This document shows positions 1 to 64,000 of a stretch of DNA of 64,000 nucleotides, piece after piece; the first letter of the stretch is position 1; every line of letters starts with the position of its first letter. Source of the DNA: Campylobacterales bacterium (GTDB taxonomy: Bacteria; Campylobacterota; Campylobacteria; Campylobacterales; Sulfurimonadaceae). A model generated the notes under the pieces. The model saw nothing but the letters and a program-made list of their open reading frames with translations. It was not told the origin of the DNA and did not search any database. The DNA lies in the NCBI GenBank assembly GCA_016938735.1, contig JAFGUB010000046.1, positions 1-64,000 on the forward strand, given 5' to 3'. Both the position numbers and the translations under genes were made by a program.

Positions 1-1
1 G

Positions 2-40
2 GATCTTCAGGCGCTTTTTGCGCCGCTTTGCGAGGGGTGA
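2..40 (+). CDS. possible 3' end of an upstream gene
   Basis: The first 40 bases hold an open frame that reads DLQALFAPLCEG and ends at TGA (38-40). It could be the C-terminus of a gene that starts outside the window. It also contains a small GGCGC-T5-GCGCC inverted repeat at 10-24. The piece is too short to recognise, and the reverse strand is also partly open here, so this is only a possibility. Confidence 0.2.
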   Translation, partial: DLQALFAPLCEG

Positions 41-73
41 GCGGCGTACATGTAAGGGCCTTTGTCTTTACGC

Positions 74-79
74 TACAAT
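74..79 (+). promoter_or_regulatory. putative -10 of the toxin-antitoxin operon
   Basis: TACAAT lies 30 bases before the antitoxin ATG, preceded by GC. No clear -35 is visible, as is usual in Campylobacterota. A TACATGTA copy (47-54) lies about 20 bases upstream of this box. Confidence 0.4.
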
Positions 80-109
80 ACTACAAACAGTACGATTAAA
101 GGTGTGACA

Positions 110-376
110 ATGATCATTTCCGCCAACGATCTCAAAACCAAAGGCGTTTCACTGCTCGACACCCTCTTTACTACACTAGAAGAGGTAGTGATTTCCGTAC
201 GGGGTAAAAATAGATATGTGGTGATCGACATCGAACGCTATCAAAAGATGCGTGCGTTGGAGCTTGATGCTGCCTATAACGAAGTTATGGAAGAGATCAA
301 AAGAGGGGATGTCGCCACCATGAGTGTTGCTGAGCATCTCAAAGAGGTAGATCGCATCGTCGCAAAAACCCACTGA
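110..376 (+). CDS. Phd/YefM-type antitoxin
   Basis: Small (88 aa) antitoxin-like protein. The N-terminus MIISANDLKTKGVSLLD matches the Phd/YefM fold, which begins with a strand and a helix that bind the operator. The segment EEVVISVRGKNRYVVIDIERYQ is the usual Phd core. The acidic C-terminal helix would wrap the toxin. I chose ATG 110 over an upstream TTG because AAAGGTG sits about six bases before it. Its stop TGA overlaps the ATG of the next gene by one base, which is typical of toxin-antitoxin operons. The protein would neutralise the adjacent RelE-like toxin and autorepress the operon; this role is inferred from family and position. Confidence 0.85.
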   Translation: MIISANDLKTKGVSLLDTLFTTLEEVVISVRGKNRYVVIDIERYQKMRALELDAAYNEVMEEIKRGDVATMSVAEHLKEVDRIVAKTH

Positions 377-648
377 TGTACACGATCACACGAACGCCGA
401 GATATATCAAACGACTTGAAAAATTTCTCAAAAAGCACAACAATCTGGCAGACCGGTACAAAAAAACCGTCACCATTCTTGCGCACGACCCCGCACACCC
501 TTCATTACGACTTCATAAGCTCAAAGGAGTCCTTCAGGAGTTTTACTCCGTCTCCATCAATATGGAATATCGCATCATTATTGATTTTGTGATTGTCGAA
601 GAGACGATTATTTTGATAGATATTGGGTCGCATGATGAAGTCTATTGA
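376..648 (+). CDS. RelE/ParE-superfamily toxin
   Basis: 90 aa protein of the RelE/YafQ/ParE fold. It shows an N-terminal strand and basic helix (TRTPRYIKRLEKFLKKH), a middle LRLHKLKG segment, and the C-terminal strands around MEYRIIIDF and IDIGSHDEVY. The last segment resembles the YafQ/RelE ending (IGSHDEVY) with a histidine and an acidic residue where mRNA-cleaving members carry catalytic side chains. Such toxins cleave mRNA at the ribosome or, in ParE, poison gyrase. The GSHDEVY ending favours an mRNA interferase. It overlaps the antitoxin gene by one base and is surely co-translated with it. Confidence 0.85.
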   Translation: MYTITRTPRYIKRLEKFLKKHNNLADRYKKTVTILAHDPAHPSLRLHKLKGVLQEFYSVSINMEYRIIIDFVIVEETIILIDIGSHDEVY

Positions 649-696
649 CGGCTTGAGTGAATAAGTCGTGTGAAGAGTGTATCAGCAGGAGAGCAT

Positions 697-2550
697 TTAC
701 GGCAGCTTCTCCACATAGATACTCTGCGAGGGAAAGGCGAAGCTGAGATCATGGGCGTGGACGATCTCGATGATGTGGTAGAGCACGTCTTCCTTGACGC
801 TTAGCCACTCCTCCCAGTCGGTGCTGGTCGTAAAACAGTAGATCATGATGTCGATGCTGGAACTGCTCATCTCGTCGAGATAGACCAAAAAGGTGTTTTT
901 ATACCCTTCCAGATCGTCGTATGAGACGAACTCGTCACGGTAGCGCAGCGGCGAGTGCTCATTTTCGGGCATCGGTGTATGGGGGTTGGCGATCCCTTGG
1001 TGCTCGAGCAACATGATGCGGATGGCATCGACACAAGAGCGCAGCTTCTCGCTTGGGGAGTCGTAGGTGAGCTTTACATGTAACTTGATGCGTCGCCCCA
1101 TTTTGCGGCGGCTCCAGTTGCGGATGGAGTTTTCGGCTAGTTTGGCGTTGGGTACGAAGAGCATCGCATTGTCGAAGGTGCGGATGGTGGTGCGGCGCAG
1201 TCCGATCTCGACCACGGTGCCTTCAATATCGCCGCAGACGATCCAGTCGCCTTGGGAAAAGGAGTTATCCAGCAAGATCATCACCGAAGCGAAGAAGTTT
1301 GAGAGGGTATCTTTGGCCGCGAGCGCGACGGCCAAACCGCCGATACCCAGCGAGGCGACGATGGCCGAGACGTTGAACTCTAAAATACGAAAAATGGCAA
1401 AAAGCGCAAAGAGCACGATCATGAAGTAGCCTAGTTTGATGAGCATATTGACCACCTCTTTGCGGAGGTTGTCATGGCTTTTGATGAGGTGGCTGATGGT
1501 GTATTCGCCGTAAACCGAGGCGAGTTTGATGACGCCCCAAGCGAACAAAATGACATAGCCGATCTGAAGCCACTGCACCAGTATTCCGGTCACCTCATGC
1601 GGGTAGTAGAAGATCTCAAGCGATAGCCGTAGCGAAAAGAGGATCAAAAAGAGGCTGATGGGGCGCTGTATGGCGCGCACAAAGTAAGCGTGAACGGCAG
1701 CATTGCTCTTTTTCAGTAAATAGCGTTCCATCCCTTTGACGGCGAGTTTGGCGATAAGCTTGCGGATGGAGAAAAAAAAGAGCAGCACCGCCGCAATGAT
1801 GAGACTCTTGCCAAATCCCAGCGAACCCGCGCGATAAGGAATCAATGCGTCGAAATAGTCGATGGCGCTTTGAATGTGCAGGGTCTCAAGCAGACTGTTT
1901 TGGCTCAGCAGCAGGGCTGTTTTGGCCTCGAAAAAGGCCAGCAGTTCGCCGTATCCAAAGCGTAACGCCTCAAGCTCGCCAAGCCTCTCTTGTAGGCTCA
2001 ATACGGCACCATCCGTGCTTGATTGATCGGGATTGGGCCAGTTTTGCGCCATCGACGCTTGCAACGATTTTTGCTCGTCGTGCAGCATCAGCCGCAGGGC
2101 CTCGTCGCTGCTTCCGCGCTCGATGGCGCCATGCAGCGCGGTGATGAAGCGGTGGATGCGGCTTTGTAGCTCCAGCAGCGCGAGCGCGGCTTCATCGGCG
2201 GCTACATGTAAGGTGTACCCCAAATGGGCGTTGGCGGCGATTTTGTAGGTGAGCTGCTGCTTTTGCTCTTCGATGTCGGCATCAAGCTGCCCAGATATGC
2301 GGTTGTCGCGCAGCGCACCAAGCACGTGTGAGAGTAGTTCGCTTTTGGTTTGGGCGTAGCGCTGTAGGGCTTGTTGCTGCTGCGACGCGGTGGCGTTCTC
2401 TTCGCCGCTTGCACTGAGTTTGGAGAGAATCTGTTCGTTGGCGTAGAGCTGCTTGAGGATCAAAAAAAGATCGACCGTTTCGTTGCTGCGCAGCGGTAGA
2501 GCGAGGGTGAAACAGATCATCATTGCAACCAAAATGGATTTAAAAAACAT
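697..2550 (-). CDS. MscS-family mechanosensitive ion channel
   Basis: Large MscS-like channel (617 aa) that would release solutes on osmotic downshock. A signal peptide (FFKSILVAMMICFTLALPL) is followed by an extracytoplasmic, partly coiled-coil region to about residue 240, then several membrane segments. The MscS pore helix and beta domain follow (GLAVALAAKDTLSNFFASV, then DWIVCGDIEGTVVEIGLRRT and VPNAKLAENSIRNWSR), and a cytoplasmic alpha/beta end. The open frame extends to 2706 but would overlap the divergent protease gene. ATG 2550 has GGAG seven bases upstream and starts the signal peptide, so I chose it. Two palindrome copies lie in the gene (1074, 2202), both encoding LHV. Confidence 0.9.
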   Translation of the reverse strand: MFFKSILVAMMICFTLALPLRSNETVDLFLILKQLYANEQILSKLSASGEENATASQQQQALQRYAQTKSELLSHVLGALRDNRISGQLDADIEEQKQQLTYKIAANAHLGYTLHVAADEAALALLELQSRIHRFITALHGAIERGSSDEALRLMLHDEQKSLQASMAQNWPNPDQSSTDGAVLSLQERLGELEALRFGYGELLAFFEAKTALLLSQNSLLETLHIQSAIDYFDALIPYRAGSLGFGKSLIIAAVLLFFFSIRKLIAKLAVKGMERYLLKKSNAAVHAYFVRAIQRPISLFLILFSLRLSLEIFYYPHEVTGILVQWLQIGYVILFAWGVIKLASVYGEYTISHLIKSHDNLRKEVVNMLIKLGYFMIVLFALFAIFRILEFNVSAIVASLGIGGLAVALAAKDTLSNFFASVMILLDNSFSQGDWIVCGDIEGTVVEIGLRRTTIRTFDNAMLFVPNAKLAENSIRNWSRRKMGRRIKLHVKLTYDSPSEKLRSCVDAIRIMLLEHQGIANPHTPMPENEHSPLRYRDEFVSYDDLEGYKNTFLVYLDEMSSSSIDIMIYCFTTSTDWEEWLSVKEDVLYHIIEIVHAHDLSFAFPSQSIYVEKLP

Positions 2551-2611
2551 CAATACTCCAAAGATAGGCTTGAAAGCGGTCATTTTAACATACCGATCAA
2601 TACAAACTTTG

Positions 2612-2617
2612 TACAAT
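2612..2617 (+). promoter_or_regulatory. putative -10 of the M48 protease operon
   Basis: TACAAT is followed by CCGC and then, 27 bases on, by the ATG of the M48 gene, which has GGAGGG as ribosome binding site. The 94-bp divergent gap also serves mscS on the other strand (TAAAAT-like box near 2586-2591). Confidence 0.4.
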
Positions 2618-2644
2618 CCGCTATCTATTTTGCGGAGGGATGCG

Positions 2645-3403
2645 ATGCGGTGGCTACTCTGTGCGGTTGTGGTGCTGATGATGGCGGGATGCGCCAAGGC
2701 ACCCATTACGGGGCGCTCTCAACTGCTCTTGATCGATTATGCGGCAGAGACGGCGATGGGGCTTTCGGAATCTGAAAAGATCAAGCAAAATGCCAAACTC
2801 AGCAGCGACGTACGCCTCAACGCCCGCATCCGCCAGATCGGTGCGCGCATTGCCGAAGCGTCGGGGGAGAAGAAGTTTGCTTGGGAGTTTCACGTCATCG
2901 AAGAGGATGTGGCCAACGCCTTTTGTCTGCCCGGGGGCAAGGTCTTTTTCTACACCGGCATCCTCAAAATCATGGACAACGACGATCAGATTGCCGCGGT
3001 GATGGGCCATGAGGTGGCGCACGCGCTGGCGCGTCACGGCGGTGAGCGCATGAGTATGCAGATGCTGGGCAACGTCGGCGGAGAGCTGCTTGGCGCGGCG
3101 CTTGAGGTGCCGGCGCAGTATCATGGGCTCTACACCCAAGCCTATGGCATGGCGTCACAAGTCGGGGTGATGCTTCCTTTTAGCCGCAAACATGAGAGCG
3201 AAGCCGATCAGATCGGTATCTATCTGATGGTCAAAGCGGGTTACAACCCCCATGAAGCGATTACGTTTTGGAAAAATATGCAGCGTCTAGGCGGCAAAAA
3301 ACCGCCCGAATTTCTCTCGACCCACCCCTCCGATGCAACGCGGATCAAGGAGATCGAGGCCTATATCAAAACCCTTCAAAAAAATGGAGTGTACAAAGGA
3401 TGA
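2645..3403 (+). CDS. M48-family metalloprotease, lipoprotein
   Basis: Periplasmic zinc protease (252 aa) related to LoiP/BepA N-terminal domains, which handle outer-membrane protein quality control. The start at 2645 gives a lipoprotein signal (LLCAVVVLMMAGC, cysteine 16). HEVAHALARHGGER near residue 121 is the HExxH zinc motif. HESEAD near residue 183 supplies the third ligand glutamate. GGERM and LSTHPSDATR (near 230) are typical family features. There is no TPR tail, so it is a short form. It overlaps the next gene by four bases (ATGA) and heads a compact operon with a BioF-like enzyme, an ABC ATPase and PBP1A. Confidence 0.9.
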   Translation: MRWLLCAVVVLMMAGCAKAPITGRSQLLLIDYAAETAMGLSESEKIKQNAKLSSDVRLNARIRQIGARIAEASGEKKFAWEFHVIEEDVANAFCLPGGKVFFYTGILKIMDNDDQIAAVMGHEVAHALARHGGERMSMQMLGNVGGELLGAALEVPAQYHGLYTQAYGMASQVGVMLPFSRKHESEADQIGIYLMVKAGYNPHEAITFWKNMQRLGGKKPPEFLSTHPSDATRIKEIEAYIKTLQKNGVYKG

Positions 3404-4497
3404 GTCTCTATTATGCCAATGAACTTGAGGCGCTGAAGCGCTCAGGGCGTTATCGCAGCCGTAGCATTGATAGCGGCGATGTGGTGGACCTGGCTTCCAA
3501 CGACTATTTGGGATTAGCACATAACGCAGCTCTGCGCAGCCTTACATGTAACGATTTGGCAGCTTATGAGATTCACGCCCCCAAGGCATCGATGCTGGTA
3601 AACGGCTACCACGACATTCACCGTAATTTCGAAGCGGCGCTCTGCGCGGCCAACGGTTTTGAAGCGGGGGTGGTGCTGGGCAGCGGTTTTAGCGCCAATA
3701 TCGCCATGATCGAAGCGCTGGTGCGCAAAGGCGACGCGCTATTCATCGACGCCTCCTACCATGCTTCGGGGCAGCTTGCGGCGCGTCTGGTAGAGGGGGA
3801 GGTGATCGTTTTTGCCCACAACGACCCTGAAGATCTGCGCACGAAACTTTTTACATGTAAGGCCAAACGCCGCATCATCGCGGTTGAGGGGATCTACTCG
3901 ATGGAGGGCGATGTGTGTGCGCGCGCCATCTTCGATCTGGCCGATGAGTGTGATGCGCTGCTCATCGTCGATGAGGCGCACAGCAGCGGCGTGATCGGGC
4001 CGAATCTGATGGGCATTTTCGATCACTACGCCATTGCGCCGCGCTATAACCATATCAAAATGGGGACGCTGGGCAAGGCTTATGGCAGCTTCGGTGCGTA
4101 TATTCTCGCCTCCGAGCACATCATCGACTTTCTGATCAACCGCGCTAAGCCGATCATCTATGCTACCGCCCCGTCGCTCTTTGATACCCTTTTGGGGCAT
4201 CACGCCTTAGTCTACATTCAGACGCACACACCGCTGCTTGCGGCGCAGATCGCGCTGAATCAGGCGCTCATCAAAGCGTGTTTGGGGCTTACATGTAAAG
4301 GACTCATCGTACCTATCGCAATCGGCGATAACCGCAGGGTGCTTGAGATTCAGGCGCATTTGCGCGAAGCGGGCTACGCTGTGGGGGCGATTCGTCAGCC
4401 GACGGTAGAGCGGGCCATCATTCGCTTGATCGCCCGTTTGGGTGTGCCGCATGAGCGCCTTAGCGACGCGCTGGGGCATCTGGCGAAGCTTCTTTAG
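3400..4497 (+). CDS. bioF: BioF-like alpha-oxoamine synthase (8-amino-7-oxononanoate synthase)
   Basis: PLP-dependent enzyme of the alpha-oxoamine synthase family (365 aa), most likely joining pimeloyl thioester and alanine in biotin synthesis. Visible signatures are NDYLGLA near the N-terminus, SMLVNGYHDIHRNFEAAL, VEGIYSMEGDV, IVDEAHSSGVIG, and the PLP lysine in MGTLGKAYGSFGAY (Lys226). ATG 3400 overlaps the protease stop and has AAAGGA before it; the longer upstream frame is not needed. At 365 aa it is a little shorter than most BioF. No other biotin genes are nearby, so a different acyl or amino acid substrate cannot be excluded. Three palindrome copies (3542, 3851, 4289) encode LTCN, FTCK and LTCK. 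Confidence 0.8.
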   Translation: MSLYYANELEALKRSGRYRSRSIDSGDVVDLASNDYLGLAHNAALRSLTCNDLAAYEIHAPKASMLVNGYHDIHRNFEAALCAANGFEAGVVLGSGFSANIAMIEALVRKGDALFIDASYHASGQLAARLVEGEVIVFAHNDPEDLRTKLFTCKAKRRIIAVEGIYSMEGDVCARAIFDLADECDALLIVDEAHSSGVIGPNLMGIFDHYAIAPRYNHIKMGTLGKAYGSFGAYILASEHIIDFLINRAKPIIYATAPSLFDTLLGHHALVYIQTHTPLLAAQIALNQALIKACLGLTCKGLIVPIAIGDNRRVLEIQAHLREAGYAVGAIRQPTVERAIIRLIARLGVPHERLSDALGHLAKLL

Positions 4498-4498
4498 C

Positions 4499-4504
4499 TA
4501 CAAT
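4499..4504 (+). promoter_or_regulatory. putative -10 for a leaderless ABC ATPase mRNA
   Basis: TACAAT is followed by GGCGCTT and then ATG at 4512, seven bases downstream. That is the distance at which transcription normally begins, so the mRNA would start at the ATG itself. No Shine-Dalgarno sequence is present. Confidence 0.4.
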
Positions 4505-4511
4505 GGCGCTT

Positions 4512-5201
4512 ATGCAGATCAAACGACTTTGGATCGATTTTAAGGGGATGCGGCTGGTGGATATCGCTTTTTCGATCCATCGCTCGCTCGCACTCGTGGG
4601 GCAAAGCGGCAGCGGCAAATCGCTCACGCTCAAAGCGCTTTTGGGGATGCTCCCTTCAGGCATGAGCGCTCAGATGCAGATCGAAGCCCCGTTTGATCTT
4701 GTGCGGGGCAAGAGCGCCGCGTTCGTGCCCCAAAACCCCTTCACTGCGCTCTCACCGATGACGCGCATCGAGGCGCAGATGATGCTGCCCAAAGCGGAAG
4801 CGGCGCGTCTTTTTGAGTCGGTGGGGCTGGAGGGGTCACTTTTAGCCCGTTTTCCCAGTGAGCTTTCGGGAGGGCAGTTGCAGCGGGTGATTTTGGCAAT
4901 GGCCCTGAGCGTGCGGCCCAAGCTCTTGCTGCTCGATGAGCCGACCACCGCGCTCGATCCGCACAGCACTAAACACATCATCGAGCTGTTGCTGGAGCTG
5001 CAAGAGCAGATGGATTTTGCGATGCTCTTTGTGACGCATGACATTGCCAGCGCGTCGGCACTCTGCGAGGAGCTATGCGTTCTTCGATCAGGGCGCGTCG
5101 TCGAGCAAGGAGCCATGCGAAGCGTGATGGAAGCGCCGCAGCATGAGTACACCAAGACGCTAATCGCGTCTAGTTTTGCGTCTCGGGAGTTTCGCGTATG
5201 A
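4512..5201 (+). CDS. ABC transporter ATPase, peptide/nickel (DppD-like) type
   Basis: Stand-alone ABC ATP-binding subunit (229 aa). Walker A GQSGSGKS lies near residues 29-36, the Q-loop in FVPQNPFTALSPM, the signature LSGGQLQR near 118, Walker B LLLLDEP near 138, and the switch histidine in FVTHD. QNPFTALSP and the ending APQHEYTKTLIAS are typical of the DppD/OppD/NikD branch that powers peptide or metal uptake. An in-frame ATG at 4503 exists but overlaps the probable -10 box, so I prefer 4512. No permease or binding protein gene is adjacent. It overlaps the PBP1A gene by four bases (ATGA), suggesting coupled translation. Confidence 0.85.
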   Translation: MQIKRLWIDFKGMRLVDIAFSIHRSLALVGQSGSGKSLTLKALLGMLPSGMSAQMQIEAPFDLVRGKSAAFVPQNPFTALSPMTRIEAQMMLPKAEAARLFESVGLEGSLLARFPSELSGGQLQRVILAMALSVRPKLLLLDEPTTALDPHSTKHIIELLLELQEQMDFAMLFVTHDIASASALCEELCVLRSGRVVEQGAMRSVMEAPQHEYTKTLIASSFASREFRV

Positions 5202-7147
5202 GAAGAGTGTTAGGCGGCCTGTTTTGGACTTTCGTATGGCTTTCAGTGCTGATACCGCTTGGATTGGTTACCTATTTTCTGAACCAATTTGGGTATCAGA
5301 CGCAAGTGCTCGTGGAGTACAAACCGCAGCTTACCACCCGCATTTATGACCGTAATAACGAGCTGATCGCCAACGTTTTTGCGCAGGAGCACCGCCAGTA
5401 TGTCGGTTTCGACGCCATTCCTCCACGCCTTATCGAAGCGTTGCTGGCGATTGAAGACACCACTTTTTTCGAGCACCCCGGCGTCAACGTCGATGCCATT
5501 TTCCGCGCCTTGATCAAAGATCTGCAGGCCGGAAAGATGGTCGAGGGGGCCTCTACCATTACCCAGCAGCTCATCAAAAATACTCTGCTCACCCGTGAAA
5601 AGAAGCTTTCGCGTAAGCTCAAAGAGGTGCTTTTGGCGCTCAAACTCGAACGCGAGCTGAGCAAAGAGGAGATTTTGGAGCGTTATCTGAATGAAGTCTA
5701 TCTGGGGCATGGCTATTATGGCGTGCGCACCGCGGCTGAGGGCTATTTTCGTAAGCCGCTTGGTCAATTGACCCTCAAAGAGATGGCGATTTTGGTGGGT
5801 TTGCCCAAAGCGCCGAGCTACTACGCCCCGACGAAAAACTATGAGCTCTCTTTGGGGCGTGCCAACCGCGTCATCGCGCGCATGTTCGATCTGGGCTGGA
5901 TCGATGTGCAGGACTATGAGGCTGCGTTGCGCGAACGCCCAGAGGTATTTGACGACACCCTTACGCTTAACCGCGCTCCGTATGTCGTCGATGAGGTGCT
6001 GCGCCAATACGGCACCTCTTTTGAGGATCTGCGCATAGGTGGTTATGAGATTCACACGACCATTGACCTCGCGTTGCAGTCCGCCGCTCGTGACGCGCTC
6101 AAACACGCTTACGATTTGGCCCTGGACCGCGCCGGTGAGGCGGATGCCTTTGATCCGCTCAAGCTCAACGGGGCGCTGGTGAGCGTAGAGGCCCAAAGCG
6201 GAGACGTGCTGGCGCTCGTAGGCGGTGTGGATTACCGACAAAGCAGCTACAACCGCGCCACGCAGGGGTTGCGTCAGAGCGGCTCCGCCTTTAAGCCCTT
6301 TTTGTATCAGGCGGCGCTTGATATGGGCTATAGCCCCGCTACGCAGCTCTTTGACGTGGCACGTACCTACGCCTACCAAAAAGAGGGTGAAACACAGAAG
6401 TGGCAGCCTAAAAACTATGAAAAAGATTATGAAGGGGTGCTCACGCTGCGCGAAGCACTGGTGCATTCGCGCAACCTAGCAACCATCAATCTGGTCACCG
6501 ACATCGGTCTCTCCAGTATGCTAGAAGAGCTCAAGCGCTACGGCATGAGCGGTCTGCCTCAAAACCTCTCGCTCTCACTGGGATCGTATGCCCTTTCGCC
6601 ACTGGAGATGGCGAAGTACTACTCCGTTTTTGCCAATAGCGGCGTGATCGTCGAGCCGTTACTGGTGCGCTCCATCGTCAATCGCTTCGGCAGCTCCGTC
6701 GCTTATGAATCCAAACGCCGTTATGTGACCACGCCTGAGCAGACCTATCTGATGACCTCCATTTTGCGTGACGTGGTGCTTCGCGGTACCGGCAAAAATG
6801 CCAAGGTAGAGGGGATCGAACTCGCCGGTAAGACGGGGACGACCAACAACGCCGTGGATGCATGGTTTGCGGGTTATTCGCCCGAGGTGCAGACAGTGGT
6901 ATGGTTTGGTAACGACGACAATACCCCCATGCGGAGTCGCGAAACCGGAGGACGGGTCGCCGCGCCCGCATTTGCCTACTACTATCGGCAGTTGATCACC
7001 CTCTATCCGCAGACCAAGCGGCACTTTGAGATGCCCGAAGGCGTGATCCGGTCGCGTTTTGGGGGTAGAGAGGAGTTTTTCACCGAGCGCTCGAAGCCGC
7101 CTGTGCAGCCTCAGGAGAGCGAAGGGGCGCAAGAGTTGATTTTTTAG
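5198..7147 (+). CDS. penicillin-binding protein 1A, bifunctional
   Basis: Class A PBP (649 aa) that polymerises and cross-links peptidoglycan in the inner membrane. One N-terminal membrane anchor (about residues 8-28) precedes the GT51 glycosyltransferase domain with its EDTTFFEHPGV motif and catalytic Glu near residue 86, then GASTITQQLIKN and LNEVYLGHGYYG. The transpeptidase domain has Ser363 in SGSAFKPF (SxxK), SRN (SxN) near 424 and KTGTT near 545. The C-terminus is short, ending in a proline- and acid-rich tail. Length and motifs match Campylobacterota PBP1A. The gene overlaps the ABC ATPase by four bases and is nine bases from the following small gene. Confidence 0.93.
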   Translation: MRRVLGGLFWTFVWLSVLIPLGLVTYFLNQFGYQTQVLVEYKPQLTTRIYDRNNELIANVFAQEHRQYVGFDAIPPRLIEALLAIEDTTFFEHPGVNVDAIFRALIKDLQAGKMVEGASTITQQLIKNTLLTREKKLSRKLKEVLLALKLERELSKEEILERYLNEVYLGHGYYGVRTAAEGYFRKPLGQLTLKEMAILVGLPKAPSYYAPTKNYELSLGRANRVIARMFDLGWIDVQDYEAALRERPEVFDDTLTLNRAPYVVDEVLRQYGTSFEDLRIGGYEIHTTIDLALQSAARDALKHAYDLALDRAGEADAFDPLKLNGALVSVEAQSGDVLALVGGVDYRQSSYNRATQGLRQSGSAFKPFLYQAALDMGYSPATQLFDVARTYAYQKEGETQKWQPKNYEKDYEGVLTLREALVHSRNLATINLVTDIGLSSMLEELKRYGMSGLPQNLSLSLGSYALSPLEMAKYYSVFANSGVIVEPLLVRSIVNRFGSSVAYESKRRYVTTPEQTYLMTSILRDVVLRGTGKNAKVEGIELAGKTGTTNNAVDAWFAGYSPEVQTVVWFGNDDNTPMRSRETGGRVAAPAFAYYYRQLITLYPQTKRHFEMPEGVIRSRFGGREEFFTERSKPPVQPQESEGAQELIF

Positions 7148-7155
7148 GAGTATAG

Positions 7156-7506
7156 ATGATGGAGCCGGAGCTGATGGAGCGGATCAAGAGTGCGCTTGAG
7201 GGGTATGAGCCTCATTTTGAGCGCTTGCTTGCTATTGCGCAAACGTGTGAGGTGTTCGACGAGGAGCGTAGCGGTTTTTATGGTGAAGACGAAGCACTAG
7301 CCGTCTCGCGCTGGGAGAAAGTGACGCTAAAGATCGCTCAGGGATTAGATGAGGGAATCGAGGGTTGCACCATTACCCGAGGCGACGCGCAACGTCCCGA
7401 TCTTTGCCGTATGATCTTACATGTAAGGCCGCAAGAAGCAGAGCAGCCCGCGACGCTGCAGATCGATTACGGCAGCGAGGGGCAGTTGCTCTTGCAGCTT
7501 CTTTAG
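7156..7506 (+). CDS. conserved small acidic protein, function unknown
   Basis: 116 aa soluble, acidic protein that I do not recognise. It has no signal peptide, membrane segment or cysteine motif. The N-terminal half looks helical (ELMERIKSALEGYEPHFERLLAIAQ); the C-terminal half has strands around MILHVRPQE and TLQIDYGSEGQLLLQLL. The start at 7156 has TAGGAG nine bases upstream; ATG 7159 is the alternative. It lies eight bases after PBP1A, so it is probably transcribed with it, which hints at an envelope-related job but no more. Its stop overlaps the stop of leuA on the other strand. A palindrome copy at 7417 encodes LHV. Confidence 0.7.
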   Translation: MMEPELMERIKSALEGYEPHFERLLAIAQTCEVFDEERSGFYGEDEALAVSRWEKVTLKIAQGLDEGIEGCTITRGDAQRPDLCRMILHVRPQEAEQPATLQIDYGSEGQLLLQLL

Positions 7507-9176
7507 CGGCTAAAGGCGCGGTTGAGCGCACTAAAGAGCGCTTTGACCGAAGCGATGGTGATGTCGGTATCTTCACCGACACCAAAGAAGCGCTCGCCCT
7601 TGGCGGTTTCGATCTCGATGTAGGCGACCGCAGTAGCCGAGGACTGCTTGCCGCAGGAGTGCTCGCTATACGACTCCAGCGTAAAGGGGTAGGGGTATCG
7701 CTCCCCCAGCGCCTTGCGGCAGGCGTCGATAGGGCCGTTGCCGCTGCCTTGCGAGATGATCTCCGCGCCCTCAAGCATGTAGGTGAGGGTGGCTTGAACC
7801 GTCTTGTCTTTGGTGGTTTGCGACGATACCGACATATCGACAAAGGCTACATGTGTATGCGGCTCAAAGTAGTGCTCTTTGAAAATCGCAAAGATCTCCT
7901 CAGCACTTAGCTCTCGCCCCTCTTCATCGGTCACCTTCTGCACCATGCGCCCGATTTCGGGGTGCATCCGTTTGGGCAGGTGGTAGCCGAACTTCTCTTC
8001 TAAAATATACGCCACGCCCCCTTTGCCCGATTGGGAGTTGATGCGGATGATGCTCTCATAGCTACGCCCCACATCTTCGGGATCGATGGGCAGATAGGGT
8101 ACCTCCCAGTGCGGATCGCTTTTGGAGCGCTGATAGGCCATCCCTTTGTTGATCGCATCTTGGTGTGAACCTGAAAAGGCGGTATAGACCAGTTCGCCCA
8201 CATAAGGGTGGCGTACGTGGGTTTCGATGGCCGTGCAACGTTCCACCACCGCAAGCACACTGTTAACGTCGCTAAAATCGAGCTGCGGATCGATGCCCTG
8301 GGTGTACATATTGAGTGCTAGGGTGATGATGTCCACATTGCCCGTTCGCTCGCCGTTACTGAGCAAAGTCCCCTCCACACGATCCGCCCCCGCAAGCAGC
8401 GCCAGCTCTGTGGCGGCCACGGAGGTGCCCCGGTCGTTATGGGTGTGGGTAGAGATCAGCACATGTTCACGGTTATCGAGATGTCTGCCCATCCACTCGA
8501 TCTGATCGGCGTAGATATTGGGCGTACTCATCTCTACTGTGGCGGGCAGGTTGATCACCACTTTTCTATCCGCCCCTATGCCCCAGCGCGCCGTGACGGC
8601 GTTGCAGATCTGCGCTGCAAAGTCCAGCTCGGTGCCCGTGAAACTCTCGGGTGAATACTCCAGCGAGATCTTGCCCTCATGGAGCACTTCGTACTTTTTG
8701 ACCAGATCGACCCCTTCAAGGGCCAGAGCGATAATCTCCTCACGCTCTTTTTGAAAGACGATCTTGCGCTGCGCCGTCGAGGTGGAGTTGTAGAGATGCA
8801 CGATGGCGTGCTTGACCCCCTTCAGCGTTTCAAAAGTACGCGCTATGAGGTGCTCTCTGGCTTGCACCAGCACCTGAACCGTGACATCATCAGGGATGAG
8901 GTTACGCTCTACCAGCGTGCGCAAAAAGTCAAACTCGACTTTGGAAGCGGAGGGAAAACCCACCTCGATCACTTTAAATCCCAGTCGTAGCAAGAGGTGG
9001 AAGAGTTCGAGTTTTTGGTCCAGATTCATCGGCGTCACGAGCGCCTGATTGCCATCACGCAGATCGACGCTGCACCAGATGGGCGCTTTGGTGATGGTGT
9101 TATCCGGCCAGGTACGATTTGGCAACGCGATTTTTGGGTAAGGGCGGTATTTGCCCGATCCGATGTGTTTCATCAT
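7503..9176 (-). CDS. leuA: 2-isopropylmalate synthase (type 2, long)
   Basis: LeuA (557 aa) condenses acetyl-CoA with 2-oxoisovalerate, the first step of leucine synthesis. It begins with NRTWPDNTITKAPIWCSVDLRDGNQAL, where DLRDGNQ (near residue 40) binds the metal, and has the metal HxH in STHTHNDRGTS (near 240). The segment from about 425 to the end (VSSQTTKDKTVQATLTYMLEG and onward) is the LeuA dimerisation/allosteric domain for leucine feedback inhibition. Length fits the LeuA type 2 subfamily. The start is 9176 or 9173 (two ATGs); AAAGGA precedes both and is fused to a variant palindrome (9187-9196). Confidence 0.95.
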   Translation of the reverse strand: MMKHIGSGKYRPYPKIALPNRTWPDNTITKAPIWCSVDLRDGNQALVTPMNLDQKLELFHLLLRLGFKVIEVGFPSASKVEFDFLRTLVERNLIPDDVTVQVLVQAREHLIARTFETLKGVKHAIVHLYNSTSTAQRKIVFQKEREEIIALALEGVDLVKKYEVLHEGKISLEYSPESFTGTELDFAAQICNAVTARWGIGADRKVVINLPATVEMSTPNIYADQIEWMGRHLDNREHVLISTHTHNDRGTSVAATELALLAGADRVEGTLLSNGERTGNVDIITLALNMYTQGIDPQLDFSDVNSVLAVVERCTAIETHVRHPYVGELVYTAFSGSHQDAINKGMAYQRSKSDPHWEVPYLPIDPEDVGRSYESIIRINSQSGKGGVAYILEEKFGYHLPKRMHPEIGRMVQKVTDEEGRELSAEEIFAIFKEHYFEPHTHVAFVDMSVSSQTTKDKTVQATLTYMLEGAEIISQGSGNGPIDACRKALGERYPYPFTLESYSEHSCGKQSSATAVAYIEIETAKGERFFGVGEDTDITIASVKALFSALNRAFSR

Positions 9177-9182
9177 CGAAAA

Positions 9183-9196
9183 TCCTTTACGTGTAA
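9183..9196 (-). promoter_or_regulatory. leuA Shine-Dalgarno fused to a variant palindrome
   Basis: Read on the minus strand, TTACACGTAA runs directly into AGGA, giving TAAAGGA six bases before the leuA ATG. The palindrome differs from the consensus at one central base (9191). Confidence 0.55.
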
Positions 9197-9230
9197 GCTC
9201 GAACGGTTACTCTTGCTACGAATAAACCGT

Positions 9231-9243
9231 GGGCGCAATTATA
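9231..9243 (-). promoter_or_regulatory. putative leuA -10 with GC discriminator
   Basis: On the minus strand GGC-TATAAT (9243-9238) is followed by TGCGCCC. The leader to the ATG is about 55 bases. No leader peptide with leucine codons was evident, so classical attenuation is not supported. Confidence 0.5.
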
Positions 9244-9327
9244 GCCAATCGGGAAATTAAAGGGGATTGGGCGTCAAAGTAGCATGCACGTCTAAGCCTG
9301 GGTTAGGTCTAAGAGAGTGACTTTGGA

Positions 9328-9333
9328 TACAAT
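9328..9333 (+). promoter_or_regulatory. putative proA -10
   Basis: GGA-TACAAT lies 34 bases before the proA ATG. A CTACATGTAA palindrome (9339-9348) sits about where transcription would start. A second AT-rich box, TATAAT at 9364-9369, overlaps the ATG and is less useful. Confidence 0.4.
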
Positions 9334-9367
9334 AACGCCTACATGTAACCAAAAAAGGCAAACTATA

Positions 9368-10600
9368 ATGGAGCATTTTTTACAAGAGGCCAAGGCGGCC
9401 AGCCGCGTGCTTTTGACACTCAGCGGGGCAGAGAAAAACTGCATTTTGCGTGAAATGGCCGGGGCGCTGCGGGCCAATACGATGAACATCATCGAGGCCA
9501 ATGCGCTCGATATGAGCGAGGGTAGAAACAACGGGCTCTCAAGCGCTTTGCTGGATCGGCTTTTGCTCGATGAGAAGCGTATTGAGGCGATGGCCGTAGC
9601 AGTAGAAGAGATCGCCGCGCTCAAAGAGCCTGTGGGTCGGGTGCTAGATGGCTGGGTGACTGAAAACGGCCTCAAGATCGAGAAGGTGAGCATCCCCATC
9701 GGCGTCATCGGCATTATCTATGAGTCACGCCCCAACGTCACCTCTGATACGGCGGCGCTCTGTTTTAAAAGTGCTAACGTCTGCATCCTCAAAGGGGGCA
9801 AAGAGGCGCAGCGCTCTAACGAGGCAATCGCCTCTGCGCTGCGCGGTGTCTTGCGTCGAAACGCTCTACCCGAGGCGCTGATCTCTCTACTGCCTGATGC
9901 GTCGCGCGAAGGGGTGGCAAAGCTCATCAGGATGGATAAGTACGTCGATCTCATCATCCCGCGCGGCGGTGAGGCGTTGGTGCGTTTTGTGAATGAAAAC
10001 GCGACGGTTGCGGTGGTGAAACACGACAAGGGGCTATGCCACACCTACATCGACCGCGACGCTATTTTGGAAGATGCGATCAAGATCGCGCTCAATGCCA
10101 AAGTCCAGCGCCCCGGCGTCTGCAACGCGATGGAGACACTTTTGGTCGATTCGGCCGTAGCTGCCGAGGCGCTACCCAGACTCAAAGCGGCTTTTGACGC
10201 GGCGCATACGCAGCTCAAAGGGTGCGCGGTCACACGTGCGATCATCGAAGCGGACGCGGCGAGCGAGGCGGATTTCGACACCGAATATCTGGCCAATATC
10301 CTCAATATCCGCGTCGTTGATGGGGTCGATGGGGCGATTGAGCATATCGTGCGCCACGGTTCCGGCCACTCCGAATCGATCATCACCCAAAACGTTACCA
10401 CGGCGGAGCACTTTATGAACAGCATCGACGCGGCGGCGGTCTATCTTAATGCTTCGACCCGCTTTACCGACGGCGGGGCGTTTGGCTTTGGGGCGGAAGT
10501 GGGGATCAGCACCAACAAGCTGCACGCGCGTGGCCCGATGGGCATCGAGGGGCTCACCACCTACAAGTACAAAATCTACGGCAGTGGCCAGATTCGGTAG
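9368..10600 (+). CDS. proA: gamma-glutamyl phosphate reductase
   Basis: ProA (410 aa) reduces glutamyl-5-phosphate to glutamate-5-semialdehyde in proline synthesis. Recognisable stretches are IGVIGIIYESRPNVTSDTAA, LKGGKEAQRSN, IPRGGEALVRFV, the catalytic cysteine in QRPGVCNAMETLL (near residue 252), and the ending FTDGGAFGFGAEVGIST with ARGPMGIEGLTTYKY. The length is normal. The start is ATG 9368; the longer frame from 9317 runs through the promoter region. There is only a weak AAAAGG upstream. No proB is nearby. It is followed after four bases by a sensor-like gene. Confidence 0.95.
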   Translation: MEHFLQEAKAASRVLLTLSGAEKNCILREMAGALRANTMNIIEANALDMSEGRNNGLSSALLDRLLLDEKRIEAMAVAVEEIAALKEPVGRVLDGWVTENGLKIEKVSIPIGVIGIIYESRPNVTSDTAALCFKSANVCILKGGKEAQRSNEAIASALRGVLRRNALPEALISLLPDASREGVAKLIRMDKYVDLIIPRGGEALVRFVNENATVAVVKHDKGLCHTYIDRDAILEDAIKIALNAKVQRPGVCNAMETLLVDSAVAAEALPRLKAAFDAAHTQLKGCAVTRAIIEADAASEADFDTEYLANILNIRVVDGVDGAIEHIVRHGSGHSESIITQNVTTAEHFMNSIDAAAVYLNASTRFTDGGAFGFGAEVGISTNKLHARGPMGIEGLTTYKYKIYGSGQIR

Positions 10601-10604
10601 ACGC

Positions 10605-11381
10605 ATGGAGTCATTGGTTCAATCTCTTTTGGAGAGTCACGATCAGCTCGTATTGGTGATGGCGCAGGAGCGGCCCGCCTTTGCCAATCGGCTCTTTCTG
10701 GAGTTTTTCGGGTTGGGTTCTTTGGCGGAGTTCAAGCGTGAAATCGGGGTGCTAGAGTATCGCTTCGTACCCCATGACAGCTATTTTCATGCCGGTAAAA
10801 TGGATTCGGATGAGCAGTGGTACGATGCTTTGTCCGTGCTGCCCGCGCAGGAGCGCATTGTCAGTATGCTGAGTGCGCAAATGGTGCCTCACGCCTTTGA
10901 GGTGCGTATCATCAAAGAGAGCAGCTCCTATGTCGTAGCGCTGTTTAGAGATGTTACGAAAGAGCTGATCAAACGTATTTTGATCCAAAACGATGCCAGT
11001 ACCGACAAGGCGAGCGGTGTGTATAGCCGTGATTACTTTGTTCACACCTCCGCATCCTTACAAGATGCGGCTGATTTCAACCAAAAGCGTATCTTTCTGA
11101 CCCTGATTACGCTTGAGCCGGTTCCAGACGATGCAGCGTTGCAACCCTTGGTGGCACTGATCAAAAAGAGTATCCGCTCGGATGATATGTTGGTGCGCTG
11201 GGATCAGAAGGTGTTGGTGCTTGCCTATTTGGTTGATGCGGAGAGCTTTGGGGATATCGTGACGATGAAGCTCAATCAACTGCTCAAGCAGCACCCTTCA
11301 CGCTATGTTTATACGCTCAAAACGGTTGTACCTGATGGCAAAGAACCTCTACCGGCGATGATCAAAAGGGCTTTATCGTAA
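10605..11381 (+). CDS. PAS-like protein with degenerate GGDEF domain
   Basis: 258 aa soluble protein. Residues 1-120 look like a PAS fold (LVLVMAQERPAFANRLFLEFFG, then FEVRIIKESSSYVVALFRDVT). A linker follows, and then a region that begins like a diguanylate cyclase (ASGVYSRDYFVH, compare GVYNRRYF). Where active enzymes have RyGGDEF this one has RWDQKVLVL, so the GGDEF catalytic site is absent. Campylobacterota use such degenerate sensors for protein interaction or signalling, but the partner is unknown. ATG 10605 starts four bases after proA. The gene ends in a convergent gap containing a palindrome pair. Confidence 0.65.
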   Translation: MESLVQSLLESHDQLVLVMAQERPAFANRLFLEFFGLGSLAEFKREIGVLEYRFVPHDSYFHAGKMDSDEQWYDALSVLPAQERIVSMLSAQMVPHAFEVRIIKESSSYVVALFRDVTKELIKRILIQNDASTDKASGVYSRDYFVHTSASLQDAADFNQKRIFLTLITLEPVPDDAALQPLVALIKKSIRSDDMLVRWDQKVLVLAYLVDAESFGDIVTMKLNQLLKQHPSRYVYTLKTVVPDGKEPLPAMIKRALS

Positions 11382-11394
11382 GTTCAAAAGAGGG

Positions 11395-11424
11395 TTACAT
11401 GTAAGCCCAAAAGCTTACATGTAG
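11395..11424. repeat. inverted pair of palindromes between convergent genes
   Basis: TTACATGTAAGC (11395-11406), loop CCAAAA, and GCTTACATGTAG (11413-11424) form an 11 of 12 base-pair hairpin. It sits between the PAS protein gene and glnA, which converge. No T-run follows on either strand, so it is not a textbook intrinsic terminator. Confidence 0.75.
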
Positions 11425-11428
11425 GGGT

Positions 11429-12859
11429 TTAGCAAGAGTAGGTGGTTTTGAATTCAAACGCCGTCGGGCGTGCCTCATAAGGCCATACTTGCGTTTCGAA
11501 TTTGTAGTGCTGATAGGTGTCGATGAAGAGATCGGTCATGACCGGCTTCAAAAACTCGTTGTCGCGAATCAGTGCTTCGAGTGAACCACGCAGGGTGTGT
11601 GGCATCTGTGGGATACCTTTTTCGCGGATCTCGTCGAGTGAAAGTTCGAAGAGGTCTTCATCCATCGGACCAATCGGAACGATTTTGTTTTTGATACCGT
11701 CAAGACCTGCCAGCAGCATCGCAGTGAAGGCGAGGTAGGGGCACGCGGTAGAGTCCGGGAAGCGCATTTCGATACGGGTCGCCATTTCGCCGGCACCATA
11801 AGGAACACGGCAAGAAGCAGAGCGGTTCTGGCTGGAGTAGGTCAGAATGCTGGGCGCTTCAAAGCCCGGGATCAGACGCTTGTAGGAGTTGGTCGAAGCG
11901 TTGGTAAACGCAGCGACGGCGCGGGCATGTTTGAAGATACCGCCGACATAGTGCAGTGCGGTCTCGGAGAGGTTGGAGTAGCCGCCCTCTTTGTAGAACG
12001 TATTTTTGCCGTCTTTCCAGATCGACTGGTGAACGTGCATCCCGTTGCCGTTGTCGCCATAGAGCGGCTTGGGCATAAACGTGACGGTTTTACCGTTGAG
12101 GTGGGCGACCATTTTGATGACGTATTTGAGTTTTTGGACGTTGTCGGCCGCTTCGACAAGAGTGCCGAATTTGATACCGATTTCGCCTTGGGCTTGAGCG
12201 ACTTCGTGGTGACCCAGAACGACTTCAAGGCCCACTTGCTCCAGTACCTGCATCATTTCGGCGCGCAGATCGACCATAGAGTCGATAGGGGCGACTGGAA
12301 AGTAGCCGCCTTTGGTACGGGGGCGGTGGCCTGAGTTATAGTTATCGGCATACTCGGTAGAGTCATTCCACTCACCCTCTTCAGAATCGACGCGGTACCA
12401 AGATTCATTGATGGTGTCTTTGATTTTGACATCATCAAAGACAAAGAACTCATTTTCCGGACCGAAGTAAGCGACGTCGCCTACACCCGCAGTAGCCAGA
12501 TGTTCGAGTGCTTTTTTGGCAATAGAACGGGGGCATTTTTCATACATTTGACCTTTGTAGATGTCAAAAACGTCACAGAACAAAATGACAGTAGGATCAG
12601 CGGTAAAAGGATCTATAAATGCGGTTTCAACGTCAGGCTTGAGGATCATGTCGGAGCGGTTGATCGGCTGCCATGCGTCGATAGAGGAGCCGTCAAACGG
12701 TACGCCGTTGGTGAGGTTGCCTGCATTAATGGCACTCATGCGGTAGGTGACGTGGTGCCATGTCCCTTTGAGGTCGGTAAAACGAAGATCGACGAACTGA
12801 ACGTCGTGCTCTTCGCAGTATTTAAAGAATTCATCGATGTTGTTAACGAATTTGCCCAT
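11429..12859 (-). CDS. glnA: glutamine synthetase type I
   Basis: GlnA (476 aa) makes glutamine from glutamate, ammonia and ATP. The beta-Grasp N-terminus ([17 protein letters not shown]), VPFDGSSI, the metal site [29 protein letters not shown] and the latch RIPYGAGE-like segment [18 protein letters not shown] are all present. The adenylylation loop reads [12 protein letters not shown], with phenylalanine where enterobacterial enzymes have the modified tyrosine (NLYDLP). Control by GlnE adenylylation is therefore not expected, as known for Helicobacter GlnA. ATG 12859 has CAGGAG upstream; a -10 box lies at 12893-12898. Confidence 0.95.
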
Positions 12860-12892
12860 GTAGCTTCTCCTGTGTTACAAAAAAGTGAAAGC

Positions 12893-12898
12893 AGTATA
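12893..12898 (-). promoter_or_regulatory. putative glnA -10
   Basis: TATACT followed by GCTTTC on the minus strand, inside the 74-bp gap behind the PHP gene. It gives glnA its own promoter with a leader of about 28 bases. Confidence 0.45.
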
Positions 12899-12933
12899 TC
12901 CAAAAGGGCTAAAAAGAGCAGGGTCGTGAATGG

Positions 12934-13713
12934 TTAAAAAGTGACCAATTCACGCTTTCGTGCGACAAATTTGGCGCATTTTGTGTAGCCGACCGCTTTG
13001 GCCATCGCTTCGAGTTTGTCACGAAAAAGTCCCACTTGCTCGGGTGCATGAGCATCGGAGCCGAAGGTGATGGGGATCTCAAGGGCATACGCCATACGCA
13101 GCAGTTCGTCTGAAGGGTAGGCCTCACCGATGGGTTTGCGAAAGCCGGCGGCATTGAGCTCGATGGTCATATCGGCGGCTTTGATCGCTTCAAGCGCTTT
13201 TGCGGCAATGTCGCCAATCGGGCGTTTGGGGAGGAATTTAAAGACCTTGATAAGGTCCAGATGCCCTACGATATCAAAGAGGCGGCTGTTGGCCATCGCT
13301 TCGATAAGGTCGAAGTAGCGTTGCCAGATCACATTAATATCTTCATGCGCGTAGTGGCCGATGAATTCGGGGTTGTCAAAGCCCCATTCGTCGATGAAGT
13401 GAATCGATCCGATGAGGTAATCGACTTTGGCATTAAGGATGCGCTCATCCATATAGCCCGGTAGGTAGTCCACCTCATAGCCCAACAGCACTTCAATGCG
13501 GTCGGCGAAACGGCTTTTGAGCTCGAGTATCTCGCTCTCGTACTGCGCGCACTGATCGAAGCTCATGCGGTATTTGGGATCAAAGTGCATGGGTGCATGA
13601 TCGGAAAAGCCGAATACGTCGATGCCTTCCTCGATGGCGGCTTGCAGGTAAGCTTCGGGGGTGCCGAGGGCATGGTTGCAGAGCGGTGTGTGGTTGTGCA
13701 GATCGATTTTCAT
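12934..13713 (-). CDS. PHP-domain histidinol-phosphatase (HisJ/HisK type)
   Basis: 259 aa metal-dependent phosphoesterase of the PHP fold. The first metal motif HNHTPLCNHA begins at residue 6, FSDHAPMHF is the second, GYEVDYLPG the third, GSIHFIDEWGFDN the fourth, GHLDLIKVF the fifth, and ITFGSDAHAPEQVG the last. These match HisJ-type histidinol-phosphatases, which remove phosphate from histidinol phosphate in histidine synthesis. No other his gene is nearby, so the assignment rests on family. It is transcribed ahead of glnA, and divergently from cheZ through a shared -10 region. Confidence 0.85.
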   Translation of the reverse strand: MKIDLHNHTPLCNHALGTPEAYLQAAIEEGIDVFGFSDHAPMHFDPKYRMSFDQCAQYESEILELKSRFADRIEVLLGYEVDYLPGYMDERILNAKVDYLIGSIHFIDEWGFDNPEFIGHYAHEDINVIWQRYFDLIEAMANSRLFDIVGHLDLIKVFKFLPKRPIGDIAAKALEAIKAADMTIELNAAGFRKPIGEAYPSDELLRMAYALEIPITFGSDAHAPEQVGLFRDKLEAMAKAVGYTKCAKFVARKRELVTF

Positions 13714-13738
13714 AGGTTGGCCTTAAAGTTAGGGTGAT

Positions 13739-13746
13739 ATTATAAT
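13739..13746. promoter_or_regulatory. overlapping divergent -10 boxes (PHP gene / cheZ)
   Basis: The sequence ATTATAAT contains TATAAT on the plus strand (13741-13746) and TATAAT on the minus strand (13744-13739). One AT-box can thus serve both genes. Both starts have a usable ribosome binding site (AGGAG for cheZ, AAGG for the PHP gene). Confidence 0.55.
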
Positions 13747-13775
13747 ACATCCGAAAAACGAGCAGGAGCCTAGGG

Positions 13776-14465
13776 ATGACGCAAGAAGAGCTAGACGCGC
13801 TGATGAGCGGGGAGATGGACTTGGATGGGTTAGAAGATGAGGTGGCAGCCGAAGAAGCGCTCGAGGATGAGGCATTTGAGGAGCTAGAATCCAAAGAGCC
13901 GCCTTACAGACCTTCGGCTAAAAACCACATGCCGCCGCCGCCGATTGATGATCACAAAATGGTTCATCAGCTTGACGACGTCACCAAAGAGAGCGAAGAG
14001 AAGGCGACACAGATCTTCGACATTATCGAAGGGATCAGCAACGACGTGAACGACGCCGATACCAAAGCCCGTGAAAATGTTGCAATTCTTGAATCCAATG
14101 TTGCTTTGTTTGAGACGTTGACGCAAAAATTTCCCGGCGTAGAGGTTTTTAAAGAGCAATTGATCAAAAATAAAAATGCGCTCATCAGCGCCAATGAACT
14201 GCTTGAAACCCTTCAAAACAGCTCTGATAGCATCATGAATGTCATGGACATCATGCAGTATCAAGATATTCACCGCCAAAAAATAGAGCGGGTCATCAAC
14301 GTGATGCGTGCCCTCTCAGGCTACATGAACGCCCTCTTTGAAGGGCGGATTGATGATGACAAACGCGTCGCTTCCGCTACCCATCTTCCGGGTGATCGCA
14401 GTACCGAAGATGTGGTGAGCAACGACGAAATTGAAGCCCTGCTCGCTTCACTGGGGAAAAAATAA
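13776..14465 (+). CDS. cheZ: CheZ-type CheY-P phosphatase (HP0170 type)
   Basis: 229 aa chemotaxis phosphatase that dephosphorylates CheY-P. An acidic disordered N-terminus (to about 65) leads to long helices (70-190). MQYQDIHRQKIERVINVM, near residue 160, corresponds to the CheZ active helix with its catalytic glutamine (QDIHRQ; compare QDLTGQ). The C-terminus NDEIEALLASLGKK resembles the CheY-binding tail of CheZ (DQVDDLLDSLGF). The extreme N-terminus MTQEELDALMSGE resembles the CheY-P-binding peptide of FliM. It is followed by a U32 gene, not by flagellar genes. The start has AGGAG upstream and a shared divergent promoter. Confidence 0.8.
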   Translation: MTQEELDALMSGEMDLDGLEDEVAAEEALEDEAFEELESKEPPYRPSAKNHMPPPPIDDHKMVHQLDDVTKESEEKATQIFDIIEGISNDVNDADTKARENVAILESNVALFETLTQKFPGVEVFKEQLIKNKNALISANELLETLQNSSDSIMNVMDIMQYQDIHRQKIERVINVMRALSGYMNALFEGRIDDDKRVASATHLPGDRSTEDVVSNDEIEALLASLGKK

Positions 14466-14508
14466 TTTCCCCTTACATGTATCTCATTTCTGATCCAGGC
14501 ACACTGCT

Positions 14509-15804
14509 TTGAAATCGGTCGAACTGCTCTCTCCTGCGGGAAATCTTGAAAAACTTAAAATTGCTATCGATTATGGTGCCGACGCCGTCTATGGCGGGGT
14601 AAGCCACTTCTCTTTGCGCATCCGCTCGGGCAAAGAGTTCGATATGCAGAGCTTTAAAGAGGGGATCGACTACGCCCATGCGCGCGGACGCAAGGTCTAT
14701 GTAACGATCAACGGTTTTCCCTTTAACTCCCAGCTCTCTTTGCTTGAAAAACACATGGTCGCGATGGCGGAGCTCGGCCCGGACGCCTTTATCGTGGCGA
14801 CGCCGGGGGTGCTGCGTATGGCGCACCGTTTGCTGCCGCAGATGCCGCTGCACCTCTCCACTCAGGCCAATGTGATGAACGTACTGGATGCGGAGGTCTA
14901 CTATGAGATGGGGGCGCGGCGCATTATCGTGGCGCGTGAAATTTCGCTCAAAGACGCCTGCGAGATCAAAAAGGCGCTGCCGGATCTGGAGATCGAGGTC
15001 TTCGTACATGGCTCCATGTGTTTTGCCTACAGCGGGCGCTGTCTGATTTCGACGCTGCAAAGCGGGCGCGTGCCCAACCGTGGCAGTTGCGCCAACGACT
15101 GCCGTTTTCCTTATGAACTCTACGCCGCCAGCCCTGAGACGGGGACGCTCTTTCGGCTTGAAGAGGATCCGGGCGTGGGCACCTACATTATGAACTCCAA
15201 AGACCTCAACCTTGCGTCGCATATCAAGGAGATTTTGGATTCGGGTTGTGTGGGCAGCCTTAAGATTGAGGGGCGCACGAAAGCACCCTACTATGCCGCG
15301 ATCACCGCCAAAACCTACCGCCGCGCCATTGATGATTATTATCGGGGTGTGAGTGCTCCCGAGCGCTATCAAGAGGAGCTGCACACCATGCAAAACCGCG
15401 GCTTCACTGATGCCTATCTGATCAACCGCCCGTTTGAAAAGCATGAAGATCAGAATCTGGATTTTACGATGATGATGGGGACCCATCAGGTGTGCGGCAT
15501 GGTCGAAGAGGACGGGATGCACTTTATGGTCAAGTACAAGACCCTTCCAGACGATGAGCTGGAGCTGGTGATGCCCGAAGATGCGCCCATCGAAGCGGTT
15601 GATAACGAGATCGGAGCGCTGACATGTAAGGATGGGCGCTGGTATCTGCGGCTCAAAAAACTCTTGGCGCAAAACGGCAAAGAGTGGGCCGAGGCGCACA
15701 GCGGCAACCTTAATCCTTTCGTGTTGCCCGCGCCGTTACCCCCTTTTAGCTTTTTGCGTATTCCCGCCACGCCTGAGATGATGAGCGTCGCGCCTAAAAT
15801 TTAA
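14509..15804 (+). CDS. U32-family peptidase-like protein (TrhP/RlhA/YegQ group)
   Basis: 431 aa protein of the U32 family, whose studied members take part in hydroxylation of tRNA (TrhP) or 23S rRNA (RlhA). It starts VELLSPAGNLEKLKIAIDYGADAVYGG, followed by LRMAHRLLPQMPLHLSTQAN and the family signature EVFVHGSMCFAYSGRCLIS with GSCANDCRFPYEL, whose cysteines probably bind an Fe-S cluster. LKIEGRTKAPYYAAI is also typical. The only start that fits is TTG 14509, with a poor ribosome site. A palindrome copy (14473) lies 27 bases upstream, and a variant (15621, encoding LTCK) lies inside. Confidence 0.85.
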   Translation: MKSVELLSPAGNLEKLKIAIDYGADAVYGGVSHFSLRIRSGKEFDMQSFKEGIDYAHARGRKVYVTINGFPFNSQLSLLEKHMVAMAELGPDAFIVATPGVLRMAHRLLPQMPLHLSTQANVMNVLDAEVYYEMGARRIIVAREISLKDACEIKKALPDLEIEVFVHGSMCFAYSGRCLISTLQSGRVPNRGSCANDCRFPYELYAASPETGTLFRLEEDPGVGTYIMNSKDLNLASHIKEILDSGCVGSLKIEGRTKAPYYAAITAKTYRRAIDDYYRGVSAPERYQEELHTMQNRGFTDAYLINRPFEKHEDQNLDFTMMMGTHQVCGMVEEDGMHFMVKYKTLPDDELELVMPEDAPIEAVDNEIGALTCKDGRWYLRLKKLLAQNGKEWAEAHSGNLNPFVLPAPLPPFSFLRIPATPEMMSVAPKI

Positions 15805-15806
15805 GT

Positions 15807-15820
15807 TTACATGTAAGGAG
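15807..15820 (+). promoter_or_regulatory. purE Shine-Dalgarno fused to the palindrome
   Basis: TTACATGTAA runs into GGAG, making TAAGGAG five bases before the purE ATG. The palindrome's last four bases are part of the ribosome binding site. Confidence 0.7.
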
Positions 15821-15825
15821 AAGCG

Positions 15826-16332
15826 ATGAAATTCGTATCGATCATTATCGGAAGCAAGAGTGATTATGAGGTGATGAAGCAGTGCGCCGCGACGCTCGAT
15901 CAGTTTGGCGTGCCCTATGAGCTGATCGTTTCCTCCGCGCATCGTTCGCCGGACCGTACCAAAGACTATATTGCTTCGGCGGAAAAAAAAGGGGCGCAGG
16001 TATTCATTGCTGCGGCGGGTATGGCGGCGCATCTCGCCGGCGTGCTCTCGTCTAAAACCATTCGCCCCATCATTGGTGTGCCGATGAGTGCATCGGCGCT
16101 AAACGGGATCGACGCGCTGCTTTCGACCGTGCAGATGCCTGCGGGGATGCCGGTAGCCACGGTAGCGATCGGTCAGGCCGGGGCGATCAATTCGGCCTAT
16201 CTGGCGATGCAGATTTTGGCGCTGGAGAATGAGGATCTGCGCATCAAATTGCTTGAAGACCGCATTGCCAAGGCCAAAAAAGTGGAGATGGATTCACTTG
16301 AGATCGAGACGATTTTGGAATCAAAGGGGTGA
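15826..16332 (+). CDS. purE: N5-carboxyaminoimidazole ribonucleotide mutase
   Basis: PurE class I (168 aa) converts N5-CAIR to CAIR in purine synthesis. It shows [36 protein letters not shown] with the catalytic histidine, [41 protein letters not shown] and [23 protein letters not shown], all standard. Its length is normal. No purK is adjacent. The stop overlaps the next start by one base (TGATG), so translation is likely coupled to the coiled-coil protein and DUF89 genes that follow. Confidence 0.95.
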
Positions 16333-16814
16333 TGATGCAAGAGGTCTGGATGCGCGTCGATGAGTACGCCGAACTTACAAGGCTGGAGATGAGTGCGATT
16401 GACGATCTGATCGAACGCGGAAAGCTCAAAAGCAAGGTTGAAGATGGGGTGCTCTATATCGACCCCTCCAAAGGGGCGCAGTCGGTGGTGCCTGCGGCGC
16501 TCACGCAGATCGATCCGGGCGTGCAGATGATCGTCGGGCCGCAATTTGTCGAAAAGACCATCGGCACCATCATCAACCTGCACGAAAAGGTGCTGGGTGC
16601 CAAAGACGAGACCATCGAGTCGATGCGCAGCGAAAACCTCTTTCTCAAAGAGGCACTCTCTTCGCTGCAGGAGCTCTACGAAGAGGACCGCAAAACCATC
16701 GAGACCCTCACCGAACAGCTGCGCCTCTCACAGCGCGAAGTGGAGTTTATGCGGCGCAAATACAAGCTGATGTGGGGCAAAGTGGTCGAGGGATTCGGCG
16801 AGGAGAAGGCGTGA
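16332..16814 (+). CDS. coiled-coil protein, Campylobacterota family
   Basis: 160 aa cytosolic protein. Residues 1-40 look like an excisionase/MerR-like helical domain (MRVDEYAELTRLEMSAIDDLIERGKLKSK, then VLYIDPSKG). A linker follows, then a coiled coil from about 95 to 150 (IESMRSENLFLKEALSSLQ and onward). It resembles a small family common in this phylum (DUF3972, from memory). Function unknown. ATG 16332 overlaps the purE stop; ATG 16335 is an alternative. Its stop overlaps the GTG of the next gene. Confidence 0.7.
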   Translation: MMQEVWMRVDEYAELTRLEMSAIDDLIERGKLKSKVEDGVLYIDPSKGAQSVVPAALTQIDPGVQMIVGPQFVEKTIGTIINLHEKVLGAKDETIESMRSENLFLKEALSSLQELYEEDRKTIETLTEQLRLSQREVEFMRRKYKLMWGKVVEGFGEEKA

Positions 16815-17692
16815 AGATTGATGCAGCCTGCGTGAGTTGTATCGCGTCACAGAGTCAAAGGGTCTGCGACGCCATTCATGCAAGCCCCGAGCTGCGCGAG
16901 ACGATTGCCTTACATGTAGGTGAAGCGTCGCAGCACTTTGACTTCTCCCTCTCTCCGCCTGAAGTAGCGACCGATGTTTATGAAGCAATGGCGCGCTTGG
17001 CGGAGATGGATGATCTGTATGCCGAGCAAAAGGCACTCTCAACAGAGCACGCCAAACCTTTTTTGCCCGCTCTGCGCACGATGATCGCTGCCTCAGACGA
17101 TCCGCTGTATACCCTGCTCAAAGTGGCGGTGGCCGGAAACGTGATCGATCTGGCGGCAGAGGTGCGCTTTGATCTGGAGGAGCAGATCGCGCAGCTTCTC
17201 GATACCCCCTTTGGGATTGATGGCACCGAGGCGTTGCGCGAGGCGCTCTCAAAGGCCCAGACCCTGATCTACATCGGCGACAATGCGGGAGAGCATCTTT
17301 TTGATTATCTGGCCATCGAAGCGCTCCAAAAGCTCTATCCTTCGTTACATGTAAGCTACATGGTGCGCGGTCGCGCCATCATCAACGACGTGACGCTCAA
17401 AGAGGCGAGAGAAGCGGGGTTTGAATCGTTGTGTACCTTGGTGGACAGCGGCGTCAATACGCCGGGCTTCGCCTACGCGCGTGCCACGCCCGAGGCGCAG
17501 CGGCTCTTTGAGCGTGCCGACGTGGTACTCACCAAAGGGATGGGCAACTACGAGTGCCTCTCGCCTGCGCCGCGCGGCGATTTGTGCTATCTGCTCAAGG
17601 TCAAATGCGGTGTGGTGGCGGCCTCACTGGGGCGAAGCATCGGGGATTTGATCTGCCTTTACGTCCCGTCGATGCTCCCAGAGGGTGCGTAG
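16811..17692 (+). CDS. DUF89 (ARMT1-like) metal-dependent phosphatase
   Basis: 293 aa protein of the DUF89 family, metal-dependent phosphatases thought to clear damaged phosphometabolites. The N-terminal CVSCIASQSQR is the bacterial CxxC form. IYIGDNAGEHLFD (near residue 157) and VLTKGMGNYECL (near 240) are metal and phosphate motifs. The start is GTG 16811, which overlaps the upstream stop (GTGA) and follows AGGAGAAGG; an upstream ATG (16772) lies deep in the previous gene. Two palindromes (16910, 17345) encode LHV. The 3' end overlaps the convergent gene at 17624 by 69 bp. Confidence 0.85.
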   Translation: MKIDAACVSCIASQSQRVCDAIHASPELRETIALHVGEASQHFDFSLSPPEVATDVYEAMARLAEMDDLYAEQKALSTEHAKPFLPALRTMIAASDDPLYTLLKVAVAGNVIDLAAEVRFDLEEQIAQLLDTPFGIDGTEALREALSKAQTLIYIGDNAGEHLFDYLAIEALQKLYPSLHVSYMVRGRAIINDVTLKEAREAGFESLCTLVDSGVNTPGFAYARATPEAQRLFERADVVLTKGMGNYECLSPAPRGDLCYLLKVKCGVVAASLGRSIGDLICLYVPSMLPEGA

Positions 17693-17977
17693 CGCTTCGG
17701 GGTCGATGGCTTTGGCGCGGCGGGTTTTGGCCGCTTTGTAGGCTTCGCCGGAGCTTTGAAGGCGGCCTTCTTCGATCAGCGCATATTCAAAGGTGGCGTT
17801 CTCTTTGTTAAAGAGCAGCACGCTGCCGTCACTCGCTTCGATCCAGTGTGCAAAGGCGTCGCCGCGCAAACGCCCCTCAAAAGTGCTGCCGTCGCTTTGG
17901 GTGAAGGTTTGCATTGTGGTGCGGGTCGGCGTGGCCCAGAGGGTGAGGGCGAGAAGAGAGAGGATGAGTAGGCGCAT
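17624..17977 (-). CDS. secreted propeptide-like protein of the M6 protease
   Basis: 117 aa protein with a signal peptide (RLLILSLLALTLWA). The mature part reads MQTFTQSDGSTFEGRLRGDA, then FAHWIEASDGSVLLFNKENA and TFEYALIEEGRLQSSG. This resembles the N-terminal propeptide region of M6/InhA-type proteases (QPDG...GDEFxHW...DGY...YA). It contains no catalytic motif. It begins three bases after the stop of the M6-type protease gene, with AAGGAG overlapping that stop, so the two are co-translated. I infer a chaperone or inhibitor acting in trans on the neighbouring protease. Its C-terminus overlaps the DUF89 gene by 69 bp. Confidence 0.7.
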   Translation of the reverse strand: MRLLILSLLALTLWATPTRTTMQTFTQSDGSTFEGRLRGDAFAHWIEASDGSVLLFNKENATFEYALIEEGRLQSSGEAYKAAKTRRAKAIDPEALRTLWEHRRDVKADQIPDASPQ

Positions 17978-17980
17978 CGT

Positions 17981-19303
17981 TTACTCCTTGCTTACATGTA
18001 AGGTCATGACGTTGCCGCGCGCGCTGATGGAGTGCAGCGCCACCCCATCAGCCGCGTAGGCATCGACATTGCCTCTGTAAAAGAGGTTCTTTTCATGCCC
18101 TCTGGCGTAGGGGGTTTCATCGATCTTTTTGCTGCTTGAGGGGATGGCGGCTTCGATCAGATCGACCCCTTTGGCCTCCGGATCGGCATTGACCATATTG
18201 AGGCTCCAGGTACGTCGCACTACGGCATCATCAACCTTCCACAGCGCCATGCCGCCCTCAAAGATCCCCTCAATCGCCTTAAGCCCCCGATCATAACCGC
18301 TGTTGTTGCGGTTCTCCAGCAGATAGTAGTGATCCGCATCGATGGGGATTTTAAAGATGTTGTATTGTGTCGAAGCGGCTTCGTTTAGGCTTACATGTAA
18401 AGAGGTGTGCTGCTCCATCTCCTGCGGCACGATCCAGCCGTTTTGGATCTTGCTCCAAGCGCAAAAGTGGGCGGGGCTGCTCCCCTCTTGCGCACCCAAA
18501 AAGGCCTCCGTCCCCCACATTCCCGCGCTCATCAGCCCAAAGTAACCGATGCCCGCAGAGTCGGGGTCGCCATAAGGGGTGGTGTCGTAGAGATCGGGCA
18601 GATTAAAAGCGGCATGCCCCAGCTCATGGGCGATGATGCCGACGGTGGCGTCGCGGCAGATGGAGGCCGATTCGTTGCAGTGGCGCTCGCCAAAGAGGGC
18701 GTAATTGCCGCCGTTGCTGCCGAGTTTGACTCCGTCAAGCGTGGGGGCGTAACTGCCCATGAGGGTGTAGGTGTGGGCAAAAACCCCCGGCAGTACGCTA
18801 GGCCCGTAGGCCTCTTCACTGCCCGCGACGATAAAGACCAGCAGCAGCTCCTGCGCGGAGATCGTTTGGTCGTTTTCGGCATCGTAAGCGCTAAAGTCGA
18901 TGAACGCATCGCTTTGAGAAAGCGCGGCAGAGAGGTCGCTTTGGATGGCGGTGGGGGTGGAGGGGTTGGGGTGGTTTTTGCTGAGAACAACGTCGATAAT
19001 GCCATCATCGATGCTCCCTTGGGTCTCACGCGCCGAGGCAAAATGGAAAAGGCCGCGTGAGTTTTCGGTGTAGAAGTGGTTGAGGGCTCCCTCTTGCATG
19101 GAGAAAAACTTCTCGTGCCACGACGCGGCATCATGCGTCAAAGCGACATCATCATAGGCGATGCGCACCACAAGCAGCGCACGCTCACTCTGCTGCGCGG
19201 GGGCGTTGGACGCTGACGATGAAGAGCCGGAGCCGCCATCGCCCGAACCGCCTCCACACCCTGCAATGAGCAGCATCAAAATCGGAAACACCATCTTTTT
19301 CAT
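17981..19303 (-). CDS. M6-family (InhA-like) metalloprotease, lipoprotein
   Basis: 440 aa secreted zinc protease. The lipoprotein signal ends at MLLIAGC, followed by a Gly/Ser-rich linker. The catalytic domain starts at RALLVVRIAYDD, and HELGHAAFNLPDLYD (near residue 226) is the M6 zinc motif HExxHxxxxxD. The domain runs through FGLMSAGMWG and PAHFCAWSKIQNGWI to the end. Unlike usual M6 enzymes there is no N-terminal propeptide; a matching domain is encoded by the next gene. The start ATG 19303 lies six bases after a TATACT box, so the mRNA may be leaderless. ATG 19294 is an alternative. Two palindromes (17992, 18391) encode LHV. Confidence 0.82.
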   Translation of the reverse strand: MKKMVFPILMLLIAGCGGGSGDGGSGSSSSASNAPAQQSERALLVVRIAYDDVALTHDAASWHEKFFSMQEGALNHFYTENSRGLFHFASARETQGSIDDGIIDVVLSKNHPNPSTPTAIQSDLSAALSQSDAFIDFSAYDAENDQTISAQELLLVFIVAGSEEAYGPSVLPGVFAHTYTLMGSYAPTLDGVKLGSNGGNYALFGERHCNESASICRDATVGIIAHELGHAAFNLPDLYDTTPYGDPDSAGIGYFGLMSAGMWGTEAFLGAQEGSSPAHFCAWSKIQNGWIVPQEMEQHTSLHVSLNEAASTQYNIFKIPIDADHYYLLENRNNSGYDRGLKAIEGIFEGGMALWKVDDAVVRRTWSLNMVNADPEAKGVDLIEAAIPSSSKKIDETPYARGHEKNLFYRGNVDAYAADGVALHSISARGNVMTLHVSKE

Positions 19304-19309
19304 GGGCGC

Positions 19310-19315
19310 AGTATA
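19310..19315 (-). promoter_or_regulatory. putative -10 for a leaderless M6 protease mRNA
   Basis: On the minus strand GGC-TATACT is followed by GCGCCC and ATG. Only six bases separate the -10 from the start codon, leaving no room for a Shine-Dalgarno site. Confidence 0.45.
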
Positions 19316-19344
19316 GCCAAAAGGGGGTAACAGGGCGGCTTTGC

Positions 19345-19350
19345 TATAAT
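19345..19350 (+). promoter_or_regulatory. putative glyQ -10
   Basis: TTGC-TATAAT-GCGCC: an extended -10 with the GC discriminator seen at several promoters in this window. A palindrome follows at 19361-19370 and supplies the AAAGAG ribosome-binding stretch before ATG 19382. Confidence 0.55.
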
Positions 19351-19381
19351 GCGCCACCATTTACATGTAAAGAGTTTTTTC

Positions 19382-20263
19382 ATGATAACCTTCAGTGATC
19401 TGCTACTAAAACTTCAAATTTTCTGGAAAGAGCAAGGCTGCAATATCGTCCAGCCCTACGACATTCCCGCCGGAGCCGGCACCTTCCACCCCGCTACCTT
19501 TTTACGCTCACTTGATTCGACTCCGTGGTCGGTCGCCTACGTGGCTCCTTCGCGCCGCCCCACCGACGGACGCTACGGCGAAAACCCCAACCGCCTTGGC
19601 AGCTACTATCAGTTTCAGGTGCTCATCAAACCCAGTCTTGAGAACATCCAAGAGCTCTACCTCAAAAGCCTTGAGTATCTGGGGCTAAACCTCAAAGAAC
19701 ACGACATCCGCTTCGTCGAAGACAACTGGGAGTCTCCGACGCTGGGCGCATGGGGCCTTGGCTGGGAGGTGTGGCTCAACGGTATGGAAGTGACGCAGTT
19801 TACCTACTTTCAGCAAGTCGGCGGCGTCGCGTGCGATCCGGTCGCGGTCGAGATCACCTACGGCACGGAGCGTCTGGCGATGTACCTGCAAGGGGTCGAT
19901 ACGGTTTTTGATATCGTCTGGGGCGAAAACGCCTTTGGCCGCACGCTCTACCGCGATATCCACAAAGAGGGCGAGATCGAGTTTTCCAAATACAACTTCG
20001 AAATCGCCGACACCGCGCTGCTTTTTGCGCAGTTCGAGGCCAAAGCCAAAGAGTGCGCGCGCGTGCTAGACGCCGGTTTGCCGCTGCCCGCGTATGATCT
20101 GTGCATGGAAGCCTCACACACCTTCAACACCCTTGATGCACGCAAAGCGATCAGCCAGACCGAACGCGCCAACTACATCCTCAAGATCCGCGACCTGGCC
20201 AAAGGCTGCGCGGAGCTTTATAAAGCCCAAGAGAGCGAGCGGCTGGAGCGGGTACGGGCGTAG
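19382..20263 (+). CDS. glyQ: glycyl-tRNA synthetase alpha subunit
   Basis: GlyQ (293 aa), the catalytic alpha chain of the alpha2-beta2 glycyl-tRNA synthetase. It carries the class II motifs seen in [68 protein letters not shown] and [39 protein letters not shown] is motif 3. ATG 19382 is the natural start; the longer frame from 19349 runs into the promoter. glyS is not adjacent, as in other Campylobacterota. The gene ends before a hairpin carrying a palindrome copy. Confidence 0.96.
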
Positions 20264-20272
20264 GTAAAAGCG

Positions 20273-20303
20273 CTTTTCGTGCCTTACATGTAGGCATGAA
20301 AAG
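20273..20303. terminator. hairpin with palindrome in its loop (glyQ / DUF2442 gap)
   Basis: CTTTTCGTGCC (20273-20283) pairs with GGCATGAAAAG (20293-20303), 11 pairs with one G-T wobble. The loop is TTACATGTA. It lies between convergent genes. The T-rich left arm gives U4 only for transcripts on the minus strand, so a bidirectional role is uncertain. Confidence 0.5.
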
Positions 20304-20334
20304 AACAAGTTAGTGCCAGAATCACGCTTTCGCC

Positions 20335-20574
20335 TCAAGAGGCTATTGCATCCTGTTCTGTCACAAAGCGATACAGCGTTTTGGGTTCGATATCGACCGT
20401 TCCGCTCAAAAATTCTAAACATCCCCACTCGTTATTGATGCGTGCCGTCTGCATCTCATCGGCTGTTATTTTGCTCCCTAGCAAAGGTTGCAGATCGGTT
20501 TCGTATCGCTCTGCATTTTCAAATACCAACACCATTGTATAGCCCTTGAGTAGTTGAACATCAGTCAGTTTCAT
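20335..20574 (-). CDS. DUF2442 domain protein
   Basis: 79 aa protein of the DUF2442 family (MKLTDVQLLKGYTMVLVFEN, then GCLEFLSGTVDIEPKTLYRF). It follows the DUF4160 gene by three bases. The two families are very often adjacent and mobile, and have been suspected of forming toxin-antitoxin-like pairs, but no biochemical role is established to my knowledge. It has no signal peptide or membrane segment. In many genomes this partner is the DNA- or protein-binding member; here that is only inference. Confidence 0.8.
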   Translation of the reverse strand: MKLTDVQLLKGYTMVLVFENAERYETDLQPLLGSKITADEMQTARINNEWGCLEFLSGTVDIEPKTLYRFVTEQDAIAS

Positions 20575-20577
20575 GCT

Positions 20578-20832
20578 TTACTCCAACGGTTCGATTTTGT
20601 GAAAATTCTGTGTTTCCCACATTTCAAGCAGCTCATATTGATGGTTTTCGGCCCATTCTCGAACCAGCATACGTGCATGTTTGGGAAGTGAACCTTCGAC
20701 AATGTTGAGTTTTTCTAACTCCATCACTGCCTGATGTTCGGCATATTTAATATGAATGTGCCTTGGTGGATGCTCGGTGTCGATTGAAAACATTCTGATA
20801 ATAATCCCATAAAATCTGCTGATTTCAGGCAT
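20578..20832 (-). CDS. DUF4160 domain protein
   Basis: 84 aa protein with the DUF4160 signature PEISRFYGIIIRMF, then HPPRHIHIKYAEHQAVMELE. The paired histidines in PPRHIHIKY are the most conserved feature of the family. The start at 20832 has AAAGG upstream, and a -10 box (20859-20864) gives the pair its own promoter. It is transcribed with the DUF2442 gene and away from recD2. Function unknown. Confidence 0.82.
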   Translation of the reverse strand: MPEISRFYGIIIRMFSIDTEHPPRHIHIKYAEHQAVMELEKLNIVEGSLPKHARMLVREWAENHQYELLEMWETQNFHKIEPLE

Positions 20833-20858
20833 GAACTACCTTTGTGTGAACGTGCGTC

Positions 20859-20864
20859 ATTATA
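20859..20864 (-). promoter_or_regulatory. putative -10 of the DUF4160/DUF2442 operon
   Basis: On the minus strand GC-TATAAT-GACGC, about 26 bases before the DUF4160 ATG. It lies in the 137-bp divergent gap shared with recD2. Confidence 0.5.
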
Positions 20865-20957
20865 GCGTCTGAGGCCATTAAAAAATATTGTTTCAAAAGA
20901 GATGGCCATATCAAAGAGTGAGTAGCCACTTAAAGCCTCTGTCACATCCTACTGCGC

Positions 20958-20963
20958 TAAAAT
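20958..20963 (+). promoter_or_regulatory. putative -10 for a leaderless recD2 mRNA
   Basis: TAAAAT is followed by GCGCCC and then ATG 20970. The six-base spacing matches a transcript that begins at the start codon. No ribosome binding site is present. Confidence 0.45.
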
Positions 20964-20969
20964 GCGCCC

Positions 20970-23207
20970 ATGCAAAAACTTATCGGCCAAATCGAGCGCA
21001 TCCTCTTTCAAGAGGGCGCATTTTTTATTGCGGTGCTAAGCAGCGGCGAGAAGATACGCGGCAGCTACTTTGATAGCGACGTCGATCATCTCGTTGATGC
21101 CGCAGTGACACTCGAAGGGACGTATGAAACCCACCCCAAGTATGGCCGTAGCTTTGTCTTTGAGCGCTTACATGTAAACCAAAATCCCCTCTTTTTCTTT
21201 CTGAATCGTGTCATCAAAGGGCTGACGCGCACCCTAAGCGCGGAGCTGATCGAGCGCTACGGTGAAGCAGGGCTGATCGAGATTTTGGAGCACGATATTG
21301 ATCGACTGCTGGAGCACAAAGGGATCAAGAAAAAGCGTCTGACGCAGATTGGGCAGAGCTGGAAGCAGTTTCGCTCCATGCGCGAGCTGGGCGAGTTTTT
21401 GCTCCCTTTGGGGGTGGGTTCGGCGATGCTCTCAAGAGTCGCGGCGGCTTTTAAGGATGTGAAAGAGCCGCGTCGGCGTATCGAGGAGAACCCCTATGTG
21501 CTCACCTCCGTCGAGGGGATCGGTTTTGCGCGCGCCGATGAGGTAGCGCTGCGGCTGGGGATCGAGCCGCGCAGTCCGCTGCGTATCGGTGCGGCGATGG
21601 ATGAAGCGCTTTTACGGCTCTGCGAGCAAGAGGGCAACTCGCTCATAGCGACCGCGCCGCTCTTTGCACGGCTTGATGCGATGCTAGGTGAGAGCGCTGA
21701 GCGCTCACTTTATGAAGGGGTGCTCATCGAGCGGATCGCATCGGGGGAGATCAAACGTTTAGGCGAGGCCATCACACCGCAGCGGCTCTATGACGCAGAA
21801 TCCTTTCTGATTGAGAGCTTTCGTCGTCGCGCCGCGCTGCGTGATGCGCCGATTGTCGAGGATACCGAGGCCTTTTTAGCCCAAATCGGCATGACGCTGG
21901 GTGCGCAGCAGCGCGAGGCGCTGGAGCTGATCAACGCAGGAGCTAAGCTGCTCTTTTTGGTGGGTTACGCCGGAACAGGCAAAAGCACCGCCTCCAAAGC
22001 GCTTTTGGCACTGCTGGCCCAAAGGGTGCATCCCAAAGAGATCATCACCTGCGCACTCAGCGGCATCGCCGCGCAGCGCATCGGCGAGCGCAGCGGTTTT
22101 GAGGGTGCGACCATCCAGAGTTTGTTGGTGCGCTATGAAGAGCGTGATGTGATGCCTTATAGCGTGGTGCTCATTGATGAGGCGTCGATGATCAATTCGA
22201 CGCTCTTTGCGCGGCTGATGCGCAAAATAGAGCGCGACGCGACGGTGATCGTGGTCGGAGATGATGCGCAGCTGCCGCCGATCGGCGCGGGTAACGTGCT
22301 GTGCGACGTGCTCTCTTTGAATCTTGCGCCCACGGTGATGCTCACCGAACTCTACCGCCAAAGCGAGGATCAGGCCATAGCCACCATCGCCAATGCCGTG
22401 CGTCAGGGGGTGGTCGGCGAATACCGCAGGACGTATGAGGATTTTCGCTTTATTGAGGTCGAGATCGACCATGAATGGCGCAAAGATGAGCCGACGCAGG
22501 CCCGCGAAGCGCACGCCCACGCGGTGCTGGGGCGTATGGCCGATTTGGCTATAGAGGCGATTCCCCAAGCACGGCTGCATCTCAAAAACCGTGACATTCT
22601 CGCGTATCTGGCGGCATTTCAGGTGATTACCCCGATGCGCGGCGGATTGCTGGGATCAGAACACCTCAACACGGTGATGCAGGAGTACTTTAACCCCTCC
22701 GATCAGCGCCATTTCGAGCGCGAAGGGCGCAGCTACCGGCTTTGGGATAAGGTGGTGCATACCAAAAACGAGAACCTTCCCAGCTTCACCACGGAAGGGT
22801 TCAAAAGCGGTGAAGAGCCCCAAGATCGGCGCATCTTCAACGGTATGACGGGGCTGCTCTTTAAGATTGACGTCGAGGCGCAGGAGGGCTACGTGCACTA
22901 CCCGCTGGAGGCTTTGGTGGTGCGTTATGACAGGGCGCAGATGCACTCGCATCTGAGCCTTGCCTACGCGCTGACCATCCACAAGGTGCAGGGGATGGAG
23001 TATGCACGCATCGTGATGCCGATGAGCTTTTCGCACGCGCTGATGCACAACACCAAGCTGCTCTATACCGCCATCACCCGCGCCAAAAAAGAGTGCATCA
23101 TCGTCGGTGAAGCGGCCGCATTCGAGCAGGGGTGTCGCAAGCGCGATGCGACGCGACGCGAGACGGTGATGCGCCTACTTGGGGCACAAAATCCCCTCAA
23201 AACGTAA
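20970..23207 (+). CDS. recD2: RecD2-like 5'-3' DNA helicase
   Basis: 745 aa superfamily 1B helicase like RecD2, which acts without RecBC. The N-terminal OB-like region (QIERILFQEGAFFIAVLSSG) and helix-hairpin-helix repeats (VLTSVEGIGFARADEVALRL) precede the motor. Walker A LVGYAGTGKST is near residue 332, Walker B VLIDEASMIN near 400, VVGDDAQLPPIGAG is motif III, LTELYRQSEDQAI motif IV, ALTIHKVQGMEY motif V and LLYTAITRAKKEC motif VI. The protein probably unwinds DNA in repair or replication. The 3' end overlaps the convergent L,D-transpeptidase gene by 33 bp. A palindrome at 21168 encodes LHV. Confidence 0.9.
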   Translation: MQKLIGQIERILFQEGAFFIAVLSSGEKIRGSYFDSDVDHLVDAAVTLEGTYETHPKYGRSFVFERLHVNQNPLFFFLNRVIKGLTRTLSAELIERYGEAGLIEILEHDIDRLLEHKGIKKKRLTQIGQSWKQFRSMRELGEFLLPLGVGSAMLSRVAAAFKDVKEPRRRIEENPYVLTSVEGIGFARADEVALRLGIEPRSPLRIGAAMDEALLRLCEQEGNSLIATAPLFARLDAMLGESAERSLYEGVLIERIASGEIKRLGEAITPQRLYDAESFLIESFRRRAALRDAPIVEDTEAFLAQIGMTLGAQQREALELINAGAKLLFLVGYAGTGKSTASKALLALLAQRVHPKEIITCALSGIAAQRIGERSGFEGATIQSLLVRYEERDVMPYSVVLIDEASMINSTLFARLMRKIERDATVIVVGDDAQLPPIGAGNVLCDVLSLNLAPTVMLTELYRQSEDQAIATIANAVRQGVVGEYRRTYEDFRFIEVEIDHEWRKDEPTQAREAHAHAVLGRMADLAIEAIPQARLHLKNRDILAYLAAFQVITPMRGGLLGSEHLNTVMQEYFNPSDQRHFEREGRSYRLWDKVVHTKNENLPSFTTEGFKSGEEPQDRRIFNGMTGLLFKIDVEAQEGYVHYPLEALVVRYDRAQMHSHLSLAYALTIHKVQGMEYARIVMPMSFSHALMHNTKLLYTAITRAKKECIIVGEAAAFEQGCRKRDATRRETVMRLLGAQNPLKT

Positions 23208-23855
23208 ACGCATCGCATCGCACGCGCTTGCGGGGATCTGCACGAGTAGGGGTGATTTGGCGCTATCAAGCCAGCGCAGCAGCGCTTGCATCTGCTTGGC
23301 CTCCATCGTGGTGCAGCCGGAGCTGGGTTTTAGCGGTGCTTTTTGTACATGTAAAAAGACGCATGAGCCGCGCTCGGGCGTTCGCTTGGCGTTGTACTCC
23401 ACGACGATGCCCATACGGTACTGCTCATCGTCGCGGCGCATCCACTCGAAGCTTTTGGGTGGGTTCTCTTGGGGCATCGTGATGATGCGGTTATAGTCGG
23501 GGTGCGCTGCATCATCGACGCAGATGAGCCGTTCATCGGCGTACATGTAAGGCAAAGCGGTCTGCTCACTGGGTGCGTAGCCAAAGGCGGCGCTCAGCGG
23601 ATAGATACCCGCCGGAGCCCTGCCGTCGCCCTCACGCTTGAGCGGCTCCGCGCCCTCATCCCATCCCAGTCCGCTACGCCCTAGATTGACCTCAAAAGGG
23701 GGTGTGACGAGGCGGTAGCGTGCGTTGCTGCGCTCATAAGTGCTCATCATGGCCGTAGTGGCATTCATATCGTCGGCGATGACCAAAACGATCTGATCGG
23801 ATGTGCCCCAGAGCGACGCGGCGCAAAGCAGGGTGAAAAGGGATTTGGTTGACAT
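23175..23855 (-). CDS. YkuD-type L,D-transpeptidase
   Basis: 226 aa periplasmic protein with a signal peptide (STKSLFTLLCAASLWGT). The active-site region FLHVQKAPLKPSSGCTTM has the HxxxxxxxSxGC motif of YkuD enzymes (catalytic Cys near residue 182). RSGLGWDEGAEPLKREGDGRAPAG, here split by the family's usual GDGRtPaG pattern, is also typical. Such enzymes cross-link peptidoglycan or attach lipoproteins; the single catalytic domain without a peptidoglycan-binding domain resembles the Csd6/Pgp2-like or ErfK-like branch. I chose ATG 23855 over TTG 23861. Two palindromes occur (23345, 23541); the second lies in the third frame. Confidence 0.82.
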   Translation of the reverse strand: MSTKSLFTLLCAASLWGTSDQIVLVIADDMNATTAMMSTYERSNARYRLVTPPFEVNLGRSGLGWDEGAEPLKREGDGRAPAGIYPLSAAFGYAPSEQTALPYMYADERLICVDDAAHPDYNRIITMPQENPPKSFEWMRRDDEQYRMGIVVEYNAKRTPERGSCVFLHVQKAPLKPSSGCTTMEAKQMQALLRWLDSAKSPLLVQIPASACDAMRLRFEGILCPK

Positions 23856-23928
23856 GTTCAATCTTTATATTGCTTTAAAGGTTAGTATATTAGCATACTC
23901 GCTTATTCTAAGAGTCACAGGAGTGGTG

Positions 23929-24552
23929 GTGGGTATCAAAATCCGCAAAGCTGAACCGCAGGACAGCCGTTTTATCGCATGGGCCATGTTGGCGAGTTCA
24001 CGAGCCGGAAAAAACACGGGTATCTTTAATCTGATCTTTGAAAGTTCGGATGAAACGGTACTAATTGAGAAAATAGCGCGACTAACGCAGACCCAGACCA
24101 AGAGCCACTGCCACTACAGCAACTTTCTGATCGCCCTTGATGAGGGCAAAGAGGTAGGCGCACTCTGCGGCTACGAGCCGCGTATCGCCAATCATGAACG
24201 CTTCTCCAAAGCGCTTGAAGAGATCGGTGTGGATGAGTCGTACAACGAGCGCATCGCCGCTTATCTGCTGTGCCAGTATGAGGCGGATCGGCAGACGTGG
24301 GTGCTGGACTTTATGCAGGTTAATGACGAGGCGCACACCCTTGCGGTGCTCAAAGAGCTGGTGCAAAAGAGTCTGCTTACCGCGCGGCTCAAGGGCTACC
24401 GCAAGGTCGAGACGATGATCGAGATCGGCTCAAGTGAGCTGCAGATGGTCTATGAGAAGCTGGGTTTTAGCTATATTGACGAAAAGCAGAGCGACTACTA
24501 CTTTGAGAGCTTTGGCCGCAAAGGGATCATGCGGCTGGGCATGCACCTCTAG
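23929..24552 (+). CDS. GNAT-family N-acetyltransferase
   Basis: 207 aa protein that looks like a GNAT acetyltransferase. It opens with IKIRKAEPQDSRFIAWAMLA, has strands in SNFLIALDEGKEVGALCGYE, a central WVLDFMQV strand, and the C-terminal ELQMVYEKLGFSYIDEKQSD segment that matches the usual GNAT motif B (A...YEKLGF). The acceptor substrate is unknown. The start is one of three consecutive GTG codons (23923, 23926, 23929). AGGAG at 23919-23923 fits 23929 best. It is followed nine bases on by an NhaC-type antiporter. Confidence 0.7.
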   Translation: MGIKIRKAEPQDSRFIAWAMLASSRAGKNTGIFNLIFESSDETVLIEKIARLTQTQTKSHCHYSNFLIALDEGKEVGALCGYEPRIANHERFSKALEEIGVDESYNERIAAYLLCQYEADRQTWVLDFMQVNDEAHTLAVLKELVQKSLLTARLKGYRKVETMIEIGSSELQMVYEKLGFSYIDEKQSDYYFESFGRKGIMRLGMHL

Positions 24553-24561
24553 CCCCGTTCC

Positions 24562-25914
24562 TTGGAGTTCGGCGCTCTCTCCTTGCTTCCTCCTTTGCTG
24601 GCCATCGTGCTGGCACTGCTGTTTCGCAATGTTTTTACGGCGCTGATCGGCGGTATTGTCTTAGGCGAGCTGATCGCGGCGCAGTTTGATGCGTTTGCGG
24701 CGCTGGTCGGTTTGGGGACGCGTGTGTTTGATCTGCTTAGCCAGCTTTGGATTCTCAAAACCCTTGCTTTTGCGGTGCTGGTGGGTTCGGTAATGGCGCT
24801 GCTTCGCGCTTCGGGCGGCATTGGCGCTCTGGTGCGGTACATGACGCGCACCCACGGCCTGATCCGCTCGCGCCGAAGCGCTTTGCTCTTTGGTTATCTG
24901 ATCGGCATCGTCGTCTTTATCGAATCGTCCATCACTTCACTGATTGTCGGTGCCGTGAGCCGACCGCTGTGCGCTCGCTACGGTATCACCCGAGCAGAGC
25001 TGGCCTATCTGTGTGACAGTACGTCGGCTCCGGTCTGCTCGCTGATCGTCTTTAACGGTTGGGGCGCACTGATTTTGGGCGTCATCACGACGCAAAGCGG
25101 CGCAGAGGGGGCGACGGCACTGCTGTTTGCATCGGTGCTGCACAACTTCTATGCCTTTAGCGCCCTGATGGTGCTTTTTGCGGTGATCTGGTTTGATTGG
25201 CGCACTCCATCGATGCGCCGCTCCGCTTCGTATGATACGGAGTCTTCAAGTGTGGAAGGGGGCAAACTTGGCCATCTGTTCTGGCCCTTTGGGGTGATGA
25301 TGGTAAGCGTCTTTGCGACGCTGTGGATCACCGGAGAGGGGCAGATGATGCGCGGCAGCGGCTCTAGCGCGATCTTTTATGCGATGGTGGTGACGCTGTT
25401 TTTGATGGCATTTTTGTATCGCGGCGTGTTGGATGCGCGGACATGGATCGCAGAGGCGCTCAAAGGAGCGCGCAGTATGGTGCCGATGACGGCGGTGCTC
25501 TTTTTGGCTTTTATGATCGGCGATGTGACCCGTAGCTTGCACACCGGTGTCTATCTTGCGGGCTTTGTGAGCGGATGGATCGATCCCGCGCTGCTGCCGG
25601 CGCTGATCTTTGTGCTGAGCGGCGCGATGGCTTTTGCGACGGGGACAAGCTGGGGGACTTTTGGGATCATGATCCCTATTGCGATGGCAATGGGGCTACA
25701 GATGGAGCTTGATACGGCGCTGCTCATCGGCGCGGCTATTTCAGGCGGTGTCTTTGGGGATCACTGCTCCCCTATCTCCGACACCTCGGTGATCGCGTCG
25801 CTTGCATCGGGCTGCGATCATATCGAGCATGTACAGACACAGATGCCTTATGCGTTGCTAAGCGGTCTGCTGGCACTTGGGGCTTTTGTGTTTTTTGGGG
25901 TGTATGATGCCTAA
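24562..25914 (+). CDS. NhaC-family Na+/H+ antiporter
   Basis: 450 aa inner-membrane transporter with about a dozen hydrophobic segments. Family signatures are FIESSITSLIVGAVSRPLC, LAYLCDSTSAPVCSLI, GAMAFATGTSWGTFGIMIP and GGVFGDHCSPISDTSVIAS. Members exchange sodium (or malate/lactate in MleN) for protons. The only start upstream of the first membrane helix is TTG 24562, which has no visible ribosome site; it is probably coupled to the GNAT gene nine bases before. The end overlaps the response-regulator start by 11 bases. Confidence 0.85.
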   Translation: MEFGALSLLPPLLAIVLALLFRNVFTALIGGIVLGELIAAQFDAFAALVGLGTRVFDLLSQLWILKTLAFAVLVGSVMALLRASGGIGALVRYMTRTHGLIRSRRSALLFGYLIGIVVFIESSITSLIVGAVSRPLCARYGITRAELAYLCDSTSAPVCSLIVFNGWGALILGVITTQSGAEGATALLFASVLHNFYAFSALMVLFAVIWFDWRTPSMRRSASYDTESSSVEGGKLGHLFWPFGVMMVSVFATLWITGEGQMMRGSGSSAIFYAMVVTLFLMAFLYRGVLDARTWIAEALKGARSMVPMTAVLFLAFMIGDVTRSLHTGVYLAGFVSGWIDPALLPALIFVLSGAMAFATGTSWGTFGIMIPIAMAMGLQMELDTALLIGAAISGGVFGDHCSPISDTSVIASLASGCDHIEHVQTQMPYALLSGLLALGAFVFFGVYDA

Positions 25915-26575
25915 GGCGACACTTTTGGTAGTGGAAGACGACGCCGATCTGGGGGCGCTTTTACAGGAGTATCTGGAGGCGCAGGGGTATGGAGTGACGC
26001 TGGCAAGCACCTTCGATGCGGCGGAGTCTTTGCTCTTTGAGCGGCGTTTCGATCTGCTGCTGCTGGATGTCAATCTACCGGATGGCAACGGTTTTGAGCT
26101 GCTACGCTCAAAGCGCAAAGAGGGGCTGATCACTCCGGCCATCTTCGTGACCACACGGGGGATGGTGGATGATCTCGAACGCGGCTTTCGCAGCGGCGGC
26201 GATGATTACCTGCGCAAGCCTTTTGCGATGAAGGAGCTGGGGCTGCGGGTGGAGAGTATACTGCGGCGCAACTATTTTCATGCTAGAACTTCCTTGATCG
26301 AATTCTCCCAAGGGGTGGCGTTTGATCAGGAGTCGGGCAGCTTACATGTAAACGGAGTGCTCAAGCCGCTGCCCGACAAAGAAGCAAGGCTGCTCAAACT
26401 GCTGGTACAGCGGCGCGGGGAGCTGCTGAGTCATGAGGTGATCTTCGATCATCTCTACGACTACGAGGAGACCCCCAGCGAAGGGGCGCTGCGCACCTAC
26501 ATCAAAAATCTGCGCGTTTATCTGGGAAAGGATGCCATTGTTTCGCACAAGCGACTCGGTTATCAGCTTCGCTAA
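25904..26575 (+). CDS. OmpR-family response regulator
   Basis: 223 aa two-component regulator. The receiver domain has VVEDDADLG (acidic pocket), the phospho-aspartate in LLLLDVNLPDG (near residue 53), the threonine in FVTTRG and lysine in YLRKPF (near 105). The winged-helix DNA-binding domain ends in EGALRTYIKNLRVYLGKD and SHKRLGYQLR. It overlaps the antiporter gene by 11 bases and the histidine kinase by 44, so the three are co-expressed. The target genes are unknown. ATG 25904 or 25907 could start the protein. A palindrome at 26342 encodes LHV. Confidence 0.93.
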   Translation: MMPKATLLVVEDDADLGALLQEYLEAQGYGVTLASTFDAAESLLFERRFDLLLLDVNLPDGNGFELLRSKRKEGLITPAIFVTTRGMVDDLERGFRSGGDDYLRKPFAMKELGLRVESILRRNYFHARTSLIEFSQGVAFDQESGSLHVNGVLKPLPDKEARLLKLLVQRRGELLSHEVIFDHLYDYEETPSEGALRTYIKNLRVYLGKDAIVSHKRLGYQLR

Positions 26576-27731
26576 CCGCCACACCCTACACGCCTTTTTG
26601 CTGCTCTATGGGGTGATGGCGCTGCTGATTCTTGCGCTCATGGGCAGCCTCTATTACGAAGCGCAAAAAGAGCAGATGCTTGCTTCTCACCGACTGGCGA
26701 TGCAGCTTCAAAGCGAAAGCTACATTCCACGGCTGCGCGGCTGGCTATCGCAAGATGTCGGAGCGCAAAGGGTCTTTCCGATCGATCTGGCCTACAACAC
26801 CGCCTTTTTTGACGCCATGGGGCTACGCATCGAGGGGCGATTAGAGCGCCCTTTGTTTAACCCCAAGCGGGTGATTGAGCTGCATGAGGGGTATATCCAT
26901 TTTACCATTGCGCTGGCGTCGTATGGGGTGGGGGAGTTTTATCTGGTCTTTGAGACGCGTGATGACGGGCTGTGGCGCATTCAGGCACTCAAAGCGATGG
27001 CATTTTACGGCGTGTTGTTGGGGCTTGTGCTTACTTTGGCGGGGTTTGGGCTCTCAAGGCTGATCTTTGCGCCCATGCGTCAGGCGATGGAGCTGCTGGA
27101 TCGTTTTATCAAAGATACGACGCACGAACTGGGCACGCCGCTGCAAAACATCATGGGTAACATTGAGCTGATTGATCCCGAACGGCTTGAGCCGCCGCTG
27201 CGCAAACGCTTCGAGCGGATCGCCCTATCCGCGCAGACCATTGCCGCGATCTACGACGATCTGATCTATCTCTCACTTGGGCGCGATCTGCATCCGCACA
27301 AAGAGCGCATAGACGCCGCGCAGATACTGCGTGAGCGCTGCGCCTATTTTCAGCACCGCTTCGAGCAAAAAGGCTTACATGTAAGCCTAGAAGCGCATGA
27401 GGCGGTGATGCTTGAGGCCAATGCGCACAAACTCAGCCGCCTGATCGATAATCTGATCTCCAATGCGATCAAGTACAACCGCCAAGGCGGATCGATCCGT
27501 TTGGGGATCGATCATCAAAGCTTACATGTAAGCGACAGCGGCGAGGGGATGTCACGTGAGACGCGTGCGCGTATGTTTGAGCGTTATGCCCGTTTTAGCG
27601 AGCGCGAGGGGGGATTTGGAATCGGTTTGGATATTGTCTCCACCATCGCTAGTGAGTATGGCTGGAGGCTTGAAGTAGAGAGCCGCCTTGGGGAGGGAAC
27701 CGCGATTGGGCTCTTTTGGGGCGCTCACTGA
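26532..27731 (+). CDS. sensor histidine kinase
   Basis: 399 aa membrane sensor kinase, partner of the upstream regulator. Membrane helix 1 lies about at residues 20-42 and helix 2 at 156-180, flanking a periplasmic sensor of some 110 residues. The H-box is DTTHELGTPLQN (His near 198), the N-box NLISNAIKYN, the G1 box DSGEGMS, and the G2 box GFGIGLDIV. There is no HAMP domain. The start at 26532 lies inside the regulator gene; no better start precedes helix 1. Palindromes at 27375 and 27522 encode LHV. The stop overlaps the convergent cytochrome gene. Confidence 0.9.
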   Translation: MPLFRTSDSVISFANRHTLHAFLLLYGVMALLILALMGSLYYEAQKEQMLASHRLAMQLQSESYIPRLRGWLSQDVGAQRVFPIDLAYNTAFFDAMGLRIEGRLERPLFNPKRVIELHEGYIHFTIALASYGVGEFYLVFETRDDGLWRIQALKAMAFYGVLLGLVLTLAGFGLSRLIFAPMRQAMELLDRFIKDTTHELGTPLQNIMGNIELIDPERLEPPLRKRFERIALSAQTIAAIYDDLIYLSLGRDLHPHKERIDAAQILRERCAYFQHRFEQKGLHVSLEAHEAVMLEANAHKLSRLIDNLISNAIKYNRQGGSIRLGIDHQSLHVSDSGEGMSRETRARMFERYARFSEREGGFGIGLDIVSTIASEYGWRLEVESRLGEGTAIGLFWGAH

Positions 27732-28012
27732 GCGCCGATATGCTCCGCGATCAGCTCAATCTGCGCGTCGCTGAGCGTCGCAACCTGACCTTTCATCAGC
27801 GCCTTCATCGGTCCGCCGTAGCTGCCGTCTTGATACCCTTTGAGGGCGGTTTTGATTTCCGCCTTGGGCATGGTGTTGATGATGCGGCTTTTTCCCAGTG
27901 CCGATTTTTCACCTGTAGCACCGTGGCAGGAGGCGCATTTTTGGTAGGCCGATGCGGCGTCGTTGGCGAGCAGTAGGGCGCTAAGACCCAAAATCATCAG
28001 TAGGGTTTTCAT
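27725..28012 (-). CDS. monoheme c-type cytochrome (class I)
   Basis: 95 aa periplasmic cytochrome. After the signal peptide (KTLLMILGLSALLLA) comes AYQKCASCHGATGEKSALGKS, with one CxxCH heme site. A later methionine (GGPMKALMKGQVATLSDAQI) is the probable axial ligand. This layout is that of small class I cytochromes c (c553 type) that carry electrons to terminal oxidases or reductases. It follows another cytochrome gene by 20 bases and probably shares its promoter. Confidence 0.88.
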   Translation of the reverse strand: MKTLLMILGLSALLLANDAASAYQKCASCHGATGEKSALGKSRIINTMPKAEIKTALKGYQDGSYGGPMKALMKGQVATLSDAQIELIAEHIGAQ

Positions 28013-28032
28013 CTTTAATCCTTTGTTGGGGT

Positions 28033-28359
28033 TTAACAGCTTGGGACGTTGCCCGAGTCTGCAGCGTATTCATACAGAAAATCGCGCAGATGCGGCGCTA
28101 TCTCCTGAAACTGTTTATTCTTGAAAAATGGCTCCGAACTATCGCCTTTATGGGCTTCGATGAGGCCGGAAGCCGAACCCTCAAAAAGCGTTTCCCATTC
28201 ATCTTGGGTCTTCATAGCCGCACCTTTGGTGCCGTTGCCGTGGCATTTTTTACAGCTTTTGAGATAAAGTTTTTGGCCTTTAAGCACATCGGCACTAAGC
28301 GGTGTGAGGCTCAAGGCCGCCCCGATGCTAAGGGCCACCATTGCAGTAAACGGTTTCAT
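28033..28359 (-). CDS. monoheme c-type cytochrome
   Basis: 108 aa exported cytochrome with signal peptide (to about residue 23), then LKGQKLYLKSCKKCHGNGTKGA with one CxxCH. The rest is helical and includes EWETLFEGSASGLIEAHKG. No methionine ligand is obvious near the end, where NVPSC closes the protein with a free cysteine, so the sixth ligand is unclear. ATG 28359 has CAGGAG upstream and a TATACT box at 28388-28393. It is the first gene of a two-cytochrome operon. Confidence 0.8.
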   Translation of the reverse strand: MKPFTAMVALSIGAALSLTPLSADVLKGQKLYLKSCKKCHGNGTKGAAMKTQDEWETLFEGSASGLIEAHKGDSSEPFFKNKQFQEIAPHLRDFLYEYAADSGNVPSC

Positions 28360-28387
28360 TGGATACTCCTGATTTGAATTAAAACGC

Positions 28388-28393
28388 AGTATA
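28388..28393 (-). promoter_or_regulatory. putative -10 of the two-cytochrome operon
   Basis: TATACT-GCG on the minus strand, 28 bases before the ATG at 28359. Confidence 0.4.
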
Positions 28394-28453
28394 GAAGTCC
28401 AACGTGAAGTGATTGTGAAGAGTGCTTTATATCTATTTTATAGTTGTTGCTGT

Positions 28454-28459
28454 TATAAT
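28454..28459 (+). promoter_or_regulatory. putative pckA -10
   Basis: TGT-TATAAT, with a leader of about 50 bases before ATG 28516. The 156-bp gap to the divergent cytochromes is otherwise AT-rich with a direct repeat of GTGAAG (28404-28420). Confidence 0.5.
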
Positions 28460-28515
28460 TTTGTAACTTCGACAGGCTGTCTCGCAGTCGGTCAAATCCA
28501 CAGAAAGAATAAGCC

Positions 28516-30102
28516 ATGAACAAACCTGATTTACAAGCTATAGGGATTCAAAATACCGGCGAGATTTACCATAATCTGGATTTTGGAGAGCTGATCGCGC
28601 ACGAGATCAAAAACGGTGAGTGCAAGCTCGCGAACAACGGCGCTACGATGGTTGATACCGGCATTTTCACAGGACGCAGCCCCAAAGACAAGTACTTTGT
28701 CGATCGAGATCCTTCTAATCGATACATCGCATGGGGCAGTGTCAACCATAAAGTTTCCGCAGAAATTTTTCAAGAGCTGCTCGTTATTGCTCAAGAGCAG
28801 CTCAGCAACAAAGATCTCTATGTGACGGACGTCTATTGCGGGTCGTCACCAAACAGCCGTCGCCAGGTTCGTTTTGTCACTGAGCTGGCGTGGCAGTCAC
28901 ATTTTGTGACGAATATGTTCATCCGCCCGTCGATGGAGCAAATGCAGACCTTTGTGCCGCAATTTACGGTCCTCAATGCATGTAAAGCTTCCAATCCCAA
29001 ATGGAAAGAGCAGGGGCTTCATTCTGATGTTTTTGTCGTGTTTGACGTAGAATCCAATCTGGCGATTATCGGCGGCACTTACTACGGCGGCGAAATGAAG
29101 AAGGGAATCTTCTCGATGATGAACTACTGGCTGCCGCTGGAGAACAAACTGCCTATGCACTGCTCGGCCAACGTGGGCCATGACGGCGACACCTGCCTCT
29201 TTTTCGGGCTCTCCGGTACCGGTAAAACTACCCTCTCTACCGATCCGCACCGCCGTTTGATCGGGGATGATGAGCATGGTTGGGATGATGACGGGGTGTT
29301 CAACTTCGAGGGGGGCTGCTACGCCAAGGTGATCAACCTCAGCGCTGAAAATGAGCCTGAGATTCACAGTGCCATCCGCCACGGTGCCTTGCTTGAGAAC
29401 GTGGTGGCGGATGATGAGGGCGTGGTGGATTACACCAACGGCAGCAAAACCGAAAACACCCGCGTCTCCTACCCGATTTTTCATATCGAAAACCATGAAG
29501 AGACACTGCATGGCGCGCACCCGAAAAATATCATCTTCCTCACGGCAGATGCTTTTGGCGTCTTGCCTCCGGTGAGCCGCCTTACCAAAGAGCAGGCGAT
29601 GTACTACTTCCTTAGCGGCTACACCGCCAAGGTCGCGGGAACCGAGCGCGGCATCACCGAGCCTACGGCAACCTTTAGCGCCTGCTTCGGCGAAGCCTTT
29701 TTGCCGCTGCATCCGACTGTTTATGCCAAACTTCTGGGTGAGAAGATCGACAAGCACGGCGTGAATGTTTATCTGGTCAATACCGGCTGGACGGGCGGTC
29801 CTTACGGTGTGGGCAAGCGCATGAGCATCAAAGACACCCGCGCGTGTATCAATGCCATTCTCGATGGCAGCATCAACAACAGCGAGTTCCGTACTACCAA
29901 TACCTTTGGTTTACATGTGCCCAACACTCTGGGCGATATCAATCCGAAGATTCTCTTTCCACGTGAATCTTGGGCGGATGATGCGGCCTTTGTGCGCACC
30001 CGTGACAAGCTGGCGCAGATGTTTATCGACAACTTCAAAAAATACCAGACCGAAGAGAGTGAATTTGACTTCTCGGCTGCCGGTCCTCAGATCGGCGCGT
30101 AA
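28516..30102 (+). CDS. pckA: phosphoenolpyruvate carboxykinase (ATP)
   Basis: PckA (528 aa) interconverts oxaloacetate and PEP with ATP, the gluconeogenic entry step. It has [16 protein letters not shown], the kinase-2-like [22 protein letters not shown], the P-loop [16 protein letters not shown] (near residue 232), [11 protein letters not shown], and [20 protein letters not shown]-like and [16 protein letters not shown] regions are standard. In autotrophic Campylobacterota it links the reductive TCA cycle to sugar synthesis (established for the group, inferred here). A degenerate palindrome lies at 29911 (TTACATGTGC, LHV). Confidence 0.96.
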
Positions 30103-30114
30103 GCCTTACATGGT

Positions 30115-30133
30115 AGCCCTCTTTAGGAGGGCT
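30115..30133. terminator. pckA / dedA bidirectional terminator
   Basis: AGCCCTC-TTTAG-GAGGGCT is a perfect 7-bp stem with a 5-base loop, followed by TACGCTTTTT. A broken palindrome (TTACATGGTA) precedes it. The stem overlaps the stop codon of the DedA gene on the other strand. Confidence 0.7.
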
Positions 30134-30692
30134 TACGCTTTTTCGTGGCTTGTGAGAGATAGAGCCACAACGCCCCGGCAAAACTCACCAAAATCAGCGG
30201 CGCGATGTAGGGTCGCTCCAAAATTACCTCATACGCTTTCATAAAAGCACTCCCCGAAAGATATGCCCCATACCCCACCACCAAAGCCCAGAGCGTCGAA
30301 GCGGCCAGATTGAGCAGCGTAAAGCGCTTGAGGTCGTACTTGGTCAGTCCGATGGCCAGTGGGATGAGCGTTTTAATGCCGTAGATATATTTTTGAATAA
30401 AGATGACCCAATCTCCGTGGCGCTTCATTAGAATGTGCGAAAGGGCAAGTTTGCGGCGGTGCTTTTTGAGGTAGTTCATCATGTCGCCCTTTTGATAGCG
30501 CGTCATGTAAAAGAGGAGCATATCGCCCAAAAAGTTTGCGACCAGGGCGATGAGAATTGAGAGGGTAATGTCCATCTTGCCCGCAAATGAGAGTACCCCT
30601 GCGGCGATGAGACCCACAAATCCACCTCCGAGCGAATAGAGAAAAAGAGCAATATAACCGTAGGTGGCGAGTGAGCTAAAAATATCTTCCAT
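30123..30692 (-). CDS. DedA-family membrane protein
   Basis: 189 aa inner-membrane protein of the DedA/VTT family, members of which flip lipid carriers such as undecaprenyl phosphate or phosphatidylethanolamine. It has FLYSLGGGFVGLIAAGVLSFAG near the N-terminus, the NFLGDMLLFYMTRY segment, and the conserved re-entrant YIYGIKTLIPLAIGLTKYDLKRFTLLN region followed by two C-terminal helices. Its ribosome site AAGGA is fused to the palindrome at 30701. It lies downstream of uvrB on the same strand, 21 bases away. Confidence 0.85.
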   Translation of the reverse strand: MEDIFSSLATYGYIALFLYSLGGGFVGLIAAGVLSFAGKMDITLSILIALVANFLGDMLLFYMTRYQKGDMMNYLKKHRRKLALSHILMKRHGDWVIFIQKYIYGIKTLIPLAIGLTKYDLKRFTLLNLAASTLWALVVGYGAYLSGSAFMKAYEVILERPYIAPLILVSFAGALWLYLSQATKKRKPS

Positions 30693-30696
30693 AAAA

Positions 30697-30710
30697 TTCC
30701 TTACATGTAA
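30697..30710 (-). promoter_or_regulatory. dedA Shine-Dalgarno fused to the palindrome
   Basis: On the minus strand TTACATGTAA continues as GGA, giving TAAGGA five bases before the ATG at 30692. It fills the whole gap between uvrB and the DedA gene. Confidence 0.65.
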
Positions 30711-30713
30711 TGG

Positions 30714-32687
30714 TCAGAGCTGCTTGATCTTCATGATCTCATCGCGTAGTCTCGCCGCCTCTTCAAACTCCAGCGCTTTGGCCGCCTCTTTCATCTTTCG
30801 TGTGAGCTCCTCTATGAGTTTTTTGCGCTCTGCGGGCGGGAGTTTATCAAGTTTTTTGCGCTTAGAGTAGAGTTCGCCCGCATCTTCGGTTTTAAGGTTT
30901 TCATCGAGTTTGCGTGTGGTGGTGCGCGGCGTGATGTTGTGGATACGATTGTGCTCCTCTTGGCGTGCACGACGCGCGTTGGTGGTGTCGATGGCGCGTT
31001 GCATGGAGCCGGTGATTTTGTTGGCATAGAGGATGACGCGGCCATGCTCATTACGCGCTCCGCGCCCGATGGTTTGGATGAGTGAGGTCTCCGAGCGCAA
31101 AAAGCCCTCTTTGTCGGCATCGAGGATGGCGATGAGGCTCACTTCGGGCAGATCCAGCCCTTCGCGTAGCAAGTTGATGCCGATGAGCACATCAAACTCC
31201 CCAAGCCGCAGCCCCCGAATGAGCTGATTGCGCTCAATCACGTCGATGTCCGAGTGCATGTACTGCACCTTGATACCCAGATCGGCGAGGTATTTGGTGA
31301 GGGCTTCGGCCATCTTTTTGGTCAGCACAGTTACCAGCACACGTTCGTTACATGTAAGGGTTCTTTTGATCTCATCATGCAGATCTTCGACCTGATTGTC
31401 CGCACTTTTGATGGTGATGGTGGGATCAAGCAGCCCTGTGGGGCGGATGATCTGCTCGGCCTTGACGCTGGAGAGTTCGAGCTCATAGGCTGAAGGAGTC
31501 GCTGAGACAAAGAGGTAATGCGGGGCTTTGTGGATAAATTCATCAAGTTTGAGCGGGCGGTTGTCCAAGGCGCTGGGCAGGCGAAAACCGTACTCCACCA
31601 GCACCTCTTTGCGGCTGCGATCTCCGGCGTACATTCCGCGAAACTGCGGCAAACTCACATGCGATTCATCCACGATGATGAGGTAGCGATCATGGTGCAA
31701 CTCGAAATAATCCAGCAGCGTATAAGGCGCTTCGCCCGGAGCCTTGCCGGTTAAGAGGCGCGAATAGTTCTCGATCCCCTTGCACATGCCCGTAGCCTGT
31801 AGCATCTCCAGATCAAACTCGCAGCGCTGTTTGAGCCGCTGCGCCTCGACAATTTTGCCCTCTTTGAGCAAAAAATCGAGCCGCTCTCCCAGTTCATCTT
31901 CGATGCGTTTGATGGCGAGTGCCATCTTCTCTTGGGTGACGCTAAACTGGCTGGTGGCGTAGATGGTGAGCTTGTCGTGGGTTTCGAGCTTTTTATTGGA
32001 AAGGGGCTCAAAGGTATAGAGGCTCTCAATCTCATCACCGAAAAACTCGATGCGGATCGCCTGCTCTTCAAGATAGGGCGGGTAGATGTCGATCACGTCG
32101 CCGCTCACACGGATGTGCCCGCTGTCAAAATAGCTATCATTACGGGTGTAGCCCATCTCCACCAGCCGCAGCAGCAACTTTTTTTGGTTCATTGCATCGC
32201 CGCGCGCGACCACTTGCACCATCTTTTCATACTCCTCAGGATCGCCCAAACCGTAGTTGGCCGAGACCGAAGCGATCACGATCACATCGTCGTAGCTGAG
32301 CAGATTGGCGGTAGCCGAGAGGCGCAGGCGTTCTAGTTCTTCATTGATCGAGCTGTCTTTTTCGATAAAGAGATCCTGACGCGGAATGTAGGCCTCAGGC
32401 TGGTAGTAGTCATAGTAGCTGATAAAGTACTCGACATGGTTGTGCGGGAAAAAGGAGCGAAATTCGCTATAAAGCTGCGCCGCGAGCGTCTTGTTATGCG
32501 TCATGATGATGGTGGGGATGCCCACGCGTTCAATCACCTTGGCCATGGTGTAGGTCTTGCCGCTGCCTGTGACCCCTTCAAGTGCGCTATAGCGGTTGCC
32601 AGATTCGATGCTGCGCGCGAGCGTGTCGATCGCTACGGGCTGATCGCCCGCGGGCGCGTAATCGGTCACGGCTTGAAACTGGGCCAA
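30714..32687 (-). CDS. uvrB: excinuclease ABC subunit B
   Basis: UvrB (657 aa), the damage-verifying helicase-like subunit of nucleotide excision repair. It shows [20 protein letters not shown], Walker [15 protein letters not shown] (near residue 40), the beta-hairpin region [61 protein letters not shown], and a C-terminal UVR domain ([15 protein letters not shown]) that binds UvrC. The start codon is TTG 32687, supported by AAAGG eight bases upstream, which is fused to a palindrome. A second palindrome (31348) encodes LTCN. Confidence 0.96.
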
Positions 32688-32695
32688 AGAAAGAA

Positions 32696-32708
32696 CCTTT
32701 ACATGTAA
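32696..32708 (-). promoter_or_regulatory. uvrB Shine-Dalgarno fused to the palindrome
   Basis: On the minus strand TTACATGTAA continues as AGG, giving AAAGG eight bases before the TTG start. Confidence 0.65.
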
Positions 32709-32715
32709 GAAGTGG

Positions 32716-32725
32716 TAGAATTATA
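32716..32725. promoter_or_regulatory. overlapping divergent -10 boxes (uvrB / small coiled-coil gene)
   Basis: TAGAAT on the plus strand (32716-32721) overlaps TATAAT on the minus strand (32725-32720) by two bases. Both strands thus have a -10 in the 62-bp gap. Confidence 0.5.
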
Positions 32726-32749
32726 GCCAACCACGACAAAGGAAGAGCA

Positions 32750-32956
32750 ATGGACGAGCGCACCCCGCTAGAGAGACTGAGTGAAAAAGTAGGCGTCGCA
32801 ATGGAACGGCTAAACAACCAAAACGCGGAGCTCAACCACCTGCGCGGAGAAATGGAATCCAAAAACCATGAAATCAACAAGTTGCGCGAAGAGCTCGCCC
32901 TAAAAGATATGGAGATCGAAGAGATCGTCTCTAAAATCGAGAGTATGTTGGCATAA
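32750..32956 (+). CDS. small coiled-coil protein
   Basis: 68 aa protein, almost entirely one coiled coil (VAMERLNNQNAELNHLRGEM, then HEINKLREELALKDMEIEEI). Size and heptad pattern resemble ZapB-like cell-division accessory proteins, but sequence alone cannot show that. ATG 32750 has AAAGGAAG upstream. It shares a divergent promoter region with uvrB and is followed eight bases later by another small gene, probably in one operon. The longer frame beginning at 32582 is only the antisense of uvrB. Confidence 0.7.
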   Translation: MDERTPLERLSEKVGVAMERLNNQNAELNHLRGEMESKNHEINKLREELALKDMEIEEIVSKIESMLA

Positions 32957-32964
32957 GCTGCTGC

Positions 32965-33192
32965 ATGGGCACTAGAATCAGCCTCACCGTCAACGCCAAG
33001 CGCTACGATATCGACATCGACGAGCAGTTTGCCCCGTTTTTGCTGGAGCAGATGCAAGAGGATTTCAATCTAAACGGCAACAATGATCTTAAGCTCCTGC
33101 TTCAAGCTTATATTAGAAATAGTTATCGGCTTTTTGAAGATCGTGAGCAGATCGACGCGCTGCTCAAGCGTCTGGAAGAGCAAGCGCATTAA
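32965..33192 (+). CDS. small conserved protein, function unknown
   Basis: 75 aa acidic protein starting GTRISLTVNAKRYDIDIDEQ, then FLLEQMQEDFNLNGNNDLKL and a helical C-terminus (FEDREQIDALLKRLEEQAH). The opening beta pair is reminiscent of ZapA's first strands (LTI.GRKY.I), yet the rest does not fit, so I leave it unnamed. It directly follows the coiled-coil gene and precedes the pilin-like cluster after an 80-bp gap that has its own ribosome site and a TATAGT box (near 33218). Confidence 0.6.
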   Translation: MGTRISLTVNAKRYDIDIDEQFAPFLLEQMQEDFNLNGNNDLKLLLQAYIRNSYRLFEDREQIDALLKRLEEQAH

Positions 33193-33271
33193 TGGTTCAT
33201 TAATCTTAAAAGCAGTATAGTGGCTCCAAGGTTGCAAGCGTAACCTAATCTGATTGAAGAAGGAGGACGTT

Positions 33272-33727
33272 ATGAAACGTTCTGGTTTTACTATGATTGA
33301 GTTGATCTTCGTGATCGTAATTCTTGGTATTTTGGCGGCTGTGGCGATTCCTAAATTGGCGGCTACTCGTGATGATGCGAAAGTGTCAAAACTTTCTACT
33401 AATATTGCAACAGCAAAGAGTGAAATTGGATCATATATTGTTTCAACAGGCAAAGTTGCGTTTAATGAAACTGAGTTTAAAAACGCTTCTAATGTACTGA
33501 CTGAGATGATCGCGACTGGCGAAGTAACCGTTGCTACAAATACTGCTTCATTTAAAGACAAAAGTGGTGGTGACGTATGTGTTACAATGCAAGTTGATGA
33601 TTCAAATACAAGTAATGTTCAAATTGTTATCGCTCATGGAGCCGGCACTTCCGCTATTTGCGTAGGCGCTCAATCAATCGTCGAAGAAGGCAATTCTTCT
33701 ATTGCTGGTAATCGCGTGACTTACTAA
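33272..33727 (+). CDS. type IV pilin-like / type II pseudopilin protein 1
   Basis: 151 aa prepilin. The start MKRSGFTMIELIFVIVILG contains the prepilin peptidase site G|FTMIE with Glu5, and the hydrophobic helix runs to AAVAIPKLAATRDDAK. The soluble part has two cysteines (DVCVTMQ and AICVGAQS), as in many minor pilins. AAGGAGG precedes ATG 33272. It is the first of three tandem paralogues with near-identical N-termini. Such proteins build type IV pili, type II secretion pseudopili or competence pili; the matching ATPase and secretin are not in this window. Confidence 0.88.
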   Translation: MKRSGFTMIELIFVIVILGILAAVAIPKLAATRDDAKVSKLSTNIATAKSEIGSYIVSTGKVAFNETEFKNASNVLTEMIATGEVTVATNTASFKDKSGGDVCVTMQVDDSNTSNVQIVIAHGAGTSAICVGAQSIVEEGNSSIAGNRVTY

Positions 33728-33741
33728 ATGTAAGCTTGTAT

Positions 33742-33758
33742 CGGCATATAAAATGCCG
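33742..33758. terminator. hairpin between pilin-like genes 1 and 2
   Basis: CGGCAT-ATAAA-ATGCCG, a perfect 6-bp stem that can be extended outward to about 10 pairs (GTA with TAC, one wobble). No T-run follows. It could protect the upstream mRNA or attenuate transcription, lowering expression of the two downstream pilins. Confidence 0.5.
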
Positions 33759-33796
33759 GTACCTGATAAGATCCATTCAACAATAGTGAGGTTGAT

Positions 33797-34249
33797 TTGC
33801 GTAACGCTTTGACGATGATTGAATTGATTTTTGTAATTGTTATTCTTGGTATTCTTGCTGCAGTAGCTATTCCAAAAATCAGTGCGACGCGTGATGACGC
33901 CAAAACATCTAGGGCTGCTCACAATGTTATGACTGCGATCGCTGAAATTTCATCAAGCACGATTGCGAGCGGGCAGGTGAATACAGACCTTTCCAAAATG
34001 TCTAATGTGATAAATGAAATGAAAACGAATGGGGATGCAACTTTGGACATTCCTAATCAGAGTGTCGATTTAAAAGTAGGTCAGATTAATGATTGTGTCA
34101 CAATCCAGATCGTAACAGCAGGCATTGATGACAATCTGACACTGATCTATGGGAATCCTAGCAATGACGCTGTATGCAATGGAGTGCAGTCATTGATCAA
34201 TCCAAACGAGTACCCAATCAAATTGCGAGGTAGATATGTTCAATATTAA
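33797..34249 (+). CDS. type IV pilin-like protein 2
   Basis: 150 aa prepilin starting (TTG codon) RNALTMIELIFVIVILG. GAGG lies before the TTG, and no ATG precedes the helix except inside it, so TTG 33797 is the only sensible start. Position -1 of the cleavage site is alanine, not glycine (A|LTMIE). The helix and PKISATRDDAKTS follow the paralogue closely; the soluble part diverges and again has two cysteines (NDCVTIQ, DAVCNGVQS). The gene overlaps the third paralogue by 14 bases. Confidence 0.82.
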   Translation: MRNALTMIELIFVIVILGILAAVAIPKISATRDDAKTSRAAHNVMTAIAEISSSTIASGQVNTDLSKMSNVINEMKTNGDATLDIPNQSVDLKVGQINDCVTIQIVTAGIDDNLTLIYGNPSNDAVCNGVQSLINPNEYPIKLRGRYVQY

Positions 34250-34721
34250 CGATTCATCTAATAGATATGCCTTTACAATGATCGAATTGGTTTTTGTTAT
34301 TGTCGTACTTGGTATTTTAGCGGCCATTGCCGTCCCAAAGCTTGCTGCTACCCGCGATGACGCACAGATCGCCAAAGGGCGTAGCGATGTCGCTTCAATC
34401 CGATCCGCAATCGTCTCTGAACGTCAAAGCCGCTTGCTTAAAGGGCAAAGCAGCTACATCAACAAGCTGCATAACTCAGACAAGATTTTTTTTGACGGGA
34501 ACGGCACCGCCGCTACAGACGGAAAACTTTTGATGTACGGTATTACACCCAAAATTGCAGATGGGCATTGGCATACCGCAGCGTGCGACGGTACGCCCCC
34601 TAATAGTGTATGTACCTATAAATTTAAAGTGATGGGCGTCGATCACACCTTTACCTACACACAGGCTACGGGCACGTTTGTCTGTACTTCGGGAACCTAT
34701 TGCAGTCAATTAACGGACTGA
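34236..34721 (+). CDS. type IV pilin-like protein 3
   Basis: 161 aa prepilin. A 12-residue leader (MFNINDSSNRYA) precedes FTMIELVFVIVVLGILAAIAV, again with alanine at -1. The soluble part is longer and contains DGTPPNSVCTYKFKVMG and FVCTSGTYCSQ, four cysteines in all. ATG 34236 has GAGG upstream and lies inside gene 2. The set 1-2-3 looks like a duplicated minor-pilin operon. G+C in genes 1 and 2 is lower than in the surroundings. Confidence 0.82.
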   Translation: MFNINDSSNRYAFTMIELVFVIVVLGILAAIAVPKLAATRDDAQIAKGRSDVASIRSAIVSERQSRLLKGQSSYINKLHNSDKIFFDGNGTAATDGKLLMYGITPKIADGHWHTAACDGTPPNSVCTYKFKVMGVDHTFTYTQATGTFVCTSGTYCSQLTD

Positions 34722-34732
34722 TTTAGCCTTTT

Positions 34733-36574
34733 TTGCCTTACTATCGCATTGCTATTCTGGGCTCCCCGCTTGAGCCTCTCACTTTTTCTTCTCCTTCCCC
34801 GCTTGAAATCGGTTGTGTTGTTTCTGTGGCACTTAAAAAAAGAGCTGTTGCGGGTGTTGTCGTGGAAGAGGTTGAGATGCCTTCTTTTGAGATTTTGCCG
34901 GTAGAGGCATCTACGCAGTTCTATTTGAGTGGCCTGCAGCGCTCGATTGCAGGATTTATGGCGTCGTACTACCTCTGCTCTTTGGGTGAAGCTATGGGAC
35001 TTGTTACGCCGTTTTGCCGCGAGATAGTGTGCAGGGCTACTGCTTTTGACGCATCGACAAAGATCATACTGAGCACAGTACAGCAAAGCGCATTAGAGGA
35101 ACTCCGCCTACAAAAGGTATCACTGCTTTTTGGCGACACCGGCAGTGGAAAAACCGAAATCTATATGAAGTATTTCGAATCGCTTACATGTAAGGGTAAA
35201 CGCTGTTTATTTTTGCTTCCTGAAATCGCCCTGACTCCGCAGATGCAGCGCCGTCTTGAAGCGCATTTCGGAAATGCCGTTGTCCTGTGGCACTCCAAAA
35301 TGACCAAAGCACAAAAAGAAAAAGCGTTGCAGCGCATCCGCAGCGGCGAAGCGATGATTATCGCAGGGCCCAGATCGGCGCTTTTTTTGCCGATCACCGA
35401 TTTGGGGCTGATCGTGGTGGATGAGGAGCATGATGACAGCTATAAATCTTCTTCGCGCCCGCGCTACCATGCCCGTGATGTGGCGATCACTATGGGCAAA
35501 TTGCTTGATATTCCCGTGGTGCTCGGTTCGGCGACGCCTTCACTGAGCAGCTATGTGAAGTTTCCGCATGTGCGGCTGCGCGGCGGGTACCATGAGGCCT
35601 CAAGACACTTTGTGTTTGAGCCAAGCCGTGAGGCGTTTACGCCGCTGATCGAAGAGGCGCTCTCGCAAAATGCGGCCTCTTCACGCCAAGCGATTATGTT
35701 TTTGCCTACCCGCGCCAATTTCAAATACCTGATTTGCGCCGAATGTGGCTATACTCTGAAGTGCCCCTTTTGTTCGGTCGGCATGAGCTTACATGTAAGG
35801 TCAAGAGCGCTGAAATGCCACTACTGCGGCTATAGCGAGCCGATCCCCACGCTTTGCCCCAAGTGCGGCAGTACGATGCTTGAAAACAGCCGCCTAGGCA
35901 CCGCAGAGGCGATAGCGCAGTGTGCACAGGCATTGCCGCAACTGCGTATCGCGCAGTTTGACCGCGACGCCATCACCACCCAAAACAAGCTCGAAAAGAC
36001 CCTCGAAGCGTTCAATACGGGCGAAATCGATCTGCTGATCGGCACGCAGATGCTCTCCAAGGGGCATGACTACCATGATGTGACGCTCGCGGTGGTGTTG
36101 GGGCTGGATAACATGCTACATCAAAATGACTACCGTGCCCGAGAAAAGACGCTTGCCTTGCTTATACAGATCGCCGGACGCGCCGGACGCAAGCATGATG
36201 CTACGGTGATCGTGCAGAGCTTTTATGAGTCCTTTTTTAGAAGCTATCTGGAAGATTATGAGCACTTTTTGCAAGAGGAGCAGCGCGTACGCGAGGGGCT
36301 CTACCCACCGTATAGAAAACTCGCGCGTCTGCTCTTTGCCCACGCCAAACGTGACAAGGCGGAGCAGGCGATGCTTGAGAGCGTCTCTAAGCTTCGCGCT
36401 TTTGATAAGGTGCAGATCGTAGGCTACGGAGCGGCGGTGATTGAGCGCATTGCGGGCAAATACCGCTTTGCCATTTTGCTGCGAAGTGAGCGAAGCACGG
36501 ACTTGATCCGTGCCATCAAGGCCAGTAAACACAAGATGGCAGAGGTCGATATGGACCCGGTGGAGTTTGGCTAA
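34733..36574 (+). CDS. priA: primosomal helicase PriA (N'), replication restart
   Basis: PriA (613 aa) reloads the replisome at stalled forks. The short N-terminal fork-binding region starts PYYRIAILGSPLEPLTF. Walker A LFGDTGSGKTEIYM is near residue 134 and the DEEH box in LIVVDEEHDDSYK near 225. The zinc-binding insert CAECGYTLKCPFCSVGM, then CHYCGYSEPIPTLCPKCG (about 333-380), and the helicase C domain with IGTQMLSKGHDY and QIAGRAGRK follow. The only start is TTG 34733, 11 bases after pilin 3, without a clear ribosome site. At 613 aa it is shorter than E. coli PriA, as usual in this phylum. Palindromes lie at 35184 and 35789. Confidence 0.93.
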   Translation: MPYYRIAILGSPLEPLTFSSPSPLEIGCVVSVALKKRAVAGVVVEEVEMPSFEILPVEASTQFYLSGLQRSIAGFMASYYLCSLGEAMGLVTPFCREIVCRATAFDASTKIILSTVQQSALEELRLQKVSLLFGDTGSGKTEIYMKYFESLTCKGKRCLFLLPEIALTPQMQRRLEAHFGNAVVLWHSKMTKAQKEKALQRIRSGEAMIIAGPRSALFLPITDLGLIVVDEEHDDSYKSSSRPRYHARDVAITMGKLLDIPVVLGSATPSLSSYVKFPHVRLRGGYHEASRHFVFEPSREAFTPLIEEALSQNAASSRQAIMFLPTRANFKYLICAECGYTLKCPFCSVGMSLHVRSRALKCHYCGYSEPIPTLCPKCGSTMLENSRLGTAEAIAQCAQALPQLRIAQFDRDAITTQNKLEKTLEAFNTGEIDLLIGTQMLSKGHDYHDVTLAVVLGLDNMLHQNDYRAREKTLALLIQIAGRAGRKHDATVIVQSFYESFFRSYLEDYEHFLQEEQRVREGLYPPYRKLARLLFAHAKRDKAEQAMLESVSKLRAFDKVQIVGYGAAVIERIAGKYRFAILLRSERSTDLIRAIKASKHKMAEVDMDPVEFG

Positions 36575-36579
36575 CGTGG

Positions 36580-36585
36580 TATAAT
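36580..36585 (+). promoter_or_regulatory. putative -10 of the small coiled-coil/ispG/dnaB operon
   Basis: GG-TATAAT-CAC just after the priA stop, about 30 bases before the next start, which has AAAAGGAG. Confidence 0.5.
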
Positions 36586-36614
36586 CACAGCCTAACACCT
36601 CAAAAGGAGTGTGC

Positions 36615-36860
36615 ATGCAAGTTGCTATTGACACATTAGATATTTATTCTAAACTTAAAAGCGTCAATTTAGACGACAACGCCGCTAAGATGCTCTCGGA
36701 AATATTTAAGCAGCATGCGCAAGCAATCATTGAGCAGCAGCGTGAAGAGCTGGCGACTAAAAAAGATATTGCAGAAGCCAAAATCGATCTGATCAAATGG
36801 GTCGCGGGTATGCTCGTGGCACAAGCCGCTATTGTAGCCACTTTGGTAAAGTTACTCTAA
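36615..36860 (+). CDS. small coiled-coil membrane protein
   Basis: 81 aa protein. Residues 30-55 form a charged helix (IIEQQREELATKKDIAEAKI), followed by a single C-terminal membrane helix (LIKWVAGMLVAQAAIVATLVKLL). This coiled-coil plus tail-anchor layout recalls the CCDC90/DUF1640 type of small proteins, of unknown function. I chose ATG 36615 because AAAAGGAG lies six bases before it; GTG 36609 is possible. ispG starts three bases after its stop. Confidence 0.65.
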   Translation: MQVAIDTLDIYSKLKSVNLDDNAAKMLSEIFKQHAQAIIEQQREELATKKDIAEAKIDLIKWVAGMLVAQAAIVATLVKLL

Positions 36861-36863
36861 ACG

Positions 36864-37925
36864 ATGATCCAACGCTACCCCACCAAAAAAATCTATGTCG
36901 GCTCCGTAGCCGTTGGCGGTGATGCGCCGATCTCTGTTCAGTCAATGACCTACACCCGCACCGCCGATGTGGCTGCAACGGTCGAGCAGATTAACCGCCT
37001 GCATTTTGCGGGCTGCGACATCGTGCGTGTGGCGGTGCCGGACGAGGAGGATGCGCTCGCACTTGCCGCCATCAAGGCGCAAATCTCCCTGCCGCTCATT
37101 GCCGATATTCACTTTAACCACAAACTCGCCCTTATCGCGGCGCAGAGTGTGGATTGCATTCGTATCAATCCCGGCAATATCGGTTCCAAAGAGAAGATGC
37201 GCGAAGTCGTGCGTGCGTGCGCCGAGCGTAACATCCCCATTCGTATCGGGGTGAATGCCGGAAGTCTGGAGAAGCAGTTTGAGGAGCGCTACGGGCAGAC
37301 TCCAGAGGGGATGGTCGCGTCGGCTGAGTACAATATCAAATACCTTGAAGATTTGGGTTTTACGGATATCAAGGTCTCGCTCAAAGCCAGTGACGTGGCG
37401 CGTACCGTCGAGGCGTACCGCTTGTTGCGACCCAAAAACCACTACCCTTTTCATCTGGGGGTAACCGAAGCGGGCACGGTCTTTCATGCGACGATCAAGA
37501 GTGCGATTGCGCTGGGGACGCTGCTGCTTGAGGGCATCGGCGATACGCTGCGCGTCTCGATTACAGGCGAGCTCGAAGAGGAGATCCGCGTAGGCCGCGC
37601 CATTCTCAAAGACAGCGGGGTGGCCAAAGAGGGGCTTAATATCATCTCTTGCCCCACCTGCGGACGCATCGAGGCGGATTTGGTGAGCGCCGTGGCGCAG
37701 GTAGAGGCGCGCACCCGTCATATCAAAAAACCGCTCGATGTCTCGGTGATGGGCTGCGTGGTCAATGCCATCGGTGAGGCCAAACATGCCGACGTAGCGA
37801 TTGCCTATGGCAAGGGCAGCGGCCTTATCATGGTCAAAGGCGAAGTGGTGGCGCGGCTGGATGAAAATCAGTTGGTGGATCGTTTTGTAGCAGAGGTCGA
37901 GAAGATGGCGCAAAGCGAGGAGTGA
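36864..37925 (+). CDS. ispG: 4-hydroxy-3-methylbut-2-enyl diphosphate synthase
   Basis: IspG/GcpE (353 aa), a [4Fe-4S] enzyme of the MEP isoprenoid pathway that reduces MEcPP to HMBPP. The TIM barrel carries [32 protein letters not shown] and [11 protein letters not shown]. The cluster-binding domain has [14 protein letters not shown] and [17 protein letters not shown], giving the three cysteines and glutamate. The length fits the bacterial (two-domain) form. Its stop overlaps the dnaB ATG by one base, so ispG and dnaB are in one operon. Confidence 0.96.
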
Positions 37926-40405
37926 TGGAGGAGCACCTTTACAACCTCGCTTTTGAGCGTTCGGTTTTAAGCTCGATTATCTTTGAGCCGTCGCAATTTG
38001 ATGCCATCGAAGCGCAGCTCCGCTCAGAAGATTTTTACCTCTCGGCGCATCAGGATATTTTTCGTGCGATGCAGTCTCTTAGCCGCGCCGACAAGCCGAT
38101 CGATGAGGAGTTTCTTAAAAAGGCGCTCACCAAAGAGAAAAAGTTTGATGAAGGGGTGCTGCTCTCCATCCTCACCGCCAGCCCCATCGCCAACACCCGC
38201 GCCTACATCGAAGAGCTCAAAGACAAGGCGCTCAAACGCCACTTGCTCACCCTGACCACCGAGATCAAGCGTGTCACGGTCGAAGAGGAGCATAGCGCAA
38301 GCGAAGTGATCGACATTGTCGAAAAGAAGCTCTACGAGATTACCCAAGAGAGCCAAAGCGCCGATTTTCTCGATGCGCCGACCATTACCGATGCGACGCT
38401 GGCCTACATCGAGGAGATGAAGGCGCGGGGCGATTCGGTGCTGGTGGGCGTAGATACCGGTTTTGCTGAGCTCAATAAAATGACCACGGGCTTTGGCAAG
38501 GGCGATCTGGTGATCGTGGCGGCGAGGCCGGCGATGGGCAAGTGCCTTGGCAAAGGGACTAAGGTCGTGATGTTTGATGGAACATTGAAAAAGGTAGAGG
38601 AGGTTGAAGTCGGTGATTTGCTGATGGGGGATGACTCAACGCCTCGAAGGGTGCTCTCTTTGGCTCGTGGCAGAGATAAGATGTATTGGGTGCGGCAAAG
38701 CAGAGGGATCGATTATCGGGTCAATGAAGCGCATATCCTTTCGCTCAAACGCAGCCGCAACGAACGCGTGCACCGACACGGCGATGTCATTAATCTAAGC
38801 GTGGCGGAGTACCTAAGCAAGAGCGAAAAGTTCAAAACCAACTACAAGGGCTACAAGGTAGCGGTCGATTTTGAAGCCCGTGAAGTTGCGATTGAACCCT
38901 ATTTCTTGGGACTTTGGCTTGGAGACGGCACATCAAGTTCCGTGGATATCACCAATGAAGATCCTGAGGTTAAAGCGTATCTTGATGCCTACGCGACACG
39001 GCTGGGGATGACGTTTCAAGAGCGCCGACATGAGGGGCGCACAACGACTTTGAGTATCACCAAGGGGTATCAAGGCGGCTATTGGAAAAATGACCAATCG
39101 CTTCAGGGCACATTGGCGCACTACGGATTGATCAATAACAAACATATCCCACACGTTTATATTCAAAACAGCAAAGCAATCCGGCTGGAACTGCTCGCCG
39201 GTTTGATTGACAGTGACGGATATTACGATGATCGCTATCATATTTTTGAAATTGTCCAGAAAAATGAGACCTTGGCGCGACAGATCAAATATTTGGCCGA
39301 TACACTCGGGTTCCGCACTTCGATTAAAACCAAAAAAGCGACGATCCGCTCCAGAGCGTACAGTTGTGAAGTTTACAGGGTGCGCATTTTTGGTCATCTT
39401 GAAACGATTCCCACCCGTATTGAGCGCAAAAAGGCGCGTTTGCGACAAGCCAAACGCGATATTTTGCATACGGGGATCAAGGTTGAATATGATGGTGTGG
39501 ATGAGTATTACGGGTTTGTGATTGATGGTAATCACCTCTTTTTACTTGAAGATATGACGGTCACGCACAATACCTCTTTTATTCTCAACACCGTCGAACA
39601 CCTCCTCAAGCAAGGGCGGGGTGTGGCGTTTTTCTCGCTGGAGATGCCCGCTGAGCAGTTGATGCTGCGGCTGCTGAGTATCCAAACCTCGATTCATTTG
39701 CAAAATTTGCGTCTGGGAAATCTAAGCGATGTGGAGCAAAAACGTTTAAACGATGCGATTGCGCGGATGCGTAGCAGCAAGCTTTTTGTGGATGACGGCG
39801 GATCGGTGAACATCCATCAGCTCCGCTCCAAGATGCGCAAGCTCAAATCCAAACATCCCGAAATCGAACTGTGTGTGGTGGATTATCTGCAGATTATGAG
39901 CGGGCTTGGGGGCAAGGATCGTCACCTTGAGGTGAGTGAAATTTCGCGCGGGCTGAAGATGCTTGCGCGTGAGCTGGAGATTCCCATCGTGGCACTTTCG
40001 CAGCTCAACCGTGGGCTTGAGTCGCGCCACGACAAGCGCCCGATGCTCAGCGACATTCGTGAATCGGGATCGATTGAGCAAGACGCCGACATTATCCTCT
40101 TTGTTTACCGCGACGATGTTTATTTGTACAAAGAGGAGAAAGAGCGCGAGAAGGCGGCCAAGGCGGAGGGCAAGGAATTTCAGAGTCAGTATGTCGAAAA
40201 AGAGGAAGAGGAGGCCGAGATCATCATCGGCAAGCAGCGCAACGGCCCTACGGGGCATGTGAAGCTGGTGTTTCAAAAAAAACTAACCCGTTTTGTGGAC
40301 AAACCTAGCTACGGCGGGATCGAAATCGCCTATGAAAACATCGACATGAGCTCCGCGAAGATGGGGATTGAAGATGGCGGAAGCTTCTCTATGCCGGTGA
40401 TCTGA
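37925..40405 (+). CDS. dnaB: replicative DNA helicase DnaB, interrupted by an intein
   Basis: 826 aa precursor. The mature helicase is about 483 aa, the usual size. The N-terminal domain (LYNLAFERSVLSSIIFEPSQ and onward) and linker end in VIVAARPAMGK. There the P-loop is cut by a 343-residue intein (residues 207-549), and TSFILNTVEHLLKQGRGVAF resumes after it. Walker B LCVVDYLQIMSG, and SQLNRGLESRHDKRPMLSDIRESGSIEQDADI, are intact. The protein unwinds DNA at the replication fork and can work only after splicing. ATG 37925 overlaps the ispG stop; GTG 37922 is an alternative. The neighbour comEC overlaps by one base, an order also seen in Helicobacter (from memory). Confidence 0.95.
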   Translation: MEEHLYNLAFERSVLSSIIFEPSQFDAIEAQLRSEDFYLSAHQDIFRAMQSLSRADKPIDEEFLKKALTKEKKFDEGVLLSILTASPIANTRAYIEELKDKALKRHLLTLTTEIKRVTVEEEHSASEVIDIVEKKLYEITQESQSADFLDAPTITDATLAYIEEMKARGDSVLVGVDTGFAELNKMTTGFGKGDLVIVAARPAMGKCLGKGTKVVMFDGTLKKVEEVEVGDLLMGDDSTPRRVLSLARGRDKMYWVRQSRGIDYRVNEAHILSLKRSRNERVHRHGDVINLSVAEYLSKSEKFKTNYKGYKVAVDFEAREVAIEPYFLGLWLGDGTSSSVDITNEDPEVKAYLDAYATRLGMTFQERRHEGRTTTLSITKGYQGGYWKNDQSLQGTLAHYGLINNKHIPHVYIQNSKAIRLELLAGLIDSDGYYDDRYHIFEIVQKNETLARQIKYLADTLGFRTSIKTKKATIRSRAYSCEVYRVRIFGHLETIPTRIERKKARLRQAKRDILHTGIKVEYDGVDEYYGFVIDGNHLFLLEDMTVTHNTSFILNTVEHLLKQGRGVAFFSLEMPAEQLMLRLLSIQTSIHLQNLRLGNLSDVEQKRLNDAIARMRSSKLFVDDGGSVNIHQLRSKMRKLKSKHPEIELCVVDYLQIMSGLGGKDRHLEVSEISRGLKMLARELEIPIVALSQLNRGLESRHDKRPMLSDIRESGSIEQDADIILFVYRDDVYLYKEEKEREKAAKAEGKEFQSQYVEKEEEEAEIIIGKQRNGPTGHVKLVFQKKLTRFVDKPSYGGIEIAYENIDMSSAKMGIEDGGSFSMPVI
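38543..39571 (+). mobile_element. DnaB intein with LAGLIDADG homing endonuclease
   Basis: In-frame intein of 343 residues. It starts at Cys (CLGKGTKVVMFDG, block A) and ends in VTHN with the final His-Asn (block G), followed by the +1 residue Thr of the helicase. Block B reads YRVNEAHILSL, keeping the histidine but with Asn in place of the usual Thr. Block F is YYGFVIDGNHLFLLEDMTV. Two dodecapeptide motifs of a LAGLIDADG endonuclease are present: FLGLWLGDG (coding near 38903-38930) and LLAGLIDSDG (near 39190-39220), both with their catalytic Asp. All splicing residues are intact, so it should splice and may still home. It interrupts the P-loop between Lys and Thr, a site used by several known DnaB inteins. 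Confidence 0.95.
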
Positions 40406-41661
40406 TGCAGCTCGAGCGGGTGGCGCTTTTTGATCGGCGCAGCCTGCTCATCGCTTCGGCTTTTTTGTTGGCGCTTTTTGCGCTGAGTCTGCTGAATGAG
40501 TACAGCAACTACAAACAACTCACCCGCTTTGACAGCGCGGAGTTGGAAGCGTTGGTGCAAAACCACTACATCAAAACCAAAGAGAACAAAACCTACTCGG
40601 TGCTGAAGCTGCGTTTTGGGGATAAAAGTTTCTATACCACCGGCTCGAAGCATTGGCGCGATCTCGTCGGCAGAACCTTACATGTAAGGATTTGGACGCA
40701 AAATATCGGCTTTGTGGATTACTTGTGCGGCTTTTATGCGCATAGCGTGGTCTTACATGTAAAGCCGGATTTGGCTGCGAATGTCGCACTTTCAAAACGC
40801 ATTGCGGCGCAGCATGAAGATGCGATGATGGGTGAACTCTACGGTGCACTCTTTGCCGCGACGCCTATGAGCCCGCCGCTGCGCGACAAGCTTGCCGCTT
40901 CGGGCACGTCGCATCTGCTGGCGATTAGCGGCTTTCATCTTGGGGTGATTGCGGCGCTGATTTATGCCCTTCTTACATCGCCGTATCGCTATGTGCAGGC
41001 GCGCTACTTTCCCTATCGTCACCGCCGGCGCGACCTGTTTATGATCGCTGCGACGCTCTGCCTTGGCTATCTGCTCTTTTTGGGCTGGGTGCCATCAATG
41101 CTGCGCGCCGTTGGGATGATGCTCATCGCCTTTTGGCTTTATGATCGGGGCGTCAAGGTGGTTTCAATGCAAAACCTCGCGCTTACCGTAGCGCTGTTGC
41201 TCTGCTTGTGGCCGAGCCTCATTTTTTCGGTGGGCTTTTGGCTCTCCGTGATGGGGGTCTATTACATCTTTTTGTATCTGCGTTACTTTGGCGAGCGCCC
41301 CCTATGGCAAAGTTACATTCTGCTGGGGGTTTGGGTTTATGTGATGATGGTGCCGGTTTCGTTGTGGCTCTTTGGCACCTTTTCGCTCTATCATCCGCTC
41401 TCGATCGTGTGGAGTTTGGTGTTTACGCTCTTTTATCCGCTCGTTTTACTCTTACATGTAAGCGGTTATGGCGGGCTGTTTGATGGGTCGTTGCTGTGGG
41501 CGATGGGGCATCTTGAGGTGAGCGAAGTGACACTTTCATCGCCGATGTTTGGCTTACAAGTAACGCTTTCGCTTTTGGCACTGTGGCGTAGGCGCTTCGC
41601 TTGGGGCGCTTTGGGGCTTGGATTCGGGCTTACATGTAGCGCACTCTATGAGGTAGCATAG
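40405..41661 (+). CDS. comEC: ComEC/Rec2-family DNA uptake channel
   Basis: 418 aa inner-membrane protein. After an N-terminal helix and an OB-like periplasmic part (to about 140), the ComEC core SHLLAISGFHLGVIAALIYAL (near residue 170) appears, followed by SMLRAVGMMLIAFWLYDR and several more helices. ComEC passes single-stranded DNA into the cell in natural transformation. The metallo-beta-lactamase domain found in many ComEC is missing, as in Helicobacter ComEC. It overlaps dnaB by one base and the convergent YihY gene by 108 bp. It holds four palindromes (40678, 40753, 41452, 41630), an unusually high number. Confidence 0.88.
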   Translation: MQLERVALFDRRSLLIASAFLLALFALSLLNEYSNYKQLTRFDSAELEALVQNHYIKTKENKTYSVLKLRFGDKSFYTTGSKHWRDLVGRTLHVRIWTQNIGFVDYLCGFYAHSVVLHVKPDLAANVALSKRIAAQHEDAMMGELYGALFAATPMSPPLRDKLAASGTSHLLAISGFHLGVIAALIYALLTSPYRYVQARYFPYRHRRRDLFMIAATLCLGYLLFLGWVPSMLRAVGMMLIAFWLYDRGVKVVSMQNLALTVALLLCLWPSLIFSVGFWLSVMGVYYIFLYLRYFGERPLWQSYILLGVWVYVMMVPVSLWLFGTFSLYHPLSIVWSLVFTLFYPLVLLLHVSGYGGLFDGSLLWAMGHLEVSEVTLSSPMFGLQVTLSLLALWRRRFAWGALGLGFGLTCSALYEVA

Positions 41662-42426
41662 TTTCAGTCCGTACAAAAAAATCACCCATGAGACGTAGAT
41701 CCAGAGGATAAAAAAGAGCAGCGCCGCAAACGAGCCGTAGATGGTGGCGTAGCTTTTGTTGAAAAAGACGTAGGAGATAAAGAGGGTTTTGGCCACACTC
41801 CATGCCAGCGCCGAAAGAAACGAAGCGAGGGCTGCCACGCGGGTCGAGATCCCTTCAACCGAAGCGATCTTGAAGATCAGAAAAAAGAGCGCCCAGATGA
41901 TGAGATGCGGCAGCAGCGCCATCAGGTTAACCCAGCCGCCAAAGGGCTGCTCTTGCAGATAGGCGTGGGCCTGCGCCGTGAGGTAAAACGAGGCGATAAG
42001 GGCGAGCGGGGTGAGGGTGAGCAGGGTCCAGTAGGTCGTTAGCGCCTCCCAAATGGTGCGCTCACGGGTTTTGAAAATTTTACCCACAATGTATTCGAAG
42101 TTGCGAAAAAAGAGCAGCGCCGCGATGATCACCATCATAAAGCCGATGGCACCAAGTTTGAGCGAATTTTGCAAAAAGGCGTCGATGTGGGTGGTGAGCT
42201 GCTCAGAGTGGACGGGAATGAGATTTTCAAAGATAAAGGCTTTGATGGTTGTGTAGTATTCGGCAAAAGCCGGGCTGTTGGTAAAAATCGAAAGCGTAAT
42301 GAGCAGTAGCGGCACCACGGTAAAGATGGTGTAGTAGCTCAGACTCGCGGCGTAAAGGGTGAGCTCTTGGTCAAAAAAGAGCTCAATATAATAGCGGGCT
42401 TTGTGATAGAACGCTTTGGCGTTCAC
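41554..42426 (-). CDS. YihY/BrkB-family inner-membrane protein
   Basis: 290 aa protein with about six membrane helices of the YihY (UPF0761) family, once thought to be RNase BN; its real function is unsettled. It opens FFDQELTLYAASLSYYTIFTVV and has AALLFFRNFEYIVGKIFKTR, AALLFFILWIYVSWVIFLYG near the end. The last 30 residues are polar and are encoded antisense to comEC. The stop codon (41554-41556) is the TTA of a variant palindrome TTACAAGTAA. The start is GTG 42426, which overlaps the glcD stop by four bases. Confidence 0.85.
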   Translation of the reverse strand: MNAKAFYHKARYYIELFFDQELTLYAASLSYYTIFTVVPLLLITLSIFTNSPAFAEYYTTIKAFIFENLIPVHSEQLTTHIDAFLQNSLKLGAIGFMMVIIAALLFFRNFEYIVGKIFKTRERTIWEALTTYWTLLTLTPLALIASFYLTAQAHAYLQEQPFGGWVNLMALLPHLIIWALFFLIFKIASVEGISTRVAALASFLSALAWSVAKTLFISYVFFNKSYATIYGSFAALLFFILWIYVSWVIFLYGLKLCYLIECATCKPESKPQSAPSEAPTPQCQKRKRYL

Positions 42427-43808
42427 ACCAGCCCCATTTTGAAGGGATTGAGGATGTTGTTGGGATCAAAAGCGCGTTTGATATCTTGAAAGAGCGCCAT
42501 CTCTTCAGGGGTAAAGGCCATGTGCATATAGGGCGCTTTGGCCAGTCCGATGCCATGCTCACCGCTGAGCGTGCCGCCCAGATCGATGGTGGCTTGAAAG
42601 ACCTCTTCGATTGCTTGGTAGGCGATTTTGACCTGCTCTGGGTCTTTGCCGTCTACCATGACGTTGGTGTGGACGTTGCCATCACCCGTGTGGCCGAAGC
42701 AGGGGATTTTGATCTGATATTTATCGGCGATGGCGTAGAAGCGCTCCAGCAGCTCCGGCAGCGCGGAGCGCGGCACGGTGACATCTTCATTGAGTTTTTT
42801 GCTTCCGTACACCGATAGGCTGGGCGAAGCGTTGCGTCGTGCGAACCACAAGTCGGCGGCCTCTTTGGCATCGCGTGCTATTTTGAACTCGGAGCAGCCG
42901 TTTTCACGAAAGATCTTCTCGATAATGGAGAGTTGAAGATTCAAGTCCTCTTCGAGGTTACCGTCCACATCGGTGACCAAAATCGCCCCCGCATCCACCG
43001 GCAGCCCCTTGTGAAAGGTCTGCTCCACGGCGCGGATGGTGAGGTTGTCCAAAAACTCCATCGCCACGGGGGTGACGCCGCCCGCCATCGTTTTATAGAC
43101 GGCCTCCATCGCCTCTTTGACGCTGCCGAAGATGCCCATGGCGGTTTTGGTCATTTTGGGCTTGCTGAGTAGCTTGAGCGTCACTTCGGTGGTGACGGCA
43201 AGGGTGCCCTCAGAGGCGATCAGAATCCCCGCAATGTTGTAGCCTGCAACATCTTTGATGGTGCGTTTGCCCGCTTTGATGATGTCGCCGTTGGGACGTA
43301 CCGCGCGGATCGCCATGACGTAGTCTTTGGTGATGCCGTATTTGGCGGCGCGCATGCCGCCCGCGTTTTCATTGACGTTGCCGCCGATGGTGGAGTACTC
43401 CTGAGAGGCCGGATCGGGCGGATAAAAAAGTCCCACCGCTTCGACGGCGCGCTGGAGATCTTTGTTGATGACGCCGGGCTGGACGACGGCGACCATGTTT
43501 TGCATGTCGATCTCAAGAATCTTGTTCATGTGCTTCTCAAAACCCAGCACAATGCCGCCGCGACTGGGCAGAGCGCCACCGGTAAAGCCGCTGCCTGCGC
43601 CGCGCGGCACGACGTTGATGAGGTGGGTGTTGCAGTAGCGTAAAATGTCGCTCACATCTTGTTCATGTCGTGGAAATACGACTGCGTCGGCTTCGAAACG
43701 CTCACGAGTGGCATCATAGCTATAAGCGATGAGGTGGGCCTTGTCGCTGTAGAGGTTCTCGCGGCCGACGATGGCGGCGAGGGTGTCGAGATGTTTAGAA
43801 TCAATCAT
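42423..43808 (-). CDS. glcD: FAD-linked 2-hydroxyacid dehydrogenase (GlcD/LldD2 type)
   Basis: 461 aa flavoprotein of the GlcD family, which oxidises glycolate or D-lactate and passes electrons to the quinone pool. The FAD-binding PCMH domain has VVPRGAGSGFTGGALPSRGG and PDPASQEYSTIGGNVNENAG, and later TIKDVAGYNIAGILIASEGT. The C-terminal domain has IPCFGHTGDGNVHTNVM and LSGEHGIGLAKAPYMH. It overlaps the PgbA-like gene by eight bases and the YihY gene by four. The same neighbour (PgbA) is found in Helicobacter, where this gene is HP0509 (from memory). Substrate is not decided by sequence. Confidence 0.9.
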   Translation of the reverse strand: MIDSKHLDTLAAIVGRENLYSDKAHLIAYSYDATRERFEADAVVFPRHEQDVSDILRYCNTHLINVVPRGAGSGFTGGALPSRGGIVLGFEKHMNKILEIDMQNMVAVVQPGVINKDLQRAVEAVGLFYPPDPASQEYSTIGGNVNENAGGMRAAKYGITKDYVMAIRAVRPNGDIIKAGKRTIKDVAGYNIAGILIASEGTLAVTTEVTLKLLSKPKMTKTAMGIFGSVKEAMEAVYKTMAGGVTPVAMEFLDNLTIRAVEQTFHKGLPVDAGAILVTDVDGNLEEDLNLQLSIIEKIFRENGCSEFKIARDAKEAADLWFARRNASPSLSVYGSKKLNEDVTVPRSALPELLERFYAIADKYQIKIPCFGHTGDGNVHTNVMVDGKDPEQVKIAYQAIEEVFQATIDLGGTLSGEHGIGLAKAPYMHMAFTPEEMALFQDIKRAFDPNNILNPFKMGLV

Positions 43809-44604
43809 GGCTCTGCTCCGAGGTGTTTTGGTCGAATCCTACGCCGCTTCGGCTCTCTTTTGATTTGAGATAGGAGTCTAGTTTGGAATTTTGGGGATTG
43901 TTTAATGCGATCAGCTCCAGATAGTATCGGTCATAATCGGTGATCTCGTCGCTGCCCTCTCCAAACCAGTTGGCGTTGATTTTGGGAATGCGCGAATAAA
44001 ATGGAACGCTGCGTGTACCCAGCTCAAAAGGGGCAGGGGTGAGTTCGAGCAGGCTTAGGCTTTGGCAATCAAGGGTAAAGAGGGTGTCGTTTGCGTGGAT
44101 ATAGAGCAGGCCGATGGCGTTTTGGGTGCAAAACTCATGTATATCTTCGCGCAGGGGTGAAGGATGGCCTTTATAAGAGAGCAGCGCGGCAAAGGTGTCG
44201 GGGTGGATCCACTCTGTTGCGGCGATGCGTTTGGTGATGGCGTGGTAGGCGTCGTCGCCGGCTGAAAGCAGCAAGGCGCGTTCATAATGTTGGGCCAAAA
44301 TGACGGTGTCCCCCTGGGAAACCTCCCAACGCCCTTGCGGTAAAGAGGGTTGGCTGAGCGATTCAAAGGGGCTAAATGTCAAGATCGCTTCAGCACGCTG
44401 CTGATCAAAGGCGCTAACGACACAGCGTGCGAGGATGGTACTATGCGTTGCATCGAAGCGGTGCAGTATGACCCCGCTGACACCGACGTCAATCGTATCG
44501 ATGTGAACGACTGCCTGATCTGAACCGATGAGGCGTTCGACGGTGCTGTGTAGTGAACCCCCAAAGAGCAGAAACGGAAAGAGCCAAATGAGTAAATAAC
44601 GCAC
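43801..44604 (-). CDS. PgbA N-terminal-domain (plasminogen-binding-like) protein
   Basis: 267 aa envelope protein. A signal peptide (RYLLIWLFPFLLFGGSLH) is followed by STVERLIGSDQAVVHIDTID, VGVSGVILHRFDATHSTILAR, ERALLLSAGDDAYHAITKRI and EWIHPDTFAALLSYKGHPSP, which match the PgbA N-terminal domain found across Campylobacterota. Helicobacter PgbA binds plasminogen through its C-terminal lysines; here the tail lacks a lysine-rich end, so the real role is probably in the cell envelope. The start is GTG 44604, with AAGG from a palindrome six bases upstream. It is divergent from the M23 peptidase gene and co-transcribed with glcD. Confidence 0.75.
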   Translation of the reverse strand: MRYLLIWLFPFLLFGGSLHSTVERLIGSDQAVVHIDTIDVGVSGVILHRFDATHSTILARCVVSAFDQQRAEAILTFSPFESLSQPSLPQGRWEVSQGDTVILAQHYERALLLSAGDDAYHAITKRIAATEWIHPDTFAALLSYKGHPSPLREDIHEFCTQNAIGLLYIHANDTLFTLDCQSLSLLELTPAPFELGTRSVPFYSRIPKINANWFGEGSDEITDYDRYYLELIALNNPQNSKLDSYLKSKESRSGVGFDQNTSEQSHD

Positions 44605-44610
44605 GAAAAG

Positions 44611-44622
44611 CCTTACATGTAA
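44611..44622 (-). promoter_or_regulatory. pgbA-like gene Shine-Dalgarno fused to the palindrome
   Basis: On the minus strand TTACATGTAA continues as GG, giving TAAGG six bases before GTG 44604. A TATAAT -10 for this gene lies at 44643-44638 on the minus strand. Confidence 0.65.
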
Positions 44623-44637
44623 AAGAATTGAGAGGGG

Positions 44638-44643
44638 ATTATA
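44638..44643 (-). promoter_or_regulatory. putative -10 of the pgbA-like/glcD/yihY operon
   Basis: GTG-TATAAT-CCCC on the minus strand, about 34 bases before the GTG start. Confidence 0.5.
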
Positions 44644-44724
44644 CACAACAATGACTTGTGCCTCTGCGCGATAAGCATACTTTTGGTACCCTTGCATTTT
44701 TATATTTTGGCTTTGGAAGCAGTG

Positions 44725-45921
44725 ATGATGCGCCTTTTATTACCTATTTTTTGGATGTTTGTGTCACTTTGGGCGCATCAAGTCGAGTTTGCACGTTGGG
44801 ACAAAGGTGAGACGTTTTTGACCTTTTTGGAGCGCAACAAGCTGCCGCTCTCTATCTACTATGATCTTGACAAAGAGGATCAGACCCTTACCGAAGAGAT
44901 CATCACCGGTGTCAATTATCAGATCCTGCGTAATGAAGACGGCAACGTCTCACAAGCGCTTATACCCATCAACGACGAGTTGCAACTGCACCTTACCTGT
45001 AACGAAGGCTCCTGCAGCGTTGCGCCGATTCCCATAGAGTCGCAAACGCGTCGTGAGGCCTTTATGCTTACGATTGAGAGTTCGCCTTATTACGACATCG
45101 AAAAGGCGACGGGTTCCAAGGCATTGGCGCAGATTTTTGTCGGCGGTTTTAAAAATTCGCTCAACTTCCGGCGTGATTTGCGCAAGGGAGATCGGCTTGT
45201 GATGATCTATGAACAGAAGTACCGCTTCGGCAAACCCTTTTCGATGCCGAGGCTGCATGCCGCGATGATCGAGATGCGGGGCAAACGCTATGGCATCTAT
45301 CGGCATGAAGATGAGCGCTATTACGATCACAACGGGGCGCAAATTGAGGGTTTTTTGCTTGCTCTCCCCGTGCGCAATGCCCGCATCAGTTCTCCTTTTA
45401 GTAAGCGCCGTTTCCACCCCGTGCTCAAGCGCTATCGTGCGCATTTGGGGGTGGATTATGCGGCGCGCAGCGGCACGCCGATTATGGCGGCGGGTAATGG
45501 AAAGGTGGTTTTTGCAGGATACAACCGAGGGTATGGCAACGTCATTAAAATCAACCACGAGGGCAACTACATGACCCTTTATGCCCATATGAGTTCGTTT
45601 AAAAAAGGGATTAAAAACGGAATGCGCGTTAAGCAGGGGCAGGTGATCGGCTATGTCGGCTCCACGGGTATTTCAACGGGGCCGCATCTGCATTTTGGTC
45701 TCTACAAAAATAATGAAGCGATCAATCCCCAAAGTGTTGTGCAGGTGGCAACCAGCGCCCTTTCGGGTAAACGGCGCAGCGCTTTTATGCAGATCAAGCA
45801 GCGGTTCGATGCGGAGATCGATACACATCTACAGGCGCAAACCGCACCCTCTCGCCTAGACGATGTGCAGTCTATTTACTATATACCCGATGAGCAAGGG
45901 TCCCAAAAGGGCGAGTCGTGA
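44725..45921 (+). CDS. csd3: M23 peptidoglycan endopeptidase (Csd3/HdpA-like)
   Basis: 398 aa periplasmic peptidase. A signal peptide (MRLLLPIFWMFVSLWA) precedes a long regulatory region (about 20-240) and the LytM/M23 domain, with HLGVDYAARSGTPIMAAGNG (zinc ligands His and Asp), GYGNVIKINHEGNYMTLYAH and GPHLHFGLYKNNEAINP (HxH). This matches Helicobacter Csd3/HdpA, a D,D-endopeptidase and carboxypeptidase that trims cross-links for cell shape. It diverges from pgbA-like, as does HP0506 from HP0508 (from memory). ATG 44725 follows GGAAG. The GTG of mgtE overlaps its end by four bases. Confidence 0.88.
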   Translation: MMRLLLPIFWMFVSLWAHQVEFARWDKGETFLTFLERNKLPLSIYYDLDKEDQTLTEEIITGVNYQILRNEDGNVSQALIPINDELQLHLTCNEGSCSVAPIPIESQTRREAFMLTIESSPYYDIEKATGSKALAQIFVGGFKNSLNFRRDLRKGDRLVMIYEQKYRFGKPFSMPRLHAAMIEMRGKRYGIYRHEDERYYDHNGAQIEGFLLALPVRNARISSPFSKRRFHPVLKRYRAHLGVDYAARSGTPIMAAGNGKVVFAGYNRGYGNVIKINHEGNYMTLYAHMSSFKKGIKNGMRVKQGQVIGYVGSTGISTGPHLHFGLYKNNEAINPQSVVQVATSALSGKRRSAFMQIKQRFDAEIDTHLQAQTAPSRLDDVQSIYYIPDEQGSQKGES

Positions 45922-47264
45922 AGCATCATCAGGAGATGGCGCACGCCTTTGAGCTCTTTTTGCAAGACCGTGAGACTAACGCCTTGCACCCCAGTGAGAT
46001 CGCTTATCTGCTCAAAAAATTACGCAAGCGTGATCCGGAAGCTTTTTTAGCGACACTTGGGAAGATTCCTAGCGACATTTTGGGTGAAGTGCTGCTAGAG
46101 TTGCCCGAGGATGCCAAAGATGCCGCGATAGGGCATATCCCCTCGCAGGAGCTCGCCGCAGCGATCGATGATCTTGAATCGGACGATGCGACGGAGTTGG
46201 TTGAGGATATTCAGGCGTTTGATCAGGAGAAGTCGCAAGCGGTTTTGGAGCATTTGGATGAAGAGTATCAAGAGGACATCGAGAAGCTGAGTCGATATGA
46301 GAACGATCAAGCAGGCGGATGGATGCAGACCGAGCTGTTTGATGCCACGCTCGATGAGACCTTGCAAAGTTCCATCGAACGATTTCGCCGCCTTAAGGCG
46401 GAGGGTGAACTACATAACATCTATCAGGTCTACATCGTCAATGAGAAGCGGCGGCTTATTGCCGCGATAGCACTGGAAAATCTGATTTTGTACGATTTTT
46501 CCAAAACCTATCGGCAGATTCTCGAGAACAAAGAGTTTCGTAGCGTCGAAGCGACGGAGGACATTCACAAGGTTGCGTCCATGTTTGAGCAGTACGACCT
46601 CGCGGTGCTGCCGGTGGTGGATTGGCAGGGGCGGCTGGTGGGGCGCATCACCTCCGATGATATCTACGACCTGATCGAAGAGCGCGCCACGGAGCAGATC
46701 TATAACCTTGCAGGGGTCAACGACGATGCCGAGTATGAGGAGCGGTTTTTCGGAATCTTCAAAAAGCGCTCCGCATGGCTTTTTGTCAATCTGCTCACGG
46801 CCATTTTGGCCTCATGGGTAATCGGACTTTTTGACGAGACGCTCGCGGCGTTTATTCCGCTGGCGATTTTGATGCCCATCGTCGCGTCGATGGGGGGCAA
46901 TGCGGGGACGCAGACGCTGACCGTTATGGTGCGTCGACTCGCATTGGGTGAAATTGATGGCGAAAATGCCAGAGCCGCGATGCAAAAAGAGGTGGGGGTG
47001 GCGTCGCTCAATGGTCTACTTTTTGCGGTGGTGATGGGGGTGATTGCGCTGGTGTGGTTTTCAAGCGCCATGCTGGGCGTCGTGATCGGTGCAGCGATGC
47101 TCATTAACCTGCTGATCGCAGGCTTTTTCGGTGCGGCGATACCGCTGATATTGCGTCGGCTGCAGATCGATCCGGCGGTCGGATCGACGGTGCTGTTGAC
47201 GACGGCAACCGACGTCTTTGGATTTTTGAGCTTTTTGGGGCTGGCCAAACTCTTTTTGGTTTAG
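45918..47264 (+). CDS. mgtE: MgtE-family magnesium transporter
   Basis: 448 aa magnesium channel. The N domain of helical repeats (EIAYLLKKLRKRDPEAFLATL and onward, to about 130) is rich in acidic Mg-sensing residues. Two CBS domains follow (about 135-255, with QYDLAVLPVVDWQGRLVGRITSDD). The five-helix pore domain has IPLAILMPIVASMGGNAGTQTLTV, the family signature around the ion path, and GSTVLLTTATDVFGFLSFLG at the end. The start is GTG 45918, overlapping the peptidase stop (GTGA). Confidence 0.95.
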   Translation: MKHHQEMAHAFELFLQDRETNALHPSEIAYLLKKLRKRDPEAFLATLGKIPSDILGEVLLELPEDAKDAAIGHIPSQELAAAIDDLESDDATELVEDIQAFDQEKSQAVLEHLDEEYQEDIEKLSRYENDQAGGWMQTELFDATLDETLQSSIERFRRLKAEGELHNIYQVYIVNEKRRLIAAIALENLILYDFSKTYRQILENKEFRSVEATEDIHKVASMFEQYDLAVLPVVDWQGRLVGRITSDDIYDLIEERATEQIYNLAGVNDDAEYEERFFGIFKKRSAWLFVNLLTAILASWVIGLFDETLAAFIPLAILMPIVASMGGNAGTQTLTVMVRRLALGEIDGENARAAMQKEVGVASLNGLLFAVVMGVIALVWFSSAMLGVVIGAAMLINLLIAGFFGAAIPLILRRLQIDPAVGSTVLLTTATDVFGFLSFLGLAKLFLV

Positions 47265-47283
47265 CCTTTACATGTAAGGCTAA
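47261..47283. repeat. palindrome-centred hairpin between mgtE and pit
   Basis: TTAGCC (47261-47266) and GGCTAA (47278-47283) flank TTTACATGTAA, extending the palindrome to a nearly perfect 23-bp inverted repeat. It fills the 15-bp gap between the convergent stops. AACTCTTT further out (from 47248) pairs with AAAGAGTT (47284-47291). Confidence 0.65.
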
Positions 47284-48854
47284 AAGAGTTGACGCAAGAT
47301 CACAAATGTGAGACTTGATAGCAGCGCAGCGGCGGGCAGGGTGATGATCCATGCCAGAGCAATGGGTTTCATCAGCCCCCAGTTAGCGTTGGCATTGACG
47401 ATGCCGATGCCCAAAACGGCGCCGATCAGGATATGGGTACTTGATACCGGGATACCGAAGGTCGAGGCCAGCAGTACCACGGAAGCGGCGGCCAGTTCGG
47501 CTGAGAAGCCCGATGCCGGATGCATTTTGGTGAGACCGTGGCCGACGGTTTGGATGACGTGTTTGCCGATGAACCATAGTCCCGCCACCAGCGCGATACC
47601 AAAGGTGAGCATGGCGATTCTGGGCACTGCGGCGGAGGAGCCGATGGCATCTTCGCGCAGGACGTCTAATATGGCGGCAAAAGGCCCGATAGCGTTGGCA
47701 ATGTCGTTGGAGCCGTGAGAGAAGGCGAAGCCCGAAGCCGTGAAGACCTGCAGCCAGCTAAAGAGTACAAACGTAGAGCGTTCGAGGTCTCTATCCCCCA
47801 TAATCCGCACAACCAAAAAGGTCGCCATCCACGCCAAAGCGCCGATCATCGCCATCACAAGGTAGTTTTCCAGTGTCGTGAAGTTGAGATTGACGTGTTT
47901 GAGCCCCTTGAAAATGACCATTGCCGTCAAAATCATCGCCCCCATCGCTGCAACGAAGGGAAGGTAGTTTTGCATCGCCGAATTGGCGTTGATGGAGCGT
48001 TTTTTGTGCTCGAATTTTTCGATCTCCTGATAGTAACGGCTGCGGTAAGGTTGGGCGCAGCAATCTTCGTCAAGCTTGTTTTGCGCATCCCAGGTCATCT
48101 CTGCGAGCGCTTCGAGACGCTCATCGCTGCTCATCGCGGCGTACTGAGCAAAAGAGCGCTCCTTGAAAGCCTCTTTTTCGGCAGCGATATCGCAGAGTTT
48201 GGCGTGTGCTTGTTCGTTGTACTTTAGGATACGGTGCTTGATCAGGCCGTAGATCACAAATGCCAGCAAGCCGCCAAGCAGCGGCGAGATGACCCAAGAG
48301 AGGGCGATCATGCCGATTTTGTCCCACTGCACCAGCGCAAATGCTGTGTCTCCGCCTTCAAGCAGTATCCCCAGTGTGATCGATGAGCCGACGATACCGC
48401 CGACGATGGAGTGGGTGGTGGAGACCGGCATCCCTTTTTTGGTGGCGATGAGCAGCCAGATGGCGGCGGCCAGAAGCGCCGACATCATGATGTAGACAAA
48501 CTCCATCGGCTTGATGGCCAGACCGCCTAAATCGACGATACCGCTACGGATGGTGCTCGTCACTTCGCCTCCGGCGATGACCGCGCCGCTCACTTCGAAA
48601 ATGGCGGCAATGATCAGCGCCTGCTTAATGTTAAGCGTGCCGGCACCTACGGAGGTGCCAAAGGAGTTAGCAACGTCGTTACCGCCGATATTGAAGGCCA
48701 TAAAAAGGCCAAAGACGGTAGCGATGAACAAGATGACCGGGTAGGAGTGGTTCGTATACTCCAGAGCCCAGAAGAAAAAGTAGACACTAAAAATAGAGAG
48801 CAAGAGAGTAAAGAAGATGCTCTCTTTTTGTCTCATAAGGGTATTGAGGTGCAA
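47280..48854 (-). CDS. pit: PiT-family inorganic phosphate transporter
   Basis: 524 aa phosphate permease with two PiT halves and about ten helices. FMAFNIGGNDVANSFGTSVGAG and GFAFSHGSNDIANAIGPFAAI are the duplicated PiT signatures (GxNDxAN). KKGMPVSTTHSIVGGIVGSS and STFGIPVSSTHILIGAVLG match the second family motif. A hydrophilic loop of about 110 residues between the halves carries cysteines (DEDCCAQPY). The start is TTG 48854: GGAGG lies seven bases before it, whereas ATG 48836 has none. Confidence 0.9.
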   Translation of the reverse strand: MHLNTLMRQKESIFFTLLLSIFSVYFFFWALEYTNHSYPVILFIATVFGLFMAFNIGGNDVANSFGTSVGAGTLNIKQALIIAAIFEVSGAVIAGGEVTSTIRSGIVDLGGLAIKPMEFVYIMMSALLAAAIWLLIATKKGMPVSTTHSIVGGIVGSSITLGILLEGGDTAFALVQWDKIGMIALSWVISPLLGGLLAFVIYGLIKHRILKYNEQAHAKLCDIAAEKEAFKERSFAQYAAMSSDERLEALAEMTWDAQNKLDEDCCAQPYRSRYYQEIEKFEHKKRSINANSAMQNYLPFVAAMGAMILTAMVIFKGLKHVNLNFTTLENYLVMAMIGALAWMATFLVVRIMGDRDLERSTFVLFSWLQVFTASGFAFSHGSNDIANAIGPFAAILDVLREDAIGSSAAVPRIAMLTFGIALVAGLWFIGKHVIQTVGHGLTKMHPASGFSAELAAASVVLLASTFGIPVSSTHILIGAVLGIGIVNANANWGLMKPIALAWIITLPAAALLSSLTFVILRQLF

Positions 48855-48926
48855 GGGGTATCCTCCAAACGCAAACCGTGAAATAGATCACGATTGTACG
48901 TCAACCGCGTTACGACCCGATTACAC

Positions 48927-50981
48927 TTAAAAGTGCATGGAGAGGTTGAGGTTGTAGTAGCGTCCGGGTTCGTTCATCATGATGATGTCGGCATCGGGAT
49001 TGCCACTGATGAGAATGAGGTCTTTGTAGGTGTTGGAGAGTGCGTAGGTCTCATCGAAGAGGTTGTCGATGCCCAGCGCGATCCCTAGACCGTTGTCAAA
49101 GCGGTGATCGAGCTTGAGGTTGACCACGCCGTAGGCATCGATGCGCTGTTCGCCGTTGTCGCTATCATAGGCGCTCCAAGCATCTGAAGCCAGTAGTTCG
49201 ACTCTGGCAAAACTCTGAGGGGCGTAGTCGTATACTAAAGCCGCGCGCCCTTTGAGCGGCGGAATGTCGGCGAGGTCTTTATCATTTTGGCCCGCTAAGG
49301 CTTCATCTTTTTGCCCACGTTGCCACGCCGCACCGAGCTGGGCGCTGAGGCCTCCGATCAACTCTTGAGAGAGTGAAGCTTCGACGCCGTAGATGGTGGC
49401 GTCGATGTTTTCAAACTTGTGCGCTCCGACCTTGGTGGCATTGTAGTAGATGTAATCGCTGAGCATGTTATAAAAAGTTTTGAGCGAGAGGGCACCGCTG
49501 TTGTGGCTGTATTTGACCCCTAGATCGGCTTGGTGGTTGGTGGTTGCTTCCAGATCAGGCGTTCCTGTTTGCAGCTGTTTGCCCATATTCGGATCGCCTG
49601 CTGTGGTGATGGGTTGATTGAGGATATAGAGCTCGCGTGCATCGGGAACGCGGTAGCCCCGTCCGATACCGCCAAAGAGTTTGAACCCGCCTTCAAAGGC
49701 GTAGTCGGCTTGAAGATTGGCGGTGATCGCGCTGTAATCATTCTCCTGCCACGGATCGAGCTTGGCCATGATGCCCTGAGGCCGTGCATACGCATCAGGT
49801 GAGACGGTAGCGCTGTCAAAACGTACGCCGTAGCGTAGGTTGAAATTGCGGTACTCGTGCTCCATTTTGGCAAAGAGCCCTATTTGGGCGGTTTCGGTTT
49901 CGCTGATACTGCGTCCGACGATCATACCGTCGCTTTTGTAGTTGCCATCCCACATCCGTACGGAGTAATCCGCTCCAAGGGTGAGCAGTGCCTCTTCGCT
50001 GAGACGCGTCGCATTTTTAAACGCGAAGCCTTCCATGCGGGTGTTGAGCTCATTAGAGAAGACTTTACCGCTCTTTTTGGAGGAGATACGGTAGGCGTTG
50101 GACATCGGATGCCAGACGTGCGAATGGTAGGCGGAGAGCTCAAGCAGTTCGCTGATGCTGCCGAGATCTTCAAGCTCGTACGCGGCGGTGTAGATGGTCG
50201 AGTCGTCTTTAATCGCGTCCATCGGGCTGGTGGGGTAGAGAATGTCGCTCGAGACGTTGAAGGTAGCACCGAGTTTGATGCGCTGCGTGGCGCTTAGATC
50301 GATTTCGGCCTTACTCATCAAGGATTTTTTGGTGTAGGCGTCTTGATTGGGGTCTTGAAGCTTGTACATCGCGGCGGTCGGATTTTTGGCGGCGTAGGCG
50401 TCGATCTGCTCAGCTAGGGTGTCGCCGTTGCCGTCCACATACTGATTCGCGCCCTCAGCCGAGGCGCTCACGAGCAGGCGTACAAACTCATTTCCGCCGG
50501 TAAGCGTGGCGGCAGCTTTGCGCTGGTTCCAGCTTCCTACGCTTAGATCAATAGCGCCGCCGAAATTTCGGCTGGGCTCTTTGGTGTGGATGTTCAGCCC
50601 GCCGCCAAGGGTGCCAAACTGAGTGACGTCATAAGGCCCTTGAAGCACCTCGATGCTATCGATATTGTTGGTGAGTACATGCGAGATGGGCGGATCCATT
50701 CGGTTGGGGCAGGCACCGCAGACGCGCGCACCGTCGATGGTGACGTTGATATTGTCACGTTTTTGGCCACGGATGGTGACGTCGTTGGAGACGGCGCTGC
50801 GGCGGATCATCGAGACGGAAGGTACTTCGCGCACCAGCGCTTCGGCGAGGTCGGCGGAGCGGACTTTGGAGCCGTCAAGATCATCGACTTTGGTCGATTC
50901 GACGGTGATTTTTTCGAGTTCGGTTTCGGTGCCGAGCAAGACGCTTGACGCGATCAGGGAGAGCAATAGGAGTTTATGCAT
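48927..50981 (-). CDS. TonB-dependent outer-membrane receptor, OprC/NosA copper type
   Basis: 684 aa outer-membrane receptor with a signal peptide (KLLLLSLIASSVLLG), plug domain (about 35-150) and 22-strand barrel, ending LNLSMHF with the terminal Phe. The plug contains ARVCGACPNRMDPPISHV, and the barrel VWHPMSNAYR. These correspond to the CxxxM and HxM copper ligands described for Pseudomonas OprC. I therefore expect copper import, as for NosA feeding N2O reductase. The gene is alone on its strand with a TACAAT box (51016-51011) and AAAGG before ATG 50981. The downstream 72-bp gap to pit holds nothing I recognise. Confidence 0.85.
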   Translation of the reverse strand: MHKLLLLSLIASSVLLGTETELEKITVESTKVDDLDGSKVRSADLAEALVREVPSVSMIRRSAVSNDVTIRGQKRDNINVTIDGARVCGACPNRMDPPISHVLTNNIDSIEVLQGPYDVTQFGTLGGGLNIHTKEPSRNFGGAIDLSVGSWNQRKAAATLTGGNEFVRLLVSASAEGANQYVDGNGDTLAEQIDAYAAKNPTAAMYKLQDPNQDAYTKKSLMSKAEIDLSATQRIKLGATFNVSSDILYPTSPMDAIKDDSTIYTAAYELEDLGSISELLELSAYHSHVWHPMSNAYRISSKKSGKVFSNELNTRMEGFAFKNATRLSEEALLTLGADYSVRMWDGNYKSDGMIVGRSISETETAQIGLFAKMEHEYRNFNLRYGVRFDSATVSPDAYARPQGIMAKLDPWQENDYSAITANLQADYAFEGGFKLFGGIGRGYRVPDARELYILNQPITTAGDPNMGKQLQTGTPDLEATTNHQADLGVKYSHNSGALSLKTFYNMLSDYIYYNATKVGAHKFENIDATIYGVEASLSQELIGGLSAQLGAAWQRGQKDEALAGQNDKDLADIPPLKGRAALVYDYAPQSFARVELLASDAWSAYDSDNGEQRIDAYGVVNLKLDHRFDNGLGIALGIDNLFDETYALSNTYKDLILISGNPDADIIMMNEPGRYYNLNLSMHF

Positions 50982-51010
50982 ACAATCAGCCTTTGAATAA
51001 AAGTGCGCAG

Positions 51011-51016
51011 ATTGTA
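51011..51016 (-). promoter_or_regulatory. putative -10 of the OprC-like receptor gene
   Basis: GCC-TACAAT-CTGCGC on the minus strand, 30 bases before the ATG. Confidence 0.4.
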
Positions 51017-51045
51017 GGCAAGCAAGTGTTATTGAAGTGTTAAGT

Positions 51046-51051
51046 TATAAT
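51046..51051 (+). promoter_or_regulatory. putative -10 for a leaderless small membrane-protein mRNA
   Basis: GT-TATAAT-GCGCCCC-ATG. Seven bases separate the box from ATG 51059, so the transcript would begin at the start codon. Confidence 0.45.
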
Positions 51052-51058
51052 GCGCCCC

Positions 51059-51226
51059 ATGCATGTACGCACCAAAAAACGACTCACCATTTGGCTGATG
51101 GCGGCCGCTTCGGCCTACTTGCTCTACAGCGGTATTACGATGTTGCAAATGCCGCAGGCAGAGGAAAATGCATCGTCACACAGTGCAGCGAGCCGTGCTG
51201 ACGAATCAGCACCGAGCAGTCGATAG
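51059..51226 (+). CDS. small single-pass membrane protein
   Basis: 55 aa open frame. A basic start (MHVRTKKR) is followed by one hydrophobic helix (LTIWLMAAASAYLLYSGITML) and a polar, Ser/Ala-rich tail. The positive-inside pattern suggests the tail faces the periplasm. A good -10 box sits seven bases before the ATG. I do not recognise a family. The last 92 bases overlap the 3' end of the agmatine deiminase gene on the other strand. The promoter and the clean hydrophobic helix make it more than a chance frame, but it stays unproven. Confidence 0.5.
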   Translation: MHVRTKKRLTIWLMAAASAYLLYSGITMLQMPQAEENASSHSAASRADESAPSSR

Positions 51227-52151
51227 GGACGATCTCGCGAAGGGGAAAAGCGGCCTTACATGTAGCGATGGCCTCTTCGTCGTGGGGGTCGTTGTAGATG
51301 GGCAGCAGTACCGCGCCGTTGAGGATGAGAAAGTTGGCGTAGGTGGCGGGCAGTCGTTCGTCTTCAAAAAAGATTGCTTCGGTCATGGGTAGGGCAATGA
51401 GGCGGTAGGGTTCGCCGCTGTTTTGTCTGAAGCTTTGCAGTTGAGCCTCCATCGCTTTGAGCGCTTCGTAATGCTCATCTTTAGGATCGTTACATGTAAT
51501 GTACATGATCGTCTGCGGATCGATAAAACGGGCCAGCGTATCGATATGGCTGTCGGTGTCATCACCCGCAAGGTAGCCGTGAGAGAGCCAGAGGATTTCG
51601 CTTACATGTAAGGTCTTTTTGAGCAGCGCTTCGGTCGCGGCTTTGTCCAGATGCGCGTTGCGGTTGGGGTTGAGCAGGCATTCTGCTGTGGTGAGCAGTA
51701 CCCCTTCGCCGTTGCTCTCAAGCGCTCCGCCCTCTAAAATTAGATCGATGGTTTGCGTGGGCAGGGTGTTGTAAGGCGCCATAAAGCGGCTGAGCCCATT
51801 GTCGCGCGAGGCGTCGAACTTGCCGCCCCAGCCCGTGAAGGTAAAGTCCAGCAGCTTGCCTTTGCCCTCTTCGATCACCGTAATGGCCGAGCAGTCGCGC
51901 GCCCAGGTGTCGTCGGTGCGGTAGTGCACGAAGTGAAGGTTGTGGGTATCTGCAAAGTAGCCGCTCACGCGCGCAATGTCGTCGCACACCACCACACAAG
52001 GCTCAAAGCGACGCACCGCGTCGATGATGTTTGTAAACGTCTCGCACGCCTCATCCAGATAAGGTGCCCAGTCGCTGTGCGCGTGGGGAAAAATCATCTG
52101 AATGTAGCTTTGAGGCTCAAATTCGGCCGGGTATCGGTTATTATTTCGCAT
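51135..52151 (-). CDS. agmatine deiminase / peptidyl-arginine deiminase family
   Basis: 338 aa enzyme of the agmatine deiminase family, which turns agmatine into N-carbamoylputrescine for polyamine synthesis. It begins YPAEFEPQSYIQMIFPHAHSD, with the YRTDDTWARDCSAI motif, the LILEGGALESNGEGVLLTTAECLL region, and LSHGYLAGDDTDSHIDTLARF with the catalytic His and Asp. The active-site cysteine normally near the C-terminus (GGxxHCxTxQxP) is seen in HGSLHCVTMHFP. ATG 52151 gives the normal family length, and its start codon overlaps the alr start. Three palindromes lie inside (51256, 51490, 51602). Confidence 0.88.
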   Translation of the reverse strand: MRNNNRYPAEFEPQSYIQMIFPHAHSDWAPYLDEACETFTNIIDAVRRFEPCVVVCDDIARVSGYFADTHNLHFVHYRTDDTWARDCSAITVIEEGKGKLLDFTFTGWGGKFDASRDNGLSRFMAPYNTLPTQTIDLILEGGALESNGEGVLLTTAECLLNPNRNAHLDKAATEALLKKTLHVSEILWLSHGYLAGDDTDSHIDTLARFIDPQTIMYITCNDPKDEHYEALKAMEAQLQSFRQNSGEPYRLIALPMTEAIFFEDERLPATYANFLILNGAVLLPIYNDPHDEEAIATCKAAFPLREIVPIDCSVLIRQHGSLHCVTMHFPLPAAFATS

Positions 52152-53157
52152 GGCATTTATCACTTTAAGCCGTAAGGTATTTTTTAACAATCTCGACATT
52201 ATAACCGAGCGGATCGGTAGCATTCATAAAGTCGCGCTGGTGCTCAAGGACAACGCGTATGGGCACGGACTTTTGCCGATCGCGCAGCTTGGAAGCGAGT
52301 ATGGCGTGCGTTATGCGGTGGTACGCAATCTCGCCGAAGCGAGCGCGGTAGAGCGCTTTTTTGATTCGGTGCTGGTGCTTGATGAGACACCCAAAATAGC
52401 GCAGCGCAACATCTCTTTCACCGTCAATGCCCTAGATAAAATCGAGCAGTTTGCACGCGGCGCTTTGGTGGAGCTCAAAGTCGATTCGGGGATGCACCGC
52501 AACGGCATTGCGCCATCGGAGCTTGCAGAGGCTTTTGCCCGTATAAAGCGCCATGGGCTTACATGTAAAGGGGTTTTTACCCACTACCGCAGCGCCGACG
52601 CGCTCTCAAGCGAGCTCTTTTGGCAGCGTCAAAATTTTGAATCGATCAAAGCGATTGCGCAGCGCCTCAGCCCCACGATGCTGCGCTTTCACAGCGCCAA
52701 CTCCGCCGCGCTCTTTCGTGGTGATTTTAGCGGTGAAGATCTGGTGCGCGTGGGCATCGCCGCGTATGGCTGCTTGGAGCTTGACGCCCCGCATCCCGCG
52801 CCGCCGCTGCAGCCCGTGCTCTCGCTTTGGGCCGAGCGTCAAAGCAGTAGATCGCTTCAAGCGGGGATGCGTATGGGCTACAACGCTACCGCGACGATGC
52901 CGCATGATGGAATCATCAGCGCGTATGACGTAGGCTACGCCGACGGCCTGCACCGAAGTGCTTCTAACCGCTATACCGCCCCAAACGGTGCGCGCCAGAT
53001 GGGGCGCATTTCGATGGACAATACCCTCTTTACATGTAAGGATGAGGAGCTGTGCATCTTTGATAATGCCAACCGTTTCGCGCAAGCTGCGGGCACGATC
53101 GGCTATGAGATTTTGACGGGGATGAATCCGAATTTTGAGCGGAGGATCGTCGATTAG
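52150..53157 (+). CDS. alr: alanine racemase
   Basis: Alr (335 aa) makes D-alanine for peptidoglycan. KVALVLKDNAYGHGLLPIAQ holds the PLP lysine (Lys33). VELKVDSGMHRNGI, RVGIAAYGC, RMGYNATATMPHDGIISAYDVGYADGL with the second catalytic tyrosine region, and GRISMDNTLF are standard. It is a little shorter than most Alr, as usual in this phylum. ATG 52150 overlaps the divergent agmatine deiminase ATG by two bases (CATG), so there is no gap between the genes; TATTAT at 52139-52144 may be its -10. Palindromes at 52559 and 53030 encode LTCK and FTCK. Confidence 0.93.
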   Translation: MAFITLSRKVFFNNLDIITERIGSIHKVALVLKDNAYGHGLLPIAQLGSEYGVRYAVVRNLAEASAVERFFDSVLVLDETPKIAQRNISFTVNALDKIEQFARGALVELKVDSGMHRNGIAPSELAEAFARIKRHGLTCKGVFTHYRSADALSSELFWQRQNFESIKAIAQRLSPTMLRFHSANSAALFRGDFSGEDLVRVGIAAYGCLELDAPHPAPPLQPVLSLWAERQSSRSLQAGMRMGYNATATMPHDGIISAYDVGYADGLHRSASNRYTAPNGARQMGRISMDNTLFTCKDEELCIFDNANRFAQAAGTIGYEILTGMNPNFERRIVD

Positions 53158-53540
53158 ACGCGGATGACGGCTTGGGGGTAGAGCACCCCGTCGATCCCCT
53201 CTAGCGCCAACGCTTCGATCTCTTCGTCTCGTTCGATACGGCAGAGAATCTTGGCGTCAAAAAGGTAGTGCTCCGCGCATTTTTGGATGGTTTTGGCAAG
53301 CGTCGAAGAGGTGACGATATAGGCGGAGCCGAGGTTGTGCGCGAAGATTGCCTCTTTGAGCGAAGCGACCTCAAGAGCGAAACTTAGGGTGTGGGCGCGC
53401 ATGTGTGTGATGAGCTCTAGTGCATTGGGCGCGAAGGTAACAAGCAACAGACTGTTAGGCGGAGTGTGCGCAATTTTTTCGATCTCATCGACATGAAACA
53501 GACGTTCTGAAGGGATGTACTGGTGGCCAAACAGTAGCAT
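53154..53540 (-). CDS. conserved protein, function unknown
   Basis: 128 aa soluble protein starting EMLLFGHQYIPSERLFHVDE. The segment FALEVASLKEAIFAHNLGSAYIVTSSTLAK has alternating strands and helices, somewhat like a Rossmann/TrkA-N half, but no glycine motif is present. I do not recognise it. ATG 53540 has GGAGGGG upstream and starts two bases after the stop of the preceding gene; the longer frame to 53633 overlaps that gene and is unlikely. Its stop overlaps the alr stop on the other strand. It is probably in an operon with rsmG. Confidence 0.65.
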   Translation of the reverse strand: MLLFGHQYIPSERLFHVDEIEKIAHTPPNSLLLVTFAPNALELITHMRAHTLSFALEVASLKEAIFAHNLGSAYIVTSSTLAKTIQKCAEHYLFDAKILCRIERDEEIEALALEGIDGVLYPQAVIRV

Positions 53541-53542
53541 CT

Positions 53543-53746
53543 CTACCCCTCCATACATTCGCGGCTGCAGTAGTAGCGTCCGCCTGAGAGCAGGGCGTCG
53601 CGGGTGCTCACAAAGGTGCCGCAGTGCGCACATGCGATCATTTCATCACTTGACTCGTTGGAGTGCTTGGAGAGGGGCTTTTTTTTGAAAAAGAGCCAAT
53701 AGACGGTGAAGAGTACAGCGATGAGTAGCAGGATTTTAAGCAGCAT
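53543..53746 (-). CDS. small PP0621-like membrane protein
   Basis: 67 aa protein: an N-terminal membrane helix (LLKILLLIAVLFTVYWLFF), a basic linker, and a possible zinc-binding CAHCGTFVSTRDALLSGGRYYCSRECMEG with the pattern CxxC-(18)-CxxxC. This matches the small PP0621/YHS-like proteins common in proteobacteria, whose function is unknown. It starts two bases after the rsmG stop and ends two bases before the next gene, so all three are one operon. Confidence 0.75.
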   Translation of the reverse strand: MLLKILLLIAVLFTVYWLFFKKKPLSKHSNESSDEMIACAHCGTFVSTRDALLSGGRYYCSRECMEG

Positions 53747-53748
53747 AG

Positions 53749-54336
53749 TTACCTTTCGATCAGAAGATAGTGGCGGTTTTCGGCTTTGATCACGCGATGT
53801 GGAAGCGTAGGCGGCAGTTCGTCATAGACTTTTTCGCCTTTGTAAAAGAGCAGCAGGGTTCCCGCTGTGCAAAAGGGCTCGCTTAACCTGAGCAATACAC
53901 CGGTATCGGTGACGGCGCGCGATGTGACCAGATCGAACGGTTCCGGTTCGAGGGCTTCAACACGGCAGTTGGCCACAGTGACGTGCTCAAGCCCCAGATC
54001 GGCTTTGATAAATTGTAAAAAACTGGCACGTTTGGCCAACGGTTCGACGAGCGTGAAGCGGCACTCCGTCAATGCAATCGCCAGCAGCATCCCCGGAAAC
54101 CCCGCGCCAGTACCGATATCCATAGCAGAGCGCACCGGCGGCAAAAACGAAAGGGGATAGAGCGCATCAATAATAAAGGCGTCTAGCTGTGCTTCGTTGC
54201 GTACGCCGCTGAGGTTGTGGACGCGGTTCCACTTAAAAAGCTGCTCTTTGTAGCGCTCTATGCGCACATACGCTTGCGTGCCGAGTGAAATACCGCAGCT
54301 TTGCATTGCCGATTCGATCGTTCCCATAAGTTTCAT
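53749..54336 (-). CDS. rsmG: 16S rRNA (guanine527-N7)-methyltransferase
   Basis: RsmG/GidB (195 aa) methylates G527 of 16S rRNA with S-adenosylmethionine. The SAM site is SAMDIGTGAGFPGMLLAIAL, with TLVEPLAKRASFLQF as motif II and FDLVTSRAVTDTGVLLRL as the RNA-binding end. FKWNRVHNLSGVR at the N-terminus is typical. ATG 54336 (or 54327) is the likely start; TTG 54354 is possible. It is the first gene of a three-gene operon and diverges from the flavoprotein operon. Confidence 0.92.
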   Translation of the reverse strand: MKLMGTIESAMQSCGISLGTQAYVRIERYKEQLFKWNRVHNLSGVRNEAQLDAFIIDALYPLSFLPPVRSAMDIGTGAGFPGMLLAIALTECRFTLVEPLAKRASFLQFIKADLGLEHVTVANCRVEALEPEPFDLVTSRAVTDTGVLLRLSEPFCTAGTLLLFYKGEKVYDELPPTLPHRVIKAENRHYLLIER

Positions 54337-54354
54337 ATCCGATATAGAAGTCAA

Positions 54355-54545
54355 AAATTATAGCATCAGCCCCTTGAAATTGCCCCGACTTATACGCAGA
54401 ATAATTACGATTGATTATACAATCACATTTTTATCACGCTTTTACGTAAAACCAATCACATAAGAATTGATTATTTGAAAATAAGCGGCTTTTAAACTTT
54501 TATTGCCTAATGCGGTATCACAATTTTTTATAAAGAGGAGATCAC
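54355..54545. promoter_or_regulatory. AT-rich divergent regulatory gap (rsmG / flavoprotein operon)
   Basis: About 190 bp without a gene. It contains TGATT-ATAC-AATCA (54412-54425), a perfect 5-bp-arm inverted repeat, and AATCA (54454-54458) with TGATT (54468-54472) as a second, wider-spaced pair. These could be half-sites for a regulator of the operon. AAAGAGGAG precedes ATG 54546. No palindrome TTACATGTAA occurs here. Confidence 0.45.
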
Positions 54546-55946
54546 ATGTCCATGACACGAAGAGATGCATTCAAAGTTGCGGGTGCTACCGCTGCGGTAG
54601 CGGCGGCTGCCACCTTTACCGGTTGCGCCAAAGCCGAGGGGGCTGCTCCGGCGGTCGCCCCGTCACAGTCACATGTGACGCTGATGCCAAAATCCAAGGG
54701 CAAGCGCGTCGTGATTATCGGTGCAGGCTTTGGCGGTCTTGCTGCGGCAAAGTACATTCGCAAGCAGGATGCAAGCATCGAAGTGGTGGTTTTGGATAGG
54801 CGCGACATCTTTATGTCTTGCCCCTTTAGCAACTCTTTGTTAGGCGGTCTTGAGGATGTGACGCTCGATACGCTGACACGCGATCTGTATGCCGGAGCGG
54901 CGAAATACGGCTATCGTTTGGAGCAGTGCACGGTGACGGGTATCGACCGTGCTTCCAAGACGGTCATGACCAGCTGCGGCAGCGTCGATTATGATATTTT
55001 GGTGCTCTCTCCGGGGATCGACTACGACTACAAGGGGCAGTTTCCCGAGTGGTCGGATGAGAAGATTCGTCACGTACAGCAGCAGGCCCCTGCCGCTTTG
55101 ATGGCCGGCAGTGAGCACCTTGCGCTCAAGCGCATGATGGACAACATGGACGGCGGCAACGTCATTATCACCGTTCCCGCCGGTAAGTATCGCTGCCCGC
55201 CCGCTCCGTTTGAGCGTGCGAGCATGATTGCTGCGTATATGAAAAAAGAGGGTATCGAAGGCAAGGTGATCATCCTCAATGCCACTAAAAATATCGCTAA
55301 AGGTAAAGCCTTCAAAGAAGTTTGGGCCGATAAGTACTCCGGCTTGATCGAACACCGAGACGATTGTACGATCACTGACATCGATCTGACCAACAACAAA
55401 ATCCACTACAAGCAGATTGTGGGTGTAGACAAGGAAGAGAAAGAGATTGTTGAAACAAAAGTAGAGTCTTTTGCCGTGCTGAACTTTATTCCCAAAAATA
55501 AGGCCAATGCGGTTGTGGCGATGAGCGGTGTCAAAACCAATGCTTGGGGCGGTGTGATCATGAACGGCGCAAGCTTCCAATCTAAAGATGACAAGCATGT
55601 TTACGCCATCGGAGACGTTGTCGGACACGGTGTACCGCCTTCGGGGCAAACGGCCAACTGGACGGCTAAAGAGGCGGTCAAAGAGATTGTCGCACAGCTC
55701 AATGCTCATGAGCCTTACAAGCTCAATTTACCCTACAGTGCGGCGAATGTTTGTTACTCTATGGTCACCGACGGGCCGGAAGAGGCGATCATGGTAACGC
55801 ATGACTTCTCGTTCAACGGTACTGTGATTGCGGCTAAAGCGACGGTGCCGCATCCCAAAGACGGTGACGGTAAATACCGTTCAAAAGGCCTTGCCAAGGC
55901 GACCCGCGAGTGGTATCGCGGTATCTTAGATGACATGTTTATGTAA
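54546..55946 (+). CDS. FCSD-like sulfide dehydrogenase flavoprotein
   Basis: 466 aa periplasmic flavoprotein exported by the Tat pathway (TRRDAFKVAGATAAVAAAAT). It resembles FccB, the FAD subunit of flavocytochrome c sulfide dehydrogenase: KRVVIIGAGFGGLAAAKYIR binds FAD, MSCPFSNSLLGG and KYRCPPAPFERASMIAAYMK are family signatures, and VYAIGDVVGHGVPPSG closes the FAD site. FccB normally has a second redox cysteine in a GWCPVD segment; here the aligned stretch reads NAWGGVIMNGASF, so that cysteine seems absent. It is followed after nine bases by a Rieske protein and then a cytochrome, in place of FccA. Sulfide or another reduced sulfur compound is the likely substrate. Confidence 0.82.
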   Translation: MSMTRRDAFKVAGATAAVAAAATFTGCAKAEGAAPAVAPSQSHVTLMPKSKGKRVVIIGAGFGGLAAAKYIRKQDASIEVVVLDRRDIFMSCPFSNSLLGGLEDVTLDTLTRDLYAGAAKYGYRLEQCTVTGIDRASKTVMTSCGSVDYDILVLSPGIDYDYKGQFPEWSDEKIRHVQQQAPAALMAGSEHLALKRMMDNMDGGNVIITVPAGKYRCPPAPFERASMIAAYMKKEGIEGKVIILNATKNIAKGKAFKEVWADKYSGLIEHRDDCTITDIDLTNNKIHYKQIVGVDKEEKEIVETKVESFAVLNFIPKNKANAVVAMSGVKTNAWGGVIMNGASFQSKDDKHVYAIGDVVGHGVPPSGQTANWTAKEAVKEIVAQLNAHEPYKLNLPYSAANVCYSMVTDGPEEAIMVTHDFSFNGTVIAAKATVPHPKDGDGKYRSKGLAKATREWYRGILDDMFM

Positions 55947-55955
55947 GAAGGTTGA

Positions 55956-56687
55956 ATGAATCGCAGAGATTTTATTAAAATGGGTGCACTCGGGGGCGTG
56001 ATCGTTCTCACCCGCCCGTCTTTGATTGATCAGAAGTTGTTTGCGCACGATGGGCGTCTGTATGAATCGTTTGAAAAAGTACAGCTTGTCGATGAAGAGG
56101 GCACCCCTATCAAGGCATCTGCCTTGGAGGTGGATGTGGATTATATTTTTCAGTATCCACATGCGGGTACCCCCTGTATCTTACTCAATCTCAGCGAAAA
56201 GAGCGAGGTCAACGTCGAGCTCAAAGATGCACTCGGTGATATTTATCTGTGGAGCGAAGGGGTCGGCAAGAGCGGCTCTATCGTGGCCTACTCCGCGATC
56301 TGTTCGCATGCGCTGACCCATCCCAACAAAAGCGAAAGCTTTTTCGCTTATGTCCCCAAAGGTAAAGCTTCGGCGGCGATCGAGAAGGGTGGAGCCATCG
56401 TCTGCTCGTCTCATCTATCGTCGTTCGATCCTCGTAACGGCGGTAAAGTATTGGGCGGGCCGGCCGATCAGCCTTTGGCCTCAATTGTGCTGGAGCACAA
56501 CGCTCAAGATGATACATTATGGGCGGTAGGCGTGCTGGGAAGTGCCAAGTTCAACGACTACTTCAACGCTTTCAAGACGGAGATGGACCGAGACTGGGGC
56601 GGAAAGCGACAGGCTAAAAAGCTGGTGAAGATATCGGCTCCGACCGTGAAACTGACCAAGTTCACCAAAGAAGTGATTCAATACTAA
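55956..56687 (+). CDS. Tat-exported Rieske [2Fe-2S] protein
   Basis: 243 aa iron-sulfur protein. The Tat signal NRRDFIKMGALGGVIVLTRP is followed by a beta domain, then YSAICSHALTHPN and VCSSHLSSFDPRNGGKVLGG. These give the CxH and CxxH Rieske ligands. The 31 residues between them exceed the 15-17 of typical Rieske proteins. The downstream GPADQPLASI resembles arsenite-oxidase and bc-type Rieske ends. It lies between the FCSD-like flavoprotein and a cytochrome, so it probably relays electrons from the flavoprotein. Genes on both sides are within ten bases. Confidence 0.8.
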   Translation: MNRRDFIKMGALGGVIVLTRPSLIDQKLFAHDGRLYESFEKVQLVDEEGTPIKASALEVDVDYIFQYPHAGTPCILLNLSEKSEVNVELKDALGDIYLWSEGVGKSGSIVAYSAICSHALTHPNKSESFFAYVPKGKASAAIEKGGAIVCSSHLSSFDPRNGGKVLGGPADQPLASIVLEHNAQDDTLWAVGVLGSAKFNDYFNAFKTEMDRDWGGKRQAKKLVKISAPTVKLTKFTKEVIQY

Positions 56688-56695
56688 GGATACCC

Positions 56696-57109
56696 ATGAA
56701 AAAGATGCTTTTGATTGCTCTTGCGCTGTGCATGGCGCTACCGCTTTTGGCCAACGACGACTCAAAACTCAAACGCAAGCAAGACATGCAGATGCTCGCA
56801 AGCGGTTTGCGGCTGTTGCAAGACGGTTTGATTTACAACAATAAAAGCCTGATGCTGAGTGGCGTTGATATGATCGAAAAAGGGGAGAAGAACCTGCTTT
56901 CCGCCCATGGTGAAGGACTTAAAAAATACCTTCCCGGCGATACCGCCTATGCCTATAAGTACGCCGAAAAAGCGGCGCAACGCATTGCCGATTACTCTAA
57001 AGAGCTTAGCGAGCAGGTCAAAGATAAGAAAGACTACACCAAAATTTCCGAAACCTATGCTTACATCATCAACGAATGTGCGGGCTGCCATCTACGTATT
57101 CGTAAATAA
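56696..57109 (+). CDS. c'-like cytochrome with C-terminal heme
   Basis: 137 aa secreted protein. The signal peptide (KKMLLIALALCMALPLLA) is followed by helices LKRKQDMQMLASGLRLLQDG, GVDMIEKGEKNLLSAHGEGL and QRIADYSKELSEQVKDKKDY. A single heme site, INECAGCHLRIRK, stands at the C-terminus. Four helices with a terminal CxxCH is the plan of class II cytochromes (c' type). As the last gene of the operon it would be the electron acceptor of the FCSD-like/Rieske pair. Its gene ends before the palindrome hairpin shared with ribA. Confidence 0.85.
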   Translation: MKKMLLIALALCMALPLLANDDSKLKRKQDMQMLASGLRLLQDGLIYNNKSLMLSGVDMIEKGEKNLLSAHGEGLKKYLPGDTAYAYKYAEKAAQRIADYSKELSEQVKDKKDYTKISETYAYIINECAGCHLRIRK

Positions 57110-57118
57110 ATCCTCTTT

Positions 57119-57147
57119 TTACATGTAAGGCCGCACCTTACATGTAA
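57119..57147. repeat. perfect inverted pair of palindromes between convergent genes
   Basis: TTACATGTAAGG (57119-57130), loop CCGCA, CCTTACATGTAA (57136-57147): a perfect 12-bp stem made of two palindrome copies. It lies between the cytochrome gene and ribA, which converge. T5 precedes it on the plus strand, but no U-run follows on either transcript. Confidence 0.85.
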
Positions 57148-57150
57148 GCC

Positions 57151-57714
57151 TTAAATCAAATGTCCCATCTCATCGCGTTTCACCTGTAAATAGCCGCTGT
57201 TAAACTCGTTGGGCGTCATGACGATGGGAATGCGCTGGACGATCTCGATCCCTTCGAGTGATTGGACCTTTTTGGGATTGTTGGTGAGCAGACGGATTTT
57301 GGAGATGCCGAAATGGCTCAAAACGGTTGTTACCATTTCATAGCTACGCTGATCCGCAGCAAAACCTAGCTGGTGGTTGGCTTCGACGGTATTGAGTCCC
57401 CGATCTTGCAAGGCGTAAGCGTTGATCTTGTTAAGCAATCCGATATTGCGCCCCTCCTGCCGTAGATAGATCACCATTCCGCCCTCTTTGCCGATCAGAT
57501 CCAGCGCGTATTCGAGCTGGTCTCGACAGTCGCATTTGAGCGAACCGATGGCATCACCGGTGAGACATTCAGAGTGGATACGCACCAGAGGAATTTCCGG
57601 TAATACGGGCGTATAAATCGCTAGATGTTCTTTGTGCCCTTCTTTAAATGCTTTGACTTTGAAATGGCCGAATCTGGAGGGGAGATTGGCCTCTTGAGAG
57701 ATCTCTATATTCAT
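57151..57714 (-). CDS. ribA: GTP cyclohydrolase II
   Basis: RibA (187 aa) opens GTP for riboflavin synthesis. [24 protein letters not shown] carries the three zinc cysteines, and [20 protein letters not shown] the catalytic region. [22 protein letters not shown] is standard. It is the single-domain form; there is no DHBP synthase fused at the N-terminus. The start is ATG 57714; the open frame to 58233 runs through hemB and is not real. A TACAAT box (57759-57754) provides its promoter. Confidence 0.93.
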
Positions 57715-57734
57715 AACTTTAATCTTTTTGTGGC

Positions 57735-57759
57735 TAGAATATTTGTTTTTAAGATTGTA
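57735..57759. promoter_or_regulatory. divergent promoters of ribA and hemB
   Basis: TAGAAT at 57735-57740 fits hemB on the plus strand, and TACAAT at 57759-57754 fits ribA on the minus strand. The two converge within the 60-bp gap, with each transcript crossing the other's -10. Confidence 0.4.
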
Positions 57760-57774
57760 CCCAACGGAGCTGAA

Positions 57775-58740
57775 ATGTTTCAACGATTCCGCCGCAAACG
57801 CCTGAATTCGCAGCTGCGCGCACTGGTGCGTGAGCATCACGTTCGCGTCGATGATTTTATCTATCCGCTTTTTATACGCAGCGGAGAGGGGGTGAAAATT
57901 GAGATCGCCTCCATGCCGGGCGTCTATCAGATGAGCATCGATGTGATGGTGCGTGAATGCGAAACGCTCAAGGTGCTGGGGTTGCATAGCGTTATCTTGT
58001 TCGGTATTCCCGACGTCAAGGACTCTATCGGCTCGGATGCACTCAGTGAACACGGCATGATCGCCCGTGCCATCCGCGCGCTCAAGCAGGCACATCCTGA
58101 TATGTTCGTGGTGAGTGATCTGTGCTTTTGCGAATATACCGACCACGGACACTGCGGCATTATCGATCATGTGCATCAGACGGTGAATAACGACGCCACG
58201 CTTGAGATCTCCGCCAGACAGGCGCTCGTACACGCCAAAGCGGGCGTCGATATGATCGCTCCTTCGGGAATGATGGACGGTATTATCGAGACACTTCGCT
58301 TGGGACTAGACGGTGCAGGTTATGAAAGCTTGCCGATCATGGCCTATTCTACCAAGTTTGCCAGCGGCTACTACGGCCCATTTCGTGACGTTGCCGAATC
58401 AACACCCAGCTTTGGTGATCGATCCAGCTATCAGATGGATCCAGCCAACCGTCGCGAAGCCATTGCCGAGAGTCTGGAGGATGAGGCGCAGGGGGCGGAT
58501 ATTTTGATGGTGAAGCCCGCGCTGGCTTATCTCGACATCATCCGCGATATTCGCGAACGCAGCAGCCTTCCCATTGCCGCTTACAACGTCAGCGGAGAGT
58601 ACGCGATGCTCAAACATGCGGGCGCGGCGGGGCTGATTGATTATGAGCGGGTGATGATGGAAACGATGCTTTCATTTAAGCGAGCAGGTGCCGATATCAT
58701 TATCAGCTACCATGCAAAAGAGGTTGCAAATCTCTTATAA
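57775..58740 (+). CDS. hemB: delta-aminolevulinic acid dehydratase
   Basis: HemB (321 aa) joins two aminolevulinates to porphobilinogen for heme synthesis. [15 protein letters not shown] has the metal cysteines, [17 protein letters not shown] and [15 protein letters not shown] the two Schiff-base lysines, and [16 protein letters not shown] the usual C-terminal segment. ATG 57775 follows CGGAG by six bases; the frame from 57625 is antisense to ribA. The heavy use of cytochromes here fits a need for heme. argF follows 44 bases later. Confidence 0.95.
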
Positions 58741-58784
58741 TGTGCTACCATTATCGACACGCAAAGCGCTAATAAAGGGTATTA

Positions 58785-59705
58785 TTGAGACATTTTCTAT
58801 CACTCAAGGATTTCACAAAGACGGAAATCCTGCAGATTGTCGATCTGGCGATCGAGATCAAAAAAGAGCTGAAATCGGGTACATGTAAGCCTTATCTTCA
58901 GAACAAAACGCTGGCCATGATATTCGAAAAGAGTTCGACGCGTACCCGCGTTAGTTTTGAAACCGGCATGTTTCAGCTTGGCGGACATGCCCTTTTTCTC
59001 TCCAACCGCGACATCCATTTGGGGCGCGGAGAACCGGTGAGAGACACTGCCCGCGTTATCTCTTCGATGAACGATCTGGTGATGATCCGCACCTTCGATC
59101 ATGCGATGATCGAAGAGTTTGCGGCCTACTCCAAAGTGCCGGTCATCAACGGGCTTACCGACTCTTATCATCCGGTGCAACTGCTGGCCGATTATATGAC
59201 GCTTGTGGAGCACAACCATACGCAAGGACTCAAAGTGGCCTATGTCGGCGATGGCAACAATATGACCCACTCATGGTTGATGCTTGCCGCAAAATTAGGC
59301 TTTGAGTTACGCATTGCCACTCCTGTAGGCTATGAGTGCGATCCAAAAATCGTCGCGCACGCCCGTGAGATGGCCAAAGAGAGCGGGGCGCTGATTGTTA
59401 CATGTAACGACCCCAAAGAGGCTGTGCGAAATGCTACCGTCGTGACCACCGATACGTGGGCATCTATGGGTCAAGAGGATGAAAAGGCGGAGCGGATTAG
59501 CCGTTTTGAGGGATACATGGTGGATGATGCAATGATGGCGCTTGCAGCACCTGACGCGCTCTTTTTGCACTGTTTACCGGCGTACCGCGGTCAAGAGGTG
59601 AGCGAGAGTGTTTTAGAAGGTGCCCAGAGTGTCGTCTTTGAAGAAGCAGAAAACCGTCTACATGTACAAAAAGGTTTGATGGTCTGGTTAGACCGTCAGC
59701 GATAG
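58785..59705 (+). CDS. argF: ornithine carbamoyltransferase
   Basis: OTCase (306 aa) makes citrulline from ornithine and carbamoyl phosphate in arginine synthesis. [20 protein letters not shown] is the carbamoyl-phosphate site (STRTR), [20 protein letters not shown] and [18 protein letters not shown] follow, and [16 protein letters not shown] and [20 protein letters not shown] bind ornithine (HCLP). TTG 58785 is the start, supported by AAAGGG six to seven bases upstream and the MRHF opening common in the phylum. Three palindrome cores lie within (58879, 59398, 59659). Confidence 0.95.
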
Positions 59706-59714
59706 GAGCAGGGA

Positions 59715-60902
59715 ATGAAAGGTTTGATCTTTATTTTTGCCGTATTATTGCAGCTTTATGCAGGATCTGCTGTGGAGTTGGACGCTATGTATAGCGATTC
59801 GACAAAATGCAAGGCGTGTCACCACTATATTATCGAACAGTGGGAGTCGTCGTGGCATGCCAAGTCGCACTACAAGAATGATGAGTACTTTCGAAAAACA
59901 GTCGATTATATCGGGCGGAAAAGCCGACGCTCAACCAATGCGATTCAGGTGGGATGCGCCTCATGTCACAATCCTCGTATTGCTGTGACCGAGACAGATA
60001 TTGATTATGAGATCATGGTGGCCATGAAACTTGACGAGCACTCTGAGGTGAATAAGGCGCTACAAAATGATCTGCTCTCAGAGGGAATCAACTGTGTCGT
60101 TTGCCACAACATTGACAAAATTCATGCCGATTTGGATGGTTCTAAGCGGGGAGTGCATCGTGTAAGCTGGATGAAGAGCGGAACGATGGTTGGACCTTTG
60201 GAAGATGCATTTTCTCCCTATCATAAAGTGCAAAAGCGCGATTTTTTTAACGAAGAGGCTGATACGCTCTGTTTTGTCTGCCACGCTAACGATCGCTCTG
60301 AAGAGGGTATTGTCTTTACCAATATGGAGTCAGAATACCGTAAAGGCGAGAAGATGTGTGTTGATTGTCACATGAGCCCGCGCCATGAGGGAATCGCCTC
60401 GACACTGCGGATCAATGACGGTAAGCAGCGAACCCGATTGGTTCGTGATCACCTTTTCGCCGGCGGTCATGTGAGCTCCATGTGGAACGGAGCACTTGAT
60501 CTTGAGGCAAAAAGCCAGGGGGACGGTTTGGTCGTGACGCTGATCAACCCTCAGCCGCACAACATCCCCAGCGGATTTGGTGCACGCGAGTTGATCTTGG
60601 AGGTCGAGTATCTCAATGGAAGCGAGGCGATGGGGCGTCACAGTATGTCGCTGACCCGCACCTACACCAGCAAGCGGGGCAAGCCGACCATTCCGCATCT
60701 AGCCAAAGAGATGGGACCGGATATGTCGGTGCCGGCACATGGTAAAAAAAGTGTGAAGTTTCCTCTAGCCAAAGGCGCAGATGCCGCTTCCATCACCCTT
60801 TATTATCGTTTGGTGAACGATGAGGTGCGTGGGATGCTTGAACTGCAAGAACCCATATGGTCTGAGAAGATGTTGGTGAATTCATTGGTACAAAAATTAT
60901 AA
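59715..60902 (+). CDS. pentaheme c-type cytochrome
   Basis: 395 aa periplasmic protein with a signal peptide (KGLIFIFAVLLQLYAGSA) and five CxxCH sites: CKACH (near residue 32), CASCH (81), CVVCH (127), CFVCH (186) and CVDCH (215). The heme part resembles the cytochrome c554 fold. The last 150 residues lack hemes and look like a beta-sandwich (LEAKSQGDGLVVTLINPQPH and onward). It is not NrfA or HAO by motif (no CxxCK, no cross-linking tyrosine evident). It stands alone nine bases after argF, with CAGGGA before the ATG. Its redox partner is unknown. Confidence 0.82.
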   Translation: MKGLIFIFAVLLQLYAGSAVELDAMYSDSTKCKACHHYIIEQWESSWHAKSHYKNDEYFRKTVDYIGRKSRRSTNAIQVGCASCHNPRIAVTETDIDYEIMVAMKLDEHSEVNKALQNDLLSEGINCVVCHNIDKIHADLDGSKRGVHRVSWMKSGTMVGPLEDAFSPYHKVQKRDFFNEEADTLCFVCHANDRSEEGIVFTNMESEYRKGEKMCVDCHMSPRHEGIASTLRINDGKQRTRLVRDHLFAGGHVSSMWNGALDLEAKSQGDGLVVTLINPQPHNIPSGFGARELILEVEYLNGSEAMGRHSMSLTRTYTSKRGKPTIPHLAKEMGPDMSVPAHGKKSVKFPLAKGADAASITLYYRLVNDEVRGMLELQEPIWSEKMLVNSLVQKL

Positions 60903-60916
60903 GGCGCATTTTTTGG

Positions 60917-60922
60917 TATAAT
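60917..60922 (+). promoter_or_regulatory. putative -10 of the DEAD-box helicase gene
   Basis: GG-TATAAT-GCGCCC just after the cytochrome stop. Transcription would start near 60929, giving a leader of about 140 bases that contains the palindrome at 60993-61002. Confidence 0.55.
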
Positions 60923-61071
60923 GCGCCCAAATATTGTTGAGAACTTAAACCTGTCTGCTTTCTGATCTAATCTCGATTTGCATCATCCGGTGTTACATGT
61001 AAGAAAATACGATACGTTCTTCTTGCATCCTGCTTTTCAACACTATTTAATTCATGATACAAAGAGAGCGA

Positions 61072-62568
61072 ATGACGCCCGAAAACACCACCATTATCCC
61101 CAATACATTTGACCGATTCGGATTCAAAAAACCCATTATGGAAGCGCTGGAACTAGCAGGATTTAAGCAACCCAGCCCGATTCAAGAGATTGCCATCCCC
61201 ATTATTATGCAAGGCCGAGACGTTGTCGGTCAAGCCCATACCGGAACCGGCAAAACCGCTGCGTTCGGTTTACCTGTGCTGAATAACATGCACCTTAAAG
61301 GCGGCGTCGAGGCGCTGATCATCACCCCCACGCGCGAGCTGGCCAATCAGGTGAGCGACGAGCTGTTTAAATACGGCAAAAAGCTGGGCATCAAGACGGT
61401 GACCATTTACGGCGGTAGCTCCTACGGTCGTCAGCTTGGCCTTATTGAGCGCGGTGCCCAAGTGGTCATTGCAACGCCGGGCCGCCTACTTGATCTGCTC
61501 AAGCGGGACATGCTGAACGGTTTCGCCCCTACGACCGTCGTTCTTGACGAAGCGGATGAGATGCTTGATATGGGCTTTTTGGATGATATCAAAGAGATTT
61601 TCACTTTTTTACCCCAAGAGCGCCAGACACTCCTTTTTTCTGCGACCATGCCTGATCCGATCAAGCAGCTGGCGAAGCGAATTTTGGTTGAGCCTGAGTT
61701 TATCAAGATCACGCAGGATGAGACTACCAATAAAGACATCGCACAGCACTATTATGTGATTGAAGAGAATGAGCGCGACGACGCGATTATTCGTCTGCTG
61801 GATGCTCAGGAGACCGAAAAAGTGGTGGTTTTTTGCCGCACCAAAAAAGAGGTTGATCGTCTTTCCAATGTCCTCTCTGCGGTTGGCTACAACGCTAAAG
61901 GTCTGCACGGAGATATGGAGCAGCCGCAGCGTGAATCGGTGATTCGAGGCCTTAAAACGGACGCAGTAGATATTTTGATCGCGACCGACGTAGCGGCTCG
62001 GGGTATTCACATCGACAATGTCAGCCACGTTTTTAACTTTCATATCCCTTTTGATCCCGAGTCGTATGTGCATCGTATCGGTCGTACAGGACGTGCGGGA
62101 CAAAAGGGCATAGCGATCACACTGGTCACCCCACTGGAATTTAAAGAGCTGCAGCGTATCCGCTCCAAGGTGGGTACAACGATGGAGCACGCCTATATTC
62201 CAAGTAAGATCGAAGTGAAGAAGTCTCATCTCAACAAGCTCATCGATTCGATTGAGAATCAGAGCATCTACGATGAGGCGCATCAGGTTCTTGATGTACT
62301 CAGTCAAGATCTGGACTATACCCAAATCGCTTATAAATTGATCTCCATGATGCTGGACAATCAGGCGATCAAAGGGCCCAATACGATCGGTATCGCCCCG
62401 CAGCGTTTGGAAAAGATTTTGAGTGCAATGGAGCGTAACAACGGTCGCGGCGGTTCAGGTAAACGTGGCGGTGGCGGTGGTTCATCGCGCAACGCGTCAC
62501 GACCGCGTCGTCCTAGAACGGAGCAATCCGGCAACAGCGGCCGCAGAAGCCGAGAGCCCCGCTACTAA
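61072..62568 (+). CDS. DEAD-box ATP-dependent RNA helicase
   Basis: 498 aa RNA helicase. Motifs in order: QPSPIQEIAIPIIMQGRDVV (Q), AHTGTGKTAA (I), PTRELANQ (Ia), ATPGR, VVLDEADEMLDMGF (II), SATMP (III), IATDVAARGIHI (V) and HRIGRTGRAG (VI). A C-terminal domain and a Gly/Arg/Ser-rich tail (RGGSGKRGGGGGSSRNASRP) bind RNA, as in CsdA/RhlE-type proteins. It would unwind structured RNA in ribosome assembly and cold adaptation. ATG 61072 has AAAGAGAG upstream; ATG 61054 is possible. The leader is long, as is common for such genes. Confidence 0.92.
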   Translation: MTPENTTIIPNTFDRFGFKKPIMEALELAGFKQPSPIQEIAIPIIMQGRDVVGQAHTGTGKTAAFGLPVLNNMHLKGGVEALIITPTRELANQVSDELFKYGKKLGIKTVTIYGGSSYGRQLGLIERGAQVVIATPGRLLDLLKRDMLNGFAPTTVVLDEADEMLDMGFLDDIKEIFTFLPQERQTLLFSATMPDPIKQLAKRILVEPEFIKITQDETTNKDIAQHYYVIEENERDDAIIRLLDAQETEKVVVFCRTKKEVDRLSNVLSAVGYNAKGLHGDMEQPQRESVIRGLKTDAVDILIATDVAARGIHIDNVSHVFNFHIPFDPESYVHRIGRTGRAGQKGIAITLVTPLEFKELQRIRSKVGTTMEHAYIPSKIEVKKSHLNKLIDSIENQSIYDEAHQVLDVLSQDLDYTQIAYKLISMMLDNQAIKGPNTIGIAPQRLEKILSAMERNNGRGGSGKRGGGGGSSRNASRPRRPRTEQSGNSGRRSREPRY

Positions 62569-62924
62569 AGGTGCTCTTGAACCTTTTGCCAAAAGGGTTC
62601 AAACGGCGGTAACGAAGCCTTTGCCTCTCTTTGCCGCATCCCCCACATCGGTTCTGGAAAAAATCCGTCATCCAAAAAACGTGCCATGATATGCCAATGC
62701 ACGCGCGGCAGCATGTTGCCAAATGAAGCAATATTGATCTTTTCGGGTTGATAGTAGCGAATCATTTCGCACTCTATGATGTCGAGTGCATTCCAGATCG
62801 CCTGTTTCTCTTCAGCGTTACATGTAGAAAACTCTTTGATGTTTCGATGGGTGAAGATTTTGAGCCACGGAATCTCACTCTCGTGACGTTCGATGTAGAT
62901 CAGTGGGCTACTGTAGAGGCTCAT
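62565..62924 (-). CDS. HIT-family protein, variant motif
   Basis: 119 aa protein of the histidine-triad superfamily. It begins [23 protein letters not shown], has [20 protein letters not shown], and a C-terminal [12 protein letters not shown]. The HIT core HxHxH appears as RVHWH: the first His is Arg, the catalytic middle one remains. HIT proteins hydrolyse nucleoside phosphoramidates or dinucleotides; the changed first position may alter the substrate. It overlaps fabH by four bases (ATGA) and the helicase gene by four. A palindrome (62818) encodes STCN. Confidence 0.8.
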
Positions 62925-63910
62925 TTGCCTGCAAACGGTAGGAGAGCGCTTCCCCAGGTTAGGCCGCCGCCAAAGGCGTCAAGCAGTAGCAAATCCCCTT
63001 TGGCAAGTCGTCCCGATTCATAAATATCGTTGATCGCCATCGGGATGGAGGCACCTGATGTATTGCCGTATTTACCTACGGTTAAGACCACCTGCGCCTC
63101 ATCAAGTCCTAAGGCATCGCCAACAGCTTTGATGATACGATAATTCGCTTGATGGGGTACGAAGTGTTTGATTTGAGCGGTCTGAACACCATTTTTGTGC
63201 AGTAGTTCCTGGACATCTGCGGTAAGGGTACGCACAGCTACTTTGAAGGTTTCATTTCCCTTCATCTGCATAAAAACTTTGTCGCGTTCAGGCGAGTCGT
63301 GAATAGAGCCGCTGCCGCCGTTAGGTGTCATTAACAAGTCGGCATAGGTTCCGTCTGAGCCTGTATTGACATCTCTGATAGCTTCGCTTGCGTCGTTGGT
63401 CGCACAGATCATGGCCGCACCGGCACCGTCGCCGAAGAGAATACATGTAGTGCGGTCGCTGTAGTCGGTAATGGCACTAAGTTTCTCCGCTCCGATGATC
63501 AGGATGTTCTTTTTCATGCCTGACTCGATAAAGGCTTTGGCGATGGATAAAACATAAACAAAGCCGGTACAGGCGGCCGAAATATCAAACGCGCTGATCT
63601 GCCCAAGCCCTAGTTTGGTGGCAATAAGCGTTGCGGTTGAGGGCATATTGAAGTAATCAGGAGAGATGGTGGCGCAGATCAGCATATCGATGTCGCTCTT
63701 GTTCACGCCTGAACGTTCGATGGCGATTTGAGCTGCCTTTGCACCCATATCGCTGGTGGTTTCATCTTGAGCGGCAATACGTCGTTCCTGGATGCCGGTA
63801 CGCTTCACGATCCATTCATCTGAAGTATCCACCATGGCAGCCAAATCCTGATTGCTGAGGATTCGCTTCGGGACATAAGCCCCAATCGAACGCATTGCCG
63901 CGTAACTCAT
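62921..63910 (-). CDS. fabH: 3-oxoacyl-ACP synthase III
   Basis: FabH (329 aa) starts fatty acid synthesis by condensing acetyl-CoA with malonyl-ACP. The catalytic Cys is in [20 protein letters not shown] (near residue 112), His in [11 protein letters not shown] and Asn in [33 protein letters not shown] at the start and [17 protein letters not shown] at the end are standard. It starts right after the plsX stop (TAA-ATG) and overlaps the HIT gene by four bases, so plsX-fabH-HIT form an operon. A palindrome core at 63441 encodes TTC. Confidence 0.96.
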
Positions 63911-64000
63911 TTACAGTTCCTTGTATTCGCCAAGGCGTTTTTCGATATGGGCGTTAACGCCGGTATCGATATAGCGAATGGCTTGAAAAATGGCGTTTTT
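63911..64000 (-). CDS. plsX: phosphate acyltransferase PlsX (C-terminal end only)
   Basis: The last 29 codons of a gene that begins beyond the window. The translation KNAIFQAIRYIDTGVNAHIE, then KRLGEYKEL, matches the PlsX C-terminus, which normally lies directly before fabH. PlsX makes acyl-phosphate from acyl-ACP for phospholipid synthesis. Its stop is immediately adjacent to the fabH ATG. Confidence 0.85.
   Translation of the reverse strand, partial: KNAIFQAIRYIDTGVNAHIEKRLGEYKEL

Follow-up and report, generated by a model that had tools for sequence, protein, structure and literature searches.

FccB, SoxF, AioB and SoxYZ are known protein families, and the gene module analysed here is a variant of flavocytochrome c sulfide dehydrogenase (FCSD). 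In arsenite oxidase, the exported small subunit, the Rieske protein AioB, passes electrons from the catalytic subunit, AioA, to a cytochrome. In FCSD, known from the structures 1fcd (Allochromatium), 3vrd and 5n1t, the FAD flavoprotein FccB is partnered by a heme c subunit, FccA. FccB-type sulfide dehydrogenases without a heme subunit are also known: the monomeric SoxF of Paracoccus pantotrophus and of Chlorobaculum tepidum is cited in PMC3504083, whose passages on SoxF describe no Rieske partner. The same paper drew, in 2012, a DhsU1/Rieske/DhsU2-sox gene cluster from an uncultured Sulfurihydrogenibium relative (Aquificota). The passages on this cluster neither analyse nor interpret its Rieske protein, and report that DhsU1, a homologous flavoprotein, oxidised sulfide on its own and did not oxidise S0, sulfite or thiosulfate.

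A Campylobacterales genome carries an FccB-like gene followed by Rieske and cytochrome genes. The window, a 64,000-nucleotide stretch of Campylobacterales bacterium GCA_016938735.1 (contig JAFGUB010000046.1, positions 1–64,000, forward strand), contains three ORFs on the + strand separated by gaps of 9 bp and 8 bp, matching the FccB-like/Rieske/cytochrome gene set described by the initial annotation. They encode a type A (see below) FccB-like FAD flavoprotein (54546..55946; 466 aa, predicted Tat signal, assigned by Pfam and PDB homology), a Rieske [2Fe-2S] protein with an AioB/SoxF-like fold (55956..56687; 243 aa, assigned by Pfam and a structure model), and a probable class II (c'/c556-like) monoheme cytochrome (56696..57109; 137 aa, signal peptide). 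Unlike FccAB, the window has no FccA-like heme c subunit gene adjacent to FccB, whose neighbours are the Rieske and class II cytochrome genes. The Aquificota cluster, as drawn, has a similar content of FccB-type, Rieske, cytochrome-like and sox genes, so the FccB-Rieske pairing is not wholly new; that cluster differs in phylum, in having two flavoprotein genes that flank the Rieske gene, and in carrying a full soxXYZAB set.

Clustering the module's neighbours across loci returned mostly lineage-specific housekeeping genes, and scans for terminators (1 terminator-like site versus 3.8 in shuffled sequence) and promoters (7 promoter-like sites versus 3.7) were uninformative. A multiheme cytochrome gene (weakly ExtKL-like) lies beside argF near the module (window 59715–60902; L062:9346–10410; L063:9421–10605), and this pair recurs close to the module in distant relatives. 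Elsewhere in the window, the DnaB helicase gene at 37922–40405 contains an intein that carries Hint (Pfam Hom_end_hint 1.3e-21) and LAGLIDADG (LAGLIDADG_3 5.8e-10) homing-endonuclease domains, and 17981–19360 encodes a predicted secreted M6-family metallopeptidase (Peptidase_M6 4.7e-9).

The flavoprotein keeps the cysteine pair that it was at first thought to have lost. It passes the Pfam cut-offs for FCSD_central (1.5e-27; 96.5 bits, cut-off 27) and FCSD-flav_bind (2e-8; 34.9 bits, cut-off 26), and phmmer matches it to the solved sulfide dehydrogenases 5n1t (6.3e-56), 3vrd (1.1e-43) and 1fcd (3e-43). The aligned stretch of the Allochromatium protein (1fcd) has cysteines at 42, 100, 161, 274 and 337. 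According to the passages of PMC3504083 on these residues, Cys42 binds FAD and the disulfide is considered to link Cys161 with Cys337; the residues corresponding to these three and to Glu167 are named there as FAD, disulfide and active-site residues. Aligned to 1fcd and 5n1t, the window protein retains Cys42 (CPFSNS) and Cys161 (RCPPAPFERA), two motifs already recognised in the initial annotation, as well as Cys337 (NVCYSM) and Glu167, and it has these residues and the FAD flavoprotein fold in common with FccAB. Where GWCPVD or GWCPVN aligns it reads NAWGGVI, without a cysteine, as had been observed. That cysteine, however, is Cys274 in Allochromatium numbering and lies outside the Cys161/Cys337 pair; the second cysteine that the annotation had allowed might lie elsewhere, for example at NVCYSM, is Cys337 itself.

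Conservation across the family agrees with this assignment. Cys161, Glu167 and Cys337 are invariant in all 96 aligned FccB-like proteins, the window's included, and the pair is predicted to form a disulfide bond; with the alignment to 1fcd and 5n1t, this invariance rules out loss of the redox cysteine. Cys274 is present in only 5 of the 96, namely the three PDB sequences and two from Campylobacterota (L087 and L088), whose FccB genes are each preceded by a small c-type cytochrome gene. The absence of Cys274 is thus, as read from the alignment, a mark of a lineage apart from heme-partnered FccB and no sign of lost catalysis. Position 42 is Cys in 80 proteins, including the window's, Pro in 1 and Gly in 15, mostly of type B (L050, L051, L054, L091, L095 and others); replacement of the FAD-binding cysteine by glycine suggests non-covalent FAD in those proteins. 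The window's genome also encodes a second, divergent FccB-like protein of 505 aa (G000:C31:91827–93287; L002, L069), which has no Rieske neighbour and reads NSWGGAI at the Cys274 segment.

The Rieske protein has complete cluster ligands and an AioB-like fold. Pfam recognises the Rieske domain (7.5e-6), with ligands C116/H118 and C150/H153, and the CxH and CxxH ligand motifs are invariant in 87 of 87 aligned Rieske proteins. The predicted Tat signal of this ORF agrees with the export proposed earlier, and the 31 residues between H118 and C150 bear out the long inter-ligand spacing. The protein matches archaeal SoxF (1jm1) and AioB but falls well below the NCBIfam cut-offs for both AioB (50.8 bits, cut-off 95.65) and SoxL2 (98.7 bits, cut-off 582.1). 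Its structure model (pLDDT 85, pTM 0.86) is most similar in fold to the small subunit of arsenite oxidase (1g8j; E 1.1e-8, TM 0.80 by target length), with archaeal SoxF 12th in the ranking. Fold and Rieske ligands are thus common to AioB, the archaeal SoxF/SoxL2 proteins and the window protein, whereas the latter differs from AioB in its longer inter-ligand stretch, in an extra C-terminal helical region, and in having FccB rather than AioA as its partner.

The third gene probably encodes a class II cytochrome. Its product closes with CAGCHLRIRK, confirming the C-terminal CxxCH heme motif noted at the outset. The match to Pfam Cytochrom_C_2 is below the cut-off (E 0.013; 16.9 bits, cut-off 26.5), 8 of 26 family members match cytochrome c' at E ≤0.01, and the model (pLDDT 88) has long helices and a weak best c' structure match (E 0.016, TM 0.64–0.68). 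Met31, invariant in the family, might be the sixth ligand of the heme, the arrangement known from low-spin c556.

FccB and the Rieske protein are linked across Campylobacterota. Among 249 genomes of the phylum, 35 carry FccB-like genes and 17 carry the Rieske gene, and in all 17 an FccB gene lies close to it; in one GC-rich region with unreliable gene calls (L065), tblastn matches were used. A Rieske profile search of named records returned 71 loci, nearly all from Campylobacterota MAGs; the exceptions are a record labelled Petrimonas, which is probably a binning error, and another whose only label is 'bacterium', and since the scan keys on short conserved motifs, distant relatives from other phyla may escape it. 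FccB is nearby in 66 of these loci (on the same strand in 65), the cytochrome in 62 and SoxYZ in 15, a frequency at which SoxYZ was rejected as a constant part of the module. Where SoxYZ is present, it takes three different gene orders or positions. Three of the five loci without FccB sit at contig ends; the other two, L104 and L128, have complete 5 kb flanks and no FccB nearby, L128 keeping the cytochrome and L104 neither. As some loci also lack the cytochrome, no part is strictly obligatory. One locus (L091) carries a tandem pair of complete modules whose Rieske proteins share 69% identity. The linkage is kept over at least six families, and this phylum-wide pairing, usually with a cytochrome and here with no adjacent FccA-like gene, lends support from gene content to the different electron route that the initial annotation had suspected.

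FccB types seem to have been exchanged beneath a single Rieske lineage. Rieske-linked FccB proteins form two groups in the tree, A, which includes the window's, and B. The Rieske proteins linked to type A do not form a clade: a tree constrained to make them one was rejected (p-AU 9.8e-5; lnL lower by 82), and the Rieske tree requires five or more A/B switches, counting loci with an assigned type A or B. The idea that A-type and B-type modules are separate lineages is therefore rejected for the Rieske protein. Judged from these trees, either flavoprotein seems able to work with the same Rieske partner, in support of an electron route common to both.

We propose, with a probability of roughly 0.62, that the module encodes a periplasmic FccB-family dehydrogenase acting on sulfide (or on sulfane/persulfide), with FccA replaced by a Rieske protein plus a class II cytochrome. 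Sulfide or a persulfide would attack the Cys161–Cys337 disulfide next to FAD. Two electrons would enter FAD and then pass singly to the [2Fe-2S] cluster of the Rieske protein, a step modelled on AioB as its best fold match; the small cytochrome would then relay them to the cytochrome c pool and on to a terminal oxidase. Where relatives have a SoxYZ of their own, its SoxY carrier cysteine would probably receive or supply the sulfane product. The data show the gene content, the conserved catalytic residues and linkage, the exchange of FccB types and the third SoxY clade; which substrate is used, in what sequence electrons move and whether the proteins associate physically are inferred. The least secure element for the window's own module is its substrate: the module is of type A and has no linked SoxYZ, and the only SoxY of its genome lies away from the module, next to soxZ, soxA and soxB.

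SoxYZ linkage, as read from trees and loci, is confined to type B FccB, and suggests carrier-bound sulfane there. Module-linked SoxY proteins form a third clade, apart from the SoxY of soxXAB and soxCD clusters, in a tree with an arbitrary root and several long rows. All 23 have the carrier cysteine motif at the C-terminus. They pass the Pfam SoxY cut-off (105 and 88 bits, cut-off 28.4) and fail that of NCBIfam SoxY_true_GGCGG, the thiosulfate carrier (110.7 and 90.7 bits, cut-off 125). In four near-complete genomes (G031, G053, G057 and G139) the linked SoxY is the only one, with no SoxA, SoxB or SoxC above cut-offs; two type A genomes (G203 and G239) have none of SoxY, SoxA, SoxB and SoxC above cut-offs. 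We tentatively suggest a possible Sox-independent SoxYZ pathway, operating without SoxXA, SoxB or SoxCD, in which the module and its own SoxYZ would oxidise sulfide onto a protein carrier, and would take over the part of SoxCD in organisms with an incomplete Sox system.

A rather doubtful alternative is that replacing SoxCD is the module's main task: it would oxidise or remove SoxYZ-bound sulfane and so free Sox turnover from dependence on the molybdenum enzyme. SoxC occurs in 4 of 11 SoxB-positive genomes with the Rieske module versus 26 of 29 without (Fisher p = 0.0015), and within family f1 in 2 of 6 versus 7 of 7 (p = 0.021), a comparison that is suggestive only, because families share history, f1 alone is informative within a family, and it was made after the data were seen. 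The third SoxY clade accompanies part of the module's range, and protein family searches of the window's genome, which recovered SoxA and SoxB, gave no SoxC hit above the cut-off. Its soxB (G000:C47:36294–38012; L071) contains one in-frame TAG, reflecting either a draft error or decay. Electron counts argue against this reading, since FccB chemistry involves two electrons and that of SoxCD six. So do the four genomes with SoxYZ and none of SoxA, SoxB and SoxC, and the two without any of the four Sox proteins.

It is unlikely, a little more so than SoxCD replacement, that the flavoprotein performs ordinary FCSD-type sulfide detoxification or oxidation and that the Rieske protein has some other or assembly role, linked by operon history only. 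FccB does occur without a Rieske gene in 18 of 35 FccB-positive genomes, and DhsU1, in the passages of PMC3504083 on its activity, works alone with horse-heart cytochrome c. However, linkage over so many families, the swapping of FccB types within one Rieske lineage and invariant cluster ligands argue for a direct redox role of the Rieske protein. A different substrate, such as arsenite or an organic thiol, is suggested by the arsenite oxidase-like Rieske fold but is very improbable, given an FccB-type catalytic partner with all the sulfur-chemistry residues, no molybdopterin enzyme, and SoxYZ as the genes linked in relatives.

The proposed FccB-Rieske dehydrogenase bears on how a major group of sulfur oxidisers handles its substrates. 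In the open-licence literature, judged from search results, we found no description of the Campylobacterota-wide module, the exchange of FccB types or the third SoxY clade. Among the major sulfur oxidisers of vents, springs and groundwater are the Campylobacterota, to which the module would add a further route for electrons, and possibly one based on a sulfur carrier, that is missed when annotation relies on fccA, soxB or soxC. It would also explain, in a way open to testing, how species that have Sox and lack SoxCD handle carrier-bound sulfane.
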